Assembly (NCBI GenBank): GCA_029250825.1
Contig: JAQXEN010000050.1
Span: 62,001-126,000, forward strand
Reading direction: 5' to 3'
DNA length: 64,000 bases
Source: Porticoccaceae bacterium
Lineage (GTDB): Bacteria; Pseudomonadota; Gammaproteobacteria; Pseudomonadales; Porticoccaceae
Shown: positions 1-64,000 of the stretch, piece by piece
Numbering within the stretch: position 1 is the first letter of the stretch
How the letters are laid out: each line of letters opens with the position of its first letter
Made by a program: the position numbers and the translations under genes
Notes under the pieces: generated by a model
What the model was told of the DNA's origin: nothing
Databases searched by the model: none
The model's input: only the letters and a program-made list of their open reading frames with translations

Positions 1-595
1 ATACAACAATTTTGGCTGCAGTCAATTCAGGACGATCTGACTTGGCCACTTCTTCCCCTTTAAATTCAGACTTGCCTGCATTGTGAGCCGAGGCAACCGC
101 TTCGATAGCCGCGGAGCCGCCATCAGCAGGTGCTGCATCAAAAGCTGTACCGCGCACGGTTAGCACTTTTATGGCATCAGTGCTCTGCACTGTGGCAATC
201 ACGTTACCGGCATAGATTGGACGCTTAAATGTGTCGGCACTGACTACTGCGCTGATTTCAGAGATAGCCTGAACATCCAGCAATGCAGCGGCGCGAGGCA
301 AGATATTTTTGGCGGTGGTAGTCGCCGTTGCCAATAGGTGGCTATAAGCAGCACCCACTTCAGCAATCAATGGAGCAACATTCTCAGCGAGTTGGTGGCC
401 ATAGGCTGCATTGTCTGCGACCAAAACTTTGCTGATACCGGCAACCTGTGCAGCTTGCTCAGCAGCACCCTGACAGTCACTGCCAATAACTAAGATATCA
501 ATATCGCCACCGATGGCTTGCGCTGCGGTGACCGAGTTCAAAGTAGCAGGCTTAAGGCTGCTATTGTCGTGTTCAGCGATAACTAGAATACTCAT
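1..595 (-). CDS. etfA: Electron transfer flavoprotein alpha subunit (partial, runs off left edge)
   Basis: Reverse-strand reading frame starting ATGAGTATTCTAGTTATCGCTGAACACGAC at 595, overlapping the TAA of etfB (TAATG); order etfB-etfA is classical. Confidence 0.9.
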   Translation of the reverse strand, partial: MSILVIAEHDNSSLKPATLNSVTAAQAIGGDIDILVIGSDCQGAAEQAAQVAGISKVLVADNAAYGHQLAENVAPLIAEVGAAYSHLLATATTTAKNILPRAAALLDVQAISEISAVVSADTFKRPIYAGNVIATVQSTDAIKVLTVRGTAFDAAPADGGSAAIEAVASAHNAGKSEFKGEEVAKSDRPELTAAKIVV

Positions 596-1344
596 TAGAT
601 CACCTTCGCTTCGTTTTTAAGTTTGTCTACTAACATGGCTACATCTTCAACCTTGATACCGGCTTGACGCTCAGCGGGCAGTTCGACGCCCAGCAAGGTG
701 ACGCGCGGAGCAATGGCCACGCCCAAATCATCTGGCGTTTTAACATCCAATGGCTTGCGCTTGGCTTTCATAATGTTGGGTAGAGACGCATAGCGCGGCT
801 CGTTCAAACGCAGATCCGAGGTGACAATCGCGGGCAAGCTCAACTCAAGCGTCTGCAGGCCGCCGTCAACTTCGCGGATAACCACTGCCTTGCCATCATC
901 GACACTCAGTTCTGAGGCAAATGTCGCCTGTGAACAGCCCAGCAGCGCTGAGAGCATTTGACCGGTTTGGTTGTTATCACCATCAATCGCCTGCTTGCCC
1001 ATCAAGATCAGATCCGGAGATTCTTCATCGCAGACTGCTTTCAGGCACTTGGCAATGGCCAATGGCTCGAGAGATTCATCCGTTTCAACCAAAATGGCGC
1101 GGTCTGCGCCCAGAGCCAGTGCAGTGCGCAACTGCTCTTGACACTGCTTGGTGCCCACTGACACAGCAACGACTTCAGTTGCTATACCTTTCTCTGCCAG
1201 ACGCACTGCTTCTTCAACGGCAATCTCGCAGAATGGATTAATCGACATTTTGACATTGGCCAGATCAACATCTGAACCGTCAGACTTGGGTCTTACTTTG
1301 ACGTTGTAATCAACAACGCGCTTTACAGCGACCAGTACTTTCAT
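595..1344 (-). CDS. etfB: Electron transfer flavoprotein beta subunit
   Basis: [49 protein letters not shown] is typical EtfB N-terminus. Confidence 0.96.
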
Positions 1345-1577
1345 GGTTTTCCTTCCATATGACTAAATATGACTAATTAAAAAGGGTCATTTGATTAGCC
1401 CCGCATCAGTGCTGCGAGGGGTCAAATTTCAAGTCGATCATAGTGCCTAGCTGATGCCGATAAATCAAGCAACCGCGAGGCCCAACGCGACCAGCGAGTC
1501 AGCTCGGACGGCCGGTCATTGTTATAAATTATGGTTATCAATAATCGCTATAGCTATGGCCATATGATGGTTGTAAC

Positions 1578-3257
1578 ATGGCTGCTGTGGTCACTAATGC
1601 TTTGGGGAGAATGAGTTTGGAACGCGAATTTATGGATTACGATGTCGTCATCGTTGGCGCCGGCCCTTCAGGTCTGGCGGCGGCTTGCCGACTAAAACAG
1701 GTAAATGCTGATATCTCAGTCTGTGTAGTGGAAAAAGGCTCTGAAGTGGGAGCACATATTCTATCCGGTGCAGTCTTCGAACCAACACCTCTCAATGAGC
1801 TTTTCCCCGAGTGGAAAGAGATGGGTGCACCGCTGCTGACTCCGGTTGTTGAGGATGATATTTTTGTCTTCACCGGCGCGACTAAGCGTATCAAGGTACC
1901 GGGCCTATTTGCCCCGAAAACCATGCACAACCACGGCAACTATATTATCAGCCTTGGCAAACTTTGCCGCTGGCTGGCTGAACAGGCCGAGAATCTCGGT
2001 GTCGAGGTCTTTCCCGGCTTTGCCGCTGCAGAGATCCTCTATGGCGAAAACAATGAGGTGCTAGGCATTGCCACCGGTGATATGGGTATTGGTCACAACG
2101 GTGAGCAGAAAGGCTCCTATATGCAGGGTATGGAGTTGCGCGGCAAGTACACGCTATTTTCCGAGGGCTGCCGCGGCAGCTTGGGCAAGCAGTTAATTGC
2201 TAAGTATCAATTGGATGCAGGCAAAGATCCCCAGCACTACGGTCTGGGTATCAAAGAGCTGTGGACCATTCCGGCGGATCAGCACAAACCGGGCCTCGTG
2301 GTTCACTCTGCCGGCTGGCCTCTGGATGAAAGCAAATCACTGGGTGGCGGATTCTTGTACCACCTTGAAGACAATCAGGTAGCCGTGGGTTTAATCACTA
2401 ATCTCTCCTACAGCAACCCTCATGTCAGCCCCTACGATGAGTTTCAGCGCTACAAGCACCATCCAGAGATCGCCAAATACCTTGAGGGCGGCGAGCGCAT
2501 TACTTACGGCGCGCGGGCACTGCTGAAAGGCGGCCTGCAGTCGCAGCCAAAAATGTCCTTCCCCGGAGGTATTTTGATTGGCGACGATGCTGGCACGCTG
2601 AACTTTGCCAAAATTAAAGGCAGCCACACGGCCATGAAGTCAGGCATGGTTGCAGCAGAAACCGTGGCTGAAGCTCTGGCCGCTGAAAAGTCTAATACGG
2701 ACCTTTTGGAATACGCGGTGGCTTACAAGAACTCTTGGGCCTACAAAGAACTGCATATGCAGCGTAACTTTGGACCTGCTCAGCACAAGTTTGGCAATAT
2801 TATTGGTTCGGCTTATGCCTTTATCGATATCAATATATTCAACGGCATGCTGCCCTGGACTCTGTCTGACAAGGTCGCCGATCACGAGACCCTTAAGCCA
2901 GCCAGTGAATGCGCCAAAATCGTCTATCCCAAGTACGATGGCAAGCTGAGTTTTGATAAGGCCTCATCGGTATTTATGTCGAATACTAACCATGAGGAAG
3001 ATCAGCCCTGTCATCTGGTATTAACCGATGTGGATCTGCCGATCAGTAAAAACCTCGAGCTCTATGACGAGCCGGCTCAGCGTTACTGCCCTGCGGGTGT
3101 CTATGAGGTGGTGGCCAACGATGACGGCAGCCAACGCTTCCAGATCAATGCCCAGAACTGCGTGCACTGCAAAACCTGTGACATTAAGGAACCCAGTCAG
3201 AATATTAACTGGGTGGTACCTGAAGGAGCTGGCGGGCCTAATTATCCCAACATGTAG
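1578..3257 (+). CDS. Electron transfer flavoprotein-ubiquinone oxidoreductase (ETF-QO)
   Basis: FAD-binding GAGPSGLAAACRLKQ near N-terminus and C-terminal 4Fe-4S ferredoxin motif NCVHCKTCDIKEPSQNINWVVPEGAGGPNYPNM; divergent from etfBA. Confidence 0.95.
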   Translation: MAAVVTNALGRMSLEREFMDYDVVIVGAGPSGLAAACRLKQVNADISVCVVEKGSEVGAHILSGAVFEPTPLNELFPEWKEMGAPLLTPVVEDDIFVFTGATKRIKVPGLFAPKTMHNHGNYIISLGKLCRWLAEQAENLGVEVFPGFAAAEILYGENNEVLGIATGDMGIGHNGEQKGSYMQGMELRGKYTLFSEGCRGSLGKQLIAKYQLDAGKDPQHYGLGIKELWTIPADQHKPGLVVHSAGWPLDESKSLGGGFLYHLEDNQVAVGLITNLSYSNPHVSPYDEFQRYKHHPEIAKYLEGGERITYGARALLKGGLQSQPKMSFPGGILIGDDAGTLNFAKIKGSHTAMKSGMVAAETVAEALAAEKSNTDLLEYAVAYKNSWAYKELHMQRNFGPAQHKFGNIIGSAYAFIDINIFNGMLPWTLSDKVADHETLKPASECAKIVYPKYDGKLSFDKASSVFMSNTNHEEDQPCHLVLTDVDLPISKNLELYDEPAQRYCPAGVYEVVANDDGSQRFQINAQNCVHCKTCDIKEPSQNINWVVPEGAGGPNYPNM

Positions 3258-3296
3258 TGTGGAAGGCTTTAGTGAAAGCTCCTCCAAGAAGACCAG

Positions 3297-3326
3297 TGCC
3301 CGGATCTCTGATTCGGGCATTTTTTT
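3297..3326 (+). terminator. Rho-independent terminator after ETF-QO gene
   Basis: TGCCCG...CGGGCA stem followed by TTTTTTT. Confidence 0.75.
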
Positions 3327-3345
3327 ATGCCCTGTATTTAGAGCG

Positions 3346-3981
3346 TTAAAAGCTGCCTAAGAGAAAATCCTCTCCCATACTGCTAATGCTCAGCTGCTGC
3401 CCCCCATCGGCGCTCTCATCTCCCGGCATCTCCGCCGCCCACTCAACGATCTGGTAGAACACATTGCGGCTTAACAGCGCCTTTATATTGCGGCGCACTA
3501 ATACCAGTGGCAGGGGTTCTTCTGAGCCGGGAAACTGTTCCATAGACAGCGGGTGCTGCTTGTCCACAATCACAATATCACCAGTGCGGGTAGTGAGTTT
3601 GAGGGTTTGAAAGCCATCACGGGTTTGGCGTTCCGCTGCCACGACAAACAATGGCGCAACGTCTACCTTGATGCGCCATTTCTCGGCCGGAGTGATCAGA
3701 TAGTAGTCAGCTCCCTCACGAGACAAAATGGAGGCAAACAGCTTCACCATAGCCTCACGTTTGATCTCGCCACCCTCGTGAATCCAGCGTCCCTCGCGAT
3801 CGATCAGCATATCCATATCGCCACTTAGACGTGGCTTCCAGAGATGCACAGGGGGCAGTGAAGTGGATGATTGTTCTTGGGCTGCAAGTAGATCGGCAAA
3901 CAGCGTATCGAGATGGGCAGTCAAGGGGACTACCCTACTGTTCGCCCGGTGTATTGGGATTTTCATTAACGGGTTTTTCAT
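3346..3981 (-). CDS. DUF1285 family protein
   Basis: Protein resembles DUF1285 family (PVHLWKPRLSGDMDMLIDREGRWIHEGGEIKREAMVKLFASILSREG.DYYLITPAEKWRI). Confidence 0.8.
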   Translation of the reverse strand: MKNPLMKIPIHRANSRVVPLTAHLDTLFADLLAAQEQSSTSLPPVHLWKPRLSGDMDMLIDREGRWIHEGGEIKREAMVKLFASILSREGADYYLITPAEKWRIKVDVAPLFVVAAERQTRDGFQTLKLTTRTGDIVIVDKQHPLSMEQFPGSEEPLPLVLVRRNIKALLSRNVFYQIVEWAAEMPGDESADGGQQLSISSMGEDFLLGSF

Positions 3982-4681
3982 TGACAGACTTGTCAGTCAA
4001 GCGCTTGGGGGCTGAAGACTTAGAAAGTGTTGGGTCCCGGTACTGACCACTATTGCCAATGGTGACACCAACCCCAGTGATAAACTTCATTAGATCGGCA
4101 CTGTCGAGGCGATAGTTCCAACTGCGACTAAAACACAGTTCTACAGCGCCCTGAGCCAGCGCCCAGCAAGCCAGATAATGATAGTGCGGAGGCACGTCTT
4201 CGAGCACGCCACGCTCAATCAGGCGAGTGATCATGCTATTCAGGGAATCTTCGTTGGAGCGGCGCATGGCATGGAGCTGTTCAAGCTGTTCAGCCACATC
4301 TTCGGCGTCAAAAAGGCGGACTTCCAAATGCTGTACCAGACGATCAAGCTCTGGGCGCGCAAGCCGCGACTCAAAATAGGCCTTTGCCGCAGCTCCAGAC
4401 TCTCCGGCCTCAGCCTTGGCAATCCCGTCGGCTAAACGCTGCGTTATGCTCTCTTCATAGTCAAGCATGATACGGATAAGGATTTCGTTTTTGGTGAGGA
4501 AGTGTTTGTAGACAGTGCCCTTACCGATCCCAGCCTTGCCGGCAATACTCGACACCGTTACCCGATCTATCCCGTCGGACAAAAACAGCGCCAGCGCAGC
4601 ATCGATAATCTTTTGTTCGCGGTTGAGAAAGATTTTCTTCTTTTCCCGAATCCGATCTGCACTGGAGGTTTTGCTGTTCAT
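3935..4681 (-). CDS. TetR family transcriptional regulator
   Basis: N-terminal HTH: REQKIIDAALALFLSDGIDRVTVSSIAGKAGIGKGTVYKHFLTKNEIL. Confidence 0.88.
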   Translation of the reverse strand: MNSKTSSADRIREKKKIFLNREQKIIDAALALFLSDGIDRVTVSSIAGKAGIGKGTVYKHFLTKNEILIRIMLDYEESITQRLADGIAKAEAGESGAAAKAYFESRLARPELDRLVQHLEVRLFDAEDVAEQLEQLHAMRRSNEDSLNSMITRLIERGVLEDVPPHYHYLACWALAQGAVELCFSRSWNYRLDSADLMKFITGVGVTIGNSGQYRDPTLSKSSAPKRLTDKSVNEKPVNENPNTPGEQ

Positions 4682-4749
4682 ATTAAAGACAATTTTTAGT
4701 CAACCCTGTGGATTACCATTAGAAACCTAAAGACTGCCAAAAACAATAT

Positions 4750-5367
4750 TTAAAGGCTCAACTCTCGGTTACTGGCGCGAATAAATTCACTCTTTAAGTC
4801 TGCGAAGCTCTGAACGGCAGGAAACTGCGGAAATTCAGCAATCACATTGTCCGGCGCATGGAACAATATACCCGCATCAGCTTCAGCTAGCATCGTTGTA
4901 TCATTGTACGAATCTCCAGCGGCTATGGTTCTGTAATACATGCTTTTAAAGCCAACAACTGCTTGGCGCTTGGGGTTGGCTTGGCGCAGATGATAGTCGA
5001 TAACGGTGCCATCTTCGGCTGTCTCAAGCTTGTGGCACAGCAGCGTCGGGTAACCCAACTGCTTCATCAGAGGGCTGGCAAACTCATAGAAAGTATCTGA
5101 GAGGATAACCACCTGAAAACGCTCCCGCAGCCAGTCGACAAATTCGATGGCTCCCGGCAGGGGTTCTAGGGTCGCAATCACCTCTTGAATTTCATTTAGC
5201 CCGAGACCATTTTCGCGGAGTATATCGAGCCGATAGCGCATCAACACATCGTAGTCTGGCTCATCTCGAGTAGTCTTCTTTAACGCTTCTATACCAGTTT
5301 TTTCAGCGAAGGCGATCCAGATTTCTGGGACCAGTACTCCCTCCAGATCAAGACATGCGATTTCCAC
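4750..5367 (-). CDS. thrH: HAD-family phosphoserine phosphatase / homoserine phosphotransferase (ThrH-like)
   Basis: MEIACLDLEGVLVPEIWIAFAEKTGIEALKKTTRDEPDYDVLMRYRLDIL plus AAGDSYNDTTMLAEADAGILFHAP. Confidence 0.9.
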   Translation of the reverse strand: MEIACLDLEGVLVPEIWIAFAEKTGIEALKKTTRDEPDYDVLMRYRLDILRENGLGLNEIQEVIATLEPLPGAIEFVDWLRERFQVVILSDTFYEFASPLMKQLGYPTLLCHKLETAEDGTVIDYHLRQANPKRQAVVGFKSMYYRTIAAGDSYNDTTMLAEADAGILFHAPDNVIAEFPQFPAVQSFADLKSEFIRASNRELSL

Positions 5368-5559
5368 AGATATAACTCCTGAATAGTTAATTTTGGAAGC
5401 ACTTTACGTGGTTCCACAGGCCTGTGCAATTGGCATCTGCACGGATAAAAAGTTATAAGCCTATAGCTGCTTATTATTTTTACTAATTAAGTGATTTTGC
5501 TATAGTGCCGCCGTTTCAATTCAATCATTTCATCAATCAAAACTATCGGATACCGCTAA

Positions 5560-6285
5560 ATGAGCTCGATCACCAACATCGTTGATATAGACAGTGAACT
5601 GGCAACTCAGTCGCCACAAGAAATCCTCCGTTATGCTCTGGAGAGCTTTGACAATATAGCGATCTCTTTCAGCGGTGCTGAAGACGTGGTACTGATCGAT
5701 ATGGCTTACAAAATACGCAAAGATATTCAGGTCTTCTCTCTGGATACCGGACGCCTGCATGCTCAGACCTATAGATTTATTGAAGCTGTGCGTAATCACT
5801 ACGATATTAAGATCGACTTAGTTATGCCCGAAGCTGCCAAAGTCGAAAAGTTGGTCAAGGAAAAAGGGCTTTTTAGCTTCTATCAAGATGATCACAAAGA
5901 GTGCTGTGGTGTGCGTAAGATTGCCCCACTGCGCAAGCAACTGCTAACAGTCGATGCTTGGATTACCGGTCAGCGTAAAGATCAGAGCCCCGGCACCCGA
6001 GCTGAAGTTCCAGCGATGCAAGACGACAAGGCTTTTGCTCGTCCTGATGACTGCCTGACCAAGTTTAATCCTTTGGCTAACTGGACCTCTAAACAGGTCT
6101 GGGACTATATTCGCGAAAACAATGTTCCCTACAATGCACTGCATGACGAAGGCTTTGTTAGCATCGGCTGTGAGCCATGCACTCGCCCTACTGGCCCCGG
6201 CCAGCACGAACGCGAAGGCCGCTGGTGGTGGGAAGAAGCGACAATGAAAGAATGTGGTTTACACGCGGTGAATATCGATAAGTAA
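5560..6285 (+). CDS. cysH: Phosphoadenylyl-/adenylyl-sulfate reductase
   Basis: [26 protein letters not shown], and C-terminal GCEPCTRP...[18 protein letters not shown]; the CC..C..C cysteines suggest the 4Fe-4S APS-reductase type. Confidence 0.94.
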
Positions 6286-6336
6286 GGGCAACTATCCACA
6301 GCTAAGTTTAACTAGGGACAATCAGGGGAGACAAAT

Positions 6337-6669
6337 ATGAAAATCACCATGGTCAAGAAGATCTTTGCCGATGGCTCCCCGTGCAAGAAATGTGGCGAGG
6401 TTGAAGAGAAGATGCGCGCGGCGGGCCAGCTGCAGCGTATCGACAGCACCCTGATCGCCGATGAGTCCAACCCGGAATCTGAGGGTATGCTGTTGGCGGC
6501 AGAGCACGGCGTTGACCGCGCCCCGTTCTTTATTGTTGAGCGGGATGGTGAGCCAGCACAGATTTATACTGTGTATTTTAAGTTTGTTAAAGAAGTTCTG
6601 GATGCCGAGACCAGCGAAGAGGAAGAGATCGCTGAAATTATGAATGATGTGGATCTGGATTTTTTATAG
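6337..6669 (+). CDS. Small thioredoxin/glutaredoxin-fold-like protein with CxxC motif
   Basis: MKITMVKKIFADGSPCKKCGEVEEKMRAAG...APFFIVERDGEP; directly downstream of cysH. Confidence 0.65.
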   Translation: MKITMVKKIFADGSPCKKCGEVEEKMRAAGQLQRIDSTLIADESNPESEGMLLAAEHGVDRAPFFIVERDGEPAQIYTVYFKFVKEVLDAETSEEEEIAEIMNDVDLDFL

Positions 6670-6794
6670 ACCCTCTAAGGCGCTCGCTCTCGTAGCCGCA
6701 GACGCTTCATAGACCTACCAAGGCGCTCGCTCTTTTAGCCGCAGGCGCTTTATAGCCCCACTAAGGCCCCCGTTCTTGCAGCCGCGGGCGCTTT
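6666..6794. repeat. Three direct tandem copies of a 43-bp unit
   Basis: 6666-6708, 6709-6751, 6752-6794; each atag(a/c)cc...aaggc(g/c)c(t/c)cg(c/t)tct...agccgc(a/g)g(a/g)cgctt.; lies between convergent genes. Confidence 0.9.
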
Positions 6795-6831
6795 CCTTCC
6801 TTCTAACCTAATCTTGTATTCCATTTTTCCT

Positions 6832-7824
<993 letters not shown>

Positions 7825-7840
7825 TTAAGACGACCGTGCG

Positions 7841-7874
7841 TTCTAGACCGCTTTACATTCTAGACCGCTTTGTA
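7841..7874. repeat. Two tandem copies of a 17-bp unit in cysB upstream region
   Basis: ttctagaccgctttaca / ttctagaccgctttgta, followed by a diverged ttttagaggcctggcttttt. Confidence 0.85.
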
Positions 7875-8079
7875 TTTTAGAGGCCTGGCTTTTTAAGCCG
7901 ATTACCCAGATTGACGGCCTAGCCGTCTAAACGGCCATAACAAGTTTCTTGATCTAGTTGAAACATACCCCTATCTATACGATAAAGCTATAAAAATATA
8001 CAAAACTATTCCTTCTTAGAATACTGTGCACTTGCTAAAGTGACGCGACTATTCAGCCTATAAGCGACCGCTATCCTCA

Positions 8080-8868
8080 ATGATTGATCTCCTACTTTAC
8101 ATTGCCTCTGGCGCTGCCGTGGGACTGGCCATCGGTCTCACAGGAGTGGGCGGTGGATCTCTGATGACGCCGCTGCTGATCCTTTTTGGCTTTCCCTACA
8201 ATGTCGCCATCGGTACCGACCTGCTCTACGCGGCAATTACCAAGGTCGGTGGCGTTGTCAGCCATCAGCGTCAAAAGACTATTCAGTGGCACACCGTGCG
8301 TATGCTGGCGCTGGGCAGTGTGCCGGCCTCAATAATCACGGCCCTGTTTCTCAGCACGCTTTTTAACGACTCTTCAGAATATGAGAGCATCCTGACTCGC
8401 AGCCTTGGGGTTATGCTGGTCTTAACCGCGACTGTTATATTATTAAACGGAAGGTTACGACAGAAAGTTAAAGTGAATTCTAAAAGAGAGGATGGCTTTT
8501 TTACCCGTCATAGCGACTCGGTGATTTTTTTAGTGGGAATCTTTTTAGGGGTTTTTGTCACCCTTTCATCCGTGGGTGCCGGCGCTTTTTGTGCCGCAGT
8601 ACTGATGGTTCTCTACCCCCATATGCCAGCCCTTAAGGTTGTTGGAACTGATATAGCCCACGCTGTGCCCCTCACTCTGGTAGCAGGCCTTGGACATTTA
8701 ATCTGGCTGGGCAATGTGGATTTTATGCTGCTCGGCTGTCTGTTGATTGGCTCTTTGCCGGCAATTCATCTGGGTACCAAAGTAGCTCGGCGAATTCCAA
8801 GCAATGTACTGCAGACCGCTATCGCAACTCTACTGCTGGGAATGGGTATTAAGTTCGCGGTGTTTTAG
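8080..8868 (+). CDS. TauE/SafE (sulfite exporter) family membrane protein
   Basis: AVGLAIGLTGVGGGSLMTPLLILFGF... polytopic; adjacent to cysB. Confidence 0.88.
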   Translation: MIDLLLYIASGAAVGLAIGLTGVGGGSLMTPLLILFGFPYNVAIGTDLLYAAITKVGGVVSHQRQKTIQWHTVRMLALGSVPASIITALFLSTLFNDSSEYESILTRSLGVMLVLTATVILLNGRLRQKVKVNSKREDGFFTRHSDSVIFLVGIFLGVFVTLSSVGAGAFCAAVLMVLYPHMPALKVVGTDIAHAVPLTLVAGLGHLIWLGNVDFMLLGCLLIGSLPAIHLGTKVARRIPSNVLQTAIATLLLGMGIKFAVF

Positions 8869-8875
8869 AGCGCCC

Positions 8876-9127
8876 TCAAATAAAGTCTTTGCCAAATCGA
8901 AGCACAAAAAAACCAAACATCAGCGCGTAAAACAGATAGTAGAGCAGTGAATGCCGAGCACCTTTGCGCACCTCTTTTAATACAGTGTCCGCCTCTGCAG
9001 CAAGATTGCGCTCCTCGATTTCCACCTGTAAAAAGTGCAGACCCTCGCCGCTAGGCGGGTCTTTATAGAGCCTGAGTATCTCAGCATCTGACAGCCTGAC
9101 ATACTTCCGTGAGCGCAGAACTGACAT
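8876..9127 (-). CDS. Small hypothetical protein with C-terminal TM segment
   Basis: 83-aa ORF, ends HSLLYYLFYALMFGFFVLRFGKDFI; compact placement between neighbours. Confidence 0.6.
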   Translation of the reverse strand: MSVLRSRKYVRLSDAEILRLYKDPPSGEGLHFLQVEIEERNLAAEADTVLKEVRKGARHSLLYYLFYALMFGFFVLRFGKDFI

Positions 9128-9155
9128 GCTTTAGAGCCTCGTTATCCAGCAAGAT

Positions 9156-10064
9156 TTACTCTTTAAGCTCATTGGCAACACCATGTGGCACATGACCTGT
9201 GGCGACATGTTCGCTGGCAGAACTGCAGTGAACCTGTTGATCATCAAAAAATACATCGGCCCCAAAGGACTTGAGGAAATCCCCTTTGCTAAGGCCCCCA
9301 AGAAATAGGCTCTCATCAATACGGATGCCCCACTCTCTCAGGGTTCGCACAACTCGTTCATGGGCCGGGGCAGCTCGCGCTGTCACCAAGGCAGTCCGAA
9401 TCGGGCACTCATCCACCGGGAATTCTGCCTGCAGAGAGTGCAGTGTCTGCAGAAAGGTTTTAAAGGGTCCTGCGTCCAGAGGCATCCGCGCCTCAGCTTT
9501 TTCATTGGCGGTAAAGGCGTCTAGACCACGCTCCTTAAATATCCGCTCCGATGCATCTGAAAACAGTACCGCGTCACCATCAAAGGCGAAGCGAAGTTCA
9601 TCGGATTCACTGACACTCTTCTGCGATGGCAATAGGGTTGCTGCCGCCATGCCACTATCTAGAGCGCTGCGCACATCCTGAGCATTGGTGCTTAAAAACA
9701 GGTGACAGGCAAACGCTGAGACATATCGGTAGGGAGAATTGCCTCCAGAAAAGGCTGCACGGGTAATATTTAAACCGTGGTGGGCAATGGAATTAAACAC
9801 CCGCAAACCTGTATCCGCGGAATTGCGAGAGAGCAAAATCACCTCTACCCGCGGTTCGCCACCGAGTTTTTCATTGATCCGCAGCAGCTTGGTCACCAGT
9901 GGAAAAGCTTCACCTGGCTCGAGAATATCGTCTTCGTGTTCGCGCTGATATGCTGAATAAGCGGCCACACCTTGGCTTTCATAGATCTCATGGCTCTCAC
10001 CCATATCAAATAGTGCGGTTGAGGAGATCGCGATAACCAGTTTTGGACCGTTTAATTCAGACAT
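9156..10064 (-). CDS. 5'-nucleotidase (cytosolic 5'-nucleotidase 1-like)
   Basis: LVIAISSTALFDMGESHEIYESQGVAAYSAYQREHEDDILEPGEAFPLVTKLLRIN...VEVILLSRNSADTGLRVFNSI. Confidence 0.8.
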   Translation of the reverse strand: MSELNGPKLVIAISSTALFDMGESHEIYESQGVAAYSAYQREHEDDILEPGEAFPLVTKLLRINEKLGGEPRVEVILLSRNSADTGLRVFNSIAHHGLNITRAAFSGGNSPYRYVSAFACHLFLSTNAQDVRSALDSGMAAATLLPSQKSVSESDELRFAFDGDAVLFSDASERIFKERGLDAFTANEKAEARMPLDAGPFKTFLQTLHSLQAEFPVDECPIRTALVTARAAPAHERVVRTLREWGIRIDESLFLGGLSKGDFLKSFGADVFFDDQQVHCSSASEHVATGHVPHGVANELKE

Positions 10065-10095
10065 AGCTTATCTCTTTTAAAATACTCTCATCTAA

Positions 10096-11451
10096 TTAAG
10101 AGGCTTTTTCGATTTCAGCCTGCTGTTCCTCAGCAAAATACTCTCTGGACAGGCGGAACACAACCGGCGCGAGGAATACCAGTGCGATTAAGTTGGGAAT
10201 CGCCATCATGCCGTTGAGCACATCGGACATTTTCCACACCAGTTCTAAACTCATCTGCGTGCCAAGAAAGATACCTGCTACCCAGAGAACTCTGAATGGC
10301 ACGATGACCTTAGGGCCAATCAAAAACTCGGCACAGCGCTCCCCGTAATAGCTCCAGCCCAGCATGGTGGTAAAGCCAAATAAGATAATACAGAGGGTCA
10401 GGATAATATCGCCGAAGGGCAACTGAGAACTAAAAGCGGCAGATGTCATGGCGGCACCGTATAGCTCACCATCCCAAACACCCGTGACGATCAGCACAAG
10501 TCCAGTCATGGTGCAGATAATCAGTGTATCGATAAAGGTGCCGAGCATAGCAATAGAGCCCTGACGCACTGGGCTATTAGTCTCAGCAGCCGCGTGAGCG
10601 ATGGGCGCCGAACCGAGACCGGACTCATTGGAAAATACACCTCGAGCAACCCCGCTTTGCAGGGCCAACATAATAGACGCACCGACAAAGCCACCGGTTG
10701 CTGCAGCACCATTAAATGCGCTGTCGACAATTAGGAACACCGCTGCAGGAACTTCCGCTGCATTGAGAATCAGAATGCTCATGGTTGCCAGTAAATAAAT
10801 AATTGCCATTAAGGGCACCAGTTTGCCCGCCACTTCGGCAATACGCTTAATACCGCCGAGCAAGACAACGCCCACCAGTGCCGCCATAATAATACCGCTC
10901 ACCAGTGTTGGCACATTGAAGTTACTTTCAAGGATCTGGGAAACCGCATTGGATTGCACTGTGTTGGCCAAGCCAAAGCCCGCTAGTGCACCAAAAAAGG
11001 CGAACAATACACCCAGCCATTTCCACTTAGCACCGAGACCATTTTTGATGTAATACATTGGGCCGCCAACTTTTTTGCCAAGCTGATCGGTCTCACGATA
11101 GTGCACCGCTAACACCGCCTCGGCATATTTCGTCGCCAAACCAATTACTGCCGCGCACCACATCCAGAACAGTGCTCCGGGTCCACCCAGAGCGATGGCG
11201 GTTGCAACGCCGACAATATTACCGGTGCCCACGGTGGATGAGAGTGCAGTCATCAGTGCATTAAAGGGGCTAATCTCCCCTTCACCACTGCCCTTGCGGC
11301 CCTTAAATAGCTGTGCAAAGGCATAGGGAATCTTAGTGATGCTTATACCCTTGAGGCCGATTGATAAGTAGATGCCAGTGCCTAAGAGCAATGCCAGCAT
11401 GCCGGGGCCCCAAATTACATCACGCATAGTGTCGATTATCTGTTCAAACAT
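10096..11451 (-). CDS. Sodium:alanine/glycine symporter (AGCS family)
   Basis: GPGMLALLLGTGIYLSIGL, SSTVGTGNIVGVATAIALGGPGALFWMW, GVARGVFSNESGLGSAPIAHAAA. Confidence 0.95.
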   Translation of the reverse strand: MFEQIIDTMRDVIWGPGMLALLLGTGIYLSIGLKGISITKIPYAFAQLFKGRKGSGEGEISPFNALMTALSSTVGTGNIVGVATAIALGGPGALFWMWCAAVIGLATKYAEAVLAVHYRETDQLGKKVGGPMYYIKNGLGAKWKWLGVLFAFFGALAGFGLANTVQSNAVSQILESNFNVPTLVSGIIMAALVGVVLLGGIKRIAEVAGKLVPLMAIIYLLATMSILILNAAEVPAAVFLIVDSAFNGAAATGGFVGASIMLALQSGVARGVFSNESGLGSAPIAHAAAETNSPVRQGSIAMLGTFIDTLIICTMTGLVLIVTGVWDGELYGAAMTSAAFSSQLPFGDIILTLCIILFGFTTMLGWSYYGERCAEFLIGPKVIVPFRVLWVAGIFLGTQMSLELVWKMSDVLNGMMAIPNLIALVFLAPVVFRLSREYFAEEQQAEIEKAS

Positions 11452-11563
11452 ATCAGTCCCTTTTGCATTATTTTGTAGTTTATTATTCTGTTGATGACTT
11501 TTTAGAACCCTTTATCGAGAGCTTTGCAGACTGTTTTATAAAGTGCTCTGTTGATTATATTGC

Positions 11564-12556
11564 TCAATAACCCAAGTGATGCTGCTGAGCGAAGAGTCCA
11601 AATAGTCCGCCGGTGTGAACAAAGACAATATCATTGCTCTGCTGGCCAGAGAATTTACCCTTTTTAATATCTTCCATCATGCCAAAGAAGGCTTTGCCGG
11701 TATAAACCGGGTCGAGCAAGATGCCCTCGAGAGCGGCAACCTGCTTGATAGTTTCAAATACTTCTTCTCCAGCGATGCCATAGGCGGGTCCCACGTAGTC
11801 GTCACAGGTATCGGCCACAAGCCCTGAAATATCGGTCTCTGGGCTGTACTGGCTCTGCCACTGCTGCAGGTCGCGGTGTACTTTGCGGGTAAAATAATCA
11901 CTGTTATCACAGACCGCGTAGGCTTTGACTCTGGTATCGATACCGTGCAGTTTACAGCCCATCATTAGGCCCGCCTGAGTGCCTCCAGAGCCGGTTGCCT
12001 GGACAATCGCCTGAGGCATCATAGCATTGCGCTGAAAGTCCTGAGACAGCTCCTCAGCGGCAGCAATATAACCCCACATACCAGTGCCATTGCTACCGCC
12101 AGTGGGAATCGCGTAGGCTTTGCTGCCACGTTTGGCATAGTGGTCTTGCCACTGGGCAAAGAGCTTATTCAGGCCGCGGTACTCATCGAGACTATAGTGA
12201 CTGATGGTGGCGCCGGCCAATTGGTCCAAGAGCAAATTACCCACAGGTTTAGGTTCGATATCTGAGCGCAATAAAAGGTGGACTTTGAGACCCAACTGGG
12301 CTCCCAGAAGCGCCACTGAGCGGCAGTGATTGGACTGCACTCCCCCGGAGGTAATCAATGTGTCACAGCCATTGGCCAGAGCTTCGGCAAGCAGAAATTC
12401 AAGCTTGCGGATTTTATTTCCAGAGGTCGCGGCACCGGTTAGATCATCCCGTTTAATCCAGATGCGCGGTCCACCTAATTGTTCGGACAGGCGCTCCAAA
12501 GGATAGAACGGCGTCGGTGCCTGGGCGAGATTAAGTCTCTCTGGGTATTTGATCAT
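11564..12556 (-). CDS. PLP-dependent D-cysteine desulfhydrase / ACC deaminase family protein
   Basis: APTPFYPLERLSEQLGGPRIWIKRDDLTGAATSGNKIRKLEFLLAEAL...TSGGVQSNHCRSVA. Confidence 0.88.
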   Translation of the reverse strand: MIKYPERLNLAQAPTPFYPLERLSEQLGGPRIWIKRDDLTGAATSGNKIRKLEFLLAEALANGCDTLITSGGVQSNHCRSVALLGAQLGLKVHLLLRSDIEPKPVGNLLLDQLAGATISHYSLDEYRGLNKLFAQWQDHYAKRGSKAYAIPTGGSNGTGMWGYIAAAEELSQDFQRNAMMPQAIVQATGSGGTQAGLMMGCKLHGIDTRVKAYAVCDNSDYFTRKVHRDLQQWQSQYSPETDISGLVADTCDDYVGPAYGIAGEEVFETIKQVAALEGILLDPVYTGKAFFGMMEDIKKGKFSGQQSNDIVFVHTGGLFGLFAQQHHLGY

Positions 12557-12631
12557 ATGGCTATTACTCTTTGAGTAAGCGGTTTAAACCCTGCTCTCTA
12601 TACAATATTTTGTTAGTTATTTAGCAGCTAT

Positions 12632-12659
12632 AAAAAAGGCCGCGTGAGCGGCCTTTTTT
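12632..12659 (-). terminator. Rho-independent terminator downstream of yajC (possibly bidirectional)
   Basis: AAAAAAGGCCGC gtga GCGGCCTTTTTT. Confidence 0.85.
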
Positions 12660-12670
12660 AGATTTCGATA

Positions 12671-13000
12671 TCAGATTGCCTTAATAGTGCCCTTTGGCAG
12701 CACCGCATGAACTGCGGACTTCTGAAACTTTAGTTCGAGTTTGTCGTTTACTTCCACCACTACATACTCACCTTCAAGTTTAACGATTTTGCCGAGTATT
12801 CCGCTGGTCATAGTGACCTCATCGCCCTTGCTCAGTCCGGTGATCAGATCCGTATGCTCTTTCTGACGCTTGCGCTGGGGACGGATAATAAACAGGTACA
12901 TAAAGATAAAGAGGCCGCCAAACATAATCAGCGAGCCAGTAATACCTGGGTCACCAGCTGGGGCTGCAGTCTGTGCCTGTGCACTGGAAATAAAAAACAT
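12671..13000 (-). CDS. yajC: Preprotein translocase accessory subunit YajC
   Basis: GSLIMFGGLFIFMYLFIIRPQRKRQKEHTDLITGLSKGDEVTMTSGILGKIVKLEGEYVVVEV. Confidence 0.95.
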   Translation of the reverse strand: MFFISSAQAQTAAPAGDPGITGSLIMFGGLFIFMYLFIIRPQRKRQKEHTDLITGLSKGDEVTMTSGILGKIVKLEGEYVVVEVNDKLELKFQKSAVHAVLPKGTIKAI

Positions 13001-13157
13001 AGTTAATCCTTAAAGTTAGATTAGTAAGGTTAGATTACTAAGGTTAGGTTGTTGAGTTTATGCAGCTAAGTTTCTTTTACATAAGCCTGCTTGAGTAATA
13101 CCGCCAAAACACAGCGTAGCGTTTACCGTTAAAAAACGCTTCTGGCAGGACTAAAAA

Positions 13158-13631
13158 CTATAAGTTCTCTTTAATCCACGCCAATGCATCGTCGTGATGG
13201 CTCTTCGTTTTCACCTTTGGCATCACATGTTTAATAAGCCCATCTTTGCCAATCACAAAGGTGCTGCGCAACACGCCCATATATTCGCGACCCATAAACT
13301 TTTTCATATCCCAGGCGCCGTAGCTCTCAGTGACCTGATGATCTTCATCGGAGAGCAGCGTAAAATTGAGCTCTTGCTTGTCTTCAAACTTAACCAGACG
13401 GTCCACTGAATCCGGGCTCACCGCCATCACTACAGTATCCAGCTCAGCAAATTGATCCTTGCTGTCGCGAATACCACAGGCCTGTACGGTGCAGCCGGGA
13501 GTCATTGCCTTGGGGTAAAAGTACAGCAGCACATTCTTGATGCCACGGAATTCCGCCAGACTGACCTTTTCGCCACGCTGATTAAATAGCGAGAAATCCT
13601 TCGCCGGAGTTCCAACTTCAGAAAATGCCAT
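13158..13631 (-). CDS. bcp: Thioredoxin-dependent peroxiredoxin (Bcp family)
   Basis: KNVLLYFYPKAMTPGCTVQACGIRDSKDQF with PGCT peroxidatic motif. Confidence 0.92.
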   Translation of the reverse strand: MAFSEVGTPAKDFSLFNQRGEKVSLAEFRGIKNVLLYFYPKAMTPGCTVQACGIRDSKDQFAELDTVVMAVSPDSVDRLVKFEDKQELNFTLLSDEDHQVTESYGAWDMKKFMGREYMGVLRSTFVIGKDGLIKHVMPKVKTKSHHDDALAWIKENL

Positions 13632-13754
13632 AGTTCTCTCCCAATAAGAGGCTGTTTTAAGGGGTCTTACTGTAGCAAATTTATGCCCCAGGCAACCACT
13701 AAAAGAGTCGCTGGGAGGCTATTTAGCGTTAAAAGCAACAAAACCCGGAGCTGT

Positions 13755-13788
13755 AAAAAAGCCGTTTACTCAATAGAGAGTAAACGGC
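13755..13788 (-). terminator. Rho-independent terminator downstream of mdh
   Basis: AAAAAA + GCCGTTTACTC aataga GAGTAAACGGC (T-tract on minus strand). Confidence 0.85.
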
Positions 13789-13862
13789 TCTTAGACAGAC
13801 TTGCAGGGCTCCAGCCAAAGCTATCGCTTTGCTTAGAACTTTGGATTTACTTTGAATAGAGC

Positions 13863-14843
13863 TTAGGGCAGCAGGTGCTGAACCGCATCACGCTCTTCAG
13901 TCAGTTCCTGCTCAGTCGCTGACATCTTGGCACGGGAGAAATCATTGATCTCAACACCCTGAACAATTTCCCAGTCGCCATCTTTACAGACGCAAGGGAA
14001 AGAGTAGATCAGGCCTTCGGTAATGCCATAGCTACCATCGCTGTAGACACCCATGCTCACCCAGTCGCCATCGGCAGTTCCCAGTGCCCAGCTGCGCATA
14101 TGGGCAATGGCCGCGTTGGCTGCTGACGCGGCACTTGAAGCACCACGAGCTTTAATAATCGCTGCGCCGCGCTGCTGCACAACAGGGATAAAGTCATTCT
14201 CGTACCAATCCTGATCAACCATATCGATGGCCGCTTGACCCTTGACTTTAGTCTGGTGGATATCCGGGTACTGCGTCGCCGAGTGATTGCCCCAGATTGT
14301 CATATGGGTAACATCATTGATTGTGGTGCCAGTCTTAGCCGCAATTTGGCTCAGCGCACGATTGTGATCGAGGCGTGTCATAGCCGTAAATTGACGGGGA
14401 TCGATAGACGGCGCATTGCGCTGAGCAATCAGAGAGTTAGTGTTGGCAGGGTTGCCCACAACCAAGACTTTAATCGCTTTTGAGGCGTTAGCATCAATTG
14501 CCTTGCCCTGAGCTGAGAAGATCGCGGCATTGGCTTCAAGCAGATCTTTACGCTCCATGCCGGGGCCGCGAGGACGGGCGCCCACCAAGAGTGCGTAGTC
14601 GGTATCTTTAAAGGCAACAGCGGCGTCATCGGTGCAAACCATATCGGTGAGCAGCGGGAAAGCGCAGTCTTCCAGTTCCATTGCCACACCTTTCAGTGCT
14701 TCCAGTGCTGGAGTGATCTCAAGCATTTGTAAAATAACCGGCTGATCGGTGCCAAGCATTTCGCCAGCGGCGATACGAAACAATAGAGAGTAGCTAATTT
14801 GGCCTGCGGCCCCTGTGACAGTAACGCGAACGGGTGATTTCAA
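13863..14843 (-). CDS. mdh: Malate dehydrogenase (likely TTG start at 14843; ORF track gives ATG at 14873)
   Basis: [29 protein letters not shown]...[13 protein letters not shown]...[17 protein letters not shown] 8 nt before TTG. Confidence 0.93.
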
Positions 14844-14989
14844 GGTGGTTCTCCGGAGTGTAAGTGCGCCCAATTGAGGTTAAGAGTAAGAGCGACTCTA
14901 GTGTCGCTCTATTTCGGGGCGCTATTATAAGGATGCACAGCTAAAATGCATCATTACCAGACTTATGGAGACCATTTACTCGCTTAATA

Positions 14990-15613
14990 CTAAGCGCATA
15001 GCTCTTTATAGGTAGCTAACATGCGACTGTAGAGCTGATCTTTAAAGTCGCTGGCCGAAGTATCCAGCTGCGCCACTATATCCACCAGGTGCTCATTATC
15101 CTCTTTACCGCCCCACTGCTTGTGGTAACTGCCATCTTGGTAGCCGTGATCCTGACGGAAAAAATTCAGCACATTCTTGCCCACATAGCCCACATAGAGC
15201 TGTTCAAAGTCCATATCGATACCCTGCATCAATTTGGCAAAGCGCAGTGCATCAAAACCCTTGCTGGCTAGGGTATATTCGGTGAAGTCTTCAAGATCAA
15301 TACGGAAGTCCCCTGGCTCTTGTGGCGTGGCAAATGCCGCGGTGACCTGTTCGGCAATAGACTCGGCAGAGTCGCCCTTTAACAGCATTATGCTCAGACC
15401 AAAGTGCCATATATCCACCAGTTCAAGTGCAATCTGGCCGATATCCGGATTCTGCTTTTTCCACCACTTCCAACCCCAGTGGTCGAGCAGCTCGGCGCAC
15501 TCTACCCAAATGGCCCGATACCATTCAAAGTTTTGTGTCTGCCACTGGGCATGTACCTTGGTATTCATATCATTCTGCAGTTCAAGCATGGTTAAAAGCT
15601 GTTGCTGTTTCAT
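14990..15613 (-). CDS. Dimeric all-alpha (dUTPase_2 type) dUTP diphosphatase
   Basis: EWYRAIWVECAELLDHWGWKWWKKQNPDIGQIALELVDIWHFGLSIML: ExxE...ExxD metal site of the dUTPase_2/MazG-like superfamily. Confidence 0.82.
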   Translation of the reverse strand: MKQQQLLTMLELQNDMNTKVHAQWQTQNFEWYRAIWVECAELLDHWGWKWWKKQNPDIGQIALELVDIWHFGLSIMLLKGDSAESIAEQVTAAFATPQEPGDFRIDLEDFTEYTLASKGFDALRFAKLMQGIDMDFEQLYVGYVGKNVLNFFRQDHGYQDGSYHKQWGGKEDNEHLVDIVAQLDTSASDFKDQLYSRMLATYKELCA

Positions 15614-15655
15614 CTGTAATTCCTAATTCGAGGTTGCTGCTATGGATTGCGTTTG

Positions 15656-16333
15656 TTACGCGCGAACAAAACTGTTGCTCTGCTTCTCGTTGCCAATAGT
15701 TGTGCTGGCCCCGTGACCCGTGATCACAACCGCATCATCGTGCAGAGTATAGAGTCGCTGACTGATAGACTGTTTGATCTCATCAAAGTTGCCCCCTGGG
15801 AGATCGGTGCGGCCAATAGAACCCTGAAATAAAGTGTCACCGGCAATCAGTGTTTTGTATTCATCAAACCAAAAACTTACCGAGCCTGGAGTGTGCCCCG
15901 GAGTATGAATCGCAACGGCACCGCAGCAGTCGAAGGACTGGTCGTCGTTTATATAGTGATCCGGTTCTGGCAGGGACACTGTCGGCACACCGAACATGGC
16001 ACACTGTTCCTCAACCATATCCCAGAGAAACTGGTCACCCTTGTGTAGATAGATTGGCGCACCGGTGGCATTTTTAATTTCCCCCGCGGCCAAGATATGG
16101 TCCAGATGGGCATGGGTATGAATAATCGCCACTACCTTGAGATTCAAGTTATTTAACAGCGCCAAGATTTTATCCGCATCTCCACCGGGATCAACCACCA
16201 GTGCCCTGCCGCTAAGACGATCACCAATCACTGAGCAGTTACATTGCAGGGGCCCCACAGGAAAGGTACGAATAATAAAGTTGGACTGCTCTGCGCTTGA
16301 ATTCTGTGCACTACTGTTAGTCAGGTCGGTCAT
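15656..16333 (-). CDS. MBL-fold metallohydrolase (glyoxalase II-like)
   Basis: HTHAHLDHILAAGEIK...IHTPGHTPGSVSFW...AGDTLFQGSIGRTDLPGG. Confidence 0.9.
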   Translation of the reverse strand: MTDLTNSSAQNSSAEQSNFIIRTFPVGPLQCNCSVIGDRLSGRALVVDPGGDADKILALLNNLNLKVVAIIHTHAHLDHILAAGEIKNATGAPIYLHKGDQFLWDMVEEQCAMFGVPTVSLPEPDHYINDDQSFDCCGAVAIHTPGHTPGSVSFWFDEYKTLIAGDTLFQGSIGRTDLPGGNFDEIKQSISQRLYTLHDDAVVITGHGASTTIGNEKQSNSFVRA

Positions 16334-16344
16334 GGTGGCTTTCT

Positions 16345-17121
16345 CTAAGCAGGTATTTGGAAAAGACGATTAAAGTTATCGGTTGTGGCCGCGGCCAGTT
16401 GTTCAAGGCTAATGCCGCGCAGATCAGCCATGCACTGGGCCACTTCGCGAACATACTGAGGCTCATTTTGTGATCCGCGATGAGGAACCGGCGCCAACCA
16501 AGGTGAGTCAGTTTCCACCAGTATACGATCCAATGGGACTTTTACGGCGACATCGCGCAGCTCTTTTGCATTGGCAAAGGTAACAATTCCGGAGAATGAA
16601 ATATAAAACCCCAACTCCAGTGCTTGCTGAGCCATTTCCCAGGTCTCGGTAAAGCAGTGCATCACGCCGCCGGCAGATGGGGTGTGTTTGCGCATCAACT
16701 CAATGGTTTCTTCACGGGCATCTCGGGTGTGGATAATCACCGGCTTAGCAATTTCCTGACAGGCCTGCAGATGATTGACAAAACTCTGCCGCTGCCAGTC
16801 GATGGTCTCACTGCTGTAAAAATTATCTAATCCCGTTTCACCTATGGCAACCACGCGAGGTTCTTGGGCAAGGCTCACTAGCTCCTCGATGCTGGGCACC
16901 GGCTGCGGGGTTTTTTGCAGGGGATGAACCCCCACCGAGGAATAGACATTATCGAATTGCGCGGTCAGATCAATCAGCGATCGCGAGGTGGTCATATCCA
17001 CGGCGACACTGAGAAAGTGGCTGACGCCACGAGCCTGAGCTGCATCTATTACGCCATTGAGTCCGCCGTCTCGATCGCTTAAATCCAAGTGATCTAGATG
17101 ACAGTGAGAGTCTACCAGCAT
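16345..17121 (-). CDS. TatD-family DNase
   Basis: MLVDSHCHLDHLDL...VHPLQKTPQP...AIGETGLDNFYS...VETDSPWLAPVPHRGSQNEP. Confidence 0.93.
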   Translation of the reverse strand: MLVDSHCHLDHLDLSDRDGGLNGVIDAAQARGVSHFLSVAVDMTTSRSLIDLTAQFDNVYSSVGVHPLQKTPQPVPSIEELVSLAQEPRVVAIGETGLDNFYSSETIDWQRQSFVNHLQACQEIAKPVIIHTRDAREETIELMRKHTPSAGGVMHCFTETWEMAQQALELGFYISFSGIVTFANAKELRDVAVKVPLDRILVETDSPWLAPVPHRGSQNEPQYVREVAQCMADLRGISLEQLAAATTDNFNRLFQIPA

Positions 17122-17151
17122 AGGGTGAAAGGTCTTTTTTAGGATTGATTA

Positions 17152-17496
17152 CTACATGGTTAGTGTAGGCTTGTGGGAGTGTACCGTACCGGTCAGAGCC
17201 TGTTCAATATCAACTTTTAAATCTTCCTGTTCGGGGCTCAGCTGAACCCCAACACCCTCTTGCTTAAAACTCGCCGAACCCTTGTGTGTTACCCAGACAA
17301 CTTTACCGGTCATGGGAATCGGTTCCGGGCGCAAATAGATGCTTAACAAAAAGAAAATATCATCACCCAGTTCATAATTTTTCTTCGTTGGGACAAATAC
17401 CCCGCCGCCCTGAACAAACGGCATATAGTGTTCATACAGTGCATCTTCGGTTTTAATTTCTACGGATAAAATACCGCCTTTGCCGCCTTTAAACAT
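17152..17496 (-). CDS. PilZ domain protein (type IV pilus-associated type)
   Basis: ALYEHYMPFVQGGGVFVPTKKNYELGDDIFFLLSIYLRPEPIPMTGKVVWVT; between holB and tatD as in pseudomonads. Confidence 0.88.
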   Translation of the reverse strand: MFKGGKGGILSVEIKTEDALYEHYMPFVQGGGVFVPTKKNYELGDDIFFLLSIYLRPEPIPMTGKVVWVTHKGSASFKQEGVGVQLSPEQEDLKVDIEQALTGTVHSHKPTLTM

Positions 17497-17609
17497 CCTT
17501 ATTGCCTCTTTTCCCTGCGCTGTTTTGAGCTTAGCACGAAAATCTTGGATGCACTGACTATGTGGCTTAAGGCAGCAGAGTGACTGGGTGTGATGAAGGG
17601 ATGCTGGGC

Positions 17610-18560
17610 CTATTTACGCCGCTTAAACACCATTGCCCAATCCATAAACAACTCCTCCCAGAGCATCTGCGGGTTGGGATTATTGCCACTGGCGATCCAA
17701 TTGCGCGCCAACAGCAACTTATCCGAGAAACTGAATAAAGCAGGATTAGGCTTATCCGCAAGCTCGGTTGTTGCCAGACGATGAATATATCGACTAAACC
17801 ACTCAATAGACATTTCACCATCGAGCTTTTGGCACTGCTGAGCCGCGGCCAAGGGAGACATTGCGCCGGTGCCCACGTCAGACACTAGCGCTTCGAACTG
17901 TTGCCGTTGATCCAAGTTATCGCTTTGCAGATAGTTGAGAGCCAATAGCGGGCGTCCACCGGCGAGAGGCAGTACCTGCGCCGCAGCGCTGGCATCGCTG
18001 GTGACATCAGTGAGCCACTGCAGGGCCATTTGGGTATCTGGTGTCGGCATACTAAGCTTTTGACAGCGGCTGCGAATGGTCGCCGACAATCGACTCGGAC
18101 GATTTGAAACCAGAATTAATAATGTCTTGCCCTGAGGTTCTTCAAGATTTTTTAACAGGGCATTGGCGGAACTGATATTCATCGCTTCCGCAGGGGAAAT
18201 AATCGCCACCTTCCATCCCCCTTGTTGAGCTGTCTTGCCTAGGGAGACACAGAGCTTGCGCACCTGCTCAATTTTAATCGGCTTGCCTTTCTCTTCCGGT
18301 GCCAGATAACTGACATCTGGATGGTTACCGGCGCTAAATAAGGTGCAGGTTTTACAGGCGCCACAGGCGTATTTAACCATTTCCGCGGAACAGATCAGCC
18401 GCTGCGCCAAGGCTGTGGCCAGACGGGACTTGCCAATACCCTCGTCGCCACTAATTAGCACAGCATGGGGCAAGCGCTCGCCATCGATGCTGGTATTAAG
18501 TGCAGCCCAGGTCGCCTCTTGCCAGGGCAGTGGCAGAGCAGACACTAGATAGTCTCCCAA
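17610..18560 (-). CDS. holB: DNA polymerase III subunit delta'
   Basis: LPHAVLISGDEGIGKSRLATALAQRLICS...CGACKTC...NALLKNLEEPQGKTLLILVSNRPSRLSATIRSRCQKL. Confidence 0.93.
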   Translation of the reverse strand: MGDYLVSALPLPWQEATWAALNTSIDGERLPHAVLISGDEGIGKSRLATALAQRLICSAEMVKYACGACKTCTLFSAGNHPDVSYLAPEEKGKPIKIEQVRKLCVSLGKTAQQGGWKVAIISPAEAMNISSANALLKNLEEPQGKTLLILVSNRPSRLSATIRSRCQKLSMPTPDTQMALQWLTDVTSDASAAAQVLPLAGGRPLLALNYLQSDNLDQRQQFEALVSDVGTGAMSPLAAAQQCQKLDGEMSIEWFSRYIHRLATTELADKPNPALFSFSDKLLLARNWIASGNNPNPQMLWEELFMDWAMVFKRRK

Positions 18561-19171
18561 AAGCGCTCGAGGGCCTCTGTGATCTGCGCCTGCACCCCTT
18601 CCAGATTAAGCGATGCATCGATCACTACACAGCGCTGGGGATTGTCCTCCGCTATTTGCAGATAGCGATTGCGGACCCGCTCAAAGAACTCCAGCTGCTC
18701 CTGTTCAAATCGGTCCGGTGCGCTGCGCTCACTGGCCCGAGCCAGACCAATCTGGACGGGTATATCGAGAATAATAGTGAGATCTGGCTGCAGACTACCC
18801 TGCACTATCAGCTCTAAATCTCTAATCAGGTCGTCACGCATATGCCGCCCGGCGCCCTGATAGGCATAGGTGGCATCGGTAAAGCGGTCACAGAGTACCC
18901 AGGCACCCTCACCGAGCATCGGTTCGATAACCTGATTGAGGTGTTGGGCGCGGGCTGCAAAGACCATAAGCAGTTCAGCGGTGTTGCACACCGACTCTTC
19001 TCTAGGGGCCAGCAGCAGCTCCCGCAACTGTTCCGCTAGGGGCGTACCGCCCGGCTCTCTGGTGCTGCCGTAAGTAAGCTTTTTGCCGTCCATCCATTGC
19101 TGGATAAAGTCTATATTGGTGGTCTTGCCAACGCCCTCGGTGCCTTCAATGGTAATAAATTTTCCGCGCAT
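18545..19171 (-). CDS. tmk: Thymidylate kinase (ORF track start at 19549 is too far upstream)
   Basis: MRGKFITIEGTEGVGKTTNIDFIQQWM (P-loop) begins at 19171; GAWVLCDRFTDATYAYQGAGR. Confidence 0.94.
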   Translation of the reverse strand: MRGKFITIEGTEGVGKTTNIDFIQQWMDGKKLTYGSTREPGGTPLAEQLRELLLAPREESVCNTAELLMVFAARAQHLNQVIEPMLGEGAWVLCDRFTDATYAYQGAGRHMRDDLIRDLELIVQGSLQPDLTIILDIPVQIGLARASERSAPDRFEQEQLEFFERVRNRYLQIAEDNPQRCVVIDASLNLEGVQAQITEALERFWETI

Positions 19172-19262
19172 CTGATTTCCCGACCTGACTGCTAGTTTTT
19201 TGACCGCTCTATTGTGACGATTTGCGAGGCCACTGTCTGCCCTGGTTGTGGTTTTAGGCGGA

Positions 19263-20306
19263 TTACTTTTCCGACTTTGGTGCAGATTGATAATCCACAG
19301 CCCGCTGATTGATCTGATACTGCCGCACTGCCTTTTGGTGTTGCGCAAGATTATCCGAGAAGTAGTGACCGCCATCGCCTCTGGCAACAAAGTAAAGACT
19401 GCTACCGGCCTGTGGATGCAGTGCTGCCTCGATAGCCGCGGCACTGGGCATCGCAATGGGGGTTGGTGGCAAGCCATTGATACGATAAGTGTTATAGGGG
19501 GTCGTGGTCTTGAGGTGACGACGAGTAATATTGCCGCGATAGGCATCACCCAGCCCGTAGATCACCGTAGGGTCGGTTTGCAAGCGCATGCCGCGGTTTA
19601 GGCGACGAACAAACACTCCAGCAATGGTGGAACGCTCGGCGGCTAGACCGGTCTCTTTTTCCACTATCGAGGCCATGATCAATGCTTCGTAAGGGTTGGC
19701 ATAGGGTAGATTTGGCTCTCTTGCCTGCCAAGCTTGATCGAGAACTTCAAGCATCTTGCGGTGAGCTCTGGCGACTATATCCACCGCTCTGTCCTCGTGG
19801 GTATAGCTGTAGGTATCGGGGAACAACCAGCCTTCTGGATGGGGTTGGTTAATCTCTGCTGCAGTCATTAACTGCTCTTGGTTTAGCTGGCTGACCTCGG
19901 CAAACTGCTCCACTGCGGCTAACTGGGCGATCCACTGCTTAAAATTCCAACCCTCGGGAAAGGTTATCTGGTAGCTAATAACGGCGCCCTGATTAAGTTT
20001 GGTCAATAGCTGCAGGGCCGTTTCACCCCTTTCAATCTGGTAGTGACCGGCCTGAATTGCCGTGACTCCGACTATCCGTGCATAGAGACTCAACAGTCTT
20101 GGATGGGATAGGATATCCCGCTTATGCAGTTGGCGATTTACTTTGCTGAGACTGCTGCCTCTATCCACCTGCCAAACCACAGAGTTTTGCCCTGACGGAA
20201 GCTCAATGGGCTTTTCCAGCTCGTAATAGCCCGCCAGCATCAATCCTGAGACCGAGGCCAAAACCACTGTTAGCAGCACCAGGCTGGCAACTAGTCGTCT
20301 CAGCAT
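19263..20306 (-). CDS. mltG: Endolytic murein transglycosylase MltG (YceG-like)
   Basis: EALIMASIVEKETGLAAERSTIAGVFVRRLNRGMRLQTDPTVIYGLG...YNTYRINGLPPTPIAMPS. Confidence 0.94.
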   Translation of the reverse strand: MLRRLVASLVLLTVVLASVSGLMLAGYYELEKPIELPSGQNSVVWQVDRGSSLSKVNRQLHKRDILSHPRLLSLYARIVGVTAIQAGHYQIERGETALQLLTKLNQGAVISYQITFPEGWNFKQWIAQLAAVEQFAEVSQLNQEQLMTAAEINQPHPEGWLFPDTYSYTHEDRAVDIVARAHRKMLEVLDQAWQAREPNLPYANPYEALIMASIVEKETGLAAERSTIAGVFVRRLNRGMRLQTDPTVIYGLGDAYRGNITRRHLKTTTPYNTYRINGLPPTPIAMPSAAAIEAALHPQAGSSLYFVARGDGGHYFSDNLAQHQKAVRQYQINQRAVDYQSAPKSEK

Positions 20307-21220
20307 GGGAAGGCACCATAATGGCTCTGTAATAGTCCCTGCAGTGCCCTGGTATCCTCTCCAATGGCCCGTTCAGCGGTAGTCCTTTTGGTGGCAATGA
20401 TAGGCACTAGTCCCCTCACTGAGCTACAGCTGAAGATTTCATCTGCACTGTCGAATTGCTCGCGGCTAATGGTAGCTTCTTTAACCTGAAGACCAGCACT
20501 CCTAAACAGCCTATGGAGCAATAACTCGCGCATCACTCCCCGAACGCCCGCCTGATCAAGCCGCGGTGTCACCCAGCCGCTGGCGAGTTTGACAAAGAGA
20601 TTGGCTCTGGTGGTTTCAATAACCTGATGATCTGAGGAAAACATAATGCCATCTTCATATTCATCCCCCCATTCAGAACGAGCTATCACTTGATCCAAGC
20701 GATTTAAATGTTTGATACCGGCAAGCACCGGATTGAGAGGCAGGCGGTAATCACATTCCGTCACCCTGATGCCCTTCTGACGCTGCTGCTGACTCTCCTG
20801 GGGCAATGCAAAGTACTGAACGCTAATCCGTGGCACAGCCGCGCTGGGTGATGGAGGCGCATAACCCCGGCCACCGCTGCCGGCAGTCAGGGTCACTTTG
20901 ATAATCCCTGAACTGAGCTGCTGAGGCTCGAGGAGCTTGAGCAGAGAGTCAATATTGCTCTCTAAGCAATCCGTTGTGATATTCAACCCGAGAATTGGAG
21001 CGTCTTTAAGCAACCGTGCAGCGTGCTGTGGCAGCAGGGGTAATGCGCCACTGTGCAACAGCATGGTCTCAAACAGCCCATGACCGTAGCTAGCGCCACG
21101 ATCAGTCAGGGGCATACTGCCTGCCACCCGGCCATCGACAACAGAGATAGGGGTCCGCGAGTTGTCGAAGTTTGTCTTGGAACTGAAATCTGTCATAGGG
21201 CTGCTGTCATATGGGCACAA
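20300..21220 (-). CDS. pabC: Aminodeoxychorismate lyase
   Basis: DRGASYGHGLFETMLLHSGALPLLPQH, class IV aminotransferase; overlaps mltG start. Internal start MTDFSS possible. Confidence 0.9.
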   Translation of the reverse strand: MCPYDSSPMTDFSSKTNFDNSRTPISVVDGRVAGSMPLTDRGASYGHGLFETMLLHSGALPLLPQHAARLLKDAPILGLNITTDCLESNIDSLLKLLEPQQLSSGIIKVTLTAGSGGRGYAPPSPSAAVPRISVQYFALPQESQQQRQKGIRVTECDYRLPLNPVLAGIKHLNRLDQVIARSEWGDEYEDGIMFSSDHQVIETTRANLFVKLASGWVTPRLDQAGVRGVMRELLLHRLFRSAGLQVKEATISREQFDSADEIFSCSSVRGLVPIIATKRTTAERAIGEDTRALQGLLQSHYGAFPC

Positions 21221-21271
21221 AGTGCTTTAGCTAGGTAAGTCATGCTGCCATTAAACCTAAATTCCGCGCAT

Positions 21272-21302
21272 AAAAAAACCGCCCCATTGGAGCGGTTTTT
21301 TC
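21272..21302 (-). terminator. Rho-independent terminator downstream of acpP
   Basis: AAAAAAACCGC cccattgga GCGGTTTTTT. Confidence 0.85.
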
Positions 21303-21316
21303 ATAAACCTCAAATA

Positions 21317-21559
21317 TTAGCCGTTGGCAGTGATATACGTAACTGCGTCTTGAACAGTGGCGATCTTTTCTGCTTCTTCATCAGGAATTTCAGCATCGAA
21401 TTCCTCTTCCAAAGCCATAATCAGCTCAACTGTGTCCAGGGAGTCTGCACCCAGATCTTCAACAAAAGACGATGTGCTTTTAACATCTTCTTCTTTTACA
21501 CCAAGCTGCTCTGCAACCATTTTAATGACGCGTTCTTCGATGTTACTCATCGTATACAT
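21317..21559 (-). CDS. acpP: Acyl carrier protein
   Basis: [51 protein letters not shown] (start likely MSNIEER at 21550). Confidence 0.97.
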
Positions 21560-21714
21560 ACTCCTGTTAACTGAATTACTTAATTAATGTGCCACCGAGC
21601 AAAAAAAGCTCAAATAGCGATAATCTGTGTTTTCGAGGCGCGCATTTTACCCTACAAATAACAAAATGCTAAACCCTATTTTAAAAAACAACAATTACCA
21701 TCTAAATCAATGAC

Positions 21715-22458
21715 TTAGGACATGTACATGCCGCCATTTACATGAATTGTCTCGCCAGTAATGTAGCCAGCGGCGTCTCCAGCGAGAAAACACACCACTG
21801 CAGCGATCTCTTCTGGAGCACCTAAACGGGCCAGTGGAATCTGTGTCAGCATGGACTCTTTGCTCGCTTCGGGAAGATCTTTGGTCATATCCGTATCGAT
21901 AAATCCAGGTGCTACAGTATTCACTGTAATATTGCGCGAGCCGAGTTCTTTGGCCAAAGCACGGGTAAAACCACCGACACCCGCTTTTGATGCAGAGTAA
22001 TTACTCTGGCCAGCATTGCCCATAGCGCCAACCACCGAACTGATATTGATGATTCGACCCCAGCGGGCTTTGGTCATAGGACGGACACAACCCTTGGCAA
22101 GACGAAATACCGAGGTGAGATTGGTATCCATCACATCCATCCACTCATCGTCTTTCATGCGCATAAGAATATTATCTTTGGTGATACCGGCGTTATTGAC
22201 CAAAATAGTCGGCGCAGCAAATTGCTCGGTAATACTCTTAATCACGCCAGTGACCGACTCAGCATCGGTCACATTGAGCACCATTCCAGTGCCATTAATA
22301 TTATTTTCAGCAAAGCGCTGGCTGATTGATGCGGCACCGGCCTCAGATGTGGCCGTACCTACAACAGTGGCCCCCGCCTTACCCAATGCTTCCGCTATAG
22401 CAGCACCAATGCCACGAGTGGCGCCAGTGACTAGTGCCACCTTTTCATTAAGATTCAT
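21715..22458 (-). CDS. fabG: 3-oxoacyl-ACP reductase
   Basis: MNLNEKVALVTGATRGIGAAIAEALG...NYSASKAGVGGFTRALAKELGSRNITVN. Confidence 0.96.
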   Translation of the reverse strand: MNLNEKVALVTGATRGIGAAIAEALGKAGATVVGTATSEAGAASISQRFAENNINGTGMVLNVTDAESVTGVIKSITEQFAAPTILVNNAGITKDNILMRMKDDEWMDVMDTNLTSVFRLAKGCVRPMTKARWGRIINISSVVGAMGNAGQSNYSASKAGVGGFTRALAKELGSRNITVNTVAPGFIDTDMTKDLPEASKESMLTQIPLARLGAPEEIAAVVCFLAGDAAGYITGETIHVNGGMYMS

Positions 22459-22485
22459 TTCTTGTTCCTATTTATAAAAAATTGT

Positions 22486-23421
22486 TCAAACTGAGGTTAA
22501 GGCGTTTTCTAAGCTGTCCACATCATCAGTCGACAGGGACTTGAGGTTGCGATCTATACGCTTAGAGAGTCCATTGAGAACACGGCCTGGGCCACATTCG
22601 ATAAGCATTTCCGCACCGCCAGCGGCGAGTCCATTAACACAGTCAACCCAGAGTACAGGCTTGTAAATCTGCTCAAGCATTAAGCCCTTAATCGTCGCGG
22701 GATCGGCTTCCGACTGAGCATTTACATTGTGAATGATCTTGATCTGGGGAGCGCTAAAAGTTGTAGCTTCAACCAATTCAGCTAGGTTGTCAGCTGCTGG
22801 GCGCATTAAAGAGGTATGGAAAGGTGCACTCACTGGCAACTCAACCGCGCGCTTGGCACCACCTGACTTACAGATAGCCGTGGCCCGAGCCACCGCCTCG
22901 GCATTGCCGGCAATCACGACCTGACCCGGCGCATTAAAGTTAACCGCAGCAACTACCTGACCCTCGGCGGCCTCGGCACAGGCATCCACCACTATCTGGT
23001 CATCTATACCCATAATTGCAGCCATAGCGCCAACGCCCACCGGCACAGCCTGTTGCATAAAGGCACCACGCGCGCGGACAATCTTAACTGCATCGGCAAA
23101 ATCAACCGCGCCGGCGCACACTAGTGCAGACCACTCTCCGAGACTATGACCCGCCATAGCGGCGGGATTAGGTCCGCCCTGCTGTTGCCAGAGACGCCAA
23201 ATTGCAACGCTGGCCGCAAGAAGAATAGGCTGAGTGCGCTCAGTAAGATTGATCTCTTGGTCTTCGCCGTTCTGCACCAGGTCCCAGCAGTCATATCCAA
23301 GCACCTCAGAAGCTTCGCCAAATGTCTGCTCTACTAAAGTATTCGCCGCGGCCAAATCAGCCAGCATTCCAATTTTTTGTGATCCCTGACCGGGAAATAC
23401 AAATGCCAAATTATTGTTCAT
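22486..23421 (-). CDS. fabD: Malonyl-CoA:ACP transacylase
   Basis: AFVFPGQGSQKIGMLADL...AGHSLGEWSALVCAGA. Confidence 0.96.
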   Translation of the reverse strand: MNNNLAFVFPGQGSQKIGMLADLAAANTLVEQTFGEASEVLGYDCWDLVQNGEDQEINLTERTQPILLAASVAIWRLWQQQGGPNPAAMAGHSLGEWSALVCAGAVDFADAVKIVRARGAFMQQAVPVGVGAMAAIMGIDDQIVVDACAEAAEGQVVAAVNFNAPGQVVIAGNAEAVARATAICKSGGAKRAVELPVSAPFHTSLMRPAADNLAELVEATTFSAPQIKIIHNVNAQSEADPATIKGLMLEQIYKPVLWVDCVNGLAAGGAEMLIECGPGRVLNGLSKRIDRNLKSLSTDDVDSLENALTSV

Positions 23422-23434
23422 AGACTGTCTTCTT

Positions 23435-24466
23435 TTATCCTGATTGATTCAGTTTGTGTTTAAGTATAGGCGACAATATCTCGGGCAAGTTATGTTCTGC
23501 CGCTTGGGTGGCAACTTGCAGAGCGCGCACAAAACCGGTTTGTGAGGCACTGCCATGACTTTTTACCACCACGCCATTTAGACCGAGAAAATATGCGCCG
23601 TTATAGAGCGCTGGGTCGAGCTGTACCTTTAGTTGTGACAGCGGCTTGCGCAACAGTCCCATCGCAAGTCGCGACAACCAGCCACGCCCAACGGCTTGAC
23701 GGAATTGCGCTGCCACCATAAGGGCCAACCCTTCACTGGTTTTTAGTGCCACATTGCCAGCGAAGCCATCACAGACAATCACATCGGTGCCACCCTGAAA
23801 AATACCATTGCCCTCAATATAGCCGCAGTAGTTAATGGCACTATCGGCCTCAAGCAGCGCGGCTGCCTGTTGAATATCTTCCCGTCCTTTGTTCGACTCT
23901 TCGCCGACATTGAGCAGCCGCACGCTGGGCGCCTCAATTGATTCTAATTCTTTAGCGGTGAGTGCTCCAAGCAGAGCGAACTCATAGAGCTGCATCGCTG
24001 AGCACACCGGGTTAGCGCCTAGATCCAAGACATAGCTGTGACCGGAAGCCGTTGGAATCGTGGTGCAGATAGCCGGCCTCGAGATGCCGGGCAGTGGTTT
24101 TACAAAATGTAGCCCCAGAGCCATTATTGCGCCGGTATTCCCTGCACTGACAAATGCCTGAGCTTCCCCTCCAGCAAGCGCTTGTAACGCTAATCCCATG
24201 GAGGATTCACGTTTGTGGCGAATAACGGCTGAGGGTTTATCAGAGTCAACGACTTGGGAGTCGCTGTGGCGCACTTCTATGCGTGCGAGGATGCTGGGAT
24301 CTTTACAGTGAAGGGATAACTGTTCGCCCACCTGAGTCTGGTCACCAAATACCAATGCATAAACTTGGTGATGGCTATTAAGAAAATCAAGTAACGCGGA
24401 CACAGTGACACGAGGACCGAGGTCCCCGCCCATTGCATCAACGGCAATTCGCAGTGAATTTGCCAA
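23435..24466 (-). CDS. plsX: Phosphate acyltransferase PlsX
   Basis: RIAVDAMGGDLGPRVTVSALLDFL...AFVSAGNTGAIMALGLHFVKPLPGISRPAI. Confidence 0.96.
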   Translation of the reverse strand: MANSLRIAVDAMGGDLGPRVTVSALLDFLNSHHQVYALVFGDQTQVGEQLSLHCKDPSILARIEVRHSDSQVVDSDKPSAVIRHKRESSMGLALQALAGGEAQAFVSAGNTGAIMALGLHFVKPLPGISRPAICTTIPTASGHSYVLDLGANPVCSAMQLYEFALLGALTAKELESIEAPSVRLLNVGEESNKGREDIQQAAALLEADSAINYCGYIEGNGIFQGGTDVIVCDGFAGNVALKTSEGLALMVAAQFRQAVGRGWLSRLAMGLLRKPLSQLKVQLDPALYNGAYFLGLNGVVVKSHGSASQTGFVRALQVATQAAEHNLPEILSPILKHKLNQSG

Positions 24467-24482
24467 AGAATAATTTATTCAG

Positions 24483-24662
24483 TTATTCGGAGTCAGTCTC
24501 GATAACTTTGCGGCCGCGGTAAAAACCATCAGCGGACACATTGTGACGCAGGTGCTTCTCGCCGCTTACCGGATCAACTGAAATAGTTGCAGCACTAAGT
24601 GAATCGTGTGAACGACGCATACCGCGCTTTGAACGTGTCTTGCGACTTTTCTGAACAGCCAT
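24483..24662 (-). CDS. rpmF: 50S ribosomal protein L32 (absent from ORF track, <60 aa)
   Basis: Reverse translation: [59 protein letters not shown]; between plsX and yceD. Confidence 0.96.
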
Positions 24663-24698
24663 AGATTACTCCTAAGCAATAATCTTGTGCAGCCGAAG

Positions 24699-25217
24699 TT
24701 ATTTCTTCAACTGCGCTAAAATATTAAAGGGATTGTCAGAGACAATCTCATCGTCTTTCTCGTCACTACCGGGCCCATCCTGAGAAAAGAAGGTGTCTCC
24801 AGTACAGCTACCTACTTCATGGTAGTTCACTAGAGGCAGAGCCAATAAAACTTCATCTTCGAGCAGTGCACTCAGGTCGGCCATCTTATCCCCGACAATC
24901 CAAGGCTCTCGATCACCTGACACTCTGCCAATCTGATCTTCCGACCAAATTATCTGTGCCGCTATATCAGCAACCAAATTTACTCTCACCGGGTCCAGAC
25001 AGCGCTGACATGTCGCCATGACTGCTATCTCAAATGTACCGTTGACCACTTTTGCCCCAACCTCATCCACCTCAAACTTAACTAAAGCGGCTAAGGGTGA
25101 CTCAATGCTCTCAACTGCAAGCGCCAGACGCGGAAGATGCTTCGCCTCAAAATGTCCTTCGAGGACAATTCCTTGGTTCGCAAGTTTACGCGGATCTACT
25201 AGTGTTGGCAGTGCCAT
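24699..25217 (-). CDS. yceD: YceD family protein (DUF177)
   Basis: ALVKFEVDEVGAKVVNGTFEIAVMATCQRCLDPVRVNL; immediately upstream of rpmF. Confidence 0.9.
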   Translation of the reverse strand: MALPTLVDPRKLANQGIVLEGHFEAKHLPRLALAVESIESPLAALVKFEVDEVGAKVVNGTFEIAVMATCQRCLDPVRVNLVADIAAQIIWSEDQIGRVSGDREPWIVGDKMADLSALLEDEVLLALPLVNYHEVGSCTGDTFFSQDGPGSDEKDDEIVSDNPFNILAQLKK

Positions 25218-25353
25218 ATATAAGGTGGTACCCAGTTAGGCGCGCATGATAGGGTCAAGATATTGTTCTGTCAAAGAAAATTGACCAAATAGCCGCGATC
25301 CGCCATGTATAATTGAGCTTCAGCCCCAGACTCATCAATCCAGAAGCTTTTTT

Positions 25354-25950
25354 ATGCAAAACCTTATTTTGGCCTCCTCCTCCCGCTACCGAAAATCCCT
25401 GCTGGAACGACTGCAACTCAGCTTTAAATGCGTCTCCCCAGATCTCGATGAGCGGGCCCAAAAAAATGAGTCGGCAGAGCATCAAGCGGTTCGTCTGGCC
25501 GAGGCAAAGGCGCAGACAGTTGCAGCGGAGTTTCCCGAGGCAACGGTAATCGGCTCTGATCAGGTAGCGGAATTATGTTTTGTCGACTCGGCCGATAAGA
25601 GCCCAAGAGTCTTGGGCAAACCCGGCAACCATCAGCGGGCTGTTGCACAGCTCAGCGCCCAGTCCGGACAGACGGTTAAATTTTATACGGCAGTGACAGT
25701 TCTGTACCAAGGGCAATGCAACAGCGCCCTCGACATCACCGAGGTCAATTTCCGTGATCTTAGCAGCGCCGAGATTGAAGGCTACTTAAAGGCGGATACA
25801 CCCTATGACTGCGCAGGCAGCTTTAAAGCAGAGTCTCTGGGTATCAGTTTATTTGAATCGGTTAAGAGTGATGACCCATCAGCACTTATTGGCTTGCCAC
25901 TCATTAAATTGTCAAAGTTGCTGCGGGATCTCAATAGTTCGGCTAGGTGA
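25354..25950 (+). CDS. Maf family nucleotide pyrophosphatase
   Basis: LILASSSRYRKSLLERLQL...VIGSDQVAEL...GKPGNHQRAVAQLSAQSGQTV. Confidence 0.92.
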   Translation: MQNLILASSSRYRKSLLERLQLSFKCVSPDLDERAQKNESAEHQAVRLAEAKAQTVAAEFPEATVIGSDQVAELCFVDSADKSPRVLGKPGNHQRAVAQLSAQSGQTVKFYTAVTVLYQGQCNSALDITEVNFRDLSSAEIEGYLKADTPYDCAGSFKAESLGISLFESVKSDDPSALIGLPLIKLSKLLRDLNSSAR

Positions 25951-25977
25951 TATTGAAGGCATTACTAATGGAGGGCC

Positions 25978-26031
25978 GGATATCGACAGAGGCTCGGGTA
26001 TCGACACAGTCTCGGATATCAATAGAGGGAC
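25978..26031. repeat. Three tandem copies of an 18-bp unit at maf/HAD convergent junction
   Basis: ggatatcgacagaggctc / gggtatcgacacagtctc / ggatatcaatagagggac; overlaps last codons of the HAD gene. Confidence 0.8.
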
Positions 26032-26711
26032 GACCTAATATCCCTAAACAAATCTACACAGGCCAGCGGTTCAAAAGCCTTTAACCGATCTGCATGATGG
26101 GCGCCATAGCTCACAGCGATTCGCGGCATACCGGCATTTACGGCCATTTCCATATCAAACTCTGTATCGCCCACCATCACTGCAGCCTCAGGAGGTAAAT
26201 CAAAGTCACAGAGTAGTTGCTCTAGCATTAGCGGATCAGGCTTAGACAGCGTTTCATCGGCACAGCGGCTATTGTGGAAGAAGTTCTCCATACCCAAGCT
26301 AAGCAGCACCCGATCCAATCCCGCCCTACTCTTCCCCGTGGCAACTGCCAAGAGATAGCCCTCTGCTTTTAACTGCTCCAGCGTCTCTTCTACGCCATGG
26401 AAAAAGGCACAGGGTGCAGTATCCTCAGAGCGATAGTGTTGGGAGTAGCTTGTCTGCAACTGGAAAACCTGCTCCCGAGTTGCCTGAGGAAATAACCGAA
26501 ACACCGCTTCCGTAAGACCGAGGCCAATAATTTCCTTGACCTCGGTATAGCTAGGCACGGTCATATTGAGTTCCGTTGCCGCCATCTGCATAGAGCTGAC
26601 AATTCGCGCAACAGAATCAGAAATCGTGCCATCCCAATCGAAGATAATCAGCTTAATAGCACCGCTGTTGGCGCTACCTGTATGAGTTCCATTTAAATCA
26701 AAAGCACTCAA
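26019..26711 (-). CDS. HAD-family hydrolase (phosphoglycolate phosphatase-like)
   Basis: LIIFDWDGTISDSVARIVSSMQMA...ATGKSRAGLDRVL...MVGDTEFDMEMAVNAGM. Confidence 0.9.
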   Translation of the reverse strand: MSAFDLNGTHTGSANSGAIKLIIFDWDGTISDSVARIVSSMQMAATELNMTVPSYTEVKEIIGLGLTEAVFRLFPQATREQVFQLQTSYSQHYRSEDTAPCAFFHGVEETLEQLKAEGYLLAVATGKSRAGLDRVLLSLGMENFFHNSRCADETLSKPDPLMLEQLLCDFDLPPEAAVMVGDTEFDMEMAVNAGMPRIAVSYGAHHADRLKAFEPLACVDLFRDIRSSLY

Positions 26712-27652
26712 AGCTTGGTTAACACTTTCGCGAGATCTGCTGGCAGTGGTGCCTCAACTTCAACCCAATCCCCCGATAAAGGATGCTTAAAGCGCAGGTA
26801 ACGAGCGTGCAAAAACAGCCTCTTGAGTCCCAAAGGTTTTAAACTTTCATTAAATTGTTCATCACCGTACTTGGGATCACCGGCAATCGGCTGTTGGGCA
26901 AATTCGCAGTGCACACGAATCTGGTGGGTTCTGCCTGTCTCGAGTTTGATATCTAAGAGTGTCGCCGAAGGATACTGCTGGAGAATTTTAAAGTGTGTTA
27001 CCGAGGCCTTGCCTGAAGCATCGACACGCACCATGCGCTCACCGGACTGCAGTGTATTTTTCCGCAGTGGCGCATTGATGGTGTTCTTACCCTTGGGCCA
27101 GCGACCTTTGGACAGAGCCGTGTAACGCTTCTCTATATAGTTGCGCTGCATGTCCTGTTGCAATGCCAGTAACACCGCGCGTTTTTTTGCCAGCATCAAA
27201 CAGCCAGAGGTATCACGATCGAGGCGGTGTACCAATTCAAGAAAGCGCAGCTCCGGATGTTCCGCACGAAGTGCTTCGATAGCGCCCAGCGAAACCCCAC
27301 TGCCACCATGAACCGCCAGCCCGCTAGGCTTATTGATAATCAGCAGACCATCGTCCTCGAACAATATATTGTCAGCCAAGTACTGTTTTAGCTGGCGACC
27401 CACAGCCGGCATCTCACCGCGCTCAGCGACTCTGATCGGCGGCAAACGAACAATATCTCCCTCTTTAAGACGGCTCTCGGCTTTAACACGACCTTTATTA
27501 ACCCGCACCTCACCCTTGCGTAGCAACCTATAAATGCGCGACTTGGGCACACCCTTGAGGATTTTAATAAGAAAGTTATCCAGACGCTGGCCAGCTTGTT
27601 CTGGACCAATATCGACATAGGAGACTTGACTGAATTGCGATTCGCTTGACAT
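26708..27652 (-). CDS. rluC: 23S rRNA pseudouridine synthase RluC (likely start 27652)
   Basis: S4 domain QRLDNFLIKILKGVPKSRIYRLLRKGEVRVNKGR, catalytic VHRLDRDTSGCLMLAKKR. Confidence 0.94.
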   Translation of the reverse strand: MSSESQFSQVSYVDIGPEQAGQRLDNFLIKILKGVPKSRIYRLLRKGEVRVNKGRVKAESRLKEGDIVRLPPIRVAERGEMPAVGRQLKQYLADNILFEDDGLLIINKPSGLAVHGGSGVSLGAIEALRAEHPELRFLELVHRLDRDTSGCLMLAKKRAVLLALQQDMQRNYIEKRYTALSKGRWPKGKNTINAPLRKNTLQSGERMVRVDASGKASVTHFKILQQYPSATLLDIKLETGRTHQIRVHCEFAQQPIAGDPKYGDEQFNESLKPLGLKRLFLHARYLRFKHPLSGDWVEVEAPLPADLAKVLTKL

Positions 27653-28114
27653 GGGCGCTGCTTGTAATGATTTGCCGCGCATTGTACCTAGCAGCCTCGC
27701 TGTTCCCAACTAAATTATCTGTTTACATTGAAAGTCTCAGGCTTTGTTGTTACATTGCGGCCAAGTTCCCTACTGCCCAGCGCGGAATAAACGCTGCCCA
27801 GAGGTCGAACAGATCGCCAAATGCCATAACAAGGCTAAGCGAAAAAGAATACAGGAGAGTCTGGCCATAGGGGCCGACACTCGATGACAGCTGAGTAGGC
27901 TGCAGAGAAAAGACAAGATAATTTTGGTTACAAAAGTTAACCGCAATTGAGAAAGACTTACCCTTAGAGGCCTATCTTTCTTAAAGTGAGACGCGCTTGA
28001 ATCACCTAAAGCCCGGCATTTTAGTAGGGCTTGTGTAGAGATAAAAACGCTGTTCGGATAACTGAGGACAAGATACTAAATAATGGATAGCATCCCCAAA
28101 ACTGCGCTTAACGC

Positions 28115-28176
28115 CAGTAACCGCGGGGGTAACGGAGTACTGGGCAGAGCGCAAATTTTGCTTTTTGTCGTTTTTT
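28115..28176 (+). promoter_or_regulatory. Candidate structured element in long rne 5' leader (possible RNase E autoregulatory hairpin)
   Basis: CAGTA-a-CCG-cgggggtaa-CGG-ag-TACTG hairpin with asymmetric internal loop, followed by U-rich stretch; ~617 nt gap between rluC start and rne start. Confidence 0.45.
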
Positions 28177-28268
28177 TACACTTTATCTATACCTAGTCAC
28201 TTGCTTGTATACACCTCTTCTTACCTCTTTTCACTGCTGCTGCTCGACACAACAAGCAAAGGTGAACT

Positions 28269-31220
28269 ATGAAACGTATGTTAATAAATGCTTCGCACAC
28301 TGAAGAAGTGCGCGTTGCTATGGTTGATGGTCAGAAGCTCTACGATCTGGATATCGAAAACCGCACAAGAGAACAAAAGAAAGCCAATATTTACAAAGGC
28401 AAGATCACAAGAGTCGAGCCCAGCCTCGAAGCAGCATTTGTTGACTATGGCGCCGATCGCCACGGCTTTCTCCCACTGAAAGAAATCTCTCGAGAATACT
28501 TTAAAGGCAAATCCTCCGACGGCGGCCGCGTCAATATTAAAGATGCAGTTCGCGAAGGTCAGGAAATCTTTGTTCAGGTGGAAAAAGAAGAGCGTGGCTC
28601 CAAAGGCGCTGCACTGACAACCTTTATCAGCCTCGCTGGTCGCTACTTGGTTCTGATGCCGAACAATCCTCGTGCCGGTGGAATCTCCCGTCGCATCGAA
28701 GGTGAAGAGCGTGCTGACTTGCGTGAAGCAATGCGCGGTTTAGATATTCCAGAGGGTATGGGCGCTATCGTTCGCACCGCAGGTATAGGCCGAGCCACTG
28801 AAGAACTGCAGTGGGATCTGGATTACCTGCTACAGCTTTGGAACACCATTGAAGCTGAAGCTGAGGGTGCCAAAGCACCGCACTTCCTGTTTCAAGAAAG
28901 CAACGTAATAGTTCGCGCTATTCGCGATTATCTGCGCCAAGATGTAGGTGAAGTAATTGTCGATAGCCAAGACGCCTATAACCTGGCCGCCGCCTTTATC
29001 GGCACGGTAATGCCAGACTTCACCAACAAAGTGAAGTTCTACCAAGAACAGATTCCCCTCTTTAATCGCTACCAAATTGAAAACCAGATTGAGACTGCGT
29101 TCAGACGTGAAGTCAGCCTCCCCTCTGGCGGCTCAATCGTAATCGATATCACTGAAGCCATGGTCTCCATCGACATCAACTCAGCCCGCGCCACTAAGGG
29201 TGGTGATATTGAAGAGACAGCCTTTAACACTAACAAAGAAGCTGCAGAAGAAGTTGCCCGTCAACTGCGTCTGCGGGATGTTGGCGGTCTGATCGTGATC
29301 GACTTTATCGATATGCTCAATGCGCGCCACCAGAAAGAAGTAGAAAACACCATTCGCGAAGCGCTCAAGATTGACCGCGCTCGAGTGCAGGTTGGCCGCA
29401 TCTCACGCTTTGGACTGCTGGAAATGTCTCGTCAGCGACTGCGCCCTTCACTTGAAGAAACCATGTCAAAAATCTGCCCGCGCTGTAAAGGTCAGGGCAC
29501 CATTCGTGGTACACGCTCACTGGCACTGTCTATTTTGCGTCTAATTGAAGAAGAAGCTCAGAAAGAGTTCAGCAAAGAGATTCGCGCTATTGTGCCAGTC
29601 TCTGTAGCCACTTTTCTGCTCAATGAAAAACGCAGTGAAATCGCCGATATCGAAGGCCGCAATAAAATTAATATTGTTGTGCTGCCAAACACTCAAATGG
29701 AAACACCACACTTCGAAGTTGTGCGCATTCGTGCTCAGGACGATGACGACAGCGACGGTGAGTTTAGCTATAAGTTAGCCCATGATCTGAGCAGCAAAGA
29801 GCCAGAGCAGGACCTCGAGCGCAGCAGTGCACCACTGCCGATCTCCGAGCCAGCAGTTAAGACACTGGTACCCAACACTCCTGCTCCGATCATGCCGGAA
29901 AAAGCCGCTCCCGCAGCACCAGCAGCCTCCAAAGTGAACAAGCCAGGTATTCTTAAACGCATGTTGGCTAGCCTATTTGGTAGCAGCACAGAAGAAAAGA
30001 CCACTGAAGAAGCGAAGAAATCACGCCCGAGTGGCAATAGCCGTCGCGGCGGACAGAACCAAGAGGGTCGCAATCGTCAGGGCAACCGTCGACCGAATAA
30101 TCGCAATCGCAACCGTAACCGCAATGACAGCCGCGGCGAGAACACACGGGACGGCGAGCGCAACGACACTCAAGGCAAGTCAGCTGATAAACCAGCACAG
30201 AACCGAGGCCGCAATGATCAATCTCGAGGCGCTGCCAAGCCCCAGGCTCGGGATCAGAAAGCAGATGCCCCATCCACTGCATCACAGACCGCTGACAAGA
30301 GCGCTGATGCAGGTGAAACTGGTGGGTTAAAGAAACGACCCAATGACAAACGTCGCGGGCCACGTCGTCGCCGTCAGCGTCAAGATGTTCCGGCAGATGT
30401 TACGGGTCAAGTTGCTACTGATATAGCCATTGAAACACCAGCAGTAGCCGAGGCCGCACCAGCGATTGTTGCCGAGACATTAGCACCGGCCACTGGGGAT
30501 GCAGCAGTTGAAACTACAGAGACCAAGCCAGCACGCAAGCGCCCTGCCCGCCGTCGCAAGCCAAAAACTGAGACACTAGAGGGTGGAGAGACTGAGACAA
30601 CAGAAGCGACTCCAGTGACAACAGTAGCGACTGAAGGCCAAGACTCAGCGGTAGCCCCTGAAGAGAAGCCTGCACCTAAGCCTAGAACACGCCGGAAAGC
30701 ACCAGCCAAGCCTAAGAAAATTGAAGGTGAAGCTACTGCAGCCCCTAGCGATGCTCCTGCTGCCGTTAAAGCTGAAACGCCGGCATCTGAGCCAGCAGCT
30801 AAAGCTGAGGCTCCTAAACAGGCTGAAGCTCCTAAACAGGCTGAAGCTCCAAAGCAGGCAGAAGCTCCAACAGAAAAGCCAAAAGCTCCGAAGAAGGCAG
30901 CGGCAGAGACTGAAGTAAAAGCCGCGCCAAAAGCTAAAGCGAAACCAGCTGAAACTGGCAAGGCGAGAGCAAGTAACGATCCACGCTTCAAGCCAAAGCC
31001 AGTAAGCGAAGTCAAGGTCAGTACGGAGCGTGTTGAGAAGCCCGCAGCTGTCGCACTGGACACGACCAAGCCAGCACCGACAACAACGCCAAAAGCGGCC
31101 GTTGCCAGAGCATCAAATGACCCACGCAAAAAGCGTACGGCTCAGGCTACAAAGACTGAAGACGCACCTTTAGAGACAGGTACAGCAAAAGAATCTGATG
31201 AAAAAGGCTCTCAAGCGTAA
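28269..31220 (+). CDS. rne: Ribonuclease E
   Basis: [73 protein letters not shown]; long low-complexity C-terminal scaffold. Confidence 0.98.
30804..30875 (+). repeat. In-frame 18-bp x4 tandem repeat inside rne (AEAPKQ)n
   Basis: gctgaggctcctaaacag / gctgaagctcctaaacag / gctgaagctccaaagcag / gcagaagctccaacagaa. Confidence 0.92.
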
Positions 31221-31227
31221 TTGGTAC

Positions 31228-31263
31228 TTGTCCTAGCAAAAAGGCGCTGTATAATCGCGCCTT
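31228..31263 (+). promoter_or_regulatory. tRNA-Ser promoter with -10 inside an inverted-repeat loop
   Basis: TTGTCC (31228) -16 bp- TATAAT (31250-31255), with AAGGCGC tgtataatc GCGCCTT at 31241-31263. Confidence 0.6.
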
Positions 31264-31268
31264 CACTA

Positions 31269-31359
31269 GGTGGGATGGCAGAGCGGTTGAATGCACCAGT
31301 CTTGAAAACTGGCTTAGGTTAATAGCCTAACTAGGGTTCGAATCCCTATCCCACCGCCA
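31269..31359 (+). tRNA. tRNA-Ser(TGA), CCA encoded
   Basis: GGTGGGA/TCCCACC acceptor, anticodon loop CTTGAAA, long variable arm, GGGTTCGAATCCC T-arm. Confidence 0.96.
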
Positions 31360-31371
31360 TATCTAGTCGTT

Positions 31372-31399
31372 AAAACCCCTGCAAATGCTGGGGTTTTTT
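31372..31399 (+). terminator. Rho-independent terminator after tRNA-Ser
   Basis: AAAACCCC tgcaaatgct GGGGTTTTTT. Confidence 0.85.
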
Positions 31400-31478
31400 C
31401 GTTTATGGGTATTTAAAATACGTTTGCCTCTAAAGAGCTTGTTGTCAACCAAACGTCGCCCATCGGTTTAACAGGCCT

Positions 31479-32496
31479 TTATAAACAGCGTCTATGGGAA
31501 AACCCTTTGCGCTCACAAACAGATAATTCAGTCTCAACACCCTGGTCACCTTGCTGGACCATCCATGAGGACAACCTGCTCCTTAAAATTGCCACCTCAT
31601 CCTCATAGCCCGGCATATCAATAATATTCTTTTGTTCGAAGGGGTCTTTAACAATGTCATATAGCTCGTACTCCGGCCTTTTCAAATAACGAGCATAAAG
31701 GGTTCCATTGGGGCTTTCTGCATTTTGCAGCTCTTCTTTAAACCAAGGACCATTGGTTAAGATGCTTGAGAATTCACCGCCGGACATTAGGTTATGAATT
31801 AATTTAAGCGATTTGCTACGGACCGATCTGATAGGGTATGCAGCGCCATCGTATATGTTAAAGCTTGTTTGTATTCCAAATACATAATCTTTATGTTCTG
31901 TTTTCTGTCCCATCAAAACTGACTTAAAGCTTTGCCCATCCATGTTTCCGGCACATTATTACTCACTATATCGATCAATGTAGGCACAACATCAACGTAC
32001 TCAATCAGGGCGTTAGATACTGACCCTGGCATTACATTTACAAAAGGAAATGATTTACTCGGGAATATATGCCCCTTACCAGCCAAGCCAACCCGATAAC
32101 CCACATCTCTAAAATAATGAACAACACTTTTGACATCCTCATAAACGCATGTGTGGTTTCCATAAGCGCCGTTTCTAACGGGGTAAAGGCCGGTATATAA
32201 CTGTGATCGAGTAACCGTACACATTGCAGTTGCGGTAAAGGATTGCGTGAACAACATACCTTCTCGAGCTAGTTGATCAATATTGGGGGTAACGGCATTT
32301 TTTGGCAGGTTATCGGAACGTTGGTGGTAGGCTCCCACGTCAAACCAGCTCATATCATCAGCAAGTACCAAACAATATTAGGTGAGCTTGGCACCGATAA
32401 AGTCTCTGCGGGCACAGCGATTGTGGCGCCAAAACTACTGATTATGCAGACACTTAAGGTCAATATTTTTAAGATGTTATGCATATTTGCGCTCAT
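31479..32496 (-). pseudogene. Decayed sulfatase (type I, formylglycine-type) gene
   Basis: N-terminal signal peptide frame MSANMHNILKILTLSVCIISSFGATIAVPAETLSVPSSPNIV, then shifted frame LVLADDMSWFDVGAY...NIDQLAREGMLFTQSFTATAMCTVTRSQLYTGLYPVRNG, internal deletion jumping from GLAGKGHIFPSKS to NALIEYVDVVPTLIDI, then another shift into DGQSFKSVLMGQ...YELYDIVKDPFEQKNI. Confidence 0.88.
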
Positions 32497-32724
32497 TTTA
32501 AGACAACAGCTATATCAAAAGCAGCATCATAGAAAGCCGAGAATTCAACCCTGACCCGTGAGATTGTTACATTCTATGGCGGCTAACCTTTGGTCTTTAC
32601 CGAAGGCTTGGCCTCTGAAGGCAGTTCGTTGTCTGGCGCTTTTAGTTGATTACACTGCAGATGCCGAGGTAGCGGTTGATATTCTCTCAGTAGCACTGGG
32701 GTTCTAGCCTACCTATCCATAAAA

Positions 32725-33063
32725 TCAATTTGAATATGGCGGCAGTTTCTCAACTGGCCGCGTTAGCAAGTGCGGTGCAATAGACAAACCGATGATAGCA
32801 CTGTAACCACTACTCTCTTCTCTATGCACTACCCCTGCTCCGGCGACTAATTTAGTACCCGCTGTTACAGTGATTGAATCACCAGTACTCTGCTCGGTAA
32901 CAGTAAGTTCACCTTTTGTTATATAAATAAGAGAGTCAAAATCGTGCCAGTGAAAGTCATTTTTGATGGCTGGATAGTCGGCAGCAAAAACGTGGTAACC
33001 GGCCTCTTCAATTTGAGCAAGGGCTTCTTCTTTATTTTTAAAACTACTCATCTCAGGCATCAC
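32725..33063 (-). CDS. Cupin domain protein
   Basis: HWHDFDSLIYITKGELTVTEQSTGDSITVTAGTKLVAGAGVVHREESSGYSAIIGLS. Confidence 0.82.
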   Translation of the reverse strand: MMPEMSSFKNKEEALAQIEEAGYHVFAADYPAIKNDFHWHDFDSLIYITKGELTVTEQSTGDSITVTAGTKLVAGAGVVHREESSGYSAIIGLSIAPHLLTRPVEKLPPYSN

Positions 33064-33169
33064 TAATCTCCGTTAGCTTTTTATAGGTTTTGAATTTTTA
33101 GACTAACATTACATAGTTTCTTCGTCAAAACCGCCGAATCAGGAGACGACTAAAGCCCCCAAAGTGTCT

Positions 33170-36100
33170 CTACAGAGCGGGCATCAAATTTTCTATCTCA
33201 GCGGTAATTTCGTCCGCCGACGTCATTGTGGCATCGGATGCAATCACTCCATTAACAAGCATCTCATCCCTGAGACCAAACAGATAACGCAGAATAATAA
33301 GCCCATCAGTCAATGCATCGATTTGACCATTACCATCAATGTCCACAAGATCATCAAGCATGCTGATGCGAGCGGCGATTTCATCTGAAGACGAATAAAC
33401 CGCATCAGAGGCCACAGCCCCGCTGGCCAGTGCATCCCCGGATAAGTCGAACATTCCTCTCAGTATCAGCAGGCCATCGGTTAGAGCGTCATAACGACCG
33501 TTACCATCGATATCTAAGGAACCCGTGGGGATGGTGCCCGCCAAAAACTCTCCAAGGGCGGCCATGCCATCGTTATCACTGTCACTGGCTGCATCGGATG
33601 CATCATTCAAGTCGAGGCCATAGCGCGCTTCCCAGAGGTCTGGCATACCGTCAGCGTCACTATCTAGGGAATAAAGCAGGTTATTGGGGAACGCATCTGC
33701 ATTATTGCCAACACCATCTGAGTCTGAATCAAATTGCTCGGACTGATCTAAGGGAAAGGCATCAGAGGTGTCGGGCACTCCATCGTTATCATCATCAGTA
33801 TCTGCATTATCACCCATGCCATCTGAATCTAAATCGGAGATTTCTGAGCTATCCACAGGAAATGCATCATGCAAATCAATAACGCCGTCATTATCATCAT
33901 CGGGGTCCTGTAAATCTGGCATTCCATCATGATCGGAATCAAGATCTAGGGGATCAAAAGGGTCAGTACCATCGGTTAATTCCTGGATATCCAAGATACC
34001 ATCATTGTCATCATCGGCATCAGCATTGTTACCAATGCCATCGGCATCAGAGTCTAAACTCTCACTGGCATCCAGAGAGAAAGTATCCTCAGTATCTGGC
34101 ACAGAATCATTGTCATCGTCTTGATCATCACTCATTCCCAGTTCAATGCAGTTTTGATCGCAATCGTCAGGGGCTCCATCGCTATCACTATCTAAAAGGT
34201 CTCCGATAGGAATAAATGGAAATCGATCTTGCCCATCGGGAATCGAATCATGATCCCGGTCCGGCAATAATTGGTTTTTACCATAATAGATTTCTAGGCT
34301 ATCAAACCGGGGACAGGTGATGATTACATCTAAATTACCGTCTGAATCAAAATCTGGGGTATAGATGCGATTACAGTTGTTTTCTTGCATAAAATGGCTA
34401 AATGATTTTTTGCTCAGAGACCAACCGGAGTTTAAATTCTGATGCAGAGAAATTGCATGCTCGAAAAGTGGCCCCGGTTTAAGAGTAGAAATGATATCTA
34501 AACGAGAATCGCCATTTAAATCGTTAAAACGAAAGTTTTGATCGTGAGAGGCACCTGTATCCTCGGGCTGGTCATCGGCGAGTTGATATTGTCCATTTTC
34601 TGCATTCCAAGAATATAGTGAAATCAGAAAACGAGCATTAGAAATATGAAACTGATTATTTTCGAGAGTAACCAGCTCAATATCATGATCACCTGTGAGA
34701 TCAATTAATTCCGACTCCCAGTAATGGGATGCAGTAGGGTCTAAAATTCTATTGTCATCGGTAATGGGCTGCTCAGTGTTTCCGTCAAGTCGGAACCCCA
34801 TATCCAATTCAACAGGAGCTGAGGACATATCAAATGAACCCTCTAGCTGATAATACGCGGCGTGGGCGTAGCGTTTAGAGACGAAAGGACTGCCATCAAA
34901 ATATAGCGGATCCACCTCTAAATTGATTAAAATATCGAGATCCTCATCACCATCTAGGTCGACTAAAACCGCATTATAAATACTTACACCTCCAGAGTTT
35001 GGATAGCTGTCGGCATCAAATCCCGACGGATGACGGGCAACACAGGACAGATCACAATCGATCACCACTGGCTTTGGCCAGGCATGTCCGTCGCCGATAC
35101 CAAATAGGAAAAATTCCTCAATTGAATCCCCATCGATATCCCCATGGGTAACGAACTCGGAGGTCATATTGTTCAAATCTAAAAGGGTTTGATTATCGAG
35201 TGCCAATGAATAATTGATTAGCCCAGTTTCGCTACCTAAATAGAGGTGGACTCCACTTATTGAGGGACTATCGGCTGCATAGCTATCATCTTTATGTCTA
35301 GCACCTGACACCAGAAGGTCATCAAAACCGTCACCGTTAATATCGGCAACCACAGTGTCGCGACCTCCCAATGCACCCTCATCTACAAGCACCATTACTG
35401 GGGGTTGATAACTTTCGGCTCCGTAGATTGCCACAACGGATGTAGGGGCGCTGCAACCCGCTCCATTGTTTTCATCGGCTGTCAGAATAAGATCCTGATA
35501 ACCATCGCCATTAAAATCTCCGAACTCATGGCTCTCCATGGCCAAATAATTCGTGCAGCCATCGCCATTGGCGTAAGGAATCGAAGCAAGCAGCTTGAGA
35601 GGGGCTAAATCAAACAAAGCCCGAGCAGAACCACCACTTTGCTGCCAAGGTTGTTCCAAGCTATCAAGCAGATCATTAGGTTCTCTCAATGCGGCAAAAT
35701 CAAAGCCGTCTCTCATATCCGACTCTAAGGATTCTGAAAACTCTGAGGGGCTGACACCGAAGGTGTTTTCAAACGCCTCATGCCAATTATCACTCGACCT
35801 GTACTGATCATAAAAACCCAAAAATACGGATTTCATTCCATAATCATGCACGAGGCGAATTATTCCAACCTCGCTAATACTCGTATAATTTCCCTGCAAT
35901 ATATCGAGGGGAGCGTTGTTTGAGATTAAAAAGGGAATATCATTTTTGAGTCTTTGGTGATAGGTGCCAAATAACTGAGATAGCTGCATGCTTGAAAGTA
36001 AATAGGCAGACAAATACTCCTGTTGGGCGTCACGCCACCAGTCAGGTATAGGTTTAGCCGTTTGCAGCTGCCCACCAATAAGCTCCTCTACATAGGCACG

Positions 36101-36670
36101 AAAAATAGCCACTGCACGTTGATTTTGAAAATCATCAAACTCATCAACAAATATTATCTGGTAGCTGTTATCACCCACTTCGAACTTCAATTGGCGATAG
36201 CCGTTATTTTCATCAGTGAATGGTTCAAGCTGAGATATTAGATTTAACACCTCCTCGTTTGAGCAGAGCTGCGGAAGCAGGCTGCAAACGATTTCTGACG
36301 CAACAGCATCAATTGAATCCTCTCGCTTTACCACCCTCGAAAATACTGATGTCGGACCCAGCAGAGAATTCAGCGCGGAAAAGCGGGCACTGAAGAGTTC
36401 AACCTGTTCTGAACTAAAGGTATTGTTATGTAAATCAAGAGCCCCTTTGACAATGGGTTTGTAATATTGGTAATGCGAATCTAACGGAAGGCTATCTGCA
36501 TTACCTCCCCCTACCCTGTCAAGATCGGTATCGCCGCTCCATTGTTGAGATCCTGAAAAATCCTCAACTTCACTGGCAGCTAAATCTAGAGCAAGCAGAA
36601 ATACAAGGCTGGCTAGTAAAGATGACCACTTAAATAGCGGATAACTTAGTCTCATAGCTATGCTTTCCAT
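33170..36670 (-). CDS. Large secreted multidomain protein: N-terminal peptidase-MA-like region, FG-GAP/VCBS repeats, thrombospondin type-3-like Ca repeats, C-terminal duplicated EF-hand/dockerin-like module
   Basis: Signal peptide (MRLSYPLFKWSSLLASLVFLLALDLAAS); FGDFNGDGYQDLILTADE, DINGDGFDDLLVSG, DLDGDEDLDILIN; DSDSDGAPDDCDQN, DADDDNDGILDIQE, DPDDDNDGVIDLHDAFP; C-term DIDGNGQIDALTDGLIILRYLFGL. Confidence 0.85.
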   Translation of the reverse strand: MESIAMRLSYPLFKWSSLLASLVFLLALDLAASEVEDFSGSQQWSGDTDLDRVGGGNADSLPLDSHYQYYKPIVKGALDLHNNTFSSEQVELFSARFSALNSLLGPTSVFSRVVKREDSIDAVASEIVCSLLPQLCSNEEVLNLISQLEPFTDENNGYRQLKFEVGDNSYQIIFVDEFDDFQNQRAVAIFRAYVEELIGGQLQTAKPIPDWWRDAQQEYLSAYLLSSMQLSQLFGTYHQRLKNDIPFLISNNAPLDILQGNYTSISEVGIIRLVHDYGMKSVFLGFYDQYRSSDNWHEAFENTFGVSPSEFSESLESDMRDGFDFAALREPNDLLDSLEQPWQQSGGSARALFDLAPLKLLASIPYANGDGCTNYLAMESHEFGDFNGDGYQDLILTADENNGAGCSAPTSVVAIYGAESYQPPVMVLVDEGALGGRDTVVADINGDGFDDLLVSGARHKDDSYAADSPSISGVHLYLGSETGLINYSLALDNQTLLDLNNMTSEFVTHGDIDGDSIEEFFLFGIGDGHAWPKPVVIDCDLSCVARHPSGFDADSYPNSGGVSIYNAVLVDLDGDEDLDILINLEVDPLYFDGSPFVSKRYAHAAYYQLEGSFDMSSAPVELDMGFRLDGNTEQPITDDNRILDPTASHYWESELIDLTGDHDIELVTLENNQFHISNARFLISLYSWNAENGQYQLADDQPEDTGASHDQNFRFNDLNGDSRLDIISTLKPGPLFEHAISLHQNLNSGWSLSKKSFSHFMQENNCNRIYTPDFDSDGNLDVIITCPRFDSLEIYYGKNQLLPDRDHDSIPDGQDRFPFIPIGDLLDSDSDGAPDDCDQNCIELGMSDDQDDDNDSVPDTEDTFSLDASESLDSDADGIGNNADADDDNDGILDIQELTDGTDPFDPLDLDSDHDGMPDLQDPDDDNDGVIDLHDAFPVDSSEISDLDSDGMGDNADTDDDNDGVPDTSDAFPLDQSEQFDSDSDGVGNNADAFPNNLLYSLDSDADGMPDLWEARYGLDLNDASDAASDSDNDGMAALGEFLAGTIPTGSLDIDGNGRYDALTDGLLILRGMFDLSGDALASGAVASDAVYSSSDEIAARISMLDDLVDIDGNGQIDALTDGLIILRYLFGLRDEMLVNGVIASDATMTSADEITAEIENLMPAL
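33173..33514 (-). repeat. Two EF-hand/dockerin-like protein repeats at the C-terminus of the 33170-36670 protein
   Basis: DIDGNGRYDALTDGLLILRGMFDL... and DIDGNGQIDALTDGLIILRYLFGLRDEML.... Confidence 0.9.
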
Positions 36671-36938
36671 CAGATATTAGGAAAAGTCTAATTTGGTATA
36701 TTTCTAGCGAAATCTGAGCAATGTGAAATAGCTGCAATTTAATAGCCATCGACCAAAAGTGCTTTATAAGCACCACTTAGAGGTTACACTTATTATTTTA
36801 GTAACCATGCCAAAACCTCAGTAATCCTGCAAATTTAAATAGAAAGCTCTGGCCTGCAGCGCGGTCTATAGGCACAGCTTATTGGATTTACCAATCAGAC
36901 TTAGATAACCTTAACGTCTACTCTGAAGGCTGCTAGCA

Positions 36939-39173
36939 ATGAACGCCAGCTCAATAAAACACTTACCCGCCAAGCTATTATTGGCTCTCACATTAATTAT
37001 TGCCTCCACTATCAACAGCGCCCAGAACCCAGCGGATGCTGTAGTGGATATTGATATCGATGGCAATGGCAATCTAGATGCACTCACTGATGGGCTGCTT
37101 TCCCTAAGGTGGATGTTCGGTCTAAATAACACTGCTCTTACCGATGGCGTGATCGGATCCGGAGCTGTTTATACCACCTCGACAGCAATTGACTCGCGTC
37201 TGATCTCACTGGGCAACAAAGTGGATATCGACAGCGATGGTGAAGTGGACGCCCTCACCGATGGGTTGTTAATACTCCGCTATTTATTTGGGCTGCGCGG
37301 CGACAGTTTGATTGCCGGTGCCTTATCTGAGGGCAGTGATCGCTCTACGGTCAATCAAATTGAAGAGTATATGGCCAGTATAAGTGGAGTCGGGGCCATT
37401 GATTTGATCGACCTCTACTATGGCACCAAAACTCCTAACTCTGCGCCAGCGGCCCCAGACAATATTGAGTTAATAGACTCAAATACAAGGGTCTATGGAC
37501 AGTTAGAAGGTTTAACTCATGAGCCAACAGCAGCCCCAGGGGCCGGCAAGTTTGTTTTCAATCGCGTCTATCGCTCGTTTAAACATGGCTTGGAGTACGG
37601 GCAACAGTTTGGTGTCTTTGGATCTTGGCTGGGCTCCTTTGGCAATAACTCTATCGAGGGTGGCCTCTGGGTTAACCCTAAAACTGCAGGCCCTCACTAC
37701 TACCCTACCCTGCACCTTGCCGGGGTTGGTGACACCTACCACGCCTGCAATGATGTGCAAATGGGCAGCGGTCTCTATGAGCGCGTTATCGGTGATAAAT
37801 GGCTCACTATGATACAGATTTCGAATAAGGTGTTAACCGTTCCCGGGGTTAATATTGCCTTTGATATGGAGCAGCAACCCTTCGAGAACGATAACGGAAT
37901 TTGGATTGGCTCTGGGTGGAGTTACCTCAATCTCAACCACCCGCGTGAGTTTAAATTTTGGATGAGCTTTATCGAGTCCTATGATTATCAGGGCCCGATC
38001 AACGGCTACATGCCAGAGCACTTTAACTGGATCGATCCGGATAAAATCAGCGATGGTCGTTACGCGCAAAATCGGGCTAACTACGGCAATGACTTTGGCA
38101 CCTTTGCCACGCGAGGCTCCAGTGCAAACTGGGGTAATGGCAATGAAAGGATTGGCCTCTCAGCCTATAGTCTTGGGGATGACCGCTATTACGTGCCGGT
38201 GGCTAATCTACCGGATGCCAAGGAGCGAGAGTATCTCTTGGCTCATCCCCAAAGGATTGAAATCGATGCAATGGAGAACTTTTCGGCGGCGCTGAGAACC
38301 AACAATCTCACCGAAACGCTTATTCCTTCCGAGGACCTAGAGCTTATCAATGTCTATCAGAGTACTCACAACCAGCTGAAATTAATCGAAGATATAGCCG
38401 GGCAAGAGCATCGCTTTATGATTGTGCCTTCCTACAGTATTGGTTTTGATAACCTTGGGGGCTTCGTGCAATGGGATCACTCCACCGAGGCCGCCAGAGA
38501 GGCACAGCGTCAACAGAACGGTTATCTTTATGTGCGCAAACTAACCGATAAATGGGTGGTAGAAGACGGCGCCAGCGATGACTATAAAAATCATCCTCAC
38601 AGCTATCAGACAGAATTGATTGCCCCCCCTGATGATCTGGTGCGGGTACCCAGAGTCAACCATCGGTTTTTTAATTATAAAGAACGAGATACCAGCCATC
38701 CGGATTTTAACAACTGGGATACCAACGGCAAAACTCGCTACCAAAAAGTCCTGCAGAATGGCTCAGTGGCAACCTATGTGTGGTTTAAGTTTATTGAGCA
38801 ACCTGCGGTAAAAACCGCTCAGCAAAACCACCCGGAGATCTATACAGAGACTTATCTGGAGGAGCTGCAATCCTACATAGAAACCCTCCACACAACGGTG
38901 AATCAGAACTCCCAGACCAATCCCAGCGATCCCGTGTTTATCAACTATCGCGGTGGCGATAATCCGGAGGATCAAGCCCCCCATCTGGCACGATTGGATC
39001 CGGGCCAGCTAGTAGAGCCGGAGAGCGGTTTTGAGTTGGGCTATGTGCCCGTAGTGATCAGTGTCTACCATCCTCAGCAATACAGTGACAATGGTGTTGG
39101 GATACTCACCGAGCCACACGCAGACTGCTCCAATGGGAATTGGACCAATAGTTACCACCCAGATATTGAGTGA
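36939..39173 (+). CDS. Secreted protein of unknown function with N-terminal duplicated EF-hand/dockerin-like module
   Basis: Signal peptide MNASSIKHLPAKLLLALTLIIASTINSA; two DIDGNGxxDALTDGLLxLR repeats; ~600-aa C-terminal region I cannot assign. Confidence 0.85.
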   Translation: MNASSIKHLPAKLLLALTLIIASTINSAQNPADAVVDIDIDGNGNLDALTDGLLSLRWMFGLNNTALTDGVIGSGAVYTTSTAIDSRLISLGNKVDIDSDGEVDALTDGLLILRYLFGLRGDSLIAGALSEGSDRSTVNQIEEYMASISGVGAIDLIDLYYGTKTPNSAPAAPDNIELIDSNTRVYGQLEGLTHEPTAAPGAGKFVFNRVYRSFKHGLEYGQQFGVFGSWLGSFGNNSIEGGLWVNPKTAGPHYYPTLHLAGVGDTYHACNDVQMGSGLYERVIGDKWLTMIQISNKVLTVPGVNIAFDMEQQPFENDNGIWIGSGWSYLNLNHPREFKFWMSFIESYDYQGPINGYMPEHFNWIDPDKISDGRYAQNRANYGNDFGTFATRGSSANWGNGNERIGLSAYSLGDDRYYVPVANLPDAKEREYLLAHPQRIEIDAMENFSAALRTNNLTETLIPSEDLELINVYQSTHNQLKLIEDIAGQEHRFMIVPSYSIGFDNLGGFVQWDHSTEAAREAQRQQNGYLYVRKLTDKWVVEDGASDDYKNHPHSYQTELIAPPDDLVRVPRVNHRFFNYKERDTSHPDFNNWDTNGKTRYQKVLQNGSVATYVWFKFIEQPAVKTAQQNHPEIYTETYLEELQSYIETLHTTVNQNSQTNPSDPVFINYRGGDNPEDQAPHLARLDPGQLVEPESGFELGYVPVVISVYHPQQYSDNGVGILTEPHADCSNGNWTNSYHPDIE
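37053..37380 (+). repeat. Two EF-hand/dockerin-like repeats at the N-terminus of the 36939-39173 protein
   Basis: DIDGNGNLDALTDGLLSLRWMFGLNNTALTDGVI... and DIDSDGEVDALTDGLLILRYLFGLRGDSLIAGAL.... Confidence 0.9.
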
Positions 39174-39363
39174 TGAAATAAAACAAATGGGTTAAAAAGC
39201 ACTTAATAGAGCCAAGTGGCTCCAACAGCTAAAATTTAATTGGCGGCACCACAGGTGATTTTCCAGTACCAAATAGACTGCCCCTGCAGCCTAAACCCCC
39301 TTTTAGTTCAGTTATCTTCTAAGACTAAGGGTAACAATTGGCGCTATAAGGCGCGTGCCAGTG

Positions 39364-39391
39364 TTAACTTCCCCTGGCTTTTAGCTATAAT
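39364..39391 (+). promoter_or_regulatory. Probable sigma70 promoter of tRNA-Arg
   Basis: TTAACT -16 bp- TATAAT followed by GC-rich discriminator gcccgcgc. Confidence 0.55.
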
Positions 39392-39399
39392 GCCCGCGC

Positions 39400-39475
39400 C
39401 TCCCCTTGGTGAAATTGGATATCACGCTAGCCTCCTAAGCTTGAATTTCAGGTTCGACTCCTGAAGGGGAGACCA
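39400..39475 (+). tRNA. tRNA-Arg(CCT), CCA encoded
   Basis: CTCCCCT/AGGGGAG acceptor, D-stem GTGA/TCAC, anticodon loop CTCCTAA, T-arm TCAGG TTCGACT CCTGA. Confidence 0.9.
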
Positions 39476-39489
39476 TTACAATCCACGCC

Positions 39490-40200
39490 ATGAATCTTCT
39501 CCTCCTAAAGCCAGAACAAGTCACTCAGCAGACCGCCAAAGTCAGCGGTCGCCAGCTCGAGAATTTAACCGCGGTTCAGCGTGCTCAGGTTGGGGATTCA
39601 GTGCGCATAGGACTGCTCAATGGCCTTATGGGAGAGGCGATTATCAGCGCCCTCAGCAGTACCCAAGCAACTCTTGAAATCAACCTAGATACCCCGCCAC
39701 CGCCGGTTACGCCCCTGAGTCTGATACTGGCACTGCCGCGACCTAAAATGCTGCGCCGAACATTGCAGAGCATTGCCGCGATGGGGATTAAGGAAATCTA
39801 TCTGGTGAATTCCAGTCGTGTGGAAAAGAGCTTTTGGCAGTCGCCATTTCTGCAACCTCAGGCCATTGAAGAACAGCTTATTCTAGGGCTGGAACAGGCG
39901 CGAGACACGCTGATGCCCAACCTGCATATGCGCAAGCGCTTTAAACCCTTTGTGGAAGACGAGCTGGGGGAGATTATTAAAGGCAGCAAGGCGCTGGTGG
40001 CCCATCCAGTGACCGAGGTACCCTGCCCGATTAACTGCACTTCGCCGGTAACATTGGCTATCGGCCCTGAAGGGGGATTTATTCCCTACGAAGTAGAGCT
40101 GCTGCGCTCGGTGGGTTTTGACGCGGTTCATCTTGGCCCGCGCATCCTTAGGGTTGAGGTCGCGGTACCCGCTCTTATTTCGCGGCTGTTCCCCGCCTAG
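39490..40200 (+). CDS. rsmE: 16S rRNA (uracil-1498-N3)-methyltransferase
   Basis: [41 protein letters not shown]...[17 protein letters not shown]...[12 protein letters not shown]. Confidence 0.93.
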
Positions 40201-42398
40201 CGACGACGGGGTTTGGTGCGTGATGAACGAGGCTGGGCCTTGAGTTTTGGCCGTGTTTTAGTGCTTTCACGACGCATCACTTCTTTTTCACGACGGGACT
40301 CACCGGGAACCAAGAACCCATCGCCACTGCCGATCAAGTCTGCGCGACCCATACGGCGCAGAGCTTTGCGCAGCATAGGCCAGTTCTCAGCATCGTGGTA
40401 TCGGAGAAATGCCTTGTGCAGGGTTCGCTGCTCCTGAGTTTTGGCACTGAAAATCTGCTCGCTATTGTTCTTGCCCAGCGGCTTGAGCGGATTCTTCTCG
40501 GTGTAGTACATGGTAGTGGCCGAGGCCATGGGTGAGGGATAGAAACTCTGCACCTGATCCACTCGAAAACCATTGGCCTTCAGCCACAGACCCAGCGCCA
40601 TCATATCTTCGTTGGTTGAACCCGGGTGCGCCGAAATAAAGTAAGGAATCAAATACTGCTTTTTCCCCGCCTCTTTTGAGAAGCGTTCAAACATCTCTTT
40701 AAATTCATAGTAGCTGCCCATCCCCGGCTTCATCATCTTCGACAGGGGTCCGTCCTCAGAGTGCTCTGGGGCAATCTTTAGGTAGCCACCCACATGATGT
40801 GTCACCAGCTCTTTAACATACTCGGGATCCAGAACAGCTAAGTCATAACGCAGGCCCGAGGCCACCACAACCTTCTTTACACCAGGCAACTCGCGGGTTT
40901 TACGGTATAGCTGGGTGGTGTGCTTGTGATCTGTTTCCAAATTGACACAGACTGAGGGATAGACACAGGAGGGACGTCTGCAGGTCTCTTCAATCTTTTT
41001 ATCTTTGCAATTCAGGCGATACATATTAGCGGTGGGTCCGCCGAGATCAGAGATCACACCGGTAAAGCCTGGCGTCAGATCACGGATTTTTTCAACCTCA
41101 TTCAAAATCGACTCTTCTGAGCGACTCTGAATAATGCGCCCTTCGTGCTCAGTAATGGAACAAAAAGTACAGCCGCCAAAACAGCCGCGCATAATATTCA
41201 CCGAGAAGCGAATCATGTCATAGGCGGGAATTTTGGCATCCCCATAGGTGGGATGGGGAACGCGCTTGTAGGGCTGGTCAAAGACCCAGTCCAGCTCTTC
41301 CGTTTCCAGAGGAATCGGCGGCGGGTTGACCCAGATATCATTGCGCCCCTGCCGCTGCACTAGGGGACGGGCATTGCCGGGATTGGTCTCCCGATGAAAG
41401 ATACGGTCCGCATGGGCGTAGAGCACCGGATCCGCTGTCACCTCATCAAAAGATGGCATGCGAATATAGGTGGAGTTGGGATCGGTCTTGATCGCCTGCG
41501 TGTCGGGAATAATCGACAGCACCTGTTCCTCACTGCCGCTGACGCCACCGGCTGCCTCAGCACTGGCGCAGCTCTCGGCTTTTTGAGACTGCATACGTAT
41601 CTCTTTGGCGTCAGCATTGTCCGAGGGCTTCGACATCTCGTAGGGGTTTTTCTGTTTCTTCAAACGACCCGGCTGATCGACACTGGTGGAGTCGATCTCT
41701 TTCCAGCCCTTGGGAATACTGCGGCACATAAAGGCGCTGCCACGAAGATCGGTGATATCGCGAATATTCTCGCCCTTGGCCAATCTGTGAGTGAGTTCAA
41801 CCATAGCCCGTTCAGCGTTGCCATAGAGCAGAATATCGGCAGTGGAGTCGATCAGTACTGAACGCTTAACCGACTCTGACCAGTAGTCATAGTGGGCCAG
41901 ACGACGCAGGCTAGCCTCGATACCACCGGCAACCACTGGCACATCGCCAAACGCCTCACGGCACTTTTGGGTATAAACGGTAACCGCACGATCCGGGCGC
42001 TTGCCACCGAGATCTCCAGCGGTGTAGGCATCATCATGGCGCAGACGGCGATCGGCTGTGTAGCGATTGATCATCGAATCCATATTGCCAGCGGTGACAC
42101 CAAAGTAGAGATTTGGTTTGCCCAGCGCCCTAAAGCTCTCGGCATCGCGCCAGTCTGGCTGGGAAATAATCCCCACTCGATAACCCTGAGCCTCAAGCAC
42201 ACGGCCAATTACAGCCATGCCAAAGCTTGGGTGATCTACATAGGCATCTCCGGTAACCAAGATGACATCGCAGCTATCCCAGCCCAGCTGATCCATCTCT
42301 TCGCGAGACATGGGCAGAAAGGGTGTTGGAAGCAAACATTCAGCCCAGTATTTGGGATAGTCGTAGAGTGCTGTCGGTGGTCTGGGAGCTGCTGCCAT
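40197..42398 (-). CDS. YgiQ family radical SAM protein
   Basis: [63 protein letters not shown]. Confidence 0.95.
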
Positions 42399-42553
42399 GG
42401 CGTATATATGCTTCTATGTGAGGGTTTTAAAGGCCGCCATTATAGCCGAATTTAGGCGCTCAAGAACGACTGATTTGAATCTTGTCAAATCAGGGTCTAG
42501 GTTTGCCCTACGGATCCCTTTGTCGAGCCTCAAACGGAACCCACACAAAGTGT

Positions 42554-42600
42554 AAATGATAACGATTATTATTAACATTTAGCCAATTTCGGCGTACAAT
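42554..42600 (+). promoter_or_regulatory. Fur-box-like site overlapping sigma70 promoter of feoAB
   Basis: aaatgataacgattattattaac (42554-42576) overlapping TTAACA (42572-42577) -17 bp- TACAAT (42595-42600). Confidence 0.7.
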
Positions 42601-42632
42601 CAGCCTTTATCAGCCGATGGAATCGAGCAGCA

Positions 42633-42857
42633 ATGACACTCTGGGATCTCAAACAAGGCACATCAGCCACCGTTGACAGCTTTTGCAGCGGACTGCAAAG
42701 CGAGTATCGCACCCGCCTTAGCGAACTGGGATTCCATCCAGGAGAGCTTATCGCCTGCGTTCTCAGCCCCAGACTCGGCGCCCCCAAGCTCTACCGAGTA
42801 AACAATACGGTCTATTCCCTCGATGATAGCGTCGCGTCGATGATTATTATCGCCTAA
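42633..42857 (+). CDS. feoA: Ferrous iron transport protein A
   Basis: SH3-like small ORF directly before feoB: YRTRLSELGFHPGELIACVLSPRLGAPKLYRVNNTVYSLDDSVASMIII. Confidence 0.88.
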   Translation: MTLWDLKQGTSATVDSFCSGLQSEYRTRLSELGFHPGELIACVLSPRLGAPKLYRVNNTVYSLDDSVASMIIIA

Positions 42858-42872
42858 CAGAGTGATCCACAC

Positions 42873-44726
42873 TTGATCTCCAAAACAATCCTTATCGGTA
42901 GTCCCAACTCAGGTAAAAGCCTGCTGTTTAATCGGCTTACCGGACTCAATCAAAAAGTCGCTAACTTTCCCGGCATAACCGTAAATATCAGCTCCGGTAA
43001 AAGTATTGCTGATCCCGAACAGCTAGTGATGGATTTCCCCGGGGTCTATTCTCTGCGTGCGATTTCCGCCGAAGAATCCATATCAGTGGATGCGTTTAAC
43101 GCTGGTATTAAAGATCCAGATATAAGCACGATTGTCTGCGTAGTCGATAGCACCCGACTTGAGAAAGGACTGATTTTTGCTCTTCAGGTCATTAACGCCT
43201 GCGCCGAACAGAATAAACCGGTGGTGATTGCCGCCAATATGGCCGATGTTCTGGACAGCCACGGTATGAGCATGGATGCCGAGGGGCTGAGTGCCGCGCT
43301 CAAGGTTCCAGTAGTTGCCATTTCCGCTAAAACCGGTCTCGGCCTAGACCAGCTTCAAGGGTTGATCGCCAGTCATCGCAACAGCCCAAGCCCCTACACA
43401 GGCGATATAGAAAACAGCGATATTATCGCCACGGACGATTCCATTGTTCATCGTCAGGCACAGCAGTTGGCCGCCACCTTTGGCCCCAAGGGCGACCTGT
43501 TAATTAACTCCCAAACGCGTCTCGACCAGTTTTTCCTCCATTCAGTGTTTGGTGGTCTGAGCTTTGTTTTTATTATGTTTCTGTTGTTTCAAAGCATCTT
43601 TACCTGGGCCGCACCGATTATGGATGGGGTTGAGGGTCTCTTGCAGTTTGCCGCCGGCGTGGTTCTTCCACTGTTACCCAGTGGTGCCATCAGTGACTTT
43701 GTCGCGGACGCACTGTTTGGAGGGATAGGTGCCTTTTTGGTCTTTGTGCCGCAGATATTTATCCTCACACTGGTGGTCGGCATGCTCGAAGACAGCGGCT
43801 ATCTGGCCCGCGCCGCGGTTATCTGCCATAAACCACTGCGTATCTTTGGCCTTACCGGCAAGAGTTTTATCCCTATGCTATCCAGCGTAGCTTGCGCTAT
43901 TCCCGGTATTTATGCCGCGCGTACCGTGGATTCGCCGCGCAAGCGCTGGCTTACCTATCTGGCGATACCCCTGATGCCCTGCTCCGCCCGACTGCCTGTT
44001 TACAGCCTCTTAATTGCCGCGTTTATTCCCGCCACTGGTGCCTTTGGCGGTGTGATTGGCTGGCAGGGCCTGGCCATGGTGAGTATTTATCTATTTGGCA
44101 TTCTCTGCGGTCTTTTGGTTACTGCTCTGGTGTCGCGAAGCAATGCGGCACTGCAAACTGATCTGCCCTTTGTGCTGGAAATGCCTCCCTATCGCCTGCC
44201 CTCATGGAAGCCATTACTGCGCAATGCCTGGGATCGCAGCAAGCACTTTGTCACCAAGGCCGGTAAGGTTATCTTTGCTGTCACAGTGGTAATTTGGGTG
44301 CTGGGTTATTTCCCTAATCAGGGTGCTGATCTCGGTGAGTCCTGGCTCGGCGCGATGGGTAAACTTATCGAGCCAGCCTTTGCGCCCTTTGGTCTCGATT
44401 GGAAATATGGCGTGGCGATACTGACCTCGTTTCTTGCCCGTGAAGTCTTTGTCGGTACCCTCGGCACTCTCTTTGGCATCGAAGGCGGCGAAGAAAATGT
44501 TATCTCTCTGGTTGCCCATATCCAAAATAGCGGCCTGCCAATTGGCGCTGGTTTTGCCCTGTTGGTGTTCTTTTCCATTGCCCTGCAATGCGTTTCGACT
44601 CTGGCGGTATTGCGCCGCGAGACTGGCTCCTGGAGACTGCCAACACAGCTCTTTATCAGCTACAGTATTTTTGCCTATGTGGCGGCCTGGCTAACCTTTG
44701 TAATTGTTCAAGGCATTGCCGGTTAA
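42873..44726 (+). CDS. feoB: Ferrous iron transporter B (truncated/short form, 617 aa)
   Basis: ILIGSPNSGKSLLFNRLTGLNQKVANFPGITVNISSGK...VMDFPGVYSL; GLTGKSFIPMLSSVACAIPGIYAART. Confidence 0.95.
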   Translation: MISKTILIGSPNSGKSLLFNRLTGLNQKVANFPGITVNISSGKSIADPEQLVMDFPGVYSLRAISAEESISVDAFNAGIKDPDISTIVCVVDSTRLEKGLIFALQVINACAEQNKPVVIAANMADVLDSHGMSMDAEGLSAALKVPVVAISAKTGLGLDQLQGLIASHRNSPSPYTGDIENSDIIATDDSIVHRQAQQLAATFGPKGDLLINSQTRLDQFFLHSVFGGLSFVFIMFLLFQSIFTWAAPIMDGVEGLLQFAAGVVLPLLPSGAISDFVADALFGGIGAFLVFVPQIFILTLVVGMLEDSGYLARAAVICHKPLRIFGLTGKSFIPMLSSVACAIPGIYAARTVDSPRKRWLTYLAIPLMPCSARLPVYSLLIAAFIPATGAFGGVIGWQGLAMVSIYLFGILCGLLVTALVSRSNAALQTDLPFVLEMPPYRLPSWKPLLRNAWDRSKHFVTKAGKVIFAVTVVIWVLGYFPNQGADLGESWLGAMGKLIEPAFAPFGLDWKYGVAILTSFLAREVFVGTLGTLFGIEGGEENVISLVAHIQNSGLPIGAGFALLVFFSIALQCVSTLAVLRRETGSWRLPTQLFISYSIFAYVAAWLTFVIVQGIAG

Positions 44727-44768
44727 TCCGCAGCATTCCTCTCGACAGGGTCGGTTAAAGCGCCTAAA

Positions 44769-46190
44769 GTGTTGCCCATAATGCTGACCCAAACTACCCA
44801 AGAAATACCCTATCAGGTTAGCAGTGAAAACCTCTTCGCTGCTATTCGCGATCTGCCGGATGCGGTTTGGCTAGACAGCGGCAGACCCCATTCTATTCAG
44901 GGCCGTTTTGATATTATCTCCGCCTGCCCAGACGCGGTTATTGAGACTCAGGGCGCCATTTCAACCATTGTCGATAAAGATGGTAGTCGCAGCTCTGAGG
45001 AAGATCCTTTTAGCCTTGCAGAGCAGCTTCTAGAGCCACTTCAAGAACCACTTCAAAAGTCACTTACAGAGCCTAATTTAGATCAAAACCTAAGCGATAA
45101 TTATCCCTTTGTGGGCGGTCTGATTGGTTACTTTAGCTACGACCTTGGCCGCCGCATAATCGACATCCCCAGCAGCGCAGAGCAGATCACCGGTCTCGGA
45201 GATATGCGCATTGGGCGCTTTCTCTGGGCACTGATCGTTGACCACCAAAAACAGCACAGCGAACTGGTTTTCCACAGCCACTGCCCTGAGTCCCTAAGAA
45301 CGTTGATTAGCGCTCGTTTAAGCCAACCGGAGGTCATTGATACAGCCGGTACCTTTAAGCTCAACCAGCCATTTAGTGCGACCCTCTCAGAGAGCCAGTA
45401 CAAGCAGTCAATTCGCGAGATCAAACGCTTTATCGAGTCTGGGGACTGTTACCAAACTAACTTTACCCAGCACTTCTCGGCAACCTTCTCTGGGGATCTG
45501 TGGCCGGCTTATGCAGCCCTGCGCAAAGCCGTGGGTTCACCCTATTCAGCCTTTTGGCAGTGGCGTGATCAGGCACTGCTCTGCGTCTCGCCGGAGCGCT
45601 TTATCAAACTGGTGGACAGGCAGGCTGAGACCAAGCCAATCAAGGGCACAATTAAACGCGGCAGCAATCCCCAGGAGGATCAGCAGCGCATTGAAACACT
45701 GACTAGCAGCACTAAGGATCGTGCGGAGAATTTGATGATTGTGGATCTGTTGCGCAATGATTTAAGCCGCAACTGCGAGCCCGGCAGTATCCGAGTGCCT
45801 AAACTCTTTGAACTGGAAACCTTTGCCAATGTTCACCATCTAGTGAGCACCGTCACCGGTGTGTTGGCTGAGGACTCAACGCCATTGGATATGCTTAGAG
45901 ATAGTTTTCCCGGCGGCTCAATTACCGGTGCTCCGAAAAAGCGCGCCATGGAAATTATTGAGCAGCTAGAGCCAGTGAGACGCTCGGTTTACTGCGGCAG
46001 CATTGGCTATATTAGTGCCAACCGGAATATGGACAGCAATATCGCCATTCGCACATTGATTGCCGATGGCGACAGACTGCACTGCTGGGGCGGCGGTGGT
46101 ATTGTGGCGGACTCCGAGGAGTCTCAGGAATATCAGGAGTCGATTGATAAGATCAAAGCGCTACTCGAGGCTCTAGAACGCTTTATCTAG
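44769..46190 (+). CDS. pabB: Aminodeoxychorismate synthase component I
   Basis: IKRFIESGDCYQTNFTQHFSATF...PIKGTIKRG...DLLRNDLSRNCEPGSIRVPKLFELETFANVHHLVSTVTG...FPGGSITGAPKKRAMEIIEQLEP. Confidence 0.93.
   Translation: MLPIMLTQTTQEIPYQVSSENLFAAIRDLPDAVWLDSGRPHSIQGRFDIISACPDAVIETQGAISTIVDKDGSRSSEEDPFSLAEQLLEPLQEPLQKSLTEPNLDQNLSDNYPFVGGLIGYFSYDLGRRIIDIPSSAEQITGLGDMRIGRFLWALIVDHQKQHSELVFHSHCPESLRTLISARLSQPEVIDTAGTFKLNQPFSATLSESQYKQSIREIKRFIESGDCYQTNFTQHFSATFSGDLWPAYAALRKAVGSPYSAFWQWRDQALLCVSPERFIKLVDRQAETKPIKGTIKRGSNPQEDQQRIETLTSSTKDRAENLMIVDLLRNDLSRNCEPGSIRVPKLFELETFANVHHLVSTVTGVLAEDSTPLDMLRDSFPGGSITGAPKKRAMEIIEQLEPVRRSVYCGSIGYISANRNMDSNIAIRTLIADGDRLHCWGGGGIVADSEESQEYQESIDKIKALLEALERFI
45033..45080 (+). 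repeat. In-frame 12-bp x4 degenerate tandem repeat in pabB
   Basis: gagccacttcaa / gaaccacttcaa / aagtcacttaca / gagcctaattta (EPLQ EPLQ KSLT EPNL). Confidence 0.75.
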
Positions 46191-46191
46191 C

Positions 46192-46271
46192 TACTCTCTG
46201 GCAACTAGACGCTCTGACAACTAGAGGCTCTGGCAGCTAGAGGCTCTGGCAGCTATAAGCTCTAGCAACCT
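46192..46271. repeat. Five tandem copies of a 16-bp unit at pabB/avtA convergent junction
   Basis: tactctctggcaacta / gacgctctgacaacta / gaggctctggcagcta / gaggctctggcagcta / taagctctagcaacct. Confidence 0.92.
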
Positions 46272-47499
46272 CTTCAGCAATAATCTCAACACCGGCTTTC
46301 ACCACCCTATCGTCCTGGGCATAGGACACGCGAATACACTCCTGCTGATGACGCCAGTCATCGGTGATCCCAGGGAAAAAGTCATGGCCAGGTACCACTA
46401 ACACACCTCGGGCTTTAAGCCGCTGATAGAGCGCCTTGCTGGTGATTGGTAGATCCTTAAACCACAGCCACAGGAAGATCGCCCCCTCCGGCCGGTGAAT
46501 GCGATAAGGCAGATCTCCGAGAGAATCCCTAAACCACTGCACCGTCTGATGAGCACGCTGACGATAAAATGGCGCGATACGCTGCTGGCTGAGTGCCATT
46601 ATTTCACCACTGCTAACCAGCTCTCGGGCCACTGCTGGGCCGAGGTTGCCACAGGCTAGGCTAACAATGGTATTAGCCCGGGTGTAGGCCTGAATAATCT
46701 CTTCGCTGGCGACAATAATGCCGGTGCGCACTCCGGGCAGACCCAGCTTCGAGAGACTCAACACCAAGATGGTATTGCTATTCCAATGCGCTTTGGCGTC
46801 ATTAAAAATAATCCCTGGAAATGGTAGGCCATAGGCGCCGTCGAGAATAAACGGAATATCCTGCTCCGCGGCAATGCTATCCAACTGCTCAATTTCATTG
46901 TCAGTAAGCACATTGCCGGTGGGGTTGGTGGGCCTGGAAACACAGAGCGCGGCACTCTGAGAGTCGATATTCAATCGCGAAAAATCCACATGATATTTAA
47001 ACAAATTGTCATCGAGTAGCTCGATCTCGGGACGGGTGGCGGTAAATAGATTGTCGCTCAGCCCGATATCACGGTAGCCGATATATTCCGGTGCCAGAGG
47101 CAGATGAATCGAGCGCTGACTGCCATCGGCCATCTCGCCGGCGAACATATTGTAGAGCACAAAAAACGCTGACTGACTGCCATTGGAGACGGCGATATTG
47201 TCACCTGACAGATCCCAGCCAAACTGTTTCTTGAGCAGACCGGCGATCTGTTCGCGAAAGTCCTTGTCCCCCTGGGGTGACTGATAGACTCCGAGCAGGG
47301 TATGCAGCTGTCCGGGATCTGCTAGCACAGTTTCTAAGCGGGCCTTAAATATCTGCTCGACTTCGGGAATGCGTCCGGGATTGCCGCCTCCCATAAAGAT
47401 CATCTCAGGATTTTCATTTAGTGCCGTGCCCAGATCATCCATCACCTCGACTATGCCGGATTGACCTGAAAACTTTTCACCAAATTTGGATAATTTCAC
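46237..47499 (-). CDS. avtA: Valine--pyruvate aminotransferase
   Basis: MKLSKFGEKFSGQSGIVEVMDDLGTALNENPEMIFMGGGNPGRIPEVEQIF...LSLSKLGLPGVRTGIIVA. Confidence 0.92.
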   Translation of the reverse strand: MKLSKFGEKFSGQSGIVEVMDDLGTALNENPEMIFMGGGNPGRIPEVEQIFKARLETVLADPGQLHTLLGVYQSPQGDKDFREQIAGLLKKQFGWDLSGDNIAVSNGSQSAFFVLYNMFAGEMADGSQRSIHLPLAPEYIGYRDIGLSDNLFTATRPEIELLDDNLFKYHVDFSRLNIDSQSAALCVSRPTNPTGNVLTDNEIEQLDSIAAEQDIPFILDGAYGLPFPGIIFNDAKAHWNSNTILVLSLSKLGLPGVRTGIIVASEEIIQAYTRANTIVSLACGNLGPAVARELVSSGEIMALSQQRIAPFYRQRAHQTVQWFRDSLGDLPYRIHRPEGAIFLWLWFKDLPITSKALYQRLKARGVLVVPGHDFFPGITDDWRHQQECIRVSYAQDDRVVKAGVEIIAEEVARAYSCQSL

Positions 47500-47587
47500 C
47501 GAGTATTTCTCCTTTGCCAGTTCCTGAAGGCTCTATTGAGTAGTCTGGGATTGCCAACCTATAACAGTGGCAAACAATATTTATAGC

Positions 47588-48196
47588 CTATGGCGCCATA
47601 TAGCGAAAGGTGAAGTTCACCCGCGGTTGTTGAATTTTTTTCGATTTCCCTATTCGGTGCTGCCAGTAGCTCTGAATACCGGCACCCATCACCAGCAGTG
47701 AGCCGTGGGGCAGCGAAATATCCAGGCGCTCCTGAGTAATATTGTGGCGCAGCTGAAAGACCCGTTCGGCACCCAAACTCAGGGAGGCCACTAAAGGTTC
47801 AAAGCCCAGTTCGGCCTCGTCATCTGCATGCCAATCAACACTGTCTGAGCCGTCCCGATAATAGTTTACTAGGGCCCGATTAAAGCGCTCGCCGGATTGA
47901 TCTTCAATCGCCTCCCGCAACTTCTCGATCCAATCGGGAAAAGCCACCGCAGGAAGTCGAATATTGGAATAGGTATAACTGGTTCCGGGATCCCCAAACC
48001 ATTGCTGCAAGCGGGGAATGGGAATTATTTTCCCGGCAATTCTGATCTGATCACTGCGCCAGTCAATATGGTTTATAGACTGACCCAGAAGCGCATCCGC
48101 CCTCCCCCCATCGAGCCAATTGGGCCAAAAACTAATCTGAGCCTGGCGTTTATCGGTCAGTGGAAGAGGAATTATTTGGTGATCAAATAGGTCCAT
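47588..48196 (-). CDS. AlkB-like 2OG-Fe(II) dioxygenase
   Basis: NRALVNYYRDGSDSVDWHADDEAELGFEPLVASLSLGAERVFQLRH...LPHGSLLVMGAGIQSYWQHRI...PRVNFTFR. Confidence 0.9.
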   Translation of the reverse strand: MDLFDHQIIPLPLTDKRQAQISFWPNWLDGGRADALLGQSINHIDWRSDQIRIAGKIIPIPRLQQWFGDPGTSYTYSNIRLPAVAFPDWIEKLREAIEDQSGERFNRALVNYYRDGSDSVDWHADDEAELGFEPLVASLSLGAERVFQLRHNITQERLDISLPHGSLLVMGAGIQSYWQHRIGKSKKIQQPRVNFTFRYMAP

Positions 48197-48199
48197 ATA

Positions 48200-49231
48200 T
48201 CAGGCGCCATAGACCCGTGGTTCAATCTCCAAGGCAATCTCAAAGTGCTCTAATACAGCAGTGCGCACCTCTTCCCCTAGAGCCAATACCTGCGCGCCGC
48301 TGGCGCCCCCAAGATTGACCAGTACCAGTGCCTGATCTTGATGCACCGCTACCGGACCCCGCTGAAGCCCTTTAAAACCGCACTGCTCGATTAACCAGCC
48401 AGCCGGCACTTTGCTGTCGCCATTGGCCTGAGCGTAGCGCGGCATCTGGGGATACTGCTGGGCTAGCTGAAGAGCTTTTGCTTGGGAAATAACCGGATTC
48501 TTAAAAAAACTGCCGGCATTGGGAGTGATACTGGGATCCGGAAGTTTCTCTCGACGGATCTGGCATACCATTGTACTAACCAACTCTGGGGTGATCTCCG
48601 CGCCTGTGGCCAGATGCTGATCAACTAGGGCCTGCAGTGCCGGGTACTGAATATTAAGCTGCGGCTCGAGGCTCAAGCCGAGGCAGATATCAACAATAAT
48701 ATAGCGGTCCCGGGCAGCATTTTTAAACAGACTGTCGCGGTAGCCAAATTCACAGGCAGCCCGATCAAATTCCACCAGCTCTCCCGAGAGCCTGTTCATA
48801 GCCGTCAGAGAGACAAATAGATCCCCTAACTCAACCCCGTAGGCGCCAATATTCTGAATCGCTGCAGCACCCATATTGCCGGGAATTAAGGAGAGGTTCT
48901 CCAGGCCGTACCAGCCCTGTTGCAGACAGTGCTGCACCTGGTCATGCCAGTTTTCACCGGCGCCAAAGGTGATATAAGCAGACCCATTCTCAAGCCGAGA
49001 ACTGACGCCCTTTAGGTTTACCAGTATCACTAAGCCGAGGATATCCCCCGCCAAGACAATATTGCTGCCACCGCCAAGGGGGGTTACTGGCATATCTCGA
49101 GATCGGGCAAAAGCCAGTGCTGCCAACAGATCACTGTGATTCTCCACCGAGCAGAAATATTCCGCCTCAGCAGGCAGTGCCAGACTGTTGTAGGACTGCA
49201 GGGAAACCTTTTCGAGGATAGTTGGGGTCAA
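48200..49231 (-). CDS. murB: UDP-N-acetylenolpyruvoylglucosamine reductase
   Basis: TPLGGGSNIVLAGDILGLVI...GAGENWHDQV...GLENLSLIPGNMGAAAIQNIGAYGVELGD. Confidence 0.95.
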   Translation of the reverse strand: MTPTILEKVSLQSYNSLALPAEAEYFCSVENHSDLLAALAFARSRDMPVTPLGGGSNIVLAGDILGLVILVNLKGVSSRLENGSAYITFGAGENWHDQVQHCLQQGWYGLENLSLIPGNMGAAAIQNIGAYGVELGDLFVSLTAMNRLSGELVEFDRAACEFGYRDSLFKNAARDRYIIVDICLGLSLEPQLNIQYPALQALVDQHLATGAEITPELVSTMVCQIRREKLPDPSITPNAGSFFKNPVISQAKALQLAQQYPQMPRYAQANGDSKVPAGWLIEQCGFKGLQRGPVAVHQDQALVLVNLGGASGAQVLALGEEVRTAVLEHFEIALEIEPRVYGA

Positions 49232-49734
49232 GGGGCGAGAGCCTCTGGATGGCTGACTTCGAGATGTTGCAATAGACCCAGAGAGGCCTCTTCAACTAAG
49301 CCGAAGACCAGCTCGAAGCCATCTTCGCCACCATAGTAAGGATCTGGCACCTCATGAACCGAGGGCTGCTCAGAAAAGTCTAAAAATAGACCCAAATGAC
49401 CAGTGTAATCTTGAGGCTGCATATCCCGCAGATCCTTGAGATTGGCTCTGTCCATAGCAATAATATAATCAAATTGATCAAAGTCGGCACTGGTGACCAG
49501 TCGCGCCCGCAGTTGGCTTAGATCATAGCCCTTAGAGGCGGCCACTTGGGTAGTGCGCTTATCCGGTGCATGATCCAGATGCCAGTCTCCGGTACCCGCA
49601 GAGTCCACAGAAATTACGCTGCCATAACCCCGCTGCTCTACCAGTTTGGCAAATACACCGTGAGCAGTGGGTGAGCGACAGATATTCCCCAGACAAACAA
49701 ATAACACCGATATTTTAGCTGCTGCAATGGTCAT
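49228..49734 (-). CDS. Low-molecular-weight protein tyrosine phosphatase (ORF extends to 49815; likely start 49734)
   Basis: VLFVCLGNICRSPTAHGVF (CX5RS) and DPYYGGEDGFELVF. Confidence 0.93.
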   Translation of the reverse strand: MTIAAAKISVLFVCLGNICRSPTAHGVFAKLVEQRGYGSVISVDSAGTGDWHLDHAPDKRTTQVAASKGYDLSQLRARLVTSADFDQFDYIIAMDRANLKDLRDMQPQDYTGHLGLFLDFSEQPSVHEVPDPYYGGEDGFELVFGLVEEASLGLLQHLEVSHPEALAP

Positions 49735-49857
49735 GAAAATCTCAGTCGTTTTATTATTAAGCATCTTATTTAGATGCCATTTAATCTTACAATATACTTT
49801 AAGTATTGATCGCAACCAATTGTTTTTGTTGATTATAAATAATTAATAAGTCGCTTT

Positions 49858-50625
49858 TTAATTTGATGATAGCAACTCAATCAGCGCCTGCAGATCTTCC
49901 TCTGTATCCACTCCACCGGGCACTGTCTCCAGTGCCAGCGCTCCGTGAATAGCCACAGCCTGCCACATAAAACGCAGTTGCTCGAGCTTCTCCGTGGCCT
50001 CGATGGGCGCCACTGGCCAGGTGACAAAATCATTTAGTTCCCGCACTCGGTAGGCATAAATGCCAATATGCCGAAGAAAGGTATAGTCCTTGGGCAGTGA
50101 CGGCTCGCTATTAGCCCCATCTATCAGGTCTCGAGGCCAAGGAATCGGCGCACGACTAAAATACAGTGCCAAAGATTGTTCATTAGTCACTAGCTTGACC
50201 ACATTGGGATTACGCAGATCGGCATAGGTCTCGATGGGCTCTGCCAATGTCGCCACGCCAGCCTTGGGATTGGCGGCGAGATTACTGGCCACCTGATTGA
50301 TCACTGTTGGGGGTATCAAGGGCTCGTCTCCCTGCACATTGACAACGATGGCATCATCCGCCAAACCCAGTAGTGCCGCGACCTCTTGCAGTCGATCAGT
50401 GCCCGAGGGATGGTCGTCCCGAGTCATACAGACCTCTGCACCAAAGGCGATTGCCGCCGCTTCAATACGCGCATCATCGGTGGCGATCACAACCCGCTGG
50501 GCGGCGCTTTTGCCCGCCTGCTCCCAGACCCGCTGAATCATTGCCTTGCCGGCAATATCCAGCAGCGGCTTGCCCGGCAGTCGTGTGGAGCCAAAGCGCG
50601 CCGGAATAATCACTGTAAATTGCAT
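49858..50625 (-). CDS. kdsB: 3-deoxy-manno-octulosonate cytidylyltransferase
   Basis: [35 protein letters not shown]...[13 protein letters not shown]. Confidence 0.96.
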
Positions 50626-50660
50626 AGAACCTCTATTCTGTACTGGCTGATGTTGTGGGC

Positions 50661-51692
50661 TTAGCTGTTTGTGTCGTTGTTCAGCTGGGCCACCAATCTA
50701 TCGATAAACGCATTTTCGATTTCCGCTTCAATCTCAAGAACCCAGAGGTTAGGTACTGGCGTCTCAACTGCTTCAGCAACCAATTTGATCGCGTCTTTAG
50801 CGGTGATAATCACCGCCAAGTCATCTTCGAAAACCAAATCACCCCAGTTCAAAGCCTGATGATCGTCATGACTGTGCAGCTGCACCTCTAAACCCAACTC
50901 CTCGAGAGTAAGAGAAAATCGCTGTGGGTTGCCGATGGCCGCAACTCCGTGCACCCGCTTCAATGGGTATTCCGTTAGCCACTGCTCAATTGGCTGGCTA
51001 TCGGGAGAATTAAATCGCCTCATCCTGCGCGGCACTATGGCCATTTGATCCCGGTGCATATGGCCACCATCAACCACTGTGCCGGGGTCGCCATTGACGA
51101 TTACAAAATCTGCCTCGCCCAATCGCCTTGGACTCTCCCGTAGGGGCCCGGCTGGCAGGCGGCGGCGATTACCAAAACCCCGCTGGCCGTCCACAACCAC
51201 TATCTCTATATCTCGGTGCAATCGGTAATGCTGCAATCCATCATCGCTGAGCACTAGGTCGCAACTGTGATGACTGAGCAGATAGGCAACTGCTGCCCTG
51301 CGATTGCCATCCACCACCACCGGGCAATCCGCTAGCTGGGCAATTAACTTTGGCTCATCGCCACTCTCGGTTACCGCGGTCCGGACATTCACTGACAGAG
51401 GGTATTTGGCAGCCTTGCCGCCATAGCCACGACTTACAACCCCTGGCTTATAACCACGCTGCTGCAGAGCTCTGACCAGCGCAACAATCAGCGGTGTCTT
51501 GCCACTGCCGCCCACTGAGATATTGCCCACAACAATCACTGGCGCAGCATAACTCTGACCCTGATAGCGCCACTGGAGATAACTGCGGCGCAGGGCTGAG
51601 ATAGCACTAAACAGCCAAGACAGCGGCAGCATTAGCTTGAGCCACAGACTATCCTGCTGCCAAGCGTGATTTATGCGCTGTTCGAGAGACAA
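50661..51692 (-). CDS. lpxK: Tetraacyldisaccharide 4'-kinase
   Basis: [43 protein letters not shown]...[11 protein letters not shown]. Confidence 0.95.
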
Positions 51693-51694
51693 GC

Positions 51695-53542
51695 CTAGGC
51701 GACCTCTGACTCATTGAACTGTTGTCGGTAGAGCTGAGAATAACGACCCTCTAGGTCCAGCAGTTCAGCGTGACTGCCCTGCTCGATAATGCGACCACTC
51801 TCCATAACCAGAATACGATCCGCTTTCTCGATTGTGCTGAGACGGTGGGCAATTACAAAGGTGGTGCGGGACTTCATTAACTCTTCCAGTGCCGCCTGAA
51901 TATAGCGTTCAGAATCGGTATCTAGAGCCGAGGTGGCCTCATCCAGAATCAAGATTGGGGCGTCTTTTAACAGCGCTCGAGCAATAGCCAAACGCTGACG
52001 CTGGCCGCCGGAAAGCATTACACCATCATCGCCAATCATGGTCTCGTAGCCATCGGGCATCTGCTCAATAAAGCTATCGGCGTAGGCTATTTTGGCCGCC
52101 GCCTTAATCGTCTCAAGAGAGCGACCGGAGAGTTCACCATAGGCGATATTGTTGCGCACACTGTCATTAAACAGCGTGACATTCTGGCTTACCTGGGCAA
52201 TATGCTTGCGCAAACTGGGCAATTTAAAGTCATTTACATCGACACCATCGAGAAGAATATGGCCTTCACCGTGATTGTAAAATCGCGTAATCAAGCTCGC
52301 CAATGTGGTCTTGCCACTGCCGGAAGAACCCACCAGCGCCACGGTCTCGCCGGGTTTGACGCTAAAGTTTATATTCTCAAGAATCAGTGGCCCACTGTCA
52401 TTGTAACGGAAATTAATATCCTTAAATTCAACTGCGCCGCTAACAGCCTCCAACTCAACAGTGCCGCTATCACGCTCTGGAGTGGCGTCGAGAATCTCAA
52501 AAATCGATTCGGCGGCGGCGATACCCTTCTGAATATCGCTATTCACTTCAGTGAGCTGGCGAATGGGCTTAATGAGCATGCCAGAGGCCACCAGAAAGGT
52601 AATAAAGCTGCCGGTGCTCATGGTCTCCAGAATCGCTGGACTGAGCATAAAGCTGGTGATCCCAGCAAAGGCTAGAGATACCAGCAGCATGACGAGAGGA
52701 TTGCTGATGCCTTCAGTTAGAGCCATCTTCATATTTTGTCGGCGATTGCTCTGGCTGGCGGAATAAATGCGCTGGCGTTCATTCTCCATGCCACCAAACA
52801 TTCGCACCTCTTGGTAGCCGTTAACTACCTCTTGGGTGACATGGGTAACATCCCCCATCGCCCCCTGAATTCTGGTGCTGATCATTCTAAAGCGCTTGCT
52901 CACCAGCGTGACCACCAGTGCCACAAAGGGCATTACCGCCAGAAAGAACAGGGTTAGCTTCCAGTTTACATAGAACAGATAGCCCATTAGACCCAAGACC
53001 AAACTACCCTGCTGTAGCAGTGTTTTTAACGCTTTGGTGCTGGCCTGAGTAACCTGCTGAACATTAAAGGTAACCACAGAGACCAGATGCCCAGACATGG
53101 AGCGATCAAAAAATTCAAAGGGAAGCAACAGGTACTTTTCAAAGATATCGATACGCAATGCATGGACCAGGTAATTGGATACATAGGCCAAACCATAACT
53201 GCCAATCAGATAACCAATACCCCGCAGAACACTGATAATCACCAGAAAGATCGGGATCACCAGCCAGGGTTTCTCCTCCATTAGATTACCCAGTAGCGCC
53301 TCGGCAAACATCGCCGTCATGCCCGTAGAGGGCATCTTAGCCACCTCAGTTGCGGCTCCACCGCTGGTCAGGGTGCCCACGGTATCGGTGATAAAGCCGA
53401 GCAGATCCACAAAGGCCACTTCGGCAAACGAGTGCAGCACCAAGCCAAATATACTGACCAGAAAGGCCAGCCAGTAACGGCGAACATATTTTAACAGGCG
53501 CAGATAAGTGGAGGCACCGGTCGGGACAATCTTGTCGCTCAT
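51695..53542 (-). CDS. msbA: Lipid A export ABC transporter permease/ATPase MsbA (likely start 53542)
   Basis: ALVGSSGSGKTTLASLITRFYN...LSGGQRQRLAIARALLKDAPILILDEATSALD; adjacent to lpxK. Confidence 0.94.
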   Translation of the reverse strand: MSDKIVPTGASTYLRLLKYVRRYWLAFLVSIFGLVLHSFAEVAFVDLLGFITDTVGTLTSGGAATEVAKMPSTGMTAMFAEALLGNLMEEKPWLVIPIFLVIISVLRGIGYLIGSYGLAYVSNYLVHALRIDIFEKYLLLPFEFFDRSMSGHLVSVVTFNVQQVTQASTKALKTLLQQGSLVLGLMGYLFYVNWKLTLFFLAVMPFVALVVTLVSKRFRMISTRIQGAMGDVTHVTQEVVNGYQEVRMFGGMENERQRIYSASQSNRRQNMKMALTEGISNPLVMLLVSLAFAGITSFMLSPAILETMSTGSFITFLVASGMLIKPIRQLTEVNSDIQKGIAAAESIFEILDATPERDSGTVELEAVSGAVEFKDINFRYNDSGPLILENINFSVKPGETVALVGSSGSGKTTLASLITRFYNHGEGHILLDGVDVNDFKLPSLRKHIAQVSQNVTLFNDSVRNNIAYGELSGRSLETIKAAAKIAYADSFIEQMPDGYETMIGDDGVMLSGGQRQRLAIARALLKDAPILILDEATSALDTDSERYIQAALEELMKSRTTFVIAHRLSTIEKADRILVMESGRIIEQGSHAELLDLEGRYSQLYRQQFNESEVA

Positions 53543-53546
53543 ATTG

Positions 53547-53966
53547 TTATGGCTCTTGTGGCTGTTGCGTTGCAATATTTAATGTTTTAAATCCTAACCG
53601 GCCCGCAGCGTCCATAGCGGTAATCACAGCCTGATGGGTTGACTGTGCATCGGCAGTTATCACCAATGGCACTTCACTATCACCCGCAGAAGCGTCCTTT
53701 AAAGCAGCCATAATGGTCTTGATATCGCGATTTATCAAACTTTGACCGTTGACCGCATAACTGCCGTCCTTAGAGACCACCAATTCCACGCCTGTCTGAG
53801 CAGTCACTGGGGCCTCAGCCTCGGCTTCAGGCAAGCTGATTAACATGCGAGTCTCACGGGTAAAGGTGGTGGTGACCATAAAGAAAATTAGCAGCAGAAA
53901 CACCACATCGATCAGTGGTGTCAGATTAATACTGTTGTCGCGCTTGGCACGGCGTGGAAATTTCAC
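53547..53966 (-). CDS. exbD: Biopolymer transport protein ExbD/TolR
   Basis: INLTPLIDVVFLLLIFFMVTTTF. Confidence 0.92.
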   Translation of the reverse strand: MKFPRRAKRDNSINLTPLIDVVFLLLIFFMVTTTFTRETRMLISLPEAEAEAPVTAQTGVELVVSKDGSYAVNGQSLINRDIKTIMAALKDASAGDSEVPLVITADAQSTHQAVITAMDAAGRLGFKTLNIATQQPQEP

Positions 53967-53976
53967 GGCGACCTAC

Positions 53977-54609
53977 CTAGGACTGCCGAAACAGATCGCT
54001 GTGCATGGCATCCACCAGCTTGGTGGCCTGCCCCTCTAGCTGCACAACAAGAGACTCAACATGACGCTCAAAATAACGGTGTGACATCATTGCCGGGATG
54101 GCGATGGTGAGTCCGGCAGCAGTAGTAATAAGTGCCTGGGAGATGCCCCCGGCTAAATCAGCGGCATTGCCTGTGCCAAACAGCATAATATCCGCAAACA
54201 CCTGAATCATGCCGAGCACCGTGCCCAGCAAACCAATCAGGGGTGCCATATTGGCAATTGTGCTCAGCAGGGTGAGAAAGCGCTCGAGTTCGTGGACCAC
54301 CTGAGCCGCAGCCTCTTCGATGCTGTCTTTCATGATTTCACGACCATGTCCCGAGTTGCTGATACCCGCCGCCAAAATATAGCCCAGTGGAGAACTATCT
54401 CGCAGGTCTTTTAAGCTCTCCCCAGCCAGCTCGCGATCCCGCAGCTGTTGCCACACTCGAGTTAACAGACCACTGGGAATAATACGATCCGCCTGCAGTG
54501 TAATTAAGCGCTCAATAGAGATTGCCACAACGATAATCGAACAGATAAGTAGCGGCCACATAAGCCAGCCGCCGGTAAGGAAAATTTGATACACAGGGTC
54601 TTCCATCAA
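53977..54609 (-). CDS. exbB: MotA/TolQ/ExbB proton channel family protein
   Basis: LSTIANMAPLIGLLGTVLGMIQVFADI...ISQALITTAAGLTIAIPAMMSHRYF. Confidence 0.93.
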   Translation of the reverse strand: MMEDPVYQIFLTGGWLMWPLLICSIIVVAISIERLITLQADRIIPSGLLTRVWQQLRDRELAGESLKDLRDSSPLGYILAAGISNSGHGREIMKDSIEEAAAQVVHELERFLTLLSTIANMAPLIGLLGTVLGMIQVFADIMLFGTGNAADLAGGISQALITTAAGLTIAIPAMMSHRYFERHVESLVVQLEGQATKLVDAMHSDLFRQS

Positions 54610-54672
54610 GTCGATTCAAGTTGTCCGTGACCTTACCATAAAAGGGCTTCAGGCAAAATCTACAATCCTAGT

Positions 54673-57294
54673 TTAACGCCACCAGCGCTGAGCTTGGCGG
54701 CGTGCAGCGGTGATTTCCAATTCTCCAGACAACAACCACTCAAAGGTTATAGCACCCTGCTCCGCAGTATTCCAAAGATCACTGCCAACTTCGCCATAGC
54801 GCTTCAATACAGAGGGGTGCGGATGGCCAAACTGATGCTGATACCCAGCTGAAAACACTACCTGTTTAGGCCGCAGTTGGTTAACAAATCGCGGGGTCGA
54901 AGAAGTCTTGCTGCCATGATGAGGAGCCACTAATAGATCAACTGGCGCACTATCAGATAACCTGCCTGAGTCGAGTAGTTGATACTCAGCGGTGCTTTCG
55001 ATATCCCCGGGCAACAACAGGGTAATATCCCGCCAGCGAATACGTAAAACGCAGGAACTATCGTTTCCGGTTAAATTGCTGTCGGTTAAACTGGCACTTT
55101 TGTCAGCACTTTTATTAGCACTTGTACTAGCACTCTGCCCCTGCGCCTCAACTGGGGCCAAAATCTCAAATAGCGCCCCATCCCAGCGCCACTGAGTCCC
55201 TCGGCGACAGATAACCGGAGTCGCACCATCGAGAATTGTCGCTGTATAGGCGACTCCTGGGCCAGTCATAATCTGGCGACTGGGCAAAACCTGCTGTAGC
55301 CCAGCAAAACCTCCGCTGTGGTCACGATCCTCATGGCTAATCAGCGTCATATCAATGGCGCTCCAGCCCCGCCGCCATAAATAAGGGGCAATAATGCCAC
55401 TGCCGGCGCTAAACGCCGGGCTGTACTGCAGGGCGCTATCGTAGACAAGGCTGTGACGCTGGGTTTCAACCACCACTGCCAAGCCCTGCCCCACATCCAA
55501 AATGGTTACCCGCAGACCAAACTTAGGCCGCTCTGCAAACACTAGCAATAACAGCATAGGCAGCAGCCCAAGCCATCGTTCACTGAGATTGGTGGGCAAC
55601 ATTAGGCAGATTCCTCCCAGCAAGGCAGCGGTTAAAACCAGGCTCGATGCCCCCACCGGCGAGACCAAAAAGCCCAGATCCCGTGGCAATAGGTCCAGCA
55701 ATTGCCAAAGCAATTCAATGGATCCATCCGCTAGCCGCCACACTGCCTCCGCGGCAGACTCTGAGACGATCAATAGCAGACAGCCCAGCAGTGCACTGGG
55801 CACAGTCACCAGAGAAACCCAGGGCACAGCCACTATATTGACTAGAGGAGCGAGCCACGACAGCCGCCCAATAAACAGTAATAGTGGCACTGACATAATT
55901 GCCAATAGGGCCAGCTGCGCGCTTAGCGTGCGCTTTTTGCGCCACCAGAGATCGGTGGAGCGCCAGGGTGAAAACCACAGAATTAAAGTAGCCACCGCGC
56001 TGAATGACAGCCAAAATCCAGCACTTAAAACAGCCAAAGGTTGCAATAGTGCAATCAGAGTGACCGCCCAGACTAAACAGACAAAGGGTTGAATGGGGCG
56101 CCAACAAAGTTTTGCCATCACCACCACTGCTACGCCAATCAACGCCCGCTGTGTGGGCAGGGAAAAGCCAGCCAGCAAACTGTAAGCGCCAGCGGCAAGC
56201 AGTCCCATCAGCGGGGGCAGCCAATGGAAACTGGGACCAACAGTGGGATCTAAATTGGGGCCTGCACCTAGGCCTTTAAGCGAGCCTTTACCGAAGCCGA
56301 AAGAGAAACCCAAGCGCCGCCAGCCGAAAAACCTAAAGCCGCTGTAATAGAGTGCAAATAAGGCGATCGATAAGCGTGTAAAACCTTTGCCAACCAACCC
56401 TCCCAACAGAGCCATAAGGCCAATATGCAACCCAGAGATCACCAGCAGGTGGACTATCCCCAGTCGCGCCAGATCTTGCCACCAACTGGCCAGTTGGCTT
56501 TTATCTCCAATACTCAGTGCCAACAGCACCGCCCGCCCCCGGGGTGAGAGATCCGCCTCCTGGAGATAGTTTCGAATCACTGAACGCAGGCGCAGAGGCT
56601 GCACCAAAAGCTGATCTATACCAAACTGCTCGGGTAACTGCTCGGCCAACTCTGGCGAGCGCACATAACCGCTGGCCATATAACCCTGTTGCAACAGCCA
56701 GCTCTGATAATCAAAGACCCCAGGATTGACAAATCCCCGGGGGCGCCGCAAGCGCACCACCAACTGCCAGCGCTGGCCTGCTTCGAGCTGCTGCCCGGCG
56801 TACCAACTCAGCAGCAGCTTGCCGCTGGCCAACTGTTGCTGGGGACTATCGAGGGTTTGAATAGTCTCACTGGCAAAGCTAAAACGACTGCGCACAGTAT
56901 TGCTATCCACTAGACTAACGATACGTCCCGAGACTAAAAACTCTTCGCCGCTCAGTGCTTCCGGCAGACTATTGTCGAGCAACTGATGGCCGGAAAAAAT
57001 GCCCCAAAACATTCCCGCAGCAAGAAACACTAAGATTCTAAGGCGAGCAACTGACAGCAGCGGTAGCAGAGCTATGACAATCGCAGCGCTAACCCCGAGA
57101 TCCGGAAGCTCAGGCCACCAGGCGACAGAGAATATACCGAGGGAAAGCATAAACAAATTGGCCAATATAAATCCTTCTATAGAGATATCCGTTACACTTA
57201 CAGCGCGCTCACAATCGGCTCCGAGCCGAGCACAGCCACCGCACAAAGTCACTGTAACCTTGGCTGACGCGAAAAAAACGTAACCCCGCCTCAA
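54673..57294 (-). CDS. comEC: DNA internalization competence protein ComEC/Rec2 (true start uncertain)
   Basis: LARLGIVHLLVISGLHIGLMALL, C-terminal MBL: GQGLAVVVETQRHSLVYDSAL...ISHEDRDHSGGFAGL...LLVAPHHGSKTSS. Confidence 0.94.
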   Translation of the reverse strand: MRRGYVFFASAKVTVTLCGGCARLGADCERAVSVTDISIEGFILANLFMLSLGIFSVAWWPELPDLGVSAAIVIALLPLLSVARLRILVFLAAGMFWGIFSGHQLLDNSLPEALSGEEFLVSGRIVSLVDSNTVRSRFSFASETIQTLDSPQQQLASGKLLLSWYAGQQLEAGQRWQLVVRLRRPRGFVNPGVFDYQSWLLQQGYMASGYVRSPELAEQLPEQFGIDQLLVQPLRLRSVIRNYLQEADLSPRGRAVLLALSIGDKSQLASWWQDLARLGIVHLLVISGLHIGLMALLGGLVGKGFTRLSIALFALYYSGFRFFGWRRLGFSFGFGKGSLKGLGAGPNLDPTVGPSFHWLPPLMGLLAAGAYSLLAGFSLPTQRALIGVAVVVMAKLCWRPIQPFVCLVWAVTLIALLQPLAVLSAGFWLSFSAVATLILWFSPWRSTDLWWRKKRTLSAQLALLAIMSVPLLLFIGRLSWLAPLVNIVAVPWVSLVTVPSALLGCLLLIVSESAAEAVWRLADGSIELLWQLLDLLPRDLGFLVSPVGASSLVLTAALLGGICLMLPTNLSERWLGLLPMLLLLVFAERPKFGLRVTILDVGQGLAVVVETQRHSLVYDSALQYSPAFSAGSGIIAPYLWRRGWSAIDMTLISHEDRDHSGGFAGLQQVLPSRQIMTGPGVAYTATILDGATPVICRRGTQWRWDGALFEILAPVEAQGQSASTSANKSADKSASLTDSNLTGNDSSCVLRIRWRDITLLLPGDIESTAEYQLLDSGRLSDSAPVDLLVAPHHGSKTSSTPRFVNQLRPKQVVFSAGYQHQFGHPHPSVLKRYGEVGSDLWNTAEQGAITFEWLLSGELEITAARRQAQRWWR
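55093..55140 (-). repeat. In-frame 12-bp x4 degenerate tandem repeat in comEC linker
   Basis: ggcacttttgtc / agcacttttatt / agcacttgtact / agcactctgccc encoding ...SASTSANKSADKSAS.... Confidence 0.85.
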
Positions 57295-57319
57295 TGCGGT
57301 CGAACAATGGCATTAATCG

Positions 57320-57778
57320 ATGAACAAACATCTGCTGATTATCTATCACACTCAGTCTGGCAATACCGGGCAGATGGCGGCCGCCGTGATGCGCGGCTGT
57401 GAGCAAGAAGCCACTGTAGATATTCGACTGCTAAGTGCTTTTGATGCCGGTCTAGAGGATTTGCGCTGGGCCGATGGTCTGCTGTTTGGCACTCCGGAAA
57501 ACTTTGGCACGATGAGCGGCGCCCTAAAAGACTTCTTTGATCGCACCTATTACCCAGCGGAACCCTATGCGCTGAATTTACCCTATGCTCTATTTATCAG
57601 TGCCGGCAATGACGGCAGCGGCGCGGTACGCGAGATTGATCGCATCGCCAAGGGCTATCCTCTGCGCCTGATCAGCGAACCACTGATTGCCAAGGGGGAG
57701 ATCACCCCAGAACATCTCGAAGACTGCCAAGCGCTCGGTCAAGCAATGGCCGCCGGTCTATCACTAGGAATTTTTTAA
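57320..57778 (+). CDS. Flavodoxin-like NAD(P)H-dependent FMN protein
   Basis: LLIIYHTQSGNTGQMAAAVMRGC...GLLFGTPENFGTMSGALKDFFDRTYY. Confidence 0.87.
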   Translation: MNKHLLIIYHTQSGNTGQMAAAVMRGCEQEATVDIRLLSAFDAGLEDLRWADGLLFGTPENFGTMSGALKDFFDRTYYPAEPYALNLPYALFISAGNDGSGAVREIDRIAKGYPLRLISEPLIAKGEITPEHLEDCQALGQAMAAGLSLGIF

Positions 57779-57780
57779 CC

Positions 57781-58914
57781 ATGAGTAAAGGCTTAGTATT
57801 AACCGGTGGCGGCGCCAGAGCCGCCTATCAGGTGGGCGTTTTAAAAGGTATTGCCGGCATATTACCAAGGTCCGTGTACAACCCCTTTCCAATTATTTGT
57901 GGCACCTCTGCCGGGGCGATTAACGCCCTTTCGATTGCCGGCCGCGCCGGGCCTTTCCGGCTGCGCACCAGCAAACTGGAACGCATTTGGACCGAACTGA
58001 CACCAGCAGATGTCTATCGTACCGATGCCATCGGCGTGTTAAAGAATACCTTCCATATCATGGCGTCATTTGTCCATAGTGGCTACGGCATCGGCAAACC
58101 CATATCCCTGCTCGACAACAGCCCATTGCGCAAGATGATGGAGAGCTATGTAAAATTTGATTATCTGGATACAGCGATCAGCAATGGGGAACTAGAGGCT
58201 ATAGCGATAACCGCTATGAGCTACGCCAGCGGTAAGTCAGTGACCTTTTATCAGGGGCAGAAAACACTGGAATCATGGAACCGATCCCGACGCCGCGGCG
58301 AGAATATACCCCTGACTATCGACCATCTGATGGCCTCAACCGCCATTCCCGGATTATTCCCGGCGGTGAAGATAGGCCGCGACTATTTTGGTGATGGTGC
58401 GGTGCGCCAACTAAAACCCATCAGTCCGGCGCTGCATATGGGTGCCACCAAACTTTTAATTGTCGGTGTCAGCGACAACGCAACCCGCAGCAAGCTACCC
58501 GCTGAACTGGAGCACTCTCCTTCCACGGCGCAGATTGTCGGACATATGTTTAACAGTGCCTTTATCGATGCGGTGGAAAGTGATCTTGAGACCCTCAGCA
58601 ATATCAATCGTCTTGCTGGGGCGCTGCCCCAATCTCTGCGCGAGAAAAATAATATTACCGATCTCAATCCAGTTGAGGTCCTGTCAATTTCCCCCAGCGA
58701 ATCCATCGACAGTATCGCCGAGGAGCATTTACACCAGCTACCCAAGTCGCTGCGGGTATTTTTAAGCCTTACCGGCGCAAACGCTCAGGGGGGAGGATCC
58801 AGTGCGGCAAGTTATCTGCTGTTTGAACCGGGATTTTGCCGCAAACTTATCGATTTGGGCATACGGGATGCTCAGGCCAAAGAGGATCAGATAAAGCAGT
58901 TTTTTGATCTCTAG
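57781..58914 (+). CDS. Patatin-like phospholipase
   Basis: GLVLTGGGARAAYQVGVLKGI...ICGTSAGAINAL...GDGAVRQLKPISPAL (GxSxG and DGA). Confidence 0.94.
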   Translation: MSKGLVLTGGGARAAYQVGVLKGIAGILPRSVYNPFPIICGTSAGAINALSIAGRAGPFRLRTSKLERIWTELTPADVYRTDAIGVLKNTFHIMASFVHSGYGIGKPISLLDNSPLRKMMESYVKFDYLDTAISNGELEAIAITAMSYASGKSVTFYQGQKTLESWNRSRRRGENIPLTIDHLMASTAIPGLFPAVKIGRDYFGDGAVRQLKPISPALHMGATKLLIVGVSDNATRSKLPAELEHSPSTAQIVGHMFNSAFIDAVESDLETLSNINRLAGALPQSLREKNNITDLNPVEVLSISPSESIDSIAEEHLHQLPKSLRVFLSLTGANAQGGGSSAASYLLFEPGFCRKLIDLGIRDAQAKEDQIKQFFDL

Positions 58915-59014
58915 AAACTGTTCTAGAAGGTTACTTTTGAATCGAAGCCAAGGCTCCTTGAGATAGTCTGCAGCTTATATTGCAGGGGATCGCTGCCAAG
59001 GCTAAATCCGAGGC

Positions 59015-59047
59015 AAAAAAAAACGCAAAACCGAAGCTTTGCGTTTT
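59015..59047 (-). terminator. Rho-independent terminator downstream of tRNA-Gly
   Basis: AAAAAAAACGCAAA accgaagc TTTGCGTTTT (T-tract on minus strand). Confidence 0.85.
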
Positions 59048-59052
59048 AAATT

Positions 59053-59127
59053 TGGAGCGGGAAACGAGGTTCGAACTCGCGACCCCAACCTTGGCAAGGT
59101 TGTGCTCTACCACTGAGCTATTCCCGC
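59053..59127 (-). tRNA. tRNA-Gly(GCC), CCA encoded
   Basis: GCGGGAA/TTCCCGC acceptor, anticodon loop TTGCCAA, TGG(A) = CCA end. Confidence 0.95.
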
Positions 59128-59157
59128 AAACACTTATCCGTAAGTGCCGTATAAAAT

Positions 59158-59233
59158 TGGCGTCCCGTAGGGGAGTCGAACCCCTGTTACCGCCGTGAAA
59201 GGGCGGTGTCCTAGGCCTCTAGACGAACGGGAC
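59158..59233 (-). tRNA. tRNA-Glu(TTC), CCA encoded
   Basis: GTCCCGT/ACGGGAC acceptor, anticodon loop CTTTCAC. Confidence 0.95.
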
Positions 59234-59460
59234 TAAGGTTTTCTTCAAGTTTGGCGGGCTTCCGAAGGTTAGGTTTCACTAACCTTTTTCCCGTGATGCT
59301 CAGATATTCCATTTCTAACCAAATCTTCTCACTGTCTTTCACTTCAGCAAGGCGGGCATTATACCCAGAGAACTTCAGTTCTCAAGCCCTTTCGAGAAAA
59401 TAAATAAAAAGATAATAAAAAGCCGTAATTAAGTGGCTTTAGAGGCTTCGGTGTATCCTC

Positions 59461-59730
59461 TTAGCTTGTCACACCAACTTGAGTCCGAACAGCCTTGAAA
59501 GCTTTCTGAAGTGCGATAGTGCCATCCTTACAATACTGACGCATCAACCCCTGAAGCGCTCTAATCGAAGCTTCAAAGTCCTTCAGAATCTTCTTTTTTC
59601 TTAGAGTATGAATGCCTAATTTTGTCTCAATAAGTTTCAGTATCTCGCCCGAATCTATGGCGGCATAGTCTTGCCCCAAGAAGATTGAATATAGGGTTTG
59701 TTTGCTAACTTCAGACTGAGAATGCTTCAA
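59461..59730 (-). CDS. Small orphan hypothetical protein (89 aa)
   Basis: ORF with plausible start, not overlapped by another gene; no family recognised. Confidence 0.45.
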   Translation of the reverse strand: MKHSQSEVSKQTLYSIFLGQDYAAIDSGEILKLIETKLGIHTLRKKKILKDFEASIRALQGLMRQYCKDGTIALQKAFKAVRTQVGVTS

Positions 59731-59990
59731 AGTCCTATCTATCCTGCAGCTCTTCTTTCACTTAACCGGGACCGGCGTTATGCCGCGTGGATTTCAGTTC
59801 TCACCTCTTTTCAGAGTTTAATTTTTTAATCACCTTAAAAAGGCTCTAGCCCACTCAATTTATAACTTAGAGCGAATCGCCATGAGTTCTTACCGGCAAA
59901 TTAGCCTCTGCCATAAGACTAAAACTAATTGCTGCTATTTGAGGTAATTATCTGTACTGGAAAATCTGGTCCTATTATAAATAGGGATTT

Positions 59991-60755
59991 TTACCCTGCG
60001 TTAGAATCGATTAACTCTTCCTCTAATCTATTGAAAAAGAGTCGTATGCGTTTCGCATTAAAACCGATATCAGAGGTCCCCTCTCTTGATGCGGAACGAA
60101 TATCAATGGCACTCGACTGACTGTCTAGGGGCGTAATCCGCACCACAATATCGTCAACAAAACCAAATAGGGCTGTGGTTGCATAAGCCTCAAAATGCAG
60201 CATAACCACATCGTGAGCGGAGATATTCCAACCCAGCACTTCACCCACAAACAATGCCTTTTGATAAACTCTGCGCGCGGCTATTGGCACAATCATGGTT
60301 TGGATATCGGGATAGGCCTCCAGCTGAATAGCCCCCAACTGTTCTGCACTTATCCCGTCGGCGCCATAGATCAGAGAGTTCTCACGCAACAGTTCATCTT
60401 GCTGGGTAAATAGGAATTCCGGCGGATTCAATCGATCACTGGTTATGTCGTGAATCCTCGGCGCTCTGAAACCCTCTAAACCAATCGCATAGAGAGCCAG
60501 GCAAGGACCCAAAGAACAGGCCACCGCTAGCAACAGATAATCTAAGCGCAGAGTTTTTTTCTTGACTGCGACTACACTTAATAGAAACAACTCGACCACT
60601 GCTACCACTGTGCAGACTAGGAGCCCAATAACTAACAGCGTGACAGCGACCTTAAACGGTAACAGGCCACCACGGTGTCCCAGAGTACTGATTATCAGCA
60701 TGAGCAAAGCACCCTGCCCCGACCAGCTTATTATTTTCACTAAACCCTCCCCCAC
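59991..60755 (-). CDS. DUF1499 domain membrane protein
   Basis: Several N-terminal TM segments; C-term FEAYATTALFGFVDDIVVRITPLDSQSSAIDIRSASREGTSDIGFNAKRIRLFFNRLE typical of DUF1499. Confidence 0.82.
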   Translation of the reverse strand: MGEGLVKIISWSGQGALLMLIISTLGHRGGLLPFKVAVTLLVIGLLVCTVVAVVELFLLSVVAVKKKTLRLDYLLLAVACSLGPCLALYAIGLEGFRAPRIHDITSDRLNPPEFLFTQQDELLRENSLIYGADGISAEQLGAIQLEAYPDIQTMIVPIAARRVYQKALFVGEVLGWNISAHDVVMLHFEAYATTALFGFVDDIVVRITPLDSQSSAIDIRSASREGTSDIGFNAKRIRLFFNRLEEELIDSNAG

Positions 60756-60845
60756 AAAGATATTATTTAGCTACAATGAGACTCATAGCCGCGCGATCTA
60801 TGTGTCGCGCTTTATCTCTACACAACTTGTTCACTGAAGCGTTCC

Positions 60846-62063
60846 ATGCCTGAATTAAAAAAATCGCTTAAACTCGCCAATGTCTGTTACGACATCCGCG
60901 GCCCAGTCCTCGATCATGCTAACCTGCTTGAAGAGGAAGGCCAACGGATTATTAAGTTAAATATTGGCAACCCCGGCGCCTTTGGCTTTGATGCCCCAGA
61001 CGAAATCATGCATGACGTGATTCACAATCTTCGCGAAGCGCAGGGTTACTGCCACTCAAAAGGCCTTTTCTCGGCGCGCAAAGCAGTGATGCAGCGAGCA
61101 CAGACTCAGGGTATTGATAACGTGGTTGTCGATGATGTGATTATGGGCAATGGCGTCAGCGAATTAATTGTGATGGCGATGCAGGCACTGCTGAACAACG
61201 GTGATGAGGTATTGATACCCTCTCCCGACTACCCCCTGTGGACTGCTGCGGTCTCTATGGCCGGTGGCACACCGCAGCACTATCAGTGTAATGAGCTCGA
61301 TGACTGGCAACCAGACGTTGCCGATATTGAGAGCAAAATAACCGCCAATACCCGCGGTATCGTGGTGATAAACCCAAACAATCCCACCGGTGCGGTGTAC
61401 AACGAAGACAACCTCAAACAGATCGTTGCTCTGGCGGAGAAATACAACTTAGTGGTGTTTGCCGATGAAATTTACGACCGCATCCTCTATGACGATGCGG
61501 TGCATATTCCCTTAGCAACCCTGGTTAAAAAAGTTCTCTGCTTAACCTTTAATGGTTTATCCAAGACCTACCGCCTAGCGGGATTCCGCTCTGGCTGGGT
61601 GGTAACCTCTGGGGCCAAGGACAATGCACGCAGCTATATAGAGGGGCTTGAAATGCTCGCCTCAATGCGTCTCTGTGCCAATGTTCCGGCAATGCTCGCG
61701 GTGCAGACCGCCCTCGGTGGCTATCAAAGTATTAATGATCTAATACTGCCCAACGGGCGACTGCTGGCACAGCGTGACTTGGCCTATAATCTGATCACAG
61801 AGATTCCCGGGGTTAGCTGTGTTAAGCCGAAATCTGCAATGTATCTGTTTCCCAAGTTAGATCCGCTGATGTATCCCATCGCTGACGATGAAAATATGGT
61901 GCTTGAGCTGCTAAAGCAGGAGCGCGTGTTACTGGTTCAGGGCAGCGCCTTTAATATGTTTGGCACTCAGCATTTTCGCATTGTCTTCTTGCCAGACAAA
62001 GATCAGCTGATTGAAGCGGTTGGCCGTCTGGCGAAATTTCTTGAGCGGCTCCGAGCTGCTTAA
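60846..62063 (+). CDS. alaA: Alanine aminotransferase-like PLP enzyme
   Basis: KSLKLANVCYDIRGPVLDHANLLEEEGQRIIKLNIGNPGAFGFDAPDEI...VINPNNPTGAVY...NGLSKTYRLAGFRSGWV. Confidence 0.92.
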   Translation: MPELKKSLKLANVCYDIRGPVLDHANLLEEEGQRIIKLNIGNPGAFGFDAPDEIMHDVIHNLREAQGYCHSKGLFSARKAVMQRAQTQGIDNVVVDDVIMGNGVSELIVMAMQALLNNGDEVLIPSPDYPLWTAAVSMAGGTPQHYQCNELDDWQPDVADIESKITANTRGIVVINPNNPTGAVYNEDNLKQIVALAEKYNLVVFADEIYDRILYDDAVHIPLATLVKKVLCLTFNGLSKTYRLAGFRSGWVVTSGAKDNARSYIEGLEMLASMRLCANVPAMLAVQTALGGYQSINDLILPNGRLLAQRDLAYNLITEIPGVSCVKPKSAMYLFPKLDPLMYPIADDENMVLELLKQERVLLVQGSAFNMFGTQHFRIVFLPDKDQLIEAVGRLAKFLERLRAA

Positions 62064-62084
62064 GCAGAGAACTTAAGCAAAGTA
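62059..62084. repeat. Two tandem copies of a 13-bp unit at alaA/pdxB convergent junction
   Basis: cttaagcagagaa / cttaagcaaagta, spanning both stop codons. Confidence 0.7.
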
Positions 62085-63236
62085 GATAAAACCCAGCTTT
62101 AGTGCCTGCTCTTTCAGCTCAGCCCGCGCTGCGGCTGTGCCGCCAGTAAGTCCACTGTCACTGAGTTGGTAACATCCGAATTCATGGCGCTCTGGATACT
62201 GCTTGCGCAGTCGATCAAAGATCTGGCCAATATCGGAACTGTTGGCCAGAGCATTGCGCATCCTCTGATCATCCTCTGCCACATCATAGCTGGCCAATAT
62301 TAATTCACTGATTGTCTCTGCAGTTACAGGAGTCAGTGCCGAGGCGCTTTTAGACTTCCCTGCAAGGCTATCTATATCCTTTTCTACATCCTTCTCTGTA
62401 TCTGTACTTGCTTGCTTCGAGCTTAGAGCCTTAAACGCCTCAGCGAGCATCTCAGTGCCTCTGACCTTACCCTCAACGCTGTAACCGGCGATATGCGGTG
62501 TTGCCATTGCCACCCTGTCCATTAACGGCACACTGACACAGGGCTCATCTTCCCAGACATCCAGCGCCACTCTTAACCCCGAGCCACTCTCGAGCAGCTC
62601 CAAGAGCGCGGCATTGTCGATCACAGCACCTCGACCGGCGTTGAGCAATAGGCTTGCCGGGTCGATCTGCGCCAACACCTGCCGGTTAAACAGATGTTCT
62701 GTTGGATAGGGTCCCGACTGGGTCAATGGCGTGTGCACACAAATAATATCGCTATTCAGCAGGCTGTCAAAATCCACCAGATTAAAACCTGAGTCTGGAC
62801 CCAAGAAAGGATCATAGGCACTGCAGCTGACACCAAGCTTAGTCAGCGCGCGATAGAGACGACCGCCAACATTACCGCAGCCCACTATACCCACTGTACT
62901 GTGCAGCCAATTGGCCTGTAGCCGGCTGATTACAGACAGATCATACTGCACCACCGCATCGGCGTTGCAGCCCGGGGCATAGGCGAAAGCAATACCACGC
63001 TGAGCCAAATAGTCCCGGTCTATATGGTCAGTGCCGATAGTCGCGGAGCCGACAAAGGACACCGAAGAGTTTTCTAGCAGCGCCTGGTTAACCTGGGTGA
63101 CAGAGCGCACTAGCAGAATATCCGCATCGACAATATCCGCCGGGCAGAGGTCGCGCCCCGGAACATAGCTGATGCTGCCAAATTCTCCAAAGAAATGGTC
63201 CACCATAAGCATGTTTTGATCCGCTACTATTTTCAA
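62073..63236 (-). CDS. pdxB: Erythronate-4-phosphate dehydrogenase
   Basis: MKIVADQNMLMVDHFFGEFGSISYVPGRDL...VGSATIGTDHIDRDYL...GIVGCGNVGGRLYRAL. Confidence 0.95.
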   Translation of the reverse strand: MKIVADQNMLMVDHFFGEFGSISYVPGRDLCPADIVDADILLVRSVTQVNQALLENSSVSFVGSATIGTDHIDRDYLAQRGIAFAYAPGCNADAVVQYDLSVISRLQANWLHSTVGIVGCGNVGGRLYRALTKLGVSCSAYDPFLGPDSGFNLVDFDSLLNSDIICVHTPLTQSGPYPTEHLFNRQVLAQIDPASLLLNAGRGAVIDNAALLELLESGSGLRVALDVWEDEPCVSVPLMDRVAMATPHIAGYSVEGKVRGTEMLAEAFKALSSKQASTDTEKDVEKDIDSLAGKSKSASALTPVTAETISELILASYDVAEDDQRMRNALANSSDIGQIFDRLRKQYPERHEFGCYQLSDSGLTGGTAAARAELKEQALKLGFIYFA

Positions 63237-63286
63237 ACGCCTGTTCCTCTAGATTATTTGCAACGTTGCTACCAACATTGCCCCCT

Positions 63287-64000
63287 CTACCAGCTCGGGG
63301 AAACTTGGCGCGCCTTTAGCTGTTTAGCGCGATCATAAAACTTACCTGCAAAGCCCATCTCCTCACAGAACAGGTCAAAGGCGTCGAGATTAATTCCCTG
63401 CCAAGCAATTTGTTCGAGCTTTGGCGCGGCATCAATATCAGTGACGATAGAGGTGAGCTGTCGCGCCAGCAATAACTGCTTCCGGTGTCTATCAATCTTG
63501 TCCGCAAGCTTGCCAGCGCCGCGAATTGGTAGATCCTGTAGCTGATCGAGATGATCCAAAATCGCATGTATATCGGGAAAGTGCAGCAACAGCTGTTTAG
63601 CCGTCTTGGCACCCACGCCTGGCACGCCGGCTATATTATCACTGCTGTCCCCGGTCAAGGCTAAAAAGTCCGCCATCTGCTGGCAGCCAATTTCCAGATC
63701 TCTCTCCACCTGACGCTGGGTTTTCGGCGGCGCCTTGCCAAAGTCCCAATACAGATCCTCAGCTTCAATTAACTGCATCAGATCCTTATCCCGCGTTACC
63801 ACCACAGGTTGGCCTTTCGCGATTCGGGTGTTTTTGGCCACCGCGCCAATAAGATCATCTGCTTCATAGATCTCAGATGCCATCTCAGCGACACCCAAGA
63901 CACGACAGAGCTGGCGACAGGCATTGAGCTGGAACGCCAGTGCCTCATCTGGAAGTTCACGATTGGCTTTATAGTCTGGGCACAGTTGATGACGAAAGCC
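63287..64000 (-). CDS. 5'-3' exonuclease / flap endonuclease Xni-like (partial, extends past right edge)
   Basis: Frame continues upstream of the ORF-track start: GFRHQLCPDYKANRELPDEALAFQLNACRQLCRVLGVAEMASEIYEADDLIG...TRDKDLMQLI...LTGDSSDNIAGVPGVGAKTAKQLL. Confidence 0.9.
   Translation of the reverse strand, partial: GFRHQLCPDYKANRELPDEALAFQLNACRQLCRVLGVAEMASEIYEADDLIGAVAKNTRIAKGQPVVVTRDKDLMQLIEAEDLYWDFGKAPPKTQRQVERDLEIGCQQMADFLALTGDSSDNIAGVPGVGAKTAKQLLLHFPDIHAILDHLDQLQDLPIRGAGKLADKIDRHRKQLLLARQLTSIVTDIDAAPKLEQIAWQGINLDAFDLFCEEMGFAGKFYDRAKQLKARQVSPSW

Follow-up and report, generated by a model that had tools for sequence, protein, structure and literature searches.

The window analysed here, a 64,000-nucleotide stretch of DNA, is part of a 221-kb contig from a marine gammaproteobacterial genome of 2.33 Mb that belongs to the genus of HTCC2207. 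A variable island lies within it, bordered on the left by a tRNA-Ser(TGA) gene downstream of rne (31269–31359, plus strand) and on the right by a tRNA-Arg(CCT) gene upstream of rsmE (39400–39475, plus strand). The interval between the two borders (31269–39475) is AT-richer than its surroundings, and in nine other genomes of the genus that have both borders it ranged from 0.5 to 9.2 kb with varying content. HTCC2207 has two phage-type tyrosine integrases in its counterpart of this region, close to tRNA-Arg (L112, 10635–13458).

An intact gene for a secreted protein in a variable island

The island contains an open reading frame (36939–39173, plus strand) that starts with ATG, has no internal stop and encodes a protein of 744 residues. 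Codon preference in its frame was host-like (+0.02 to +0.04 per codon), and four other scored frames gave −0.07 to −0.14. A signal peptide was recognized by eye at residues 1–28 (KLLLALTLIIAST...NSAQ; 36939–37022, plus strand), in agreement with the original prediction of an intact gene for a secreted protein. The signal peptide is followed by two dockerin-like repeats, one at residues 39–62 (DIDGNGNLDALTDGLLSLRWMFGL; 37053–37124, plus strand) and the other at residues 96–119 (DIDSDGEVDALTDGLLILRYLFGL; 37224–37295, plus strand), and then, as had been proposed, by a long downstream region, of which 590 residues are conserved among relatives (37401–39170, plus strand). The segment NSAPAAPDNIELIDSN starts at residue 167. 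The duplicated loop, DxDGxGxxDALTDGLLxLRxxFGL, is dockerin-like by eye; dockerin type I (PF00404) did not match the protein at E ≤ 1 and matched its HTCC2207 homologue with an E value of 0.28. The repeats have matches at eight other places in the same genome, and the remainder of the protein occurs once.

The downstream region had been described as belonging to no recognized family, and sequence searches bore this out. Pfam, NCBIfam and PHROG contained no family for the whole protein or its C-terminal part, residues 155–744 matched no Pfam entry, including carbohydrate-active and carbohydrate-binding families, and PDB sequences gave no significant match to the protein. A search of PDB sequences with profiles built from the whole and from the N-terminal and C-terminal parts also returned no match.

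The divergent partner of this gene (33170–36670, minus strand) encodes a 1166-residue FG-GAP/TSP3-like protein with a C-terminal dockerin-like pair. Its N-terminal 340 residues are without a Pfam match; the segment WWRDAQQEYLSAYL in this part has a degenerate gluzincin likeness by eye. A sulfatase remnant, also anticipated as a decayed neighbor, lies at 31479–32371 (minus strand) in two ORFs with the middle missing, one matching Pfam sulfatase positions 6–107 (the N-terminal third) and the other only the SGSH_C tail. Seven further sulfatase matches were found in the genome.

In two other genomes the island also encodes two dockerin-like proteins from divergent genes, but their cargo is different. 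In G023 (L114, 4846–10823), one protein contains a HEKAH motif (weak Peptidase_Mx) and the other contains PBP and YHYH domains, and the HTCC2207 pair is also unlike that of the window; the cargo of the two genomes together comprises the HEKAH motif, PBP plus YHYH, and collagen-like/S74. The divergent pair of the window is built to the same plan, in which proteins encoded in a variable island combine a dockerin-like tag with cargo that can be exchanged; the tag may serve display. Two proteins (G000:C40:50199–50684 and G000:C25:7647–8138; L108 and L109) share an N-terminal domain that is cohesin-like by eye and has no Pfam match, and the HTCC2207 gene adjoining its family member has the same domain type. 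Such cohesin-like proteins are possible partners of the dockerin-like repeats.

A large bacterial family spanning many phyla

Initial searches detected no relatives in 56 related genomes, 369 genomes of the class and 399 genomes of the phylum, and genome contigs searched with one sequence, viral contigs, phages and plasmids yielded none either. Most genomes of the genus are without a relative of the protein. Extending the search to the order recovered a protein with 60% identity in HTCC2080 and a distant relative in HTCC2207, a further search added one relative in a second Halieaceae genome, and two peptide patterns built on a four-row alignment gave 176 confirmed relatives from ~85,000 genomes, which is a lower bound. 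The protein is therefore not the product of an orphan gene. Its seven near relatives (54–66% identity) are from marine gammaproteobacteria and Henriciella, and the larger family spans Bacteroidota, Planctomycetota, Actinomarina, Verrucomicrobiota and others, covering at least nine bacterial phyla. Ten members were tested, and none matched Pfam or NCBIfam in the family region. These results identify a large, phylum-spanning bacterial family that is unnamed in Pfam and NCBIfam.

The family tree contains three groups, with an internal branch of ~4 changes per site. The group of the window (eight sequences from gammaproteobacteria and Henriciella) sits on a very long branch, the second consists of Actinomarina, Microbacteriaceae and HTCC2207 sequences, and the third, large group consists of Bacteroidota, Planctomycetota, Verrucomicrobiota and Armatimonadota sequences. 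The HTCC2207 member, an unnamed 949-residue protein from the same genus, resembles the protein of the window in having dockerin-like repeats followed by the family region with both conserved glutamates (described below), but it is only 22–27% identical over this region, belongs to the Actinomarina/Microbacteriaceae group and is encoded at a different genomic place. The streamlined marine Actinomarina and their kin retain a member (L037–L039, L043–L046 and L091). At several Actinomarina-type loci an unrecognized gene of ~485 residues lies upstream of the member; the one at L037:5984–7447 is without a Pfam match.

The predicted structure resembles neprosin

The 590-residue region was folded with AlphaFold2, giving a pLDDT of 86.1 and a pTM of 0.90 with the 77-sequence alignment and a pLDDT of 29.6 and a pTM of 0.20 from the single sequence. 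Foldseek against PDB returned only two entries at E < 0.001, both of which are neprosin (9qr8, E = 9.3e-5; 7zvc, E = 6.6e-4; probability 1.00), followed by scytalidoglutamic peptidase (2ifw, E = 8.5e-3, probability 0.69). The TM-score to neprosin was ~0.5 by target, which is borderline, and 0.25 by query, with an rmsd of 12; the value by target suggests that the match covers a neprosin-sized part of a larger domain. In a viral fold library, the polyproteins of strawberry mottle virus (E = 0.12) and of a lettuce secovirus were matched without significance. Carbohydrate-active enzymes were absent from the significant fold matches, and laminin-G and other lectin-like folds were among the weak ones. 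A neprosin-like beta-sandwich is well supported by the predicted model, and the similarity to neprosin is quite probably real. The suspicion of a hydrolase-type fold thus holds, although the closest parallel is a glutamic peptidase and not a carbohydrate-active family. A confident Foldseek match to a characterized family had been named beforehand as the outcome that would refute the region's unrecognized status, and the neprosin matches are such an outcome.

An invariant glutamate pair at the candidate active site

The catalytic pair of neprosin is E188 and E297; the E188Q, E297Q, Q173A and W175A mutants are inactive, H134A, Y136A and Y214A lose ~80% of activity, and T186 holds E188 (PMC9343461). 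We aligned the family with neprosin by MAFFT and counted the residues over 77 sequences (positions in the 590-residue region; add 154 for the 744-residue protein). W230 (position 76; 37626–37628, plus strand), present in 76 of the 77, aligned with W175. The SIEGG motif (37650–37664, plus strand) with E240 (position 86), invariant in all 77, aligned with T186-I-E188-A-G, and at its first residue, S238 (position 84), 74 of the 77 sequences have Ser or Thr. Y267 (position 113; 37737–37739, plus strand), which is Tyr in 66 sequences and Phe in 11, aligned with Y214. All four MAFFT modes paired T186, E188, W175 and Y214 with S84, E86, W76 and Y113, and the spacing between E86 and Y113 is 26–29 in the family versus 26 in neprosin. 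E403 (position 249; 38145–38147, plus strand), also invariant (77/77), is the proposed equivalent of E297 in the WGGE segment, and because of an insertion this pairing appeared in only one of the four modes. At the place of H134 and Y136, the large group has His in 37 and Tyr in 47 of 56 sequences. The family has G74 at the place of Q173, and a nearly invariant Q69 lies five residues off register. Inspected by eye, the segments follow one another in the same order as in neprosin (HxY, xWxP, Q..W, TIEAG, Y, GFVQxN, W....GY.P-helix, GGE). The motif W..[ST][IVL]E[AGV]G..Y, chosen after both families had been seen, was found in 58/85 family ORFs and in 0/5775 other ORFs.

Profile comparisons were not significant. 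PF03080 (cut-off 22 bits) matched neither the whole protein (E ≤ 1) nor the C-terminal region and its pieces (E ≤ 10), nor the genome. Comparison with neprosin by hhalign gave probabilities of 0.2–4% with a thin, three-sequence neprosin profile, and profiles of the whole family or its N-terminal part landed, without significance, on the same SIEGG/TIEAG segment. When sequences to enrich the profile of neprosin were sought in plasmids, phages, viral contigs and 299 genomes, only two bacterial sequence types were added, and family HMMs did not score neprosin clearly above its own shuffles. Homology to neprosin by sequence profiles was thus not significant, and sequence statistics alone are no proof of it. 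Since the profile test fails and the counterparts of Q173 and E297 are uncertain, we do not file the protein in PF03080. The conservation pattern makes E240 and E403, which would face each other, a fairly good candidate for a catalytic dyad.

A C-terminal region absent from neprosin

Beyond E249 the family has ~300 further conserved residues, among which a separate set of positions is invariant (Y459, W461, F464, Q467, P468, Q490, D533, G547, V549 and P550 in the 590-residue numbering). Their core, YxWxxF(I/K)(D/E)QP ... LQxxxExxH ... LD ... GYVPI (38775–39056, plus strand), had no neprosin counterpart, and the ~300 residues had no PDB sequence match. This region is the chief separation of the family from neprosin.

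Discussion

We propose that the gene encodes a secreted hydrolase with a neprosin-like, antiparallel beta-sandwich and a glutamate pair, most plausibly a glutamic-class endopeptidase, a reading to which we give an even chance. That it is a glutamate-pair hydrolase of some kind is likely; that it is specifically a peptidase is evenly balanced. One glutamate of E240/E403 would activate water and the second, in its protonated form, would bind the carbonyl of the scissile bond, and W230, S238 and Y267 would shape and hold the site. The C-terminal region may complete or cap the domain, and the dockerin-like pair may attach the protein to a surface partner. Peptide-bond cleavage, the substrate and the dockerin-like attachment are all conjectural parts of this scheme. 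Because the predicted shape and the invariant glutamate pair resemble neprosin, the protein is probably a digestive enzyme of a new kind, displayed at the cell surface.

A glutamate pair is also classic glycosidase machinery, and the genes around members of the wider family have to do mostly with glycans. At locus L105 a member lies directly after SusC and SusD and before GH95, at L103 it has the same position before a sulfatase, and at L064 it is beside GH115; the members at L105 and L064 are compact, 540-residue forms. Sulfatases are the commonest direct neighbors (8/109); SusD, GH95, GFO/IDH, S8 and M60-like peptidases are less frequent. Of 36 long members, ten carry a SASA carbohydrate esterase fusion, eight a T9SS tail and one a whole GH95. 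A glycoside hydrolase, esterase or lyase of polysaccharide-utilization loci, with the same sandwich and glutamate pair, would account for these links. The significant fold matches, however, are without a carbohydrate-active enzyme and the matched residues (S/T-x-E, W and Y) correspond to the active site of a peptidase, so we regard a glycan substrate as rather unlikely.

A peptidase that clips proline-rich or O-glycosylated backbones, such as those of algal or plant cell-wall glycoproteins, while its neighbors remove sulfate, acetyl, fucose and glucuronate, would unite the peptidase-type site with the glycan-type neighborhoods, and an M60-like peptidase gene adjoins the Microbacteriaceae member at L040. 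This substrate is purely conjectural, however, and within the window the decayed sulfatase is the sole such neighbor; we consider this reading improbable. A non-catalytic, lectin-like binding or scaffold domain would fit a beta-sandwich with lectin-like folds among its weak matches, but two glutamates invariant in 77/77 sequences across many phyla and on a tree with so long an internal branch would be unusual for a binding domain, which makes it very improbable.

The preferred reading, a glutamic-class endopeptidase, can be compared with known systems. Neprosin (Nepenthes; PF03080, MEROPS U74) is an acid-triggered zymogen that cleaves after proline at acid pH. It shares with the family the beta-sandwich, the S/T-I-E-(A/G)-G motif with its catalytic Glu and an upstream Trp, a Tyr 26–27 residues downstream and, putatively, the second invariant Glu after a W..P..helix segment. 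Unlike neprosin, the bacterial family has a 590-residue domain with the additional C-terminal residues and dockerin-like, SASA, GH95 or T9SS modules; an equivalent of the activation peptide was not seen, and Q173 is not clearly present. Eqolisins (scytalidoglutamic peptidase, MEROPS G1) also place a general-base Glu on a beta-sandwich, but their dyad is Gln plus Glu, whereas the family has Glu at both positions in 77/77 sequences and thus does not qualify as an eqolisin. The glutamic peptidase of strawberry mottle virus (MEROPS G3) is reported to have a Glu/Glu dyad like that of neprosin (PMC9147577). Its fold match to the family is non-significant, and its context is unrelated.

A search of the available literature for SAR92/HTCC2207 dockerins or neprosin in polysaccharide-utilization loci found no report. 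As a catalytic class, glutamic peptidases have received little study, and neprosin has mostly been described in plants. Members of the wider family lie in polysaccharide-utilization loci or carry a SASA esterase fusion, so their target may be a glycan or a glycoprotein. We tentatively suggest, with some doubt, that these proteins are an undescribed, phylum-spanning set of Glu/Glu-dyad hydrolases in which the neprosin fold has been carried into polysaccharide-utilization loci, where it would target glycans or else the polypeptide chain of cell-wall polymers that are heavily glycosylated. The family adds candidate neprosin-type enzymes that are repeatedly linked with SusC/SusD, sulfatases and carbohydrate esterases, and it offers a direct test of whether, in the sea, a neprosin-type fold serves to digest proteins, glycans or glycoproteins.
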